34,425 bases of DNA, from positions 1-34,425 of the forward strand of contig CANLKN010000037.1 of the NCBI GenBank assembly GCA_947491475.1, written 5' to 3'. The notes under the pieces are model-generated. The model worked only from the letters and a program-made list of their open reading frames with translations. It was not told the origin of the DNA and searched no databases. This document shows positions 1-34,425 of this stretch, in pieces. This DNA is from Akkermansiaceae bacterium. GTDB taxonomy: Bacteria > Verrucomicrobiota > Verrucomicrobiia > Verrucomicrobiales > Akkermansiaceae. The position numbers were made by a program, and so were the translations under genes. Numbering within the stretch: the stretch's first letter is position 1; every line of letters begins with the position of its first letter.

Positions 1-2052
1 CTTCAGCAGCCCTTCCGCCTCTTTTTCCAGTTTCCAAAACTGCTTGAGCAGGTAATCGGCGGCGGGCGGCGGGGTGTAGCGGTAGAAGTATTTGTTAGGG
101 AGGATTTCGTAGCCGAGCTGCGGGCGGTCCTCCCAGCGGACGATGGTTCTTTCGATCTCCCGCTCCAGGAAGGCGGGGATGTATTTCTCCGGTTTGCCGT
201 TGGGATCGTAGGGGATGTATTCGTCGTCCTTGATGTAGTGGTGGTGGGTGTAGCTGACCTCGGTTTCCAACTTGTCGAGGGTGGCGGCGGTGAGCTTGCC
301 CATTTCCTTGCCGAAGCGTTTGGCGATCTCCTTCTTGTAGAGTTCCACGAAACTGTCGTCCGGACCGAGCGTAAGGTCGAAAGTGTGGACTTTACCACTC
401 TTCGGGCTGGTGACGCGGATGTGGAGGGTCATCTCGCTGTCGTAGAAGTCCTGCTTGGATTTCACGTTGGCGGCCTTGAACTGCACGGGGAAGGGCTCGG
501 TGATGATGGCGGGTTGGTCGTTTTCATCGGTCTGCCAGAAAACGACCTGCACCTTGTGGAAGGCGAAGTCCGCCTTCTTGAAAAAGCGCACGTCGGGATC
601 GGTGAAGCCTTTTTTCCAGCCATCGCGGTAGCGTTTCTCGATCCACTCGCGGTGACGCTCGACGATGCGGTTGCGCTTGCTGCCGAAGGATTTCGGCTCC
701 TTCTCGTATTGCTGGCGGGCGTCGATGATCATCACGCGGCCGTCGCGCTTGATGCGGTCCCGGTCATTGCGCAGGAGCCAGATGTAGGTGTAGATGCCGG
801 TGTTGTAGAACAACTCGTTGGGAAGCATGACGATGGCATCCAGCCAGTCGTTTTCCAGAATCCAGCGGCGAATCTCGCTCTCGCCCTCGCCGCAGTCGCC
901 ATTGCTGAGGGGGGAGCCGTTGAAGATGATGGCGATCTTGCTGCCGCCTTGCTCCACCGGCTTCATCTTGGCGATGAGCGTCTGGAGGAAGAGCAGCGAG
1001 CCATCGTCGATGGACGGCATGCCGGCACGGTAGCGGGTTTTCCTGAGTTTCTCGACCAGATCCTGATAGCCGTCCTTGCCGCCCCACTTCACGCCGAAGG
1101 GCGGATTGCTGAGCATGAAGTCGAAGCTGAAGAGGGATTCCGGGAACTGGTCGCCGGGTTCCTTGCTCTGGGGATCGTGCGGGATGAGGGAGTTTCCCCA
1201 GCAGACGGTGGCCTGCGTCTCGCCGCGGATCAGCGCCTCGGACTGGGCGATGGCGTAGGTTTCCGCCATCAGCTCGGTGCCGTGGAGGGTGAGGAACTTG
1301 TGGACGCGCTCGCGTTCCTCGTCGGTGGTGGCCTTGTCGAGCAGGTGTTCCTTGGCCACGTAGAGCATGCCGTAGGTGCCGCAGGCGGGATCGTAGAGGG
1401 ACGTGTGCCGCGTGGGGATGGGGATGTCCAGCAGCTCAACCATCAGGCGGATGATTTCACGCGGGGTGAAGTGATCCCCGGCCGCCTCGGCGTGGGCTTC
1501 TGAGAAACGCCGGAGCAGTTCCTCGTAGATGTAACCCATTTCCAAACTGGATAGCTTGTCCGGGCCGATGGTGAGCTGGGAATACTGGTTGAGGATCGGC
1601 GCGAGGCGGGCGTTCTTCACCATCTTGCTGATGACGGCGCGGTAATCGAAGGCGTCGAGCACCTCCTGCACCTTGGGCGAGAAGCCGTTGAGGTAGGCGC
1701 GGAAATTCTTTTCCAGCAGGGTGTGATCCTCCTCGTAGATTTTGCGCAGCGTCCAGTTGGTGGACTTGGAGAAGCCGGGGGACTGCTTCGGGTTGAGTTC
1801 CAGGCCTTTTACGAGCTTTTCCAGTTCGTCGTCGGAGATGGACTTTCGTTTCGAGCGGATCTCGGCGGCTTTTTCCTCGCGCCACTGGATGAGCACGCAT
1901 TCCAGCCGACGGATGGTGATGATCGGCAGGACGACAACCTGGTATTCGTGGGCCTTGAACTTCCCACGCAGCCGCTCGGCGGATTTCCAGATCTCGTCGG
2001 CGAGGTTGTTGAGACGGGCTTTGTCGAGGTGGGAGGCGTGGTCTTTAGGCAT
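1..2052 (-). CDS. hsdM: Type I restriction-modification DNA methylase subunit (HsdM), 3' end off the window
   Basis: This is the N6-adenine methylase (M) subunit of a type I restriction-modification system. With HsdS it modifies the recognition site, and with HsdR it forms the restriction complex. 684 codons are open and no stop is reached before position 1. The N-terminal helical HsdM domain is clear (LADEIWKSAERLRGKFKAHEY near residue 15). It is followed by EAAGDHFTPREIIRLMVELL (about 195), SAM motif I DPACGTYG (221-228) and catalytic motif NPPF (316-319). Motif I is odd: most relatives have GTGG where this has GTYG. E. coli HsdM is about 530 residues, so this is a long-type M subunit. ATG 2052 fits the family start. 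An in-frame ATG at 2082 would add ten residues; neither has a strong ribosome site. hsdS and hsdR would lie beyond the left edge. Confidence 0.93.
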   Translation of the reverse strand, partial: MPKDHASHLDKARLNNLADEIWKSAERLRGKFKAHEYQVVVLPIITIRRLECVLIQWREEKAAEIRSKRKSISDDELEKLVKGLELNPKQSPGFSKSTNWTLRKIYEEDHTLLEKNFRAYLNGFSPKVQEVLDAFDYRAVISKMVKNARLAPILNQYSQLTIGPDKLSSLEMGYIYEELLRRFSEAHAEAAGDHFTPREIIRLMVELLDIPIPTRHTSLYDPACGTYGMLYVAKEHLLDKATTDEERERVHKFLTLHGTELMAETYAIAQSEALIRGETQATVCWGNSLIPHDPQSKEPGDQFPESLFSFDFMLSNPPFGVKWGGKDGYQDLVEKLRKTRYRAGMPSIDDGSLLFLQTLIAKMKPVEQGGSKIAIIFNGSPLSNGDCGEGESEIRRWILENDWLDAIVMLPNELFYNTGIYTYIWLLRNDRDRIKRDGRVMIIDARQQYEKEPKSFGSKRNRIVERHREWIEKRYRDGWKKGFTDPDVRFFKKADFAFHKVQVVFWQTDENDQPAIITEPFPVQFKAANVKSKQDFYDSEMTLHIRVTSPKSGKVHTFDLTLGPDDSFVELYKKEIAKRFGKEMGKLTAATLDKLETEVSYTHHHYIKDDEYIPYDPNGKPEKYIPAFLEREIERTIVRWEDRPQLGYEILPNKYFYRYTPPPAADYLLKQFWKLEKEAEGLLK

Positions 2053-2103
2053 TCCGGGTGATGGCGTTTTTGCTGGCGACATCACGCCACAGGATGCGCC
2101 GGG

Positions 2104-2127
2104 ACGGAAGCCAATTTGTGGCATGGG
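2104..2127 (+). repeat. Direct repeat, copy 1 (partner at 2764-2787)
   Basis: These 24 bases match 2764-2787 at 20 positions, including an exact 12-base core (CGGAAGCCAATT) and an exact CATGGG. The copies are in the same orientation, 660 bases apart, and flank the small gene at 2413-2703. Weak similarity continues to the left. The rest of 2083-2412 holds no gene I can support. Confidence 0.55.
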
Positions 2128-2342
2128 TCCGTGAATAGTTAGGGCGTCTGGCTGCGGGAAGAGGTAGGGCCGCACGCAGTAGGCCCGAGGGGAAGACTTT
2201 CCCTGTCAGAGGCAGAATATGCGGATTGTAACGGAATTTGTGACTGGTTGGAGTGAGGATTGTGCTCGGCAGATGGCTGAGATTGGTCAAGATGTTGTGT
2301 AGTTTAAAAGCCACGACAGACTGGAGAACACCCATAACCACT

Positions 2343-2362
2343 GCTCAAGTATCCACTTGAGC
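2343..2362. repeat. Short perfect inverted repeat upstream of a small secreted protein gene
   Basis: GCTCAAGT and ACTTGAGC form a perfect 8-bp stem with a 4-base loop, about 50 bases before the ATG at 2413. No T-run follows, so it is more like an operator or a leader hairpin than an intrinsic terminator. Function unknown. Confidence 0.5.
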
Positions 2363-2412
2363 TTGGCCGGGGTGAAATAATTGCATTGTTCGACCAAAAA
2401 ATACCAACCCAA

Positions 2413-2703
2413 ATGAAAACGACCATACTAGCCGCCTGTGCAACCCTACTCGCACTCACTACACCAAGCCAAGCCGACTGCGTCATCAACGCAAAAAGCA
2501 AAACAACTTTCACTCGAATCGACAGCCATACCTTGCTACTGCAGGGCGGGACGGGGCCGGACATCATCATCAAAACGTTTGCGTTCATCATGCAATCATC
2601 CTCCATCACAGTCCTCAAAGACGACTTCTGCAGTTTCGAAAGTGAAGTCCTCCTCGTCGATGGGGATGTCGTGGACGTGAATCAAGTCACCAAAGTCGAC
2701 TAA
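2413..2703 (+). CDS. Small exported protein of unknown function
   Basis: A 96-residue protein starting MKTTILAACATLLALTTPSQA, a typical Sec signal peptide with cleavage near residue 20. The mature part has two cysteines (DCVIN near the start, DDFCSF later) and a pattern of short beta-strand-like segments (RIDSHTLLLQGG; SEVLLVDGDVVDV). This faintly resembles the small DUF6491-type exported proteins, but I would not assign it. An in-frame codon 27 bases upstream (2386) could extend it, but the signal peptide favours ATG 2413. No clear ribosome site. Base composition is more AT-rich than hsdM next door, and the gene sits between two copies of a 24-base direct repeat. Confidence 0.65.
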   Translation: MKTTILAACATLLALTTPSQADCVINAKSKTTFTRIDSHTLLLQGGTGPDIIIKTFAFIMQSSSITVLKDDFCSFESEVLLVDGDVVDVNQVTKVD

Positions 2704-2763
2704 CCCCGCCGCCGGAGAGCTTTCCAAGAGCGGCGTCGGCCTATCATGGGCAAAATACGCGGA

Positions 2764-2787
2764 GCGGAAGCCAATTCATGCCATGGG
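2764..2787 (+). repeat. Direct repeat, copy 2
   Basis: Second copy of the 24-base repeat at 2104-2127, 20 of 24 positions identical, same orientation. It lies between the small exported protein gene and the zinc-ribbon membrane protein gene. Confidence 0.55.
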
Positions 2788-2858
2788 ATGGCGAGTGGAT
2801 ATTAAACCATAACACGCAACGCCTTAGTTGCCCCTGCCAAACAAAAATCAAGCAGATC

Positions 2859-3050
2859 ATGGAACTAAACCAAAAATGTTGTCCGGTGTGTTCACATACC
2901 ATCACGCCCGTGAAAAAGCCAAAAGGAAGCAGGTGGATACTCTATCCGCTTTTGCTCCTGTGGATCATACCGGGCATTATTTATCTGATGGTTTACAGCG
3001 GTTACAAATGGGTTTGCCCGAACTGTGGCGCTAAAATCGCCGACGCGTGA
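2859..3050 (+). CDS. Small zinc-ribbon membrane protein (LITAF-like layout)
   Basis: A 63-residue protein with one CPVC knuckle near the N-terminus, one strongly hydrophobic segment (YPLLLLWIIPGIIYLMVYSG) and a second knuckle CPNCG near the C-terminus. Two half zinc sites separated by a hydrophobic hairpin is the layout of LITAF-like domains, in which the hydrophobic part dips into the membrane and the cysteines join in one zinc site. The function of bacterial members is not known. The reading frame is open upstream to an ATG at 2778, but ATG 2859 places the knuckle at the N-terminus as expected. It converges on the J-domain gene at 3077. Confidence 0.6.
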   Translation: MELNQKCCPVCSHTITPVKKPKGSRWILYPLLLLWIIPGIIYLMVYSGYKWVCPNCGAKIADA

Positions 3051-3076
3051 AGGTCATCCAAATGAATCATTCAGAG

Positions 3077-3574
3077 TCACAGGACGTGAATCAGGATGAA
3101 GCCGATGAGCGCAAAAATGACCATCATCAAGAATGCCCTAGCAGCTGCACCAAAGGCGGCCTTTGAAGCGCCCTTGAATTCTGACGCGAATTGACGCAAC
3201 TCCTCTGCCGCTTCCTTTCTTGCGGTGCGAATCCAACGTTCGAGCACCGGGTCACTGAATTCCGGTGTGGATTGAGGCGGCTCGGTTCCCTGAGGAGGGC
3301 TAGTTGGCGGGGTTGTCTGGCCACCGTTACGACTGGGAGTGCACCGGGAATGCTTCGTGAATTCAGCATCGTAGCGCGTCTTGGCCACAGGATCATTCAG
3401 GATCTTGTAGGCGACGATGAGGCGCTGCGTGTGCGCCGTGGCATCAGGGGATGGATTCACGTCGGGGTGCCATTCTCGCATTCTGGCGCGAAAAGCCCGC
3501 CGGATTTCCTCGGGTGACGCTGATGGTTTGATTTCCAGCAGATCGTAGAAGTCTTCAAACGCTTCTGTCGTCAT
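3077..3574 (-). CDS. Membrane-anchored J-domain (DnaJ-like) protein
   Basis: A 165-residue protein. Residues 8-65 form a J domain with the HPD tripeptide at 36-38 that stimulates DnaK ATPase. A Pro/Thr/Gln-rich linker follows (about 75-105), then a charged helix (about 108-140) and a C-terminal hydrophobic segment (FLMMVIFALIGFILIHVL) that should anchor it in the membrane. It lacks the Gly/Phe region, zinc finger and substrate domains of full DnaJ, so it probably recruits DnaK to a membrane partner rather than acting as a general chaperone. Its start overlaps the end of the upstream small membrane protein gene by 20 bases, which suggests translational coupling. Confidence 0.85.
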   Translation of the reverse strand: MTTEAFEDFYDLLEIKPSASPEEIRRAFRARMREWHPDVNPSPDATAHTQRLIVAYKILNDPVAKTRYDAEFTKHSRCTPSRNGGQTTPPTSPPQGTEPPQSTPEFSDPVLERWIRTARKEAAEELRQFASEFKGASKAAFGAAARAFLMMVIFALIGFILIHVL

Positions 3575-3794
3575 CGCCTTTGTCGAGGGGCTTCACTTGG
3601 ATTTCTGTCGAGGAGCTGCGTTTCGCAGGCTTCCAACGGAGGAGAGTCAGGATGGCGACACCCGCGATTGCTCCAGCCCATGGACTTGATGACTGTCCCG
3701 GAGATTTCATCAGGCTGCCTAAAATGGCGGCAATGAAAAAGATTATGACGGCAAGCACAATCTTGATTAGCCAGAGTCGGATGTTGTCTTTCAT
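3555..3794 (-). CDS. Small two-TM membrane protein
   Basis: A 79-residue protein with two hydrophobic helices (about residues 7-28 and 38-52) and a charged cytoplasmic-looking tail rich in Lys, Ser and Asp. I do not recognise a family. It overlaps the J-domain gene by 20 bases, so the two are probably translated together, and it is a candidate membrane partner of that protein. That partnership is inference from position only. Confidence 0.7.
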   Translation of the reverse strand: MKDNIRLWLIKIVLAVIIFFIAAILGSLMKSPGQSSSPWAGAIAGVAILTLLRWKPAKRSSSTEIQVKPLDKGDDDRSV

Positions 3795-3861
3795 GTTTTT
3801 TTTGTGTTCACTAGTCTGCGTCTGCAGAGATACATTTGAGCTGATATAAATTTATTGTCGC

Positions 3862-4062
3862 TTAAGCGGACTGGAGCATTTTGATGCATTCAAATAGAAT
3901 TGCGACAAGGCATATTCCAATTATAGCGAAAACAAAGCCTAGGACTTTGCCGGCGGTTCCGCCAACCTTGCGGGAATCCGAGAGCGGGAATCGTCCCTTA
4001 AATCCGAGATAGCACCAGTAAAAGGAGCCATATGCCAGAAGTGCTAGAAGCAAGAGTTTCAT
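3862..4062 (-). CDS. Small two-TM membrane protein
   Basis: A 66-residue protein with hydrophobic segments at about residues 2-18 and 40-58 joined by a basic loop (GFKGRFPLSDSRKVGG). No known family is evident. It lies 67 bases upstream of the 79-residue membrane protein gene and 30 bases downstream of the lipoprotein gene, all leftward, so one transcript is likely. Confidence 0.6.
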   Translation of the reverse strand: MKLLLLALLAYGSFYWCYLGFKGRFPLSDSRKVGGTAGKVLGFVFAIIGICLVAILFECIKMLQSA

Positions 4063-4092
4063 GAGTTTCTAAACGCTATTGTGGAGATCCAT

Positions 4093-4731
4093 TCATTTCT
4101 CGGCAGGCCAAAGTGCGGCATCATCCATCTCAAGCGAGCTCCATACTCGCAGGAGAATCGGAGCAAGCTTCTCCTTGTGGGCCAACTCGTAGCTGAGCGT
4201 CAGGGAAACCGCGCGATTGGAAAAGGGCACGTAATACTGCTCCACCCTGACCGGCCCCTTGGTGCCTGAACGCGTGTAGCTGATCCGGTAGGCCCAGTAA
4301 TCCGTATCGGCACGCGTCCTTGTGACGGCGACGCTATCCTTGTCGACTTTGAACACCGGCATGTTTGAAAACTCCTCGCGTGACTCTTTCGTGAGTTCCT
4401 GAAGTTCGTCATCGGACAAATCACGAAGTTCCTTTTGGGACAGCTTGGCATTTGAAATGATGCTCAGCCGCACTCTGGCGTAACCATCAGGCGAACCAGC
4501 AGCCGTGCCTGTGTTGAGGAGGCGGATTTTCCCGTCCGCCTCGATCTTGAATATCATTTCGGCGAATTTGACCTTGGCATCCCGAACAGCCTCTGAGTCC
4601 CAGACCCATTCCTTTGGGGTCGATATGGAGACGTTGTAAGCTGAGGTGAACTTGCGAGTCTCCACCTGCTGCCCTGCGGAGAAGCAGGCGGTCAGCAAGA
4701 ACAAAACCGTTGAGAGAAATGCTTGAATCAT
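4093..4731 (-). CDS. Probable lipoprotein of unknown function
   Basis: A 212-residue protein with a signal peptide ending in LLTAC, a good lipobox with the acylated Cys at residue 16. The mature part is a mixed alpha/beta domain with repeated amphipathic strands (YNVSISTPKEWVWDSE; GYARVRLSIISNAKL; DTDYWAYRISYTRSG). The strand pattern resembles exported proteins with a PsbP/DcrB-like fold, but I cannot confirm this. Its ATG overlaps the stop of the upstream Sel1 gene by 4 bases (ATGA), so the two are coupled. Confidence 0.75.
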   Translation of the reverse strand: MIQAFLSTVLFLLTACFSAGQQVETRKFTSAYNVSISTPKEWVWDSEAVRDAKVKFAEMIFKIEADGKIRLLNTGTAAGSPDGYARVRLSIISNAKLSQKELRDLSDDELQELTKESREEFSNMPVFKVDKDSVAVTRTRADTDYWAYRISYTRSGTKGPVRVEQYYVPFSNRAVSLTLSYELAHKEKLAPILLRVWSSLEMDDAALWPAEK

Positions 4732-5489
4732 GGCTCAGGCTTCCATTCAGAACTCCTGGATTGTGCGCCCGAGATTTCAGAAGGGGACATTCTAGAAGAA
4801 ATTTTCTTTAAATACAATTTTGCCTCATGATGTCCAGAAGCTGAAGCTAAGTTGTACCACATGTATGCATGAATTCTGTATTCCACATGCTCTTTAAGCT
4901 GCCAAGCGGGCTCCTCACCATATCGTGAACGGTGAATTTGGCTTTCTAGGCTTTCATAATTTTCCTGCTCAGCAATAGACAGTTCGTCATAATAATTCCC
5001 TAGTTTAAATTGTGCATCTGCATCGCGCTGATTAGCAGCTTTTAAGAGCCATTTAACCGCTATGTTATTGTCGCGTGCAACGCCATTGCCTTCAAGATAG
5101 CATATTCCTAATCTATATTCGGCAGCAGTGTAACCCTGCTCCGCGGATTTCTGGAACCATTTAAACGCCGCCGTCGGATCCTTCTCCACTCCCATGCCGT
5201 ATGTGTAGCAGATTCCCAAGTAGTGCTGGGCTTGGGCGTGTCCTTGGTCAGCCGCCTTGGAAGCCCATTGGAATGATTCCTTGTAGTCTATTTTGACGCC
5301 CTTGCCGTAGCGGTAAATATCCGCGAGTTGAGCCTGAGAGTCAGCGTCGCCTTGCTTGGCTTCCTGTTGGATCTGGGCGACCTTCTCGGCTGACGGGTTG
5401 TCTTCAGCAATAACCTGTGGCCAGCATAGGCAGAGCAGGATGATGATTTTTGACGCCGTGTGGATAGAGGAGCTTCTACGTGTATTCAT
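4728..5489 (-). CDS. Secreted Sel1-repeat (TPR-like) protein
   Basis: A 253-residue protein with an N-terminal signal segment (about residues 14-29) followed by at least three Sel1 repeats of about 36 residues: QAQLADIYRYGKGVKIDYKE, AQHYLGICYTYGMGVEKDPT and AEYRLGICYLEGNGVARDNN. A fourth, degenerate repeat carries an insertion (YDELSIAEQENYESLES). Sel1 repeats build an alpha-helical scaffold for protein-protein contacts; many are periplasmic. The end MSPSEISGAQSRSSEWKP matches the end of the next Sel1 protein, so the two are probably paralogues. This gene is visibly more AT-rich than its neighbours, which may indicate transfer. Confidence 0.88.
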   Translation of the reverse strand: MNTRRSSSIHTASKIIILLCLCWPQVIAEDNPSAEKVAQIQQEAKQGDADSQAQLADIYRYGKGVKIDYKESFQWASKAADQGHAQAQHYLGICYTYGMGVEKDPTAAFKWFQKSAEQGYTAAEYRLGICYLEGNGVARDNNIAVKWLLKAANQRDADAQFKLGNYYDELSIAEQENYESLESQIHRSRYGEEPAWQLKEHVEYRIHAYMWYNLASASGHHEAKLYLKKISSRMSPSEISGAQSRSSEWKPEP

Positions 5490-5534
5490 GATTGTCGATA
5501 GGGCTGTCTTGAGTTGCTGATTTTGAACGGGGAG

Positions 5535-6251
5535 TCATTTGGGGTTTGAATACCCGTTATGGGACATCCTGCTACCTTTCGGCTTCCAATTGCTGCTCAA
5601 GATTTTTGCTTCCGAAATCTGCTCTGAGGTCATCTTAGAGCCGACCGTTAGGAGCGCCTCACCAGCGTCCTTGAAGCCACCCTGATTTGAAAGGCTTAGC
5701 CACATGTATGCGCTTACAAGATCCTTAGGGACGTCATTGCCCACGAAATATTGGACACCGAGGACGTATTGCGCTATACCCGCGCCTTGCTCTGCGGCTT
5801 TGCGAAGCCACTTGGCTGCTGCAGCGGCATCCTTGGCGACACCACCTGTGCCATCGGCATAGCAGGCCGCGAGGTTGAATTGCGACATTGGATGACCCTG
5901 CTCAGCAGCCTTTTGGAGCCACTTCAGCGACTTGGTAGCGTCTTTTGTGACGCCCAGACCCTCACCGTAGCATCGCGACACGGCCGCTTGAGCGCCACCA
6001 TGTCCTTGCTCTGCGGCTTTACGAAACCATTTTGCTGCCACAGAGGCGTCTCTGGGCACACCGTCGCCGTTACCGTAGCAAATACCCAAGTTGAATTGAG
6101 CATCAGCAGCGCCGTTTTCAGCCGCTTTTCGAAGTTCTTCGAATTTAACACCGGACGGCGCGTCCACTGCAGAGACCTGAGACCCACATAGGAAGATCAA
6201 GACGGAAAGAAGCCGAAGGAAGCACTGGAAAACACTCTTTGCCAGAGTCAT
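5535..6251 (-). CDS. Secreted Sel1-repeat protein
   Basis: A 238-residue protein with a signal peptide (LLSVLIFLCGSQVSA, cleavage near residue 28) and four Sel1 repeats, for example AQFNLGICYGNGDGVPRDAS, AQAAVSRCYGEGLGVTKDAT and SQFNLAACYADGTGGVAKDA. The C-terminal motif MTSEQISEAKILSSNWKPKG parallels the end of the neighbouring Sel1 protein. It lies 45 bases upstream of that gene and is probably the first gene of the leftward group. A periplasmic scaffold role is family knowledge; the specific partner is unknown. Confidence 0.88.
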   Translation of the reverse strand: MTLAKSVFQCFLRLLSVLIFLCGSQVSAVDAPSGVKFEELRKAAENGAADAQFNLGICYGNGDGVPRDASVAAKWFRKAAEQGHGGAQAAVSRCYGEGLGVTKDATKSLKWLQKAAEQGHPMSQFNLAACYADGTGGVAKDAAAAAKWLRKAAEQGAGIAQYVLGVQYFVGNDVPKDLVSAYMWLSLSNQGGFKDAGEALLTVGSKMTSEQISEAKILSSNWKPKGSRMSHNGYSNPK

Positions 6252-6779
6252 GTGGGTGGACTAACACAATGACCGGACAACATGCAAGCTCGTTGATGAA
6301 AAAAGAGCTATCCTGATTTTCGTCCGTTGGCTTACACCATGGCTGTGGCGGGTAATCCAGTTCACAGGCGTGCTCGGTGAGCGAGCAGCCCCCCGCGACA
6401 TCGCCATTTCCATGCCGTCGTCAGATTGGAACTCCCACGCTCCACCGGGGAGAAGGTCTGGAGGTTTGTAGTGGTGACTGGTCCGACTGCAATAGGGACG
6501 CTAGGGATCTTTGGTGGGCGGAGGTCGGAAACGCGCTGCCATAGCGAGCTACAGGCGAGCGGAGGCATGGCGTTGACGTGTGGTGGGGCGCGGAGCTTGC
6601 TGGAGGGCGGGGGCGGCGGATTCGTATTCAGTCGAGCGGAGCGAGAGCCGGGGAGGCGGCCTTGCTGAATACGTATCGGCCGGGTGGCATGCGCGGCGGG
6701 GATGCGAGCGACAGCGAGCCTTGCTTGCGAACAAATCCGGGAACGTCCCTTATTGTTCCATGTAATCCGTGGCGCACCT
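6252..6779. other. Gene-free GC-rich stretch, possible dispersed repeat
   Basis: No reading frame here has the codon pattern or a domain of a real gene. The short frames on both strands are Arg/Pro/Ser-rich and end where GC-rich DNA tends to. The right half contains a clear inverted repeat (6620-6676) and near-repeated phrases such as GAGCGAGAGCC and GACAGCGAGCC. The left part includes the upstream region of the Sel1 gene. Confidence 0.5.
6620..6676. repeat. Inverted repeat around CGTATTCAG / CTGAATACG
   Basis: ATTCGTATTCAG (6620-6631) and CTGAATACGTAT (6665-6676) are complementary at 11 of 12 positions, separated by a 33-base GC-rich loop. The arms are more AT-rich than the surroundings. 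This could be a palindromic repeat unit or a large hairpin; it lacks the T-run of an intrinsic terminator. Confidence 0.6.
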
Positions 6780-7685
6780 TCAAACCAGTTTCAGCAGCTG
6801 CGCCAGTTGTTCCACCACTCCCGGAGAAACACCAATTCGCTCCAGACTCCGGGCGTTCGCGATTAAGACCAGCATGCGAGGCTTAAAGTCCTCGATTTTC
6901 TCGTGCTTGAATTCCTTCGGGTCGAAATCCACCGCGGCCATTTCCGGAAGCGCCGCGGCGGCGTGGCCGGCTTGAACTGCTCTTGCTAGATCGGTGAAGG
7001 AAGATACCCGTGCCAAGACTCGCGGCCGGAGTTTCTCCTTGGTGAGCCATTCTTGCCAGCGTGTGGTAAATTGCCCGCCCGGAAGTAGATCCGCCACGCT
7101 GGCCTTGCCGATGACATCCTGCACCGTGGCAGAGCTTTTCCAAAGAGCGTTCGCCGCGAACAGGGCGTAGCCGACCGATCCCAGACGCCAGCGCTTGGTT
7201 TCCGCCGGCAACGCATCTTCGCGGACGATGCCTAAATCGAGGCGGCCATCGGCCACGGCGCGGACCACGTCGAGAGTCCGGAGTTGCTCCAGTTCAACCA
7301 TGGCATTGCCGAGCGCCTTGCTGATTTCGCCCAAGCGCGGCACCAGAAGCCAGTCGATGACGCTTCCCTGTGAGCCAAAGCGCACACTCACACTGCGGCC
7401 GGCCATCGCTTCCCGGAAGTCATCGAGTTCGCGGAACTGGCGGCGGATCACCAAGGCAAGACGATGTCCTTCATCGGTAATCTCGATCTGGCGGCCCACT
7501 CGGCGCGTCAGTGCCACACCGAAGAAATTCTCCAGCTCTTTGATTTGCCGCGAAAACTGTGACTGCTTCGTCTGATCGCCGCGGGCGGCCTTCGTCAGAT
7601 TGCCCGCCTCCACTACCCGCAGAAATGTGCGCAGGCGATCCAGCGAGAGGCCGGAAACATCGAATATTCGGTCAAACTCTTTCAT
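6780..7685 (-). CDS. LysR-family transcriptional regulator
   Basis: A 301-residue LysR-type regulator. The winged helix-turn-helix occupies about residues 12-72 (LDRLRTFLRVVEAGNLTKAA; SQFSRQIKELENFFGVALTRR). The remainder is the two-lobed co-inducer domain (DWLLVPRLGEISKALGNAMVELE; DGRLDLGIVRED). The length is normal. It is divergent from the metallophosphoesterase gene with 65 bases between the starts, the usual geometry for a LysR protein that controls its neighbour and itself. That regulation is inferred from position; the inducer is unknown. Confidence 0.92.
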   Translation of the reverse strand: MKEFDRIFDVSGLSLDRLRTFLRVVEAGNLTKAARGDQTKQSQFSRQIKELENFFGVALTRRVGRQIEITDEGHRLALVIRRQFRELDDFREAMAGRSVSVRFGSQGSVIDWLLVPRLGEISKALGNAMVELEQLRTLDVVRAVADGRLDLGIVREDALPAETKRWRLGSVGYALFAANALWKSSATVQDVIGKASVADLLPGGQFTTRWQEWLTKEKLRPRVLARVSSFTDLARAVQAGHAAAALPEMAAVDFDPKEFKHEKIEDFKPRMLVLIANARSLERIGVSPGVVEQLAQLLKLV

Positions 7686-7750
7686 GACTCTGTGGTCAGG
7701 TTACCAAAGAATAACACTCTTACAAGAACCAATGTTTTCAGCCATATTCC

Positions 7751-8719
7751 ATGCGTATGAAGAACGAAACGCACTACGACATCATCGCCGACATCCACGG
7801 CCGCTTTGACAAGCTCACTGCCTTGATGGAACGCTTGGGCTATGCCAAGACCGGCGACAGCTTCGTCCCGCCCGCCGGGCACAAGGCGCTATTCCTCGGC
7901 GACCTGATCGATCCTAAACCCGGCCATGCTGTTCCCCGCGGCGTCCGTTCCACGCTGCGAGCGGTGAAAGCCATGTGCGACCACGGCGACGCGCTTTGCT
8001 TGATGGGCAACCACGAGTTGAATGCGATCTACTTCCACAGCAAGGGACCGGACGGCCGCTGGTTACGTTGCCACGGCGACAAGAACGTCAGGATGCACGA
8101 AGGCACGCTCGCCGATTTTCCAGACCATCTGGACCCCGCGGGTGAATGGCTGGCCGTGTGGCTGCCCTGGATGAAGCGCCTGCCGTTCTTTCTGGAACTT
8201 GGTGGCTTCCGTGCGGTTCACGCCACATGGCACCCGGAAATGATCAACCGCATCGCGGGGCGCGACCTCCTATGCCCTGACTTCTTCTTGGCGGCTTCCA
8301 ACAAGAACACGGAGGAGGGCGAGGCTCTGGAAACGCTACTCAAGGGCGTTGAAGTCGAATTGCCAGATGGCATCAGGTTCACAGATCACACCGGCGCTTC
8401 CCGCGGAAACATCCGTGCCCGCTGGTGGGAACTGCCCGATAGCGGCATCGGCTATGATGGTCTCGTGTTTCCTGCCAACCCGTCGATTCCTGCCGATCCA
8501 GTGAGCAAGGAATCCTTCGCCCAGATCCCTGGGTATGCAATCGATGCGCCGCCCGTGTTCTTCGGCCACTACTTCAAGCCGGCGAACTCTCCCACACATC
8601 CGGAGCGTCATAACGTCGCCTGCCTCGACCACTCTGCGGCCACCGGCGGACCGCTCGTCGCCTACCGCTGGAAAGGCGAAGCCCGCATCAACCCCGAACA
8701 ATACATCACACACTTATGA
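7751..8719 (+). CDS. Calcineurin-like metallophosphoesterase
   Basis: A 322-residue enzyme with the metallophosphoesterase motifs in order: DIHG (14-17), GDLID (50-54), GNHE (86-89), a His in VHATWH, and a C-terminal GHYFKP. These bind two metal ions and cleave phosphate esters. The layout resembles the ApaH/PrpE/PP2A-type branch, so a dinucleotide polyphosphate or phosphoprotein substrate is possible but unproven. Two ATGs (7751 and 7757) could serve; neither has a strong ribosome site. Its stop overlaps the next gene's ATG by 4 bases, and the LysR gene is divergent. Confidence 0.9.
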   Translation: MRMKNETHYDIIADIHGRFDKLTALMERLGYAKTGDSFVPPAGHKALFLGDLIDPKPGHAVPRGVRSTLRAVKAMCDHGDALCLMGNHELNAIYFHSKGPDGRWLRCHGDKNVRMHEGTLADFPDHLDPAGEWLAVWLPWMKRLPFFLELGGFRAVHATWHPEMINRIAGRDLLCPDFFLAASNKNTEEGEALETLLKGVEVELPDGIRFTDHTGASRGNIRARWWELPDSGIGYDGLVFPANPSIPADPVSKESFAQIPGYAIDAPPVFFGHYFKPANSPTHPERHNVACLDHSAATGGPLVAYRWKGEARINPEQYITHL

Positions 8720-9708
8720 AAACCGACCCACAAGCCATCCGCCGCTTCATAGACGAAACTCGCGCATGTGCCATGCAGATAATGGAAAACGGCTCCTACA
8801 TCCAAAAGGAACTGCCCTCCCTAACCATGCCCGATGCGCTGCGCGAGAAACTCAATGCGCTCTGTATGGATCTCATCGGCACCAAGCACGATCTGATACA
8901 TGAAATCTTTGAAATCGACGAGCTCATGTCCGCTTCTCCCGAATCGCCCGCCGTCGCCGGAGGCATCGAGCGGATGCGTCAGTGGATCTTCGAGACGGCT
9001 CAGGCTCTCCAGAACAACATCGAAGAGATTCAAGAGGCAATCCAATCGGGAACGGCGGATTTCCTGCTTCAGATGCTTGTGATGGAGTCTGCCGTCAACA
9101 TCTTGAACTCCATCCCCTCGCCTCCGGACTGCTCAGAAGAACCGGAACCCAAACCAGAGGACGCCGAAGAGAACGACGAGGGGGGAGAGAATGATGATGA
9201 AGAAATCGACGACGACTCCGATCCGAACTGCTATGCCTTCTACTCGGAGGATTTCTATCCGGTCGGGATACTGATCGCTGCCATCCGCCGCTTGATGGCG
9301 CGACCGGACCTCCCGGGCGAATCCATCGATGATCTCAAAGTATTCCTATTCGCCATGGAGCGCCTGCCACTGGTCACACCGGGCGTCCGCATGAGCCTTG
9401 GTCTGCGTCTCGATCAAGGTGGTGAATCGGACTGGATCGAGATCCGCATGGAGGATGGCGAGTTCAGCCTTGGCCGCGGCACGTGGACTGAAGGCGATGC
9501 CGATACGGAAACCGTTTTCGAGGTCAGCTCGGAATACCGGGACGGCGACGCATTCATCGCCACCGGCTTCGCCGAATCCTTCACCGAATGCGCCCGTGAT
9601 GTCTGCCGCGAGGTCGTCATCGAGGACTTCTGCGACGAACCCTTCACCGGCTGGGATCTTGCGCGGGACAAGACACGCTGGGCCTCGCTGCCGTGCTCCT
9701 TCCTTTGA
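8716..9708 (+). CDS. Protein of unknown function with an acidic linker
   Basis: A 330-residue cytoplasmic-looking protein. The first 130 residues are helical (for example ERMRQWIFETAQALQNNIEE) and probably coiled. Residues about 135-170 are an extremely acidic low-complexity linker (EDAEENDEGGENDDEEIDDD). The C-terminal half looks globular and ends in TRWASLPCSFL. I recognise no family and no catalytic motif. It overlaps the metallophosphoesterase gene by ATGA, so the two are translationally coupled and may work together. Confidence 0.8.
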   Translation: MKTDPQAIRRFIDETRACAMQIMENGSYIQKELPSLTMPDALREKLNALCMDLIGTKHDLIHEIFEIDELMSASPESPAVAGGIERMRQWIFETAQALQNNIEEIQEAIQSGTADFLLQMLVMESAVNILNSIPSPPDCSEEPEPKPEDAEENDEGGENDDEEIDDDSDPNCYAFYSEDFYPVGILIAAIRRLMARPDLPGESIDDLKVFLFAMERLPLVTPGVRMSLGLRLDQGGESDWIEIRMEDGEFSLGRGTWTEGDADTETVFEVSSEYRDGDAFIATGFAESFTECARDVCREVVIEDFCDEPFTGWDLARDKTRWASLPCSFL

Positions 9709-9736
9709 AAATCAAACCCCAAACTCATTCTTCAAA

Positions 9737-10069
9737 ATGTCCTTCTACAATCTCTACGTCGGTGATGCTTCCGATCCCAAGTTTAACTGGGAAGGCGGAG
9801 ATTTCAGCTACAACATTCCCAAAATCCTCCTGGATCTGGGAGGAATCGGCCTAACGGGATGCGTGGAAGCCCGAATCCTGCTTGAGAGTGACAAATACGG
9901 CGGGAAAGTTCTCGACTGGGGATCAAGTGGCGCACGGCTGACCAAGGCTCGGATCATCGAGTTCCTCCATGATATCCACAGACCGCTGATCACCGGTTGT
10001 CAGTGGCTTGTGCGAGTCCAGACACTGGAAGAAGACCGGGATTACATCCTCTTTGCCTGCGAGCAGTGA
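9737..10069 (+). CDS. Small protein of unknown function
   Basis: A 110-residue protein beginning MSFYNLYVGDASDPKFNWEG. It has a mixed alpha/beta look, no signal peptide and no membrane segment. The start is set by the first ATG after the preceding stop; the frame is open further upstream inside the previous gene, but that part reads as shadow. It lies 28 bases after the acidic-linker protein gene and is probably the last gene of this three-gene transcript. I do not recognise a family. Confidence 0.75.
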   Translation: MSFYNLYVGDASDPKFNWEGGDFSYNIPKILLDLGGIGLTGCVEARILLESDKYGGKVLDWGSSGARLTKARIIEFLHDIHRPLITGCQWLVRVQTLEEDRDYILFACEQ

Positions 10070-10093
10070 TTGTGCCGCGCGTTTGGCGACGCG

Positions 10094-10122
10094 TTGACAA
10101 ATAGGGTAGTCTATTTCATAAT
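10094..10122 (+). promoter_or_regulatory. Sigma-70-like promoter in an intergenic region
   Basis: TTGACA (10094-10099) is followed by a 17-base spacer and CATAAT (10117-10122): a perfect -35, a good -10 and ideal spacing. Transcription would start near 10129, in a region with no + strand gene, and meet a terminator-like hairpin about 70 bases later. Confidence 0.6.
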
Positions 10123-10127
10123 CATCT

Positions 10128-10199
10128 GGCGCTCAGGAAACGCCGGATCGCCCCCGTCTTCGGATGGAAACGCGCCAATGGCATCCTGGGCGTCTTTTT
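10128..10199 (+). ncRNA. Candidate small RNA of about 70 nt
   Basis: The span runs from the predicted start of the promoter at 10094-10122 to the T-run at 10195-10199. The transcript would have a short 5' hairpin (GGCG 10128-10131 with CGCC 10141-10144) and a 3' terminator-like hairpin. There is no plausible start codon with a ribosome site followed by a frame of useful length. It is not a known RNA family that I recognise. The evidence is arrangement only: promoter, hairpin, terminator. Confidence 0.35.
10170..10199 (+). terminator. Rho-independent terminator-like hairpin
   Basis: ACGC-G-CC (10170-10176) pairs with GGGCGT (10188-10193), leaving one bulged G and an 11-base loop. CTTTTT follows (10194-10199). 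The stem is short, but GC-rich and immediately followed by the T-run. Confidence 0.45.
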
Positions 10200-10236
10200 C
10201 GCATAGTGACCTACTTGTCAGGCGAACTCTCTCGAC

Positions 10237-10386
10237 TCAGTTGACTGTCGCTGCAAGCTGTGGCAGCTTCATCTCGCGTTCCGGAACGAAGTAGCTCCCA
10301 TTCTCCTTGGAGATGGGCACGCGCTGGAGTGTCCGGGGCGTCTCATCTAGAGATGCGCCACGTCTTTTCCCGGCTTTGTTTTCCGG
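10237..10386 (-). pseudogene. Fragment of an unidentified protein (C-terminal piece)
   Basis: A 49-codon open stretch follows a TGA with no start codon of its own and reads like genuine protein: TPRTLQRVPISKENGSYFVP, then EREMKLPQLAATVN and stop. In another frame just upstream, an ATG near 10414 starts a 23-residue peptide (MTKCPPLNL...), so this may be a small gene broken by a frameshift. No family recognised. It could be chance. Confidence 0.3.
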
Positions 10387-10418
10387 TCAGGTTGAGTGGA
10401 GGACATTTCGTCATTTTT

Positions 10419-10754
10419 TTACCGCTCAATCTCAACTTTTAAAGGCCGCTCGTAGAAGAGACCATTGAGTGTTTCGCCTCCTGTTCTTACCCGGGCTTCG
10501 ATTTCGTTGACAACATTCACGTCCAGAGTGCCCGTCTTGTAAGGAATATTTGCATCTACCTGAATGGTGGCATGAGATGGTCCCAGCGTGACTATTGGGG
10601 CATTACGCATTTTCTCGAATGCAGCTTCATTCTGACCTGATTTCATCATCCGCTCGATATCAGAATATCGCAATGGTCGCATGCGGTGGAGTTGCCAAGC
10701 GATCAGAAGTAGGGCGATACAAGCTACTGTTGCTACGATTTGAAGGTATTTCAT
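10419..10754 (-). CDS. Small membrane-anchored protein of unknown function
   Basis: A 111-residue protein with one N-terminal transmembrane helix (about residues 5-22, IVATVACIALLLIAWQL) followed by a soluble domain of about 80 residues (HATIQVDANIPYKTGTLDVN) that should face the periplasm. No family recognised. It starts 29 bases after the stop of the delta-60 repeat gene and is probably co-transcribed with it. Confidence 0.65.
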   Translation of the reverse strand: MKYLQIVATVACIALLLIAWQLHRMRPLRYSDIERMMKSGQNEAAFEKMRNAPIVTLGPSHATIQVDANIPYKTGTLDVNVVNEIEARVRTGGETLNGLFYERPLKVEIER

Positions 10755-10783
10755 GGCGCTATCTTTCCAGCTTTATTGGGAGA

Positions 10784-12868
10784 TCAGGGGCCGGTCTGTT
10801 CTTCCACACGCAAGAATCTCTTCTCTCTATTTCGCGTGGAGTAGAAGCGAGTGATTGTTCCGCCATTGCCGGCAATTCCACTTTCCACCGGCCCCCAAGA
10901 TTCCATGTCCGGCGAGTCCTCGATGCGGTAGGTTTTTCCAAGAGCCGAAGGAAACGAGAACTCGATTGCCGTTCTTGCCTCGGCCACCAACGCCGGCTTG
11001 TCGAGTGGATCGGTGGGAGACTTGCCGGTCTGCACCTCGTAGCCATCGAGGAAGCCGTCGCCGTCGGTGTCAGGATTGAGGGGCAAAGCTCCACGCACGA
11101 TTTCCTGGCCGTCGATCAATCCATCCCCATCGCTGTCTTGATTCCGGATACCGGTTCCCATGGCCAGTTCGTCAGGGTCTTTAAGACCGTCTCCATCGGT
11201 GTCATCGGATGCGGGATTCGAGTTGTGGACGTGGATCTCAGTGTAATCGTGCAGCCCATCGCCGTCGGAATCCGTGGAGAAATCACTCGTCCCGTAGAAT
11301 TTCTCCTGTTCCTGATTCAGTCTATCGCCATCGATGTCCTCGCTGAGATCATCCAGTATCGTGATGGTGATGATTTTCTCGAATATGCTCTCGCCTGAAT
11401 CGACAACCCGCACGCGAATGCTACGCGTCTCACCAGACTCAAAATCAAGGACGCTGGCGCTGATAATCTGATTGCCCGTGATGCTGAATGCGGCGTTGTC
11501 CGTGTCGCCTTCACCAGGGACGAGGGAATATTCAAAGGTGTCGTCGAGATCGAGATCCGTCGTCGTCAGTGAGGCGACTGGTGTCCCCGCTGGCAGGTTC
11601 TCAGCGATCTCAGCAGTAAGAGCGGAGATGTCTGTGGGGGGATTGCCATCGGCCAGAACTCTGGCGATTGCGAAATACCCGAGACCCGACTGGCCACCAA
11701 CCAAAATGCTCCCGTTGCCCTGGCAAACAATCGCCTTGGGTTGCCATACCTCGGGTTGCGGCATGATTCCTCCATTTGCGAATGTCGGATCGAGCGTTTG
11801 ATCCGGATTGTATCGGCAGATGAAATCGCCGCCGATTACGGCCAGCTTTCCGTTCGGCTGGAATGCCATTTTTGCTCCATTCCCGCCTGGGGTGATTGGG
11901 CCAACCGTCATGCCCGCTCCGCCTCGCAGAACCAGCTCGTAAGCGGTATTGTTGTAGCGTGTGCCTGATGTCCAGACTCCACCTTCGGAATCCACGGTTA
12001 CGCATTCAGCATAACCGCCATTGGTCCCGCCGACGTCGATGAGGCTGTCACTCTCGATGTTGCCGTTGACGCCATATCTCCCTACCCAATGCTGTTTCGG
12101 ACCGCCGAAGAAATCGTAGCCACCGGCCACGAGAAACTTCCCGTCGGGATACACATACAACGACCTTGGGGTGCGATTTGCGGCGTGTTTTTTGCCGAAA
12201 CTTGGATCCAACACTCCGTTTTCATCCAGTCGGGCGAGTGCAGAATAATTTGGCCAATTTCCGTCCGACGAGACACCGGCAACGAGGATTTTTCCGGATG
12301 GTTGGATGCCGACCGCGTAGGCTACTTCTGTTGCATTGGTAGTTCGACGGTCAAGCAATGTGACTCCGTTTTGCCCGAAGGTTTCATCGAGGCTCCCGTT
12401 AGGATTCAATCTCGCGACTCTTATTCTGCTACTGCCACCTGCAATCACAATCTTACCATCCGTCTGCAACGCTAGACAACGAGCCGCACCAACAAGAATA
12501 TTAGAAGCCATCTTCCCTCCTTGAGCGAAAGCGGAGTCAAGCGAACCATCCGGATTGAATCGTGCAACTGCGGATTCAGCTATTTGAGCCAGATTCGGTG
12601 CTGTGCTTCCAACGGCGACGATCTTGCCGTCGGGTTGAAGCAGCATATCTAAAATCCGGTCGTGCCTCTGTCCTTGTTCGCTGCTGTAATCGATTCTTGC
12701 GATTGCCACGCCGTTCGTCCCGAAATTCGGGTCCAAATCTCCCGGTGCTGCCATGACACCGGCAGTGAAGCCGGCAAGGCAAATTCCCAAGGCGAGAAGC
12801 AGCGTGTTTGATCCAAGGGCGAGGCGGCCACTTGTCGCGGCCCGCGTGGGGGATTTCGGTGTTTTCAT
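10784..12868 (-). CDS. Secreted delta-60 repeat protein with cadherin-like and calcium-binding TSP3-type repeats
   Basis: A 694-residue exported protein. A long signal peptide precedes GDLDPNFGTNG. About eight delta-60 repeats of roughly 50 residues follow (residues 42-450; hallmarks QPDGKIVAVG, RLNPNGSLDETFGQNG), which probably form a beta-propeller. Next is a cadherin-like domain (about 455-560, PPTDISALTAEIAENLPAGT), then thrombospondin type 3-like calcium repeats (DTDGDGLKDPDEL, DSDGDGLIDGQEI, DTDGDGFLDGYEV). The C-terminal domain (TYRIEDSPDMESWGPVESGI ... KRFLRVEE) is common in large exported verrucomicrobial proteins. An upstream in-frame ATG (12988) would add 40 basic residues; ATG 12868 fits the signal peptide. 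The leader is the long palindrome at 12916-13077. Role: probably a cell-surface protein. Confidence 0.9.
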   Translation of the reverse strand: MKTPKSPTRAATSGRLALGSNTLLLALGICLAGFTAGVMAAPGDLDPNFGTNGVAIARIDYSSEQGQRHDRILDMLLQPDGKIVAVGSTAPNLAQIAESAVARFNPDGSLDSAFAQGGKMASNILVGAARCLALQTDGKIVIAGGSSRIRVARLNPNGSLDETFGQNGVTLLDRRTTNATEVAYAVGIQPSGKILVAGVSSDGNWPNYSALARLDENGVLDPSFGKKHAANRTPRSLYVYPDGKFLVAGGYDFFGGPKQHWVGRYGVNGNIESDSLIDVGGTNGGYAECVTVDSEGGVWTSGTRYNNTAYELVLRGGAGMTVGPITPGGNGAKMAFQPNGKLAVIGGDFICRYNPDQTLDPTFANGGIMPQPEVWQPKAIVCQGNGSILVGGQSGLGYFAIARVLADGNPPTDISALTAEIAENLPAGTPVASLTTTDLDLDDTFEYSLVPGEGDTDNAAFSITGNQIISASVLDFESGETRSIRVRVVDSGESIFEKIITITILDDLSEDIDGDRLNQEQEKFYGTSDFSTDSDGDGLHDYTEIHVHNSNPASDDTDGDGLKDPDELAMGTGIRNQDSDGDGLIDGQEIVRGALPLNPDTDGDGFLDGYEVQTGKSPTDPLDKPALVAEARTAIEFSFPSALGKTYRIEDSPDMESWGPVESGIAGNGGTITRFYSTRNREKRFLRVEEQTGP

Positions 12869-12915
12869 CGGTTGTGCAGGTTGGAAACAAACCAGCCACC
12901 ATGGTTTCCCAAGGT

Positions 12916-13077
12916 GGCCGGGGTGTTTACAAGCCGCGTGAAGACGACCGCGACGACCTTTAGCCACCCCGAGGGGCAGCCTGAACATGCGCCGCCGCCA
13001 CCCCGACCTTTCGGTCTGATGGCGGCGTTGATTCGGTCAACGCCTTCCGCTTCACGCAGGGTTGTAAAGCCCCGGCC
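12916..13077 (-). repeat. Long nested palindrome, candidate structured RNA leader or palindromic element
   Basis: The outer arms 12916-12943 and 13050-13077 pair in three blocks: GGCCGGGG with CCCCGGCC, TTTACAA with TTGTAAA, and GCGTGAAG with CTTCACGC. Inside are further perfect hairpins: GGCGTTGA/TCAACGCC (13023-13043), CGCCGCCA/TGGCGGCG (about 12993-13026) capping GACC-TTTC-GGTC, and CCCC-GA-GGGG (about 12967-12976). The first two share a few bases, so they may compete. The left end is 48 bases before the delta-60 gene start, so on the minus strand it would be a 5' leader. It matches no riboswitch class I know. A palindromic mobile repeat is the main alternative. Confidence 0.65.
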
Positions 13078-13193
13078 GGATCTCTCCGGACGACAATATT
13101 GGACTCCATTCGCTAATATCCGACAAGAAAATAGTTCGGACTGAAACGACTCATTTCTTGCCCCACCTGCTGGCAGATGCTAGATATACAATC

Positions 13194-13745
13194 ATGCAAA
13201 CGCTCGCGCTTTCCGTTCTGGGTATCCTGCTGGTTTCGTGCAACTCAAAGAAATCGCCCCAAGTAGGAAATTGGGGAGAACCGACCGCTGAGCCCGTGGA
13301 TGTTGCCGCGCAAACTGCCGAGGAAAAGTCTTGGCTGGGACTCGACTTGCAAGGTGCTGTGCAAGTCGATCATAAGCCATTGGTTGTTCCATTGCCTGAA
13401 TTGCCTATGGTGCCGGTTGTCATCAAGCAGCAGGATTATCACGTCACACAGGTAGTGACAACCCGCGTGGAACCCATTCAGGTTCAGCCTGCGGTAAAAC
13501 CTTACGACAGCAACGCATGGAAGCGTGACTTGGCCTGCAGACAGGAAGCAATCCGGACAAGAATCGAGGCCGAATACCAAGAAAAATGGAGACAGTAAGA
13601 CGCGGAACAAGCACGAGTTCGTGAACAAGCGCTTCGCCACCGTCAGCAGATGCAAGAGTTGCAAGCGATCCGTGATGAAATCGAGTGGCAGAACGACGAG
13701 CTTGAGCGCATCCGCTGGGAAGTAAATTCCCGGAGACTCCGCTGA
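13194..13745 (+). pseudogene. Lipoprotein with coiled-coil tail, interrupted by an in-frame TAA
   Basis: ATG 13194 starts a signal peptide ending in the lipobox LVSC (Cys at residue 15). A 135-residue reading ends at TAA 13596-13598 in the middle of a charged helix (EYQEKWRQ, stop). The same frame stays open for 48 more codons and continues the same charged Gln/Glu/Arg-rich helix (REQALRHRQQMQELQAIRDE) to TGA 13743-13745. A single CAA-to-TAA change would explain this, so the full gene was probably 183 codons long. Either it is a recent nonsense mutation giving a truncated lipoprotein, the stop is read through, or there is a sequencing error. No family recognised. Confidence 0.65.
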
Positions 13746-14324
13746 AGGAGGGCAAGGCCGGCATAGTGAAAGAATCACACCAGACAGGGTCAACAAATGT
13801 CAGCATTTGTCTGGGCGCATTCAAATTGGCCGAATGTTCGGTTTTGCTAGGTTTTTTCGCTCATGGCTCTTGCAGCCAAAGCACGCGGTGGCCATCAAGT
13901 TTCGGTGCATGGCTTGATTGGTCACTGATCGTGCTTTGCCAAGCGCTACGGACGGCGGTGATCCCACACGTTCCGCCAAATATGACGGTGATGGAGACGG
14001 AGTCCAGCTACTGCTCAATACCCCCAGCTCTCGTGCCGCACGGGCAGGCGGTTGAGGGTTTGCTGGTGGGAACGCCATTTCGGGTGGTGCTGGTCCATCA
14101 AGGCAACGAAACGGGCATTGTGGGTGTAGTAGTGACAGGATGCGTTGCGATTCATGGTGTGAAGCTTTAATAAGGGAAGCGGCTATTAAAGGAAAGTGAG
14201 CTTTTGTTTAATAAGCCCCCATTTTCGCCATGTGCCCGGCGACCTTGGCGGCGAGTTGGTCCACCTCTCAGCAGGCAAATAGGTTTTTTCTCACTCCTCT
14301 GCAATTCGCAGCAGGACGAGAATT
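13746..14324. other. Decayed region with gene fragments
   Basis: No intact gene is visible. Besides the metallopeptidase tail at 14015-14155, the minus strand at 14208-14267 reads EVDQLAAKVAGHMAKMGAY and then stops, directly after an upstream TGA. That phrase looks like the C-terminal helix of a restriction-modification subunit, but it is too short to assign. The frame on the + strand at 13766-14170 has no domain and poor codon use, so I do not treat it as a gene. Confidence 0.45.
14015..14155 (-). pseudogene. C-terminal fragment of a YgjP-like (M48/DUF45) metallopeptidase
   Basis: A 46-residue reading, MNRNASCHYYTHNARF, then VALMDQHHPKWRSHQQTLN and RLPVRHESWGY. It matches the conserved end of YgjP-like zinc metallopeptidases, in which a His, an aromatic and WR follow the HExxH helix and the chain ends LNxLPVxHExW. 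The zinc-binding HExxH segment and everything upstream are missing, and the frame is closed by TAG just before the ATG, so this cannot be an active enzyme. Genes of this family are frequent companions of type I restriction operons, which fits the nearby hsdM only loosely (12 kb away). Confidence 0.6.
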
Positions 14325-14991
14325 TTACATTTCTTGGGGCTTCTGGCGCACGGCTATGTAGGATTTGGGAATGAGCCAAAGCATCTTTTCCACGATGATC
14401 GTGCAGTCAGGGAACAACAGTTTCATTTCACGATAACTGAGAAGTCGGGTCGTGCTGACCATGAATTCGACATGTTCCGGGGGTGGTTTTGACAACCAGC
14501 CCCAGGGAGTAAGCGGACGAATGATCTTCCGCTGGATGCTCCGCGGAAGCCAGTGGAGGAAGGGTGCCATGTAATGCGGTTCGATGGGGCATTCCCAAGC
14601 CGGGGTCTGGCACCAGAGCTTTTTCCCGACCCGCCTCATCTCACGGGCGAAAAGCTGCTGTTCCTCCCAACTGCCAACATGCTCGATCACGCTGTTTGAA
14701 TAGGCGATGTCGTAAGACTGGTCGGCCGAAGGAAGATTCCGGCCGTCGCCAACAAGCACTGTGATCCGATGATCTGGAAAAGTGGTTGTGTCGTATTCAT
14801 GTTTCCTGATGTCAACGATATCGATGGATTCCAATAATGGAGGGTGGGAAATCCAAGTCGCAAGGCCTCCTCCCGCATCAATCAATTTTTCATCGATCCG
14901 CGGGGTCAATGTTTTTTTTGAACAATTCAAAACGACGGGCCCGCCAGATTTTGAAAATCCGAAGATAGATGCTGCCTTGGGTGAGAGGCAT
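14325..14991 (-). pseudogene. SAM-dependent methyltransferase gene with a frameshift at an A8 run
   Basis: The body (from 14930 leftward) is a class I methyltransferase: motif I KLIDAGGGLATW, then IDIVDIRKHEYD, a GDGRNLP acidic loop, DIAYSNSVIEHVG (motif IV region) and WCQTPAWECPIEPH. That frame has only a TTG start and lacks the usual N-terminal helix. In another frame, ATG 14991 opens MPLTQGSIYLRIFKIWRARR followed by FELFKK, a normal N-terminus for this type, ending at a stop just past eight A residues (T8 on the + strand, 14912-14919). Removing one A joins the two into a continuous 221-residue protein. So it is either a frameshifted gene, one rescued by slippage on A8, or a sequencing error. 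The substrate is unknown. Confidence 0.75.
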
Positions 14992-15345
14992 TACTTTGGG
15001 CTGGATTTAGCTGCTGGGAGTTTGCTTTATGCGGAGGCTCCTGAAAGAGCGACTGGAAAGGATAGGAGGCCGGGAAAAGGGGATGGAAGAGGTGTTTCGT
15101 TAGGGGTAATCCCCAGTTCACGCCAACAATTGGCCAACTCGGGAGAGTTTGGAGCGCTTGTCATCGTATGTGATTTTAATTCTCCGGGCCGCTTTGACAA
15201 GGTTTCTTTCGGCACCAGACATGGCTCTGACGCGCGAAAATGGCCCCTTGCGCGGTTTGCCTTTTCCCGCTTCAATGGCCAAACGCGTTTCGTCCGCCGA
15301 ATCAGGCGCATCATTTTTCAGTTCACCCCATACCCACAACCCACC
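14992..15345. other. Gene-poor interval between divergent genes
   Basis: About 350 bases between the methyltransferase start and the LOG-family gene. Both strands have short open frames without recognisable domains or good starts, so I call no gene. It should contain the promoters of both flanking genes, but I see no convincing -35/-10 pair. Confidence 0.4.
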
Positions 15346-16419
15346 ATGCCTAAAGTCCGTCTTGCAGGAACCGTCAGCGGCGAGCGCGATCCCAACAGGG
15401 AAATCCGCGCCCGCCTCCTCTACAGCCTCTTCAGCCGCGGCTGGGATATCTATAACTCCAACGGAGATCAGCGCATCACGCTGTCCAACATTGAGCGCAA
15501 GATTGTCGAGTCCGATGCCTTCGTCTTTACGCCCGGAGCCACGCTGGAGGATCTTTTCAAAGCGGTTTCCATATTCGTGGGCTACCAAACGCTCGACCGC
15601 CACCTTTGCTCCAAGCCGACCGTGCTGCTCAATACCGACCGCTCATGGGACGGCTTGTTTTCGCTGCTCACGCACTTGAACGGCCTCGGCACGGTCTTGC
15701 AGCGCCACGAAGACTACCTTCTTCCAGCGACCTCGCCGGAGCATGTGCTGGAACTGCTCGAGTCCTCGCGCCTGCTTGGCACGCCCGTGGTGGACCGGGT
15801 GAAATCCGGCGCGCATGCCGTGGATTCCTACGAGACTCCTCTGCCGCCCGGGCATCAGGGCAATGTTTGTGTCTTTTGCTCGGCATCGATCAAGACCCCG
15901 GCTTATCTAACAGAAGGTTATGAGTTTGGTCGTCGGCTTGCGGGTGCCGGTCTCGGCTGCGTCTCCGGAGCCGGAAACTCCGGCATCATGGGTGAGGTGG
16001 TGCGTGGCTCGGTGGATGCCGGTGGCTGGACCGGCGGATCGAACGTGCCCCACATCATCGAGCTCGAAGGACTGCCTGAGGGGCTTTCGAGCTTCTGGCT
16101 GCGGCCGGACATCTACACCCGCATGGAGATCATGATCGAGCGCTCGGACGCCTTTGTCATTTTTCCCGGCGGCTCGGGCACGGCGCAGGAAATGCTGGCC
16201 CTGATGATCTTCAAGCACCAGCGCCACGCCTCCGCCGGCAAGCCAGTGGTCGTTTACAACCGCATTGATGAAGACGGCATCGGCTTCTGGACGCCGCTCA
16301 TCAAGCTGCTGGAAACCTGGTGCTACGATGGAGAATTCACCGTCGTCGAGGATTTCGAAAAACTGCTGCCCACAGTGGAACGGCTGATGGAATCCTCGCG
16401 CGCCACCGCCGCAGTGTGA
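15346..16419 (+). CDS. Tandem-domain LOG-family (lysine decarboxylase-like) protein
   Basis: A 357-residue protein made of two Rossmann-like halves. The C-terminal half (about 175-345) is a LOG-type phosphoribohydrolase domain with NVCVFCSAS, GAGNSGIMG and the catalytic PGGSGTAQEM motif; family members release bases from nucleoside 5'-monophosphates. The N-terminal half (about 1-150) repeats the same layout in degenerate form: RLAGTVSGERD, then SDAFVFTPGATLEDLF where PGGxGTxxE should be, and KPTVLLNTDRSWD. It probably lost catalysis and serves as a structural or regulatory half. The frame is open far upstream, but the sequence before ATG 15346 does not look coding. Confidence 0.85.
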   Translation: MPKVRLAGTVSGERDPNREIRARLLYSLFSRGWDIYNSNGDQRITLSNIERKIVESDAFVFTPGATLEDLFKAVSIFVGYQTLDRHLCSKPTVLLNTDRSWDGLFSLLTHLNGLGTVLQRHEDYLLPATSPEHVLELLESSRLLGTPVVDRVKSGAHAVDSYETPLPPGHQGNVCVFCSASIKTPAYLTEGYEFGRRLAGAGLGCVSGAGNSGIMGEVVRGSVDAGGWTGGSNVPHIIELEGLPEGLSSFWLRPDIYTRMEIMIERSDAFVIFPGGSGTAQEMLALMIFKHQRHASAGKPVVVYNRIDEDGIGFWTPLIKLLETWCYDGEFTVVEDFEKLLPTVERLMESSRATAAV

Positions 16420-16471
16420 GCCTTGGGGTTGACCCGCCGGATTCCAGCGACTAGAGAATCCGCCTCACACC

Positions 16472-17590
16472 ATGGAACCCACCACGACGGCATACGGCAC
16501 TTGGAGCGGCGGACGCTTCATGCACTTCGGAGAAACCCTCAACGAGGAGCGTTTCATTAGTTGCATCGAGACCGCTTACGAAGCGGGCATCCGGACATTT
16601 GTCACCTCGGATGTTTATGGCAATGGCAAGGCCGATGAGTTGTTAGGCCGCGCGCTCAAGGGCATCGATCGCGCCAGCTACAGCCTGGTCGGCATGATCG
16701 GGCATGATTTTTACGAAGGCCAGCGGCAGGGCGCTCGCGGCTATCCGCGTTTCACCGATCCTGAATTGCGCGGGCCGGAGGGTTATGCGGGATTCATCCG
16801 CATGGCGGCAGGCAAAGAGCTCGAACGCTGCGGCAGCGACCATTTTGATCTGCTCATGCTGCACAATCCGGACGAACTCGGCTACACCAGCGAACCGCTG
16901 TGGAAGGCGATGAAGGCCGCCAAGGATGAGGGTCTCACCCGCATGCTCGGCATCGCGCCCGGTCCGGCGAATGGATTCTCGCTCGATCTCGTGGGTTGCT
17001 TCGAGCGCTTCGGCGAGGTGATCGACTGGTCGATGCTCATTCTCAATCCGCTCGAACCCTGGCCGGTGGGCCTCACACTGCCCGCCTGCGAAAAACACGG
17101 GGTGAAAGTGATGACCCGCGTGGTGGATTATGGCGGCGTGTTTCACGGCGATCTCGGCCTGCCAGGCCACGAGTTCAAACCCGGCGACCACCGGACGTAT
17201 CGCCCGGAAGGCTGGGTTCAGCACGGCATGGAAAAAGCCGAACGGATGCGCCCGATCGCTGAAAAATACGGACTCACCCTGCTCCAGTTTGCCTCGATCT
17301 GGAACCTCAGCCACCCGGCGGTGGAGAGCGTGGTGCCCACCTTCATCCAGGAAGCCGGCGATGGTGCCCGGCCCATCGAGGACAAGATCCGCGAGTTCGC
17401 CGCATTGCCGAATATCCGTCTCACCGCCGAGGAGGTGGAGGCGGTGCGCCAAATCGGCGACAACACCGGCTGCATGATGCTCAAGGGTGCCAGCAAGCGC
17501 CACACCGCGAGCGAGCGCCCTGACGAGTGGCCGATGCGCGGGGATTTGCTCGAACTCGCCGGCCGCTACGGGCTAGGCACAGACTGGTGA
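16472..17590 (+). CDS. Aldo/keto reductase-family protein
   Basis: A 372-residue protein with the aldo/keto reductase TIM-barrel pattern: GIRTFVTSDVYGNGKADELL (the usual D-x-Y region holding the catalytic Asp/Tyr), then DHFDLLMLHNPDE (normally the Lys strand and catalytic His strand), a long middle region and SVVPTFIQEA in place of the NADP-binding IPGxR motif. It is longer than the usual 320-330 residues because of insertions around HDFYEGQRQGARGYP and the C-terminus. It lies 52 bases downstream of the LOG gene and probably shares its transcript. The substrate cannot be told from sequence. Confidence 0.85.
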   Translation: MEPTTTAYGTWSGGRFMHFGETLNEERFISCIETAYEAGIRTFVTSDVYGNGKADELLGRALKGIDRASYSLVGMIGHDFYEGQRQGARGYPRFTDPELRGPEGYAGFIRMAAGKELERCGSDHFDLLMLHNPDELGYTSEPLWKAMKAAKDEGLTRMLGIAPGPANGFSLDLVGCFERFGEVIDWSMLILNPLEPWPVGLTLPACEKHGVKVMTRVVDYGGVFHGDLGLPGHEFKPGDHRTYRPEGWVQHGMEKAERMRPIAEKYGLTLLQFASIWNLSHPAVESVVPTFIQEAGDGARPIEDKIREFAALPNIRLTAEEVEAVRQIGDNTGCMMLKGASKRHTASERPDEWPMRGDLLELAGRYGLGTDW

Positions 17591-17612
17591 CCGCCTGAAG
17601 CGGGCTATCAAC

Positions 17613-17643
17613 CCGCCGCACAGTGTTCATTCGGCGGTTTTTT
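17613..17643 (+). terminator. Rho-independent terminator after the aldo/keto reductase gene
   Basis: CCGCCG (17613-17618) pairs with CGGCGG (17632-17637), followed at once by six T residues (17638-17643). It lies about 25 bases after the stop codon at 17590. Confidence 0.8.
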
Positions 17644-17659
17644 CGCAAAAAAACAATTC

Positions 17660-17708
17660 TTGCCAAGCGCTTGCCGTCCCTCTAGAGACCGCAGCGTTCG
17701 CTTGGCAA
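17660..17708. repeat. Perfect 10-bp inverted repeat upstream of the RRM protein gene
   Basis: TTGCCAAGCG (17660-17669) and CGCTTGGCAA (17699-17708) are exact reverse complements with a 29-base loop. It sits 88 bases before the RRM gene start. It has no T-run, so it is not an obvious terminator; it could be a leader hairpin or a dyad operator. Confidence 0.55.
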
Positions 17709-17795
17709 ATGAGCTGGCGCGCATGCTTCTTCTGGTCTTCATCGCCATGGTCTTAGGAAGTTTTGAAAACATGGCGTGATTTAGAATAGACAAAA

Positions 17796-18260
17796 ATGGA
17801 CATCTACGTGGGCAACCTGCCCTACTCCGCTACTGAAGAAGACGTCACTGGACTCTTCGCCGCACATGGCCCTGTTGAACGGGTCAAAATCATCACCGAC
17901 CGCGATACCGGCAGATCCAAAGGATTTGCCTTCGTGACACTCGGCGACCAAAGCCAGCTGAATGCCGCGATTGAGGCGCTCAATGGATACGACTACCAAG
18001 GCCGTGCGCTCCGCGTGAATGCCTCGGAGCCCAAGGAATTCAAACCCAGCGGCGGCGGTGGCGGCGGCTACGGCGGTGAACGCCGTGGTGGCGGTGGCGG
18101 CGGCGGCTACGGCGGCGAACGTCGTGGCGGTGGCGGCGGCGGCGGCGGCTATGGCGGTGATCGCCGTGGTGGCGGCGGCGGCGGCTACAAAGGCGGCGGC
18201 GGTGGTGGTGGTTACAAAGGCGGCGGCGGCTACAAAGGTGGCGGCGGCGGCGACTGGTAA
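17796..18260 (+). CDS. Glycine-rich RRM RNA-binding protein
   Basis: A 154-residue protein. Residues 1-80 are a single RNA recognition motif with RNP2 (IYVGNL, 3-8) and RNP1 (KGFAFVTL, 42-49). The rest is a low-complexity tail of Gly-rich units (GGGGGGYGGERRG repeated, then GYKGG units), like plant glycine-rich and cyanobacterial Rbp proteins that bind RNA and are often cold-induced. The Arg-containing GERRG/GDRRG blocks may bind RNA non-specifically. A hairpin-forming inverted repeat lies in the upstream region, where cold-responsive leaders often have structure; that link is inference. Confidence 0.93.
   Translation: MDIYVGNLPYSATEEDVTGLFAAHGPVERVKIITDRDTGRSKGFAFVTLGDQSQLNAAIEALNGYDYQGRALRVNASEPKEFKPSGGGGGGYGGERRGGGGGGGYGGERRGGGGGGGGYGGDRRGGGGGGYKGGGGGGGYKGGGGYKGGGGGDW
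18051..18254 (+). repeat. GGC/GGT-rich tandem repeat encoding the glycine-rich tail
   Basis: About 200 bases of nearly pure GGN codons arranged as imperfect units of roughly 40 bases (GGC tracts, TAC GGC GGT GAA/GAT CGC CGT GGT), followed by shorter units with TAC AAA GGC. Such tracts change length easily by slippage, and assembly errors are likely here. Confidence 0.75.
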
Positions 18261-18287
18261 TCCCATTAACACATCACAACTCTGAAC

Positions 18288-18320
18288 AACGCCCGGTTTC
18301 CTCCATGGGAATCGGGCGTT
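18288..18320. terminator. Hairpin after the RRM gene, weak terminator
   Basis: AACGCCCG (18288-18295) pairs exactly with CGGGCGTT (18313-18320), 27 bases after the RRM stop. No run of T follows (GCTGCATT), so termination may be weak or factor-dependent; the hairpin may instead protect the mRNA end. Confidence 0.45.
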
Positions 18321-18420
18321 GCTGCATTCGGGCATGGCAATTTCTGCTCATCGGTGCCCACTCGTTTGTTCCGCACTCTAAATCCTTGTCGTTGGCGGGG
18401 CGGGCGTTTAGGCAAGGCGC

Positions 18421-19125
18421 ATGCTTGATGAAGTTCGTGCGTTGTTGATTCTCCAGGACCGTGACCGCCGCCTGCTGGCGCTCGCCAAAGATCTCGAAAA
18501 ACTGCCGCAGGACGAGGCGCGGGCAAAGACCAAGCTGGCGGCCGACGAGACCGCGGTGAAAAAGGCCCACGACGCGCTGGTGGATTGCGAGCTGCGCCTG
18601 AAACGTCTCGAACTCGACGTCGGCACGCGCCGCACGACAATCCAGCGGCTCAAGGTGCAGCAGTTTGAAACCCGTAAAAACGAGGAATATCAGGCATTGG
18701 TCCATGAGGTTACCCGCTACGAAAAAGAGGCGGATGATCTCGAAACCCGCGAACTGGAATTGATGGAGGAAATGGATACGCTGCGGGCGGCGCAAAAGGC
18801 CGCGCAGGAGGCGCTTGCCCAGACCCAGCGACTGGTGGAAGAGGATCTCGCCACCATTGCCCAGCGCCACAAGCGTATGGAGGTGGAGCGCGCCGAAGTC
18901 AGCGCCGAGCGCGATCAACTTGCGGCGCAGGTTCCCGAAGCGATTCTCCCGCTTTACCATCGCTTGATGAAAACCAAGGTCGGGATGGCGGTGGCTCCGC
19001 TGGACGAGGGGAAATGTGGCGGCTGCCACATGAAACTCATCGCTTCCACCGTGGTGGCCGTGCAAACCGGCAAGGAAATCACCCGCTGCGAAGACTGCGG
19101 CCGGATTTTGTATGTGCAGGAGTGA
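18421..19125 (+). CDS. Coiled-coil C4 zinc-ribbon protein (DUF164/CdsZ type)
   Basis: A 234-residue protein. Residues 1-170 are a long helical hairpin coiled coil (DEVRALLILQDRDRRLLALA at the start). The C-terminal 50 residues form a zinc ribbon with CGGCHMKL and CEDCGRILY supplying four cysteines. Relatives are Helicobacter FlgZ (HP0958) and the chlamydial CdsZ, which act with secretion or flagellar parts or bind nucleic acid; the role in free-living Verrucomicrobiota is not established. The start ATG 18421 gives the family's usual length. It converges with the HAD gene, 10 bases apart. Confidence 0.88.
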   Translation: MLDEVRALLILQDRDRRLLALAKDLEKLPQDEARAKTKLAADETAVKKAHDALVDCELRLKRLELDVGTRRTTIQRLKVQQFETRKNEEYQALVHEVTRYEKEADDLETRELELMEEMDTLRAAQKAAQEALAQTQRLVEEDLATIAQRHKRMEVERAEVSAERDQLAAQVPEAILPLYHRLMKTKVGMAVAPLDEGKCGGCHMKLIASTVVAVQTGKEITRCEDCGRILYVQE

Positions 19126-19135
19126 GCCGCACCGC

Positions 19136-19753
19136 TCAGCAGGGAGTGGAGGCCAGCGGGGAGGGCACCGCGATGACCTGCATGCCGGCGCGCTGGGCGG
19201 CGAGGATGCCGGCCGGCGCGTCATCGAGCGCCAGACAGCGCGCGGCATCCACACCGAGCAAGCGGGCGGCTTTTAGGAAAATCTCCGGCGCGGGTTTGCC
19301 ATCGGTGACGTCGTCGGCGGTGACCACTTCGTCGAACCAATCGGAAATACCAACCACGCGCAGCGTTTTCTCCACCACCATGCGTGAGCCGCCGCTGGCC
19401 ACTGCCATCGGCACTTTTCCGCGCAACGAATTCGCGAAATCCGCGATTTCATCGATCAAGGTCACCGTGTGGATGCGTTTGAGAAAAGCCTCGCGCTTGG
19501 CAAAGGCCACCGCCTCCGGATCGAGGCGGAGGTTATACTCGTCATTGATTTCCACCACGATGTCGCGCGTGGGGCGGCCGCCCATGGCGAAGAAAACGTC
19601 CTCCTTGAGGATGCCGCCCGCACCGTGGATCGCGAGTGCCTCGCACCATGCTTCGAAATGAGCTGACATGGAATCAACGAGGGTGCCGTCGCAATCGAAA
19701 ATCACGGCGTCATATCCGTGCTTGGGGAGCTTGAGGGAACCGATACTTGGCAT
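19136..19753 (-). CDS. HAD-superfamily phosphatase (beta-phosphoglucomutase-like)
   Basis: A 205-residue HAD hydrolase of subfamily I. Motif I is DCDGTLVDS (nucleophile Asp at about residue 20), motif II is the Ser in VASGGSR, motif III is the Lys in KPAPEIFLKAA and motif IV is LALDDAPAGI. The cap (about 25-90) is the small helical type seen in beta-phosphoglucomutase and sugar-phosphate phosphatases. Motif IV has DD where many relatives have ED, still a good Mg site. The substrate is probably a sugar phosphate; nothing here fixes which. Confidence 0.88.
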   Translation of the reverse strand: MPSIGSLKLPKHGYDAVIFDCDGTLVDSMSAHFEAWCEALAIHGAGGILKEDVFFAMGGRPTRDIVVEINDEYNLRLDPEAVAFAKREAFLKRIHTVTLIDEIADFANSLRGKVPMAVASGGSRMVVEKTLRVVGISDWFDEVVTADDVTDGKPAPEIFLKAARLLGVDAARCLALDDAPAGILAAQRAGMQVIAVPSPLASTPC

Positions 19754-19873
19754 AACAGGCGTGCCAGTAATGGCTCATCCGGCATGTGGCAAGCACCGTC
19801 ACCCTGAAAGTTTTTCCAGTCCACTTACAAAAATGACACTTTTCCTAGCTTGATGAAACTCGTCTAAGTCACT

Positions 19874-20893
19874 TCACGGGAAATCAAAATGGAAGATACT
19901 GCCGGGATCGATGACGAAAGTTCCTTCGCCGGTATTTGGCCACGCGCCGATAACAAGGTTTCCGCTTCCGGGGCCAGGTTCCGAACTGATGACGAGAGAT
20001 CCCGCACCGGGACCGCTTCCCGGGCCGATGACCACGGTTCCACCGCCGGGCTGGCCCCCGATGGAACCTGAGCCCCCGATGGAACCCTCGGCTCCTCCGT
20101 TGAATTGAGCGGCGGACTTAACGATCTGTTGATGCATTTCCGCCTGATAGGCGCCGATGCCATGTTGAATGCTGTGGAGTTGGTTCCTTGGATCGCTGGC
20201 GCGGTGCCGATTCTTGAGCGGCTTGTCAGCTCCGAAGTAGTATCTCATGCCGACCATTGCGTGATCATAGCCGTGGTCGCCTTGCATCGCATTGGCGAAA
20301 AAGCTCAAGCTCGGCAAGGGGGGTTCATATTCCACTTCCATCCCGTAAAACAAGTTGTCAAAGCGGTTTTCAAAAATCAGTGAAACCCACAGATCATCCA
20401 CGGGATACGCACCAAGGTATAGCTGACAAAAGAATGCGTCCTTGTCCGTTTCGATGGGCGCGGAAGATGAGTCGAAACGGATCGATGCGACGCCCATTTT
20501 GCCACCGAGAGTGAGCCATTCAAAATAACGCTCGGCTTCAATTCCAAGTTCCCAGGAATCCACCAGCTCACTGAAGACGTAGCCGGCCTCCAGTCCCACC
20601 ATGGCCGTCTCACTGTCCCGCCAGAAAAAATGGGCACCCACACCGCCGAAATCGACATCGTCGGCAGTGGCAAAACCATAGGATCTTTGACCGGCTGTGG
20701 AATAAAGGCCGTCCAGTTGCATTCCGAAGCATTCATGGACCGGCCAGCTGATGCTGCCTTCCAGGCTGGTGATGCTTTCCGAGTCCATGCTTCCGTGCAG
20801 GGCTCCGAACTTGCCATTGAATTCGGATACTGCGGGGTTCGCCATGGAGATAGCGGTCGTCAGCAGGATGGTGAGGCAGGCGGTGGGTTTCAT
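19874..20893 (-). CDS. Exported beta-barrel-like protein with a Gly/Pro/Ser repeat tail
   Basis: A 339-residue protein with a signal peptide (CLTILLTTAISMANPA). Residues about 25-215 alternate short hydrophobic and aromatic strands (GGVGAHFFWRDSETAMVGLE; MVGMRYYFGA) as in outer-membrane barrels of the OmpA/porin-like type. The last 80 residues are low complexity: GGSGSIGGQPGGGTVVIGPG, then repeats of about 15 residues on the pattern GPGSG-x-LVI (GAGSLVISSE, GSGNLVIGAW, GEGTFVIDPG). No family recognised. It begins only 4 bases after the stop of the UDP-glucose pyrophosphorylase gene, so they form one transcript. Confidence 0.75.
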   Translation of the reverse strand: MKPTACLTILLTTAISMANPAVSEFNGKFGALHGSMDSESITSLEGSISWPVHECFGMQLDGLYSTAGQRSYGFATADDVDFGGVGAHFFWRDSETAMVGLEAGYVFSELVDSWELGIEAERYFEWLTLGGKMGVASIRFDSSSAPIETDKDAFFCQLYLGAYPVDDLWVSLIFENRFDNLFYGMEVEYEPPLPSLSFFANAMQGDHGYDHAMVGMRYYFGADKPLKNRHRASDPRNQLHSIQHGIGAYQAEMHQQIVKSAAQFNGGAEGSIGGSGSIGGQPGGGTVVIGPGSGPGAGSLVISSEPGPGSGNLVIGAWPNTGEGTFVIDPGSIFHFDFP

Positions 20894-20897
20894 GAGT

Positions 20898-22283
20898 TCA
20901 CAGCACTTGGTTTTGATAGGTTCCAGCTGCGATGATTTTGATTTCAGAGCCCGGGTTGTTCACTTCCACAGTGCCCTGAATGATGACGCCGGGCTCGAAA
21001 TGGACCGGACCGTTGATCTTGAGCGAGTCGCAAGCGATCAAGCTGGGAACTCCGAGATTCTCGATGGAATCGACGAGTTTGTAATCATCCGAGAGCGAGA
21101 CGACCGGTGGCTTGCCATGGCGTGAGTTGTGCAGGCGGACCTGGCCATTTTCGAGAACTTCATAAGCATCGGAGCGCAGGGCAAGCAGGTCGGCGGTGCT
21201 TTTGACCGGTGCGAAACGGCTGCGCGGCACGTCGATGGCGGCTGCTCCTTGAAAGCATTCGATGGCCGCGCCCATCGCGCTTTCGAGCTGGATGACAGGA
21301 GTGGATTTTTTGTCGCGCGGATCAACAGTCTTGTTGTTGCGGATCATCGGCAGCGGCAGCACGCCGTGGTCGGCGGCGAGTTGTTGTTTTAATAGATCGA
21401 GCCTCAGCCAGAGGTTGTTGGTGTTGAAGTATTGGTGTTGGTCGATGTCCTGGAAGGTATCCAGATCGGCTTCCGGACATTGGGCGACCTCGCGCAGTAA
21501 TAGCCGTCCATCGGCCTTGCGCACGGCGAGATGGCCGCCCTTGCGATCGGCTGCGGTGCGGCGCGTGCACTCCATCAGGAACGGCGCTCCGGAATCGGCG
21601 AAATGACGCAAGATCACGGGATCGAGAATTGCCCCGAGGTTGTCGGAGTTGGAAACAAAGGCATATCTAACACCTTCGGCGAGCAAGCGGTCGAGCCAGC
21701 CGCTCCCGACCAGTGCCGGGTAAAGGTCGCCATGGCCGGGTGGGCACCACTCGAGGGTGGGATCGGCCGGCCAACTCACCGGTTCGAGCGAGCGTGCGTT
21801 GATCTTGGGGATTTGGTTTTGCATCAACTCGACTTCCGATGCTTCCGCCAGCCCATCGGCACGGTATTTCATCAGATGGTCGAGTGTGTCCTGGCTGGTG
21901 CTGAAACTGTTCATCAGCAGTAATCGAACAGGTGCGCCGCTGGAATTCCGGAGGTCGAGGATTTGGCGCACCATCAGATCGAGAAAAGTGACCCTCTCAC
22001 GCACGGCGAGCAGGCTTTTGGGGCCTTGCAAACCCATGCTGGTGCCGAGGCCGCCGTTGAGTTTGATCACCAACGCCTGAGCCAGCAGCGCGGCGTTCGC
22101 CGGTGGGGTGGAGGCCAGATCATCGAGCGTGGTCAAATTTTCCGCCGGGCAGATCGAATCCTCGGGGATCATGCCGCTTTCGTGGCGCAGCAGCGATTCG
22201 TAATTGCGGCGGAAGGCGCGGATGGCGGCGTCTCCCATGCCGGCTGAGGTCATCTTTTGTTCAAAAGCGACGAAGTTTCCCAT
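20898..22283 (-). CDS. UTP-glucose-1-phosphate uridylyltransferase, eukaryote-type UGPase
   Basis: A 461-residue enzyme of the UDPGP family, which makes UDP-glucose from UTP and glucose 1-phosphate for glycans and glycogen or trehalose synthesis. Nucleotide-binding loop KLNGGLGTSMGLQGPKSLL is at about 73-91. It is followed by NSFSTSQDT, PPGHGDLYPAL and SNSDNLGA (the uracil and glucose sites), and a C-terminal left-handed beta-helix (LKINGPVHFEPGVIIQGTVE). This is the eukaryotic and plant type rather than the short bacterial GalU; PVC bacteria often carry it. The length is close to the eukaryotic norm. The barrel-like protein gene follows after 4 bases. Confidence 0.93.
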   Translation of the reverse strand: MGNFVAFEQKMTSAGMGDAAIRAFRRNYESLLRHESGMIPEDSICPAENLTTLDDLASTPPANAALLAQALVIKLNGGLGTSMGLQGPKSLLAVRERVTFLDLMVRQILDLRNSSGAPVRLLLMNSFSTSQDTLDHLMKYRADGLAEASEVELMQNQIPKINARSLEPVSWPADPTLEWCPPGHGDLYPALVGSGWLDRLLAEGVRYAFVSNSDNLGAILDPVILRHFADSGAPFLMECTRRTAADRKGGHLAVRKADGRLLLREVAQCPEADLDTFQDIDQHQYFNTNNLWLRLDLLKQQLAADHGVLPLPMIRNNKTVDPRDKKSTPVIQLESAMGAAIECFQGAAAIDVPRSRFAPVKSTADLLALRSDAYEVLENGQVRLHNSRHGKPPVVSLSDDYKLVDSIENLGVPSLIACDSLKINGPVHFEPGVIIQGTVEVNNPGSEIKIIAAGTYQNQVL

Positions 22284-22325
22284 TTTGGCTTAAATTGGTG
22301 CGCCGGGATACTGCTGCCATCGGAG

Positions 22326-22568
22326 ATGCCGGTCACGCGGAAAAACACTGGCTCCACAAGATAGCTCAAGCGGCTCTATGGTGAGGAAACCGCCAAGCGC
22401 CTGCGTTTCCGGATGGGCACGGAAATGCAGGACTTGCGGCGTTTCACCGGTAATTTCGAGCAATCCCTCGCTTATGATGATTTCGCCGCCAAGGCGGTGA
22501 ACGAGGAGTTGCCCGGCGCGGCCATCGGGCCGTTCAACCGCACCATGCCGGACAGAATGATTTGGTGA
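22326..22568 (+). pseudogene. Remnant of a protein-coding gene with an in-frame TAG
   Basis: On the + strand, ATG 22326 opens MPVTRKNTGSTR and then TAG (22362-22364). The same frame continues 67 more codons with protein-like sequence: LKRLYGEETAKRLRFRMGTE, then MQDLRRFTGNFEQSLAYDDF, ending RTMPDRMIW and TGA. The start of the reading resembles the tail of sulfotransferase-type proteins, but too little is left to assign it. It overlaps the end of the GNAT gene on the other strand by 35 bases. A 98-codon frame on the minus strand over the same bases looks like its shadow. Confidence 0.4.
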
Positions 22569-23007
22569 GAATGCGCCGATCATCATTGATGTATCCTTGC
22601 TTCAGATAAATGCCCAGGGCCTTTTGATTGTGGTGGTTCACTTCAAGGCGGGTGGCCATCGCGTTCCGCTTCAAGGCCCAGGCTTCGAGGACTGCCAGAG
22701 CGCGTTTGCCTTCTCCCCGGCCTCGTGTGGATGGAGTGAGGTAGAGCTCGTCTAACAAAACGAAGCGACCGCCGAATTCCAGACTGAAACCAAAGCTGCC
22801 CACGCAGTAGCCATGAGTGCAGGAACCTTCGCGCAAGAGGAAGACCGTGCCTAGGGATTCGTCCGAAAGCAGCTCAGCCAGTGCCCGCGAAAAAAGATCC
22901 TCACGATAAATCAATCCTTCTTCCGCATAAAACTCCCGCATCAACGCAAGGATGATGCTGATGTCCTCACGGGTCGCACTGATCCATTCGTCTGAGTTTT
23001 GCGTCAT
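22534..23007 (-). CDS. GNAT-family N-acetyltransferase
   Basis: A 157-residue acetyltransferase. The acetyl-CoA pyrophosphate-binding signature R-x-x-G-x-G appears as RGRGEGKRAL (about residues 95-104), preceded by the beta-strand FVLLDELYLTP and followed by LEVNHHNQKALGIYLKQGYI (the C-terminal NxxAxxxYxxxGF-like motif). The acceptor, small molecule or protein N-terminus, cannot be told. The start ATG 23007 gives the usual length. It lies 72 bases downstream of gatA in the same direction. Confidence 0.9.
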   Translation of the reverse strand: MTQNSDEWISATREDISIILALMREFYAEEGLIYREDLFSRALAELLSDESLGTVFLLREGSCTHGYCVGSFGFSLEFGGRFVLLDELYLTPSTRGRGEGKRALAVLEAWALKRNAMATRLEVNHHNQKALGIYLKQGYINDDRRILTKSFCPAWCG

Positions 23008-23079
23008 GGTTTTTCAAGTGCCTGCTGCGCTTTTTGTGCTGGCGTGATTATCGATCCGCAAGGCGGATTTCCGGGAGTT

Positions 23080-24483
23080 TCACTCCGCCGCCCTGGCGAT
23101 TTGCAGGAGTTTTGCTTCGCCGAGGTGGGGACCGAGGATTTGCAGACCGGTGGGGAGGTTCTGGCCGCCGTCGAAATCGGTGACGCCGCAGGGCACGGAG
23201 ATGCCGGGAATACCGGCGAGGTTGGCGGAGAGGGTGAAGATATCGGATAGATATTCGTGCAGCGGGTCATCGGCGTAGGCACCGATTTTCCGGGCGGGCG
23301 TGGGGGCGACCGGGGAAACGATGGCATCCACTTTTTGGAATGCGCCCTCGAAATCCCGGCGGATCAGCGTGCGGACTTTCTGGGCGCGGCCGTAGTAGGC
23401 ATCGTAGTAGCCGGAAGATAATACATAAGTGCCCAGGATAATGCGGCGTTTGACTTCGGGGCCGAAGCCTTCTTCGCGGGATTTTTTGTAAAGATCGAGG
23501 ATATCGGCGGGATTGGTGGCGCGGCGGCCGTAGCGGATGCCATCGAAACGCGAGAGGTTGGATGAGGCTTCGGCCGGCGCGATCACATAATAGGTGGCCA
23601 CCGCGTGTTCGGTGTGCGGCAGGGAAATTTCGACAATTTCCGCGCCTTGGGCAGCAAGTTTCTGGATTGCGGCCTCGACGTTTTTGCGCACGCCGGGATC
23701 GATTCCATCGCCAAAATATTCTTTAGGCACGCCGAGTTTCAGCCCTTTTACGCCGGCATTGAGGTTTGTTAGATAATCCGGCACCGGCACATCGAGGCAG
23801 GTGGAATCCGCAGGATCGAAGCCGGCGATGGCTTGAAGAATCATCGCCGCATCCTCGACGGATTGGGTGAGCGGGCCGATTTGATCGAGCGATGAGGCGA
23901 AGGCGACCAAGCCGTAGCGCGAAACCCGGCCATAGGATGGTTTGAGGCCGACCACGCCGCAGTGCGACGCCGGTTGGCGGATCGAGCCGCCGGTATCGGA
24001 GCCGAGAGCGGAGATGGCGGTGCCATCGGCCACGGCAGCGGCGGATCCACCGGAGGAGCCGCCGGGAATGCGTTGCGGGTCATGAGGGTTGCGGGTGGTT
24101 TGCAGCGCGGAGTTTTCGGTGGCGGAGCCCATCGCGAATTCGTCCTGATTCATGCGGCCGAAGGGAATGGCCCCGGCGGCGCGGAGCTTGCGGATGACGG
24201 TGGCGTCGTAGGGCGAAGTGTAGTTTTCCGCGAGAAACTTCGAGCCGCAGGTGCAAGGCTGGCCGAGCACGTTGATGTTGTCCTTGATGGCGATCGGGAT
24301 GCCGCCGAGTGGCAGTGAAAGATCCGCATTCGAGGCCTCGACGATTGCGGATTCGAGGTCGTGGGAGAGATAAGCGCCAGTGCGGGCATCGCGTGCGGCG
24401 ATTTCTCCCGAGAGCCGCTCAAGGATGGCGGCGGGCGTGGTTTCTCCGGCGAGAAGTTGCTGGCGAAGGGTTGAAATGGACAT
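23080..24483 (-). CDS. gatA: Aspartyl/glutamyl-tRNA amidotransferase subunit A
   Basis: A 467-residue amidase-signature enzyme. In the GatCAB complex it frees ammonia from glutamine, which GatB uses to convert Glu-tRNA(Gln) or Asp-tRNA(Asn) into the amidated form. The Ser-cisSer-Lys triad is present: Lys67 in GIPIAIKDNI, Ser143 in GGSSGGS and the nucleophile Ser167 in DTGGSIRQP. Length is close to the usual 480. gatC lies 27 bases upstream, so they are one operon; gatB is not in the window. It implies that this organism charges tRNA(Gln) and/or tRNA(Asn) by the indirect route. Confidence 0.96.
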   Translation of the reverse strand: MSISTLRQQLLAGETTPAAILERLSGEIAARDARTGAYLSHDLESAIVEASNADLSLPLGGIPIAIKDNINVLGQPCTCGSKFLAENYTSPYDATVIRKLRAAGAIPFGRMNQDEFAMGSATENSALQTTRNPHDPQRIPGGSSGGSAAAVADGTAISALGSDTGGSIRQPASHCGVVGLKPSYGRVSRYGLVAFASSLDQIGPLTQSVEDAAMILQAIAGFDPADSTCLDVPVPDYLTNLNAGVKGLKLGVPKEYFGDGIDPGVRKNVEAAIQKLAAQGAEIVEISLPHTEHAVATYYVIAPAEASSNLSRFDGIRYGRRATNPADILDLYKKSREEGFGPEVKRRIILGTYVLSSGYYDAYYGRAQKVRTLIRRDFEGAFQKVDAIVSPVAPTPARKIGAYADDPLHEYLSDIFTLSANLAGIPGISVPCGVTDFDGGQNLPTGLQILGPHLGEAKLLQIARAAE

Positions 24484-24510
24484 TGGAAATGAGGAATTTG
24501 AAATTTCAGT

Positions 24511-24831
24511 TCACGCGTCGGTGACGACTTTGGGGACGCGGATCTGGCCTTGGGCTTGGTCCGGCGCATTTTGCAGGACGGCTTCCGCTGGCAAGCTTTT
24601 GTGCGGGATGTCGTCGCGCATCCGTCCGAACACCGCGGCGGGGTGGGCGGTGGGCTCGATGCCGGTGACATCCAGTTTCGAAAGCGCCTCGGCGTAATGC
24701 AGGATCGCTTCCAATTGCGGCTGAAAGGTCGCCACCTCGTCATCGCTCAGTTCGAGACGGGCGAGATTGGCGACGTAGCGGACATCGATGTGACTGTGCG
24801 GCATGGCCGGAACGTCGGGAAACGAGGGCAT
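24511..24831 (-). CDS. gatC: Aspartyl/glutamyl-tRNA amidotransferase subunit C
   Basis: A 106-residue small subunit of GatCAB that wraps GatA and stabilises the complex. Hallmark sequence IDVRYVANLARLELSDDE is near residues 16-33, followed by LDVTGIEPTAHP. ATG 24831 has a weak GGA ribosome site 5 bases upstream; a TTG at 24846 and an ATG at 24804 are alternatives. With ATG 24804 it would be 97 residues, the usual size. It is the first gene of the gatCA pair. Confidence 0.93.
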   Translation of the reverse strand: MPSFPDVPAMPHSHIDVRYVANLARLELSDDEVATFQPQLEAILHYAEALSKLDVTGIEPTAHPAAVFGRMRDDIPHKSLPAEAVLQNAPDQAQGQIRVPKVVTDA

Positions 24832-24904
24832 TTTTCCAAGTGTCAAGTTTGCCTGAATTTCATGTTGGCTAACTTTTTTCAGAATTCCTTGAGCATTCGC
24901 AAAT

Positions 24905-25300
24905 ATGAGAGGGTCTCATGCCGGCGGCTCGGTGATTGGCCTCGGACCATTCGGGCTCGGCACTTTATTTATGATCATCGGTCCTTCAATTCAGGATGCG
25001 GGATCTGCCCGCGAGGCAATGAACATCATCACAGGCTTCTCGTTCGGAGCCTCGCATCTGGCATCGCCACTGGTTTCATCACCGAGCACTACACCGGCAC
25101 CAAACCCGTGATTGGCATTGTTTCAAGCAAACTCCGGCGGTGTTTGGGACAACGCCAAGAAGATGATCGAGGAAGGTTACGAGGTGAATGGAGTTATGCT
25201 TTGTAAAGGCAGCGACGCGCATAAGGCGGCCGTCGTCGGCGATACCGTGGGTGATCCCTTCAAGGACACGTCGGGTCCATCAATCATCATCCTAACCAGG
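24905..25300 (+). pseudogene. hppA: Eroded membrane-bound proton-pumping pyrophosphatase gene
   Basis: Four pieces appear in order in different frames, each matching a known stretch of H+-PPase: an early membrane helix (SVIGLGPFGLGTLFMII), AMNIITGFSFGAS, GIATGFITEHYTGTKPV, and the C-terminal substrate-site region [16 protein letters not shown] followed by [20 protein letters not shown]. The last includes residues that bind pyrophosphate and Mg. Intact enzymes have about 650-800 residues, so most of the gene is deleted. It cannot be functional. A short palindrome matching one at 33368-33384 lies inside it (24998-25012). Confidence 0.75.
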
Positions 25301-25412
25301 GCATTCATGTCATCTTCAACTTCTGCGATGCCGACCTGCCCATCAACGACCACTTCCGCCGCCTGTGCGGTCCGCGCAAGGATGCTGAAAACCTGGTTTC
25401 ATGCCGAGGGCA
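25301..25412. other. Unassigned remnant after the hppA relic
   Basis: On the + strand, from about 25293, one frame reads [19 protein letters not shown], then [12 protein letters not shown], and looks like protein, but it has no start and runs into the antisense of the response regulator gene. It could be the tail of another lost gene. No family is evident. Confidence 0.25.
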
Positions 25413-26054
25413 TCACCTCCCGGCGGTGAGAAGGCCGCGCTGGACGGCGAGCATGGCGGCTTGGGTGCGGTCTCGTGCGCCTAGTTTTTCGAAAACGGAA
25501 ACGAGGTGCATTTTCACAGTCGGTTCGGCGAGGCCGAGGAAATCGGCGATTTCCTTGTTGGCGAGGCCGCGCACGAGGCATTTGAGGACGTCTTTTTCGC
25601 GTGGGCTCAGCGAAGGCCGCTTGCGGCGGGCTTGCAGCTTGGCCGCGATGGGCGTAGGGAAGTATTCTTGGCCGCTGCCGACGCTACGCACGGCGCTGAC
25701 GATGTCCTCGCGCGGGGCGGACTTGAGCACATAGCCTGAAGCTCCCGCGACCACCGCGCGCCAGATGGATTCCTCGGCTTCGGAAACGGTGAGTATAAGG
25801 ATGCGCGCGGCGGGATTCTGGGCGCGTATGGCCGCCACGGATTGCGGGCCGTCGAGTTTCGGAAGTTCGTAGTCCATCACCACGATGTCGGGCTTGAGAT
25901 CGAGGAAAAGATTCACCGCCTCTTCACCATCGGATGCCTCGCCCACGACCTCGAAGCCGGGTTCGGTGGAGAGCAAGTCCGCAAGGCCGAGGCGTACGAC
26001 GAAGTGGTCATCGACAAGCAGGATGCGGAGTTTCGGAGTGTTGCTGGATTTCAT
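25413..26054 (-). CDS. NarL/FixJ-type response regulator
   Basis: A 213-residue two-component regulator. The receiver domain (9-125) has the acidic pocket Asp15-Asp16 in LLVDDH, the phosphorylated Asp61 in VVMDYELP, and Lys in YVLKSAP. The LuxR-type helix-turn-helix (about 150-205) reads [20 protein letters not shown]. The frame is open upstream, but ATG 26054 matches the family start and overlaps the kinase stop by ATGA. It is co-translated with that kinase and is its obvious partner. Its targets probably include this neighbourhood, but no binding site can be defined. Confidence 0.93.
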
Positions 26055-28156
26055 GAGGTGACGGTTTCGTTGGGGTGGTAGGTGATGGGGGCAGTCAGTT
26101 GAACTTCGGTTCCGCTCCCGGGAGAACTGCGGATGGTGAGTGAACCACCACATTTGGCCGCGCGTTCCTGCATTCCGGTCAGACCGAAGTGGCCCTGGCG
26201 CGCGCCGGGTGCCCCAGATTGGTCGAAGCCGCAACCGTCGTCACGCACGATCAATTCGATCTGGCCGTCGATCACATCAAGCGAGACGCGCAAATGGCGC
26301 GGGCGGCCGTGCTTGGCGGCATTGGCCACCGCTTCGTGGGCGACCCGTGCGAGATGGTGCATGAGCGTGCCGGACAGGCCGTCAGGGACATTGTTCGAAA
26401 AGGAAACCTCAAGATTCGCACCGGCTGCATCGGCCAGTGGGGCGAGGGCTTCCTGGAACAGGCCGGGAAGGACGCCCGGATCGGTGGGCGACGAGCGTAG
26501 GTCCCAGATCGTCTCGCGGGTTTCGCGCTGGGCGCGGTGCAGCAGGCGGCGGGCGCGCTCGATCGAGTTGCGGGCGGCATCGGGCTCGCTTCCGATACGG
26601 GCAAGGGCGGTTTCGAGTTGCAATCCCACGCCGGTCATTTCCTGTTCGAGCGAATCGTGGAGTTCGCGGGCGAGGCGGTGACGTTCTTCCTGAACTCCCG
26701 CTCGGTGCACTTGGTTCTCAATCACCTTGGTTTGGATGGCGACGCGGCGTCGCAGAGCCATCGCCCAACCGCTGACGAGCAACGCACAGCCGACCACGAT
26801 GCCGAGCGCCCAGATCATCCGTCCCGTCGTCCACCACGAGGGAGAGGAGAGCACGACCACATCCTCAAGCGCGCCGATCCGGATGAAGAAAGTCTGGCTG
26901 GACTGGGGGCTGCCAATGGTTTCCGCAGGAATGTTGACGCAGATGCCGGTGAGCCGCAGACGCGCGTCGCGCACCCACTCGGACAACGGTGCCTTGGCAA
27001 GTGCAGCCGGGATGCGTGCCTCCAGCACCACATGGCCGTCGCTGAGCAGCAAACGAGTGCTGAGGGGATCGTTAAAGATGCCGATCAGTGTGGCGTCCAC
27101 CTGCACCAGATCCGCATGATGGCGGGTGGTAAGCAGTTCGGCGGCGCTGGCCACCAAGGGCGCGACCGGGAGGCCCTGTTTCACCACCCGGAAGACCGCG
27201 CCGCGCAAGTCCGGTCGGAAATCCGTGACCTCCGGCCAGCCGACGGCCTCCACCACGTCGCCTGCCCTGACAGATTCCGGCGTGAAGCCTTGCGAAGTCT
27301 GCACCCACAAGCCACCACCGCCGCTTTGTTCTTCGCGCAGATAGAGTCCTTCATTGGGCAGCACCAGTGTCACGATGCCGCGAACCCGCACCCTCTGAGC
27401 GACACTTGGCGATTTCGCGCGCAGCAAGTCATCGAAATGAGTCAGAGGCAGTGCGAAAGGGTCATCCACCGCACGGGTTTCGTCCGGACTGATGAAATCC
27501 AGAGAGGGCAGATAGAGGACGCGGCGGGTCATTTGCCGCCGATCATTGACGAAGGTGCCTGCGACCGCGCGGACTTTCACCGGAATGCCGAGCATCGCCT
27601 GCGGCAACTCGCGGGGTTTGCCGGAGTCCGGCATGTAGGCGAAAAAGGTGCGACCGCTGGCTTCGACCGCCAAGGTCGCACCGCGGTAGGGCTGTGGTGG
27701 TGGCCGTAACACGCCTCGAATCTCGACCCATTGGCTATCGACAAGCGGCTCCATCAATTGGAAACCGCTCAGCACCTTGGGTTCGGGCATGTCACCGGGG
27801 CCCAGCCATTCGAGAGAGGTGGTCCTCCCCTCTGACCCGCCGATTTCAGGAAACAAACCGCCGGGCTCGGTGAAACCTTGCACACGCACCCTGGCCCCGG
27901 CGCGGATTTTCTCACCCAGTTTTTCGCCGGGCTTTAGCCTCAGCGACACCCCGCCACTGTCATCCTGCACAAAGGCTCGGCCGCTTGCCGCATCGATGTA
28001 GGTGATCACTCCCTCAATGAGAACCGGCCGTGCCTGTGCCGCCTGCTCTGCTGGCAGCGCATGAATATCCGCCGCGCGGCTGATGGGCGGTTGCGCCCCG
28101 ACTGCGGATCGCAGGCAGAGCAGGATGGCAGTGGCAATCAGCAACGGGCGAATCAT
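26051..28156 (-). CDS. Sensor histidine kinase, HisKA_3 type, with a large periplasmic part
   Basis: A 701-residue kinase. A signal peptide (LLIATAILLCLRSAVG) leads into about 420 periplasmic residues with OB-fold-like segments: VLIEGVITYIDAASGRAFVQ, WVEIRGVLR and RVRVRGIVTLVLP are three strand-rich repeats. A single membrane helix (IWALGIVVGCALLVSGWAM) follows. The dimerisation and phosphoacceptor motif is RHRLARELHDSLEQEM with His500. The HATPase_c domain has HEAVANAAKHG, DDGCGFD and GLTGMQERA. This is the NarX/DesK-like class that pairs with NarL-type regulators, and the regulator gene follows with a 4-base overlap. The ligand of the periplasmic part is unknown. Confidence 0.93.
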   Translation of the reverse strand: MIRPLLIATAILLCLRSAVGAQPPISRAADIHALPAEQAAQARPVLIEGVITYIDAASGRAFVQDDSGGVSLRLKPGEKLGEKIRAGARVRVQGFTEPGGLFPEIGGSEGRTTSLEWLGPGDMPEPKVLSGFQLMEPLVDSQWVEIRGVLRPPPQPYRGATLAVEASGRTFFAYMPDSGKPRELPQAMLGIPVKVRAVAGTFVNDRRQMTRRVLYLPSLDFISPDETRAVDDPFALPLTHFDDLLRAKSPSVAQRVRVRGIVTLVLPNEGLYLREEQSGGGGLWVQTSQGFTPESVRAGDVVEAVGWPEVTDFRPDLRGAVFRVVKQGLPVAPLVASAAELLTTRHHADLVQVDATLIGIFNDPLSTRLLLSDGHVVLEARIPAALAKAPLSEWVRDARLRLTGICVNIPAETIGSPQSSQTFFIRIGALEDVVVLSSPSWWTTGRMIWALGIVVGCALLVSGWAMALRRRVAIQTKVIENQVHRAGVQEERHRLARELHDSLEQEMTGVGLQLETALARIGSEPDAARNSIERARRLLHRAQRETRETIWDLRSSPTDPGVLPGLFQEALAPLADAAGANLEVSFSNNVPDGLSGTLMHHLARVAHEAVANAAKHGRPRHLRVSLDVIDGQIELIVRDDGCGFDQSGAPGARQGHFGLTGMQERAAKCGGSLTIRSSPGSGTEVQLTAPITYHPNETVTS

Positions 28157-30423
28157 CGGCGACTACGGTTTTCGAGTTCCTGTAGGTGAATATCGTGGAG
28201 ATCCCCGTAGTGAGAGCGCGCGCGTTTAATCTCGCCCAGCAGGATCCCGGCGCACTGAACCACGGACTTGAGCGTATAATCCATCGGGCGCGCGGCGGCT
28301 TGCTCCTTGGCCTCCATCACCACCTTCTCAATGTCTTGCAGCACGGTTTCCTGAGCAGCGAGGAGAGCGGGCACCTGGTCCAACGCCCACCAGCGGAAGC
28401 CCGGCCGCCGCAGATAAACCGGTGTGGTCCAGGCTTCGCTCCCATCCTCGCCGATCACATGCGCCGCCAGCCAGCAACCATGGCCGGGCTCTACCTCAAA
28501 TTCGAGTTCAAGAGTCTCTTGTCCTGGTTTTCCCTTCACTTCCTTGAGCACCTCGCCAAAACGAACCAACCGAACGGTTTGTGGCGCGGATTTGCCTGCC
28601 AAGCCGCGTGCGGTGATGCGTGCGGTGAGTGGCGCGTCGTTCTTGAGTTCGATTTCATCGCCGGGAATGGCATCGCCGACGCGGAAATCGACCATCGGCC
28701 CGGTGGTGACGAAGGTGTGGCCGTTTTTCACCGCCTGGAACCATGCATCGGGCTCGAGCGAGCCCTTCTTGCCGGTGTGGGCATACATCCGCACGCAGCC
28801 GACGGTGCCGCCGTAGGGGGTGTCGGTGCCGGCACTGGCGGTCATTTTGTAGCCGAGGTTGAGGTAGTGGGTGATCAGCTCGGTGTTGAGCGCGGCCTGC
28901 AGGATGCTGTTGAAATCAACCAAGCCGTCTGCTGTGTAGAGCGCCATCTGGCGTTCGACGAAGAGCGCCTTGGCCCCGACGTGGGTGTGCCCGTAGAGCC
29001 CGCCCTGGCGGTGGATTTCCTCAGCCACCCAGCGTTGGTCGAGGTAGCGGTCGCGGTCGCGCACCTTGGCGGTGAGGTTGAGGCCGATGGCATGGCCGAG
29101 GATGCCGCGCGGGTCTTCCTGTCCGGGGACGATCCAATGGTTGCCGTGTTGGATGCGGAAATCCGGGCCGAAGCCGCGCTGGGCATACCAGGTGCGCATT
29201 TCATCGCCCATTTCGAGCACGTTGCAGACGCCGATGTCCGCGGCGCGGGTCCAGGCCATGAGCTTGTCCGCATCCTCGCCGCTCATGATCCTGGCATGGA
29301 CGTGATCATCGCCGGCAAACCAGCCTTGTGCGGCCATGTCGACCCAGCGGTGGAGTTTCACCGTTTGACGGGTGAGCCCGCCGGGTTTCACGCTGAAGTC
29401 GAGTTTCACCGGGGCATACTCGAGGCCGCGCCAGACGTGGAGTTCCCACTCGCCGGCGGGCAGTGCCATGTCCAGCGGGCCGGGCATCACCCAGTAATGG
29501 CCGCGCCAGGGTTCCGGAATGTAGAGCATGTAGCCGCGGCCGGGGCCGTAGATCGGCAGGCTGGTGATGTCGTTCATCATCGCCCGCAGGTCCACCGCGC
29601 CGGCCGGCTCCCACAGGCGGCGCGTGTCCTTGGCGGTGAGGCGGACCATGGCGGGCACGGCGGTGCCGGATTCGTCCGTGATGTCCACCCACAGGTTCCC
29701 GCTGGGCTTGGTCTTGAAATGAAGCGTCCACCAGTGGGCGGGGGAACCAGGCTCTCTGGGTTGGAAAATGATGCGCTGGGTGCTGGTTTCACCTGCCGGG
29801 ATTTCGTCGAGTTTCAGCAAGACATGGGTGGTTCCGCCGCCCACGGCCACGGTATAGGGAAGGGGATTCCGTTCGCCGGTGAAGTTCACCGTGTGCGTCG
29901 CGAATTCCTCGGGACCCTCGCCGAGGGTCACTCGGAGTGCCAAGGCTCCGAGTTGGGGATCGATCTCGATGAGACTGGATTCCGGCGTGGCCTGTTTGCG
30001 GAAATCGACGGTCTGCAAGTTGGCGAGCGATGCCGCGAGCGCCTTGCATTCCTTGCTCACGCGCCAACGCAGCCAAGCGGTCTCACGCAAGCCCGGCGCA
30101 TCGGCGGCTCCCTGGTTTGCCGCTTCCAGCCAGCCGAGCGCCTCGTTGATTCGCTGCATGGACTCCATGTCCCCCTCTGGCACCAGCCCCTGCCACTGTC
30201 GGGTCAGGATCCTGGCGAAATTCTCACTGCCGTAAAGCGGTGGCTGAATCCGTGCCACATCTTCGGCCGGCACCTCCGGCACCCGTGGTTCATGAGCTTG
30301 CAGCATGGTCATCCCCAAACTCAGGACAGCGGAAAATTGAAACAAGGCGGCTTTCACAGCCACAAGATTGCTACGGCCGACACGCCAATGGCAATGCATC
30401 CCGCATCGAAAATTTCGAATCAT
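28153..30423 (-). CDS. Exported CehA/McbA-type PHP-domain metallohydrolase
   Basis: A protein of about 756 residues. The N-terminal half has a hydrophobic export segment (AALFQFSAVLSLGMTML) and beta-sandwich-like regions. The catalytic part is a PHP fold: GWFAGDDHVHARIMSGEDAD (metal-binding D-x-H-x-H), CNVLEMGDEM, LYGHTHVGAKA and SAGTDTPYGG. CehA/McbA relatives hydrolyse phosphate or carbamate esters, so this is an exported hydrolase of unknown substrate. ATGs at 30423 and 30399 are both possible; one at 30516 would leave no room for the divergent gene's promoter. It is the first gene of the operon with the kinase and regulator, joined by an ATGA overlap, so product, sensor and regulator are made together. 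Confidence 0.88.
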   Translation of the reverse strand: MIRNFRCGMHCHWRVGRSNLVAVKAALFQFSAVLSLGMTMLQAHEPRVPEVPAEDVARIQPPLYGSENFARILTRQWQGLVPEGDMESMQRINEALGWLEAANQGAADAPGLRETAWLRWRVSKECKALAASLANLQTVDFRKQATPESSLIEIDPQLGALALRVTLGEGPEEFATHTVNFTGERNPLPYTVAVGGGTTHVLLKLDEIPAGETSTQRIIFQPREPGSPAHWWTLHFKTKPSGNLWVDITDESGTAVPAMVRLTAKDTRRLWEPAGAVDLRAMMNDITSLPIYGPGRGYMLYIPEPWRGHYWVMPGPLDMALPAGEWELHVWRGLEYAPVKLDFSVKPGGLTRQTVKLHRWVDMAAQGWFAGDDHVHARIMSGEDADKLMAWTRAADIGVCNVLEMGDEMRTWYAQRGFGPDFRIQHGNHWIVPGQEDPRGILGHAIGLNLTAKVRDRDRYLDQRWVAEEIHRQGGLYGHTHVGAKALFVERQMALYTADGLVDFNSILQAALNTELITHYLNLGYKMTASAGTDTPYGGTVGCVRMYAHTGKKGSLEPDAWFQAVKNGHTFVTTGPMVDFRVGDAIPGDEIELKNDAPLTARITARGLAGKSAPQTVRLVRFGEVLKEVKGKPGQETLELEFEVEPGHGCWLAAHVIGEDGSEAWTTPVYLRRPGFRWWALDQVPALLAAQETVLQDIEKVVMEAKEQAAARPMDYTLKSVVQCAGILLGEIKRARSHYGDLHDIHLQELENRSRR

Positions 30424-30483
30424 TTTTCTTACAACCGAAAGGATAGGGTGACGCCGTGACGTTTGATGTGTAGGTTGCGCCGT

Positions 30484-30505
30484 CCACGAACTTCCCACGA
30501 ACTTC
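30484..30505 (+). repeat. Two tandem 11-bp repeats before the prepilin-like gene
   Basis: CCACGAACTTC occurs twice without a gap (30484-30494, 30495-30505), 14 bases before ATG 30519 and in the divergent promoter region of the PHP operon. The 11-base spacing puts both copies on one DNA face. Possible regulator site; a slippage duplication is the plain alternative. Confidence 0.4.
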
Positions 30506-30518
30506 CCAATCACCAATC

Positions 30519-31313
30519 ATGATGCCGAATCCACCTTCCATTCCAAACTGGCGCAACAAATCCGCCGGTTTCTCTCTTGTAGAGCTGCTGGTTGTCATCG
30601 CCATCATCGCGGTGCTTGGCGCGCTGACCACCGTCGGCGTGCGCGGCATGATGGCCAGGGCCCACGAGTCCACCTGCGCCGGCAACATGCGCCAGCTAGG
30701 CGTGGCGCTCTCGTCATTTGTGGCGGAAAAAGGTGGCTATCCGAACCCCAATGTGGATCCCGCTCACTGGGATCGCATGCTTTTGCCCTATCTCGGAGAC
30801 CCGACTTTTGACTTTACGAAAGGCGTGAACAACCCGATCCGGGTGGGCACCGAGGAAGCCGCCGCGCTCGGTAGCGCAGAAAAAATTCTTAAATGCCCGG
30901 CGGACAAGGTTGACCCGGGAGTCGGCCAGTTCAAAAGAAGTTATTCCCTGTGCAACTGGGCCATTAATCAATCCTCAGGCACTCCCGGCGGCTGGAGCAA
31001 CGGCTTCCCGCAAATCACGAGTCCGCTGCAGAGAGTCCCGCCATCCTTGGTCACCGAACCCCACCGTGCGGTGGTGATGACCGAGTTCTGGGGGCCTGAA
31101 AAAGGACCGGCCAAACATGTGATCGGCTCGGCCAACTACAGCGTGATGTTCGGATTCAGGCCCATGCCGCAGGATTCGAATCCGGCATTCTATCATAAAA
31201 CCAACCAGAATGTCCTATTTGTGGATGGCCATGTGGAAAGTATCCCGGGCAACATAACCGATGTGGAGTGGTATGCGAAAGGCTACAGCCCGCCCAAGTC
31301 TCCCACCAAGTAA
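30519..31313 (+). CDS. Prepilin-like protein with type II secretion/pilin N-terminus
   Basis: A 264-residue protein. The N-terminus contains the prepilin signal: a short basic leader then GFSLVELLVVIAIIAVLGAL, cleaved after the Gly, with Glu at +5, so it enters the pilin/pseudopilin pathway. The C-terminal half is the domain seen in hundreds of Verrucomicrobia, Lentisphaerae and Planctomycetes paralogues and ends with NVLFVDGHVESI, the H-x9-DG-type signature. The role of these paralogues is unclear; export or adhesion at the envelope is likely. Two ATGs in a row (30519, 30522) start it. It opens the rightward cluster. Confidence 0.9.
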   Translation: MMPNPPSIPNWRNKSAGFSLVELLVVIAIIAVLGALTTVGVRGMMARAHESTCAGNMRQLGVALSSFVAEKGGYPNPNVDPAHWDRMLLPYLGDPTFDFTKGVNNPIRVGTEEAAALGSAEKILKCPADKVDPGVGQFKRSYSLCNWAINQSSGTPGGWSNGFPQITSPLQRVPPSLVTEPHRAVVMTEFWGPEKGPAKHVIGSANYSVMFGFRPMPQDSNPAFYHKTNQNVLFVDGHVESIPGNITDVEWYAKGYSPPKSPTK

Positions 31314-31378
31314 CCACAGCGCCGGATTATTCCCTGCTTGCGGCAAGGTCTGGTAGAGACCTTCCTCTTTTCTAAGTT

Positions 31379-32344
31379 ATGAATCGTTCCCTTATTATCA
31401 CCATGGCCGGTCTTGCCGCCAGCCTCACCGCCCATGCCGTGGAGCCGCTCAAGCAGTGGAAGGACAGCGTCCGCGTCTCGGTGGCGCAGATGAACATCAC
31501 CGACAAGGACCTTGCGGACGGCAGGGACCGCGTTGATCCGCTGCTGCCATGGATGGACAAGGCGCTCGCTGAAAAGACCGACCTGCTGGTGTTTCCCGAA
31601 TATCTGTTAGGTGCGTTCAAGATCGACGACGCGCTGATCACCAAGCTCCGCGCCGAAGTGAAAAAGCGCGGCATGAACGTGATCGTCGGCGGTTGGGAAT
31701 ACATGCCGGAAGCGGTGATCAAGCATCCGCCCGATCCGCAAACTTATGCCAACTCCGTGCTGGTGCTCGACCGCAAGGGCGAGATTGCCGGCAAGCATTG
31801 GAAAATGCACTCCGCAGTGGGTGCGGCATCGCCCTACTGCTGGCCGCCGGCGGCGGATGAACGCGGCGAGCTGACCATGATACCGGGCAAGGAGAACGGC
31901 GTGGTGGATCTCGATTTCGGACGTGTCGGCCTGCTGACGTGTTATGATGGCTACTTCCCGGAAACATTCATGATGCCCTCGCTGCGCGGCGCGGAAGTGC
32001 TCGTCTGGGTGAACTCGCGCGGCGGCATGGTGGAACCCCACATCATGCAGGCGGCGAGTTTCCAAACCACCACTCATGTCGTGTCGTCCAACACCTCCAA
32101 CGGCTGCGGCTCCGCGATTGTCTCGTATCCCGGCTGGCGCGTTGATGCCTCCGCGCCGGAGCCCGGCTCCGAGAAACTCATCACCGCCACGCTGGATCTC
32201 GCGGAGCTCCGCACCCAGCGCGTCAACAGCCGCATGTTCCACCAGCGCCGCCCGGATGCCTACAAGAGCCTCACCGAAAAAAGGGAGCCATGGAAGGCTT
32301 ACCCGCACATCAAACCCTTCAGTTACGACGATCCCAAGCCATGA
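31379..32344 (+). CDS. Exported nitrilase-family carbon-nitrogen hydrolase
   Basis: A 321-residue hydrolase with a Sec signal peptide (LIITMAGLAASLTAHA, cleaved near residue 20). The Glu-Lys-Cys triad is complete: Glu74 in VFPEYLLG, Lys142 in KHWKMHS and Cys188 in LLTCYDGYFPE. The family splits C-N bonds in amides, nitriles and carbamoyl compounds. An exported form suggests that the substrate is met outside the cytoplasm. It is followed without a gap (ATGA overlap) by a second nitrilase-family gene of lower similarity. Confidence 0.92.
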   Translation: MNRSLIITMAGLAASLTAHAVEPLKQWKDSVRVSVAQMNITDKDLADGRDRVDPLLPWMDKALAEKTDLLVFPEYLLGAFKIDDALITKLRAEVKKRGMNVIVGGWEYMPEAVIKHPPDPQTYANSVLVLDRKGEIAGKHWKMHSAVGAASPYCWPPAADERGELTMIPGKENGVVDLDFGRVGLLTCYDGYFPETFMMPSLRGAEVLVWVNSRGGMVEPHIMQAASFQTTTHVVSSNTSNGCGSAIVSYPGWRVDASAPEPGSEKLITATLDLAELRTQRVNSRMFHQRRPDAYKSLTEKREPWKAYPHIKPFSYDDPKP

Positions 32345-33333
32345 CCACCCGCCGCCAGTTTCTCGGCTCGCTCGGCATGGCTGGCGGAGTGCTTGCAGTC
32401 GCTAACCGCAGTCTCGGCCAAGAGCAAAACCAGGACGCCGTTTCCCCGAAAGGCGATCCGCTGGTCATCGCCCTGCTGCAAATGCTGCCCGATGGTGCCA
32501 ACCAGCAGGCAAACCTCAAAAAGGCCGATGATTTCTGCCGCAAGGCAGCGGCAAAGGGCGCGGACATCGCCCTCATGCCGGAGATGTGGAACATCGGCTA
32601 CACCGGGTATGACAAGCCGGACGCCGAAAGCACCCGCATCTGGCGAGCCCAGGCAGTGCCACGCGATGGCGAATGGGTCGGCCACTTCCGCAAGCTCGCC
32701 AAGGAGCTGAACATGGCCATCGCCGTGACCTACATGGAAACGTGGAATCCCGCGCCGCGCAACACGCTCACCTTGATCGACTGCCACGGCAATGACGTGC
32801 TCACCTATGCCAAGGTGCACCTATGCGAATTCGCCTTCGAGGCCGCACTCGCTCCCGGCGAGGGATGGAGCGCCGCGGATCTCGATACCGCCAAGGGCAC
32901 GCTGCGCGTCGGATCGATGATCTGTTATGACCGCGAGTTTCCGGAGAGCGCGCGCAGCCTGATGCTCGCTGGAGCCGAGCTGGTGCTTACTCCCAATGCC
33001 TGCCCGCTCGACGCGCTGCGCATCGCCCAGTTCCAGGTGCGCGCCCATGAGAACTCGATGGCCGTGGCCATGACCAACTATCCCGCGCCCATGCACAACG
33101 GTCATTCGGTCGCCTTCGCCGGTGGCGGCGAGCCATTGGTGGATGCCGGTGAAAACGAAGGCATCGGCTATGCCAAGCTCGACATCGCCGCATTGCGCGA
33201 GTTCCGCGCCAAGTCGATCTGGGGCAATGCCTGGCGCCGCCCTGCTCATTACGGAGCACTCACCGAGGCGCACCACATTCCGGTATTCGAACGTAAGAAC
33301 TTCTTCGGCAAGCCGCTTGGTTCGTCGATCTGA
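32341..33333 (+). CDS. Tat-exported nitrilase-family carbon-nitrogen hydrolase
   Basis: A 330-residue hydrolase. It starts MTTRRQFLGSLGMAGGVLA, a twin-arginine (Tat) signal, so the enzyme is exported folded, unlike its Sec-type neighbour. The triad is present: Glu81 in LMPEMWNIG, Lys in YAKVHLCEF and Cys in SMICYDREFPE. ATG 32341 overlaps the previous stop by ATGA; an upstream in-frame ATG at 32290 would put the Tat motif inside the protein and is unlikely. The substrate is unknown, but two exported C-N hydrolases in a row plus a deacetylase suggests a shared nitrogen-containing substrate. Confidence 0.92.
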   Translation: MTTRRQFLGSLGMAGGVLAVANRSLGQEQNQDAVSPKGDPLVIALLQMLPDGANQQANLKKADDFCRKAAAKGADIALMPEMWNIGYTGYDKPDAESTRIWRAQAVPRDGEWVGHFRKLAKELNMAIAVTYMETWNPAPRNTLTLIDCHGNDVLTYAKVHLCEFAFEAALAPGEGWSAADLDTAKGTLRVGSMICYDREFPESARSLMLAGAELVLTPNACPLDALRIAQFQVRAHENSMAVAMTNYPAPMHNGHSVAFAGGGEPLVDAGENEGIGYAKLDIAALREFRAKSIWGNAWRRPAHYGALTEAHHIPVFERKNFFGKPLGSSI

Positions 33334-33367
33334 GGCTCCATGAAGAAAGTCAAGGCCACAACGTGGC

Positions 33368-33384
33368 GCGGGCATCCTGCCCGC
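33368..33384. repeat. Short palindromic repeat in the spacer
   Basis: GCGGGCA-TCC-TGCCCGC is a perfect 7-bp hairpin in the 76-base spacer before the last gene. The same 17 bases with two single-base deletions occur at 24998-25012 inside the hppA relic, so it is probably a dispersed repeat. The spacer is otherwise featureless. Confidence 0.5.
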
Positions 33385-33409
33385 AGCTCTCTCACTACCA
33401 TATCAAAAC

Positions 33410-34425
33410 ATGTCTTCCAAAATCACAGCCATCCTCATCGGCATTGCATCCTTCGCATCTGCGGATCCGGGCATGGATTTTCCGCCCACCACTTACACGC
33501 AGGAAGTCAAACTGACTTTCCGTGATGCCGCCGCTGCGGCGCGAGCGCAAATCGCCATCGAGCCGCTATTCGACGGCCACCATCGCGCGGTTTCCTGCCG
33601 CTGGGATGACAACGCCCCATCCAATGTGGAGACCCGCCAACGCATGGAAAACAGCGGCGTGCGCGGCACTTGGTATCTCAACAACCGCCACCACGGATCG
33701 GGCTATGCCAAACCCGGCGAGGGATATGATTATCTCGAAACCGCACGCGGCCTGCTTCAGGGCGGCAATTCGATCGGCGCACACTCGCTCACCCATCCGT
33801 TTCTAACCTATTTCCACCGAAACCGGATGTTCGAGGAAACCGCCGGCTGCCGCATCGAATGGGAGGCCGCTCTCGATACGCCGGTGCTTTCCTATGCCTT
33901 CTCATTCATCGACCTCCGTGCAGAACCTGAGAAAGAACAAATCCAACTTGAAATGCTGCGCACCCTCGAACGCGCCGGTCTCTATCACACAGCCGAATAT
34001 CTCGATTTTTTCAATGATCTTCCGCATGAGATGGAGCTGAGTCCCATCATGCCCACCGAGAACAACCCGGTCGATGTCTTCGCCAAAGCGGTGAAGTGGG
34101 CATACGATGACGCTCAATTGGGGAAACTCGGCCCGATGATTTCCAACTCGATGCATGCTTGGTATGGCACCAAGTATCTCGAATTCGGTTTCGATGAATT
34201 CGAACGCCGCCTTGAGGTGATGTCGTCGCTGGAGGATGTCTGGCACTGCAACCAGAACCAATACGGTGCCTACCGCCGCCAGTTCCGCGCGACAACCATC
34301 GACACCGACATCGATGGTTCCACTGTCACCGTGCGCCTCGAGCGCCCTCGTCTCACCGATCTCAACGACGCCACACCACTCACCTTGGCCGTCAAAAACG
34401 TCGCGGCGGAGGACCTTCTCAAGAT
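33410..34425 (+). CDS. Exported polysaccharide-deacetylase-like protein, 3' end off the window
   Basis: At least 338 residues; the stop lies beyond the window. A short signal peptide (ITAILIGIASFASA) is followed by a NodB-like fold: VSCRWDDNAPSN (the Asp-Asp metal/catalytic pair), GVRGTWYLNN, then GAHSLTHPFL (the H-x3-H zinc motif), and LSYAFSFID. Such enzymes remove acetyl groups from amino sugars in glycans. Later motifs are less standard, and a C-terminal extra domain seems to start near residue 300. Start ATG 33410 follows the 76-base spacer after the Tat nitrilase, in the same direction and probably on the same transcript. Confidence 0.82.
   Translation, partial: MSSKITAILIGIASFASADPGMDFPPTTYTQEVKLTFRDAAAAARAQIAIEPLFDGHHRAVSCRWDDNAPSNVETRQRMENSGVRGTWYLNNRHHGSGYAKPGEGYDYLETARGLLQGGNSIGAHSLTHPFLTYFHRNRMFEETAGCRIEWEAALDTPVLSYAFSFIDLRAEPEKEQIQLEMLRTLERAGLYHTAEYLDFFNDLPHEMELSPIMPTENNPVDVFAKAVKWAYDDAQLGKLGPMISNSMHAWYGTKYLEFGFDEFERRLEVMSSLEDVWHCNQNQYGAYRRQFRATTIDTDIDGSTVTVRLERPRLTDLNDATPLTLAVKNVAAEDLLK

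What the first reader, a model, noticed from the sequence alone, without database searches (positions are those of the whole stretch)
12916..13077. Long nested palindrome upstream of a delta-60 surface protein gene
Two 28-base arms pair in three separate blocks (GGCCGGGG, TTTACAA, GCGTGAAG with their complements) and enclose at least three more perfect stems with tetraloop-like caps (GACC-TTTC-GGTC, GGCGTTGA/TCAACGCC, CCCC-GA-GGGG). This much nested pairing in about 160 bases is not chance. On the minus strand the element ends 48 bases before ATG 12868, so it would be a structured mRNA leader, perhaps a riboswitch or thermosensor. It fits no riboswitch consensus I know (cyclic-di-GMP, cobalamin, TPP and others rejected on missing core motifs). 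The alternative is a multi-copy palindromic element.
Basis: partly seen in the sequence, partly recalled or inferred. Interest (0 to 1): 0.7.

Follow-up and report, generated by a model that had tools for sequence, protein, structure and literature searches.

The report
Pseudoknotted mRNA leader, sRNA-Xcc1 kin
The palindrome is a knotted, switch-like RNA leader in front of a gene, one of several copies of a widespread RNA class whose 3' half was previously catalogued as a small RNA of Xanthomonas, and which in other bacteria sits in front of genes that control plasmid transfer, prophages and DNA modification.

Summary
The element (window 12913-13091, minus strand) is a conserved RNA: in a 64-sequence alignment 96.7% of pair cells are standard pairs (shuffles 79%, slid controls 33-49%). 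The own genome holds six places, one truncated. Relatives occur in Verrucomicrobiales and in 52 of 385 sampled Alphaproteobacteria; one form is the leader of traM on pTiC58. Copies sit just upstream of start codons (118 of 147; other side 24 of 147). The 3' half is homologous, by reciprocal searches, to Rfam RF02221 (sRNA-Xcc1), filed as an sRNA, though the window scores 30 bits against a cut-off of 53. In the window the core's last strand is also the first strand of a terminator-like hairpin, so core and hairpin exclude each other: a riboswitch-like attenuator, input unknown. At RF02221 loci the variable P6 loop has complements both upstream and just downstream, mostly at the ribosome-binding site (13 of 29). 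Shown: structure, homology, position. Inferred: transcription, switching, signal.

The parts
13098..13126 (-). promoter-like pair: TTGTCG (13126-13121), 17 nt, TCCAAT (13103-13098); predicted start near 13091
   Evidence: In 39 Verrucomicrobial rows the best-scoring pair has a 17-nt spacer in at least 25, but that scan rewards TTG and is not independent. The strict consensus scan found none here. Inference.
13074..13091 (-). 5' hairpin H0 (GTCCGG-AGAG-ATCCGGCC)
   Evidence: folded for 64 copies and judged by eye, not counted
13057..13074 (-). hairpin H1 (CGGGG-CTTTACAA-CCCTG)
   Evidence: by eye; in a part of the 64 single-sequence folds another fold wins
13062..13068 (-). PK3 5' strand TTTACAA, pairs with 12926-12932
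   Evidence: 6 or more Watson-Crick pairs in 59 of 64 copies, 22% when partners are swapped
13050..13057 (-). PK2 5' strand (linker) GCGTGAAG, pairs with the P6 loop 12936-12943
   Evidence: 7 of 7 pairs change on both sides, 98.4% of cells paired; 33 of 39 and 22 of 23 copies vs 2-3% swapped
13047..13049 (-). PK1 5' strand CGG, pairs with CCG 13034-13036 in the loop of H2 (weakly tested: mostly invariant)
   Evidence: helix 2: 94.7% paired, few changes
13024..13044 (-). hairpin H2 GGCGTTGA-CCGAA-TCAACGCC
   Evidence: 5 of 6 pairs with changes on both sides (helix 3)
12999..13008 (-). P3 5' strand GGTCGGGGTG
   Evidence: pairs with 12916-12925; 97.9% of cells, 5 of 9 pairs change on both sides (helix 4)
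12950..12998 (-). P4 (12991-12998 with 12950-12957), conserved internal loop GCATGTTCAG / TAAAG, and P5 (12963-12980)
   Evidence: 8 of 8 P4 pairs and 4 of 4 P5 pairs change on both sides; many loop columns 90% or more conserved
12932..12949 (-). hairpin P6, whose loop (CTTCACG) is the 3' strand of PK2
   Evidence: 98.7% of cells paired, 3 of 5 pairs change on both sides (helix 7)
12926..12932 (-). PK3 3' strand TTGTAAA
12916..12925 (-). P3 3' strand CACCCCGGCC
12885..12921 (-). terminator-like hairpin CCGGCCACC-T-TGG-GAAA-CCA-T-GGTGGCTGG followed by TTTGTTT; its 5' strand overlaps P3
   Evidence: -23.6 kcal/mol, z -3.7; similar arrangement in 8 of 31 Verrucomicrobial rows (window included), 12 of 38 and 0 of 39 in two other sets. 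The strict terminator scan lists none; the stem has a T-T mismatch
10784..12868 (-). downstream gene: 694-aa secreted-type protein with DUF5122 and TSP3 repeats

Best explanation
It is a cis-acting, pseudoknotted 5' leader RNA of an extended class whose 3' half is Rfam's sRNA-Xcc1. Transcription starts at H0. The RNA folds so that the H1 loop and the upstream linker pair with the strand after P6 and with the P6 loop (PK3, PK2), and P3 closes a conserved internal loop. P3's 3' strand is also the 5' strand of a terminator just before the gene, so a stable P3 core lets RNA polymerase read on (ON), and failure to form it ends transcription early and leaves a short stable RNA (OFF). In the RF02221 branch the same P6 loop can instead pair with a stretch at the ribosome-binding site, giving a translational form of the switch. 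What tips the balance (metabolite, protein, RNA or folding kinetics) is unknown. Shown: structure, homology, position. Inferred: transcription, termination, direction of switching, input.
For: Covariation of 44 pairs in 64 sequences, far above shuffles and slides; PK2 and PK3 swap tests. Position: an ATG frame of 55 aa or more starts 10-70 nt after 118 of 147 copies, 24 of 147 on the other side, 22-29% at random places. Terminator sharing P3's strand: window 9 pairs + TTTGTTT, with matching changes elsewhere (L220 CAGCCACTT/AAGTGGCTG-TTTTGTTTT, L212 GGTCACCAG/CTGGTGACC, L217 GATCGCC../..GGCGGTC-TTTTTTT). Homology to RF02221: all 87 model positions in the window at 30 bits, in 8 of 12 (E<=0.5) and 13 of 20 (E<=3) other loci, over the same half; model R2 finds 21 of 29 RF02221 loci plus L269, each time at the RF02221 place. 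P6 loop complement upstream in 22 of 29 RF02221 loci, within 66 nt downstream in 15, both in 13; swapped 6% and 5%.
Against: No expression data. The consensus scans find neither promoter nor terminator in the window. 23 of 31 Verrucomicrobial rows, 26 of 38 further copies and all 39 pattern-set alphaproteobacterial copies lack such a terminator; there the platform is only guessed. The downstream copy of the linker is absent from the window's branch (2 of 39 and 1 of 23, swapped level; repeat scores 12.8 against 12.8 swapped). RF02221 also gives weak chance matches: 2 of 14 control genomes ring below the cut-off, one of five matches in the own genome is not one of our copies, and two of our six places are missed. 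Sequences are related and rows were not deduplicated, so controls overstate significance.
Confidence: 0.75

Rival explanations
1. It is mainly a trans-acting small RNA gene, as sRNA-Xcc1 was described; the gene behind it is incidental or merely co-transcribed.
For: Homology to RF02221, filed as sRNA; an 88-nt product was mapped by RACE in Xanthomonas (PMC2996969, passages). A terminated leader would itself be a stable sRNA.
Against: Usual place before start codons of unrelated genes; loop complement just downstream, before the adjacent gene, in 15 of 29 RF02221 loci; in Xanthomonas cassettes it lies upstream of symE (PMC12444791, passages).
Confidence: 0.15
2. It is a mobile or repetitive palindromic element (MITE/REP-like) that lands before genes.
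For: One to eight matches per positive genome; a truncated copy in C35; sporadic distribution; unrelated genes behind it.
Against: Compensatory changes in pseudoknots and conserved loops; fixed orientation and distance to ATG in most copies. Target-site duplications were not tested.
Confidence: 0.05
3. RNA thermosensor or protein-bound antitermination site rather than a ligand-gated switch.
For: The same architecture would serve; no ligand is known.
Against: Thermosensors seldom keep invariant internal loops and pseudoknots (general knowledge, not tested); no co-occurring protein gene was sought.
Confidence: 0.25

Closest known systems
Rfam RF02221, sRNA-Xcc1 (Xanthomonas)
   Same: 3' half P3-P4-P5-P6-P3' aligns over all 87 model positions; the upstream partner of the P6 loop is also present at 22 of 29 RF02221 loci; lies upstream of a gene (symE, PMC12444791, passages)
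   Different: 30 bits against a cut-off of 53 for the window; internal loop GCAUGUCCAG/CUAAAG instead of AAUACAACA/GGAAUA (by eye); no downstream copy of the linker; terminator platform; RF02221 is filed as sRNA
traM leader of Ti and related plasmids (pTiC58)
   Same: same RNA: full-length R2 match, 108 bits, ending 60 nt before traM
   Different: no terminator in the 39 alphaproteobacterial pattern-set copies; a GCGGGGGCGYACCGC-like stretch lies before the start codon instead (by eye); not described as an RNA element in the listings and passages seen
Riboswitch-type transcription attenuators (general knowledge)
   Same: aptamer-like core with conserved internal loop whose last helix competes with a terminator
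   Different: no ligand known; hypervariable pseudoknot; genes behind it share no evident pathway

Membership tests
Rfam RF02221 sRNA-Xcc1 | score at or above gathering threshold (53 bits) | tested here: not met
   window 30 bits; best of the R1/R2-found loci is 45.4. One R2 match, G853:C9 (L269), does exceed it at 59.1
Rfam RF02221 sRNA-Xcc1 | full-length alignment to the model, reciprocal detection | tested here: met
   1-87 of 87 in the window and 21 of 32 other loci tried; R2 finds 21 of 29 RF02221 loci
Rfam RF02221 sRNA-Xcc1 | acts in trans as an sRNA | not testable with these tools
   no expression or target data
Riboswitch | conserved structured leader upstream of a gene | tested here: met
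Riboswitch | aptamer helix competes with an expression platform | tested here: inconclusive
   sequence fits in 20 of 108 copies tested, the window among them; not found in the other 88; no experiment
Riboswitch | direct ligand binding | not testable with these tools
   none
Known riboswitch or Rfam cis-regulatory class | match at gathering score | tested here: not met
   none in the window; in 16 relative loci only a tRNA
Mobile palindrome (MITE/REP) | copies without link to gene starts | tested here: not met
   118 of 147 vs 24 of 147 on the other side

The most novel reading that the evidence does not exclude
A single, old class of pseudoknotted RNA switch, sensing one common signal, is used by mobile elements and host-interaction genes alike across Pseudomonadota and Verrucomicrobiota: it gates phage antirepressors, SymE, plasmid-transfer brakes (traM, a winged-helix gene beside virB11), DNA methylases and secreted proteins, by transcription attenuation in one branch and by a loop that chooses between its own linker and the ribosome-binding site in another.
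Probability: 0.4. Interest if true: 0.88.

Novelty: new variant of a known kind. Interest (0 to 1): 0.74.

Why it matters
A family catalogued as an 88-nt sRNA of Xanthomonas appears to be the 3' half of a larger, far more widespread leader RNA with long-range pseudoknots. It stands before traM, whose protein restrains quorum-sensing control of Ti plasmid transfer, and before phage antirepressors, so an RNA-borne signal may set when mobile elements move. The copies give many natural variants, and the ligand question becomes directly testable.

Tried and rejected
Rfam at gathering score: nothing in the window, and in 16 relative loci only a tRNA. ncS035, mir-30, COG2908 and HOTAIR and hvt-mir-H16 were single sub-threshold hits that did not recur at the element; sRNA-Xcc1 did recur (also 20.9 bits in L031). 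Integron attC site: considered; the ends RYYYAAC/GTTRRRY (recalled) were not seen by eye, not searched. HEARO, group II intron, bridge RNA: considered from memory; no such Rfam match at E<=10. Helix GGCCGGGG/CCCCGGCC as the main stem, used in model R1: dropped after the P3 covariation. Downstream copy of the linker in the window's branch: not found. An ungapped-run test was too loose with G-U pairs and was replaced. NCBIfam named none of four downstream proteins above its cut-offs. Literature: the searches listed no title or abstract start on a leader or pseudoknot role of this RNA; the library lacks most subscription journals, and Chen 2011 and Weinberg 2017 are not held and were not seen. 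Papers seen: passages only of PMC2996969, PMC12444791, PMC12189769, PMC8876359, PMC11701678, PMC4909258; term searches of PMC6341043, PMC8632094, PMC11109978 (the first and last without a hit); the rest as search listings.

Rows dropped: one search left out L061, L082, L111, L130, L096, L077, L148, L136 as partial or odd and kept 69 representatives; 64 of these 69 were given to (L051, L101, L118, L125, L137 were left out by oversight). L240 was dropped because I had assumed its place wrongly; it was still counted. Two A5 rows with short downstream sequence were dropped. R2 was built from A5; the A5 loci that were run against Rfam did not reach the RF02221 cut-off, but most alphaproteobacterial A5 loci were not run. 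Of ten stretches fetched only L269 was used.

Full report
What is there. A search of the own genome found further diverged copies, 73-78% alike for the best four besides itself; a model from four copies gave six places in all, one truncated. Among 59 genomes (own included) 25 have it, with one to eight matches. Across the phylum it was seen in 8 of 288 sampled genomes, all of the same order.

A blastn hit on two Methylobacterium/Methylorubrum plasmids led outside the phylum. A pattern from the conserved loop found 75 loci in the species-genome collection and 3 stretches in viral contigs. Model R1 confirmed 76 of these 78; the other two (L082, L111) gave partial matches to R2 at the same places. 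By their titles the 75 are Verrucomicrobiota or Alphaproteobacteria (my reading of the names). In a class-level sample around a Bradyrhizobium genome, 52 of 385 genomes have it, with up to seven matches.

Structure. On 64 sequences (A5) the named structure has 96.7% of cells paired; shuffles give 79.1%, slides of 1-3 columns 33-49%; 35 of 44 pairs change on both sides. The hallmark is PK2: the linker upstream of H2 pairs with the loop of P6. All seven counted pairs covary; swapping partners between sequences drops pairing from 0.90 to 0.52. A six-base complement is present in 33 of 39 Verrucomicrobial and 22 of 23 alphaproteobacterial copies, 2-3% when swapped. PK1 is mostly invariant and so weakly supported. 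A strand that varies widely yet keeps its match is what an RNA helix under selection looks like; the conserved GCATGTCCAG/CTAAAGG loop suggests a binding site (inference).

Place and partners. An ATG reading frame of 55 aa or more starts 10-70 nt after 28 of 35, 34 of 44, 33 of 38 and 23 of 30 copies in four sets; on the other side 6, 12, 4 and 2; random places 22-29%. Rows were not deduplicated, and four methylase leaders count as misses because their start lies further on or is not ATG. Genes behind it include DUF5122 proteins, TSP3/lectin proteins, DNA methylases, HTH regulators, a glycosyltransferase, an RgpF protein, a nuclease, TraM, and at RF02221 loci Bro-N, P22 antirepressor, KilA-N, Rha and SymE domains; many have no Pfam match. 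A query from a traM leader matched 343 of 72,556 plasmid records, among them pTiC58. R2 gives full-length matches there and on three more plasmids, E 2e-20 or better, each ending 60-62 nt before the next gene: traM twice, an HTH gene, and a winged-helix gene beside virB11. That the last resembles RctA is recalled, not tested.

Link to RF02221. In lax searches of 12 loci, sRNA-Xcc1 matched the same half of the element in 8 (best 45.4 bits, E 5e-5), then in 13 of 20 more. In the own genome 4 of its 5 weak matches are our copies, while two of our six places are missed and 2 of 14 control genomes also ring below the cut-off. Conversely, R2 finds 21 of 29 RF02221 loci (E 2e-5 to 0.12), each at the RF02221 place and, except one partial match, reaching 62-119 nt further upstream, over H1 and the linker. 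At L269 (G853) an R2 match and an over-threshold RF02221 match (59.1 bits) overlap. RF02221 was found in 58 of 398 sampled Pseudomonadota genomes, 39 over the cut-off. So the Rfam family describes the 3' half of a larger RNA. By Rfam's own threshold the window is not a member; by homology it belongs to the same wider class.

How it may work. In the window the strand CCGGCCACC, which overlaps P3, can instead pair with GGTGGCTGG, followed by TTTGTTT, -23.6 kcal/mol. Stems of 7 or more pairs with a T-rich tail that use this strand occur in 8 of 31, 12 of 38 and 0 of 39 copies of three sets; mean stem length is 6.1 against 5.3 swapped, 7.6 against 6.1, and 6.7 against 6.5. At RF02221 loci the P6 loop's complement is found upstream in 22 of 29, within 66 nt downstream (mostly at the ribosome-binding site) in 15, and in both in 13, against 6% and 5% swapped; direct-repeat scores agree (20.0 against 16.1 swapped), while the window's branch shows no such repeat (12.8 against 12.8). 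Two platforms with one core is the pattern of riboswitch-like leaders. The direction (core formed = ON) and the input are inferred. The consensus scans of the window list neither promoter nor terminator.

Verdict. Real, conserved and functional-looking; a new variant of a known RNA family that recasts that family as a leader switch. The signal is unknown.

Noticed in passing
L003 (own genome C70:3476-3808) and L046: Behind the C70 copy the start of a methylase-like frame (MPPSARHT..LNWI) looks cut short compared with L046, followed by another methylase gene.
   Followed up: no
L148 (IMGVR_UViG_3300044796_000357) 3403-3640: Viral-contig copy: H1 plus linker (TTCAAAGCCGCTTGGAG) is repeated just before the ATG of the next gene, the downstream-copy arrangement otherwise seen at RF02221 loci.
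   Followed up: partly
L146, L147 (one viral contig, IMGVR_UViG_3300007965_000005): Two copies of the RNA, each before a PDGTPPPP-type protein, in near-duplicate stretches of several genes at the two ends of one contig.
   Followed up: no
L101 (Pelagibacteraceae MAG JAGYIF010000002.1): A Verrucomicrobial-type copy (135 bits with R1) in a genome titled Pelagibacteraceae; possibly a misbinned or misnamed contig.
   Followed up: no
L050, L070 (G031 C39, C37), L002 and others: Several copies lie within a few hundred bases of contig ends, as if paralogous flanking genes break the assembly.
   Followed up: no
window 18042-18248: Long GGCGGC-rich (glycine-type) repeats in a reading frame.
   Followed up: no
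window 5134-6062: Four degenerate 59-nt repeats, perhaps Sel1-like (guess).
   Followed up: no
L066, L200, L220: Internal loop intermediate between GCAUGUCCAG/CUAAAG and the RF02221 form AAUACAACA/GGAAUA, perhaps two specificities of one site (by eye).
   Followed up: no
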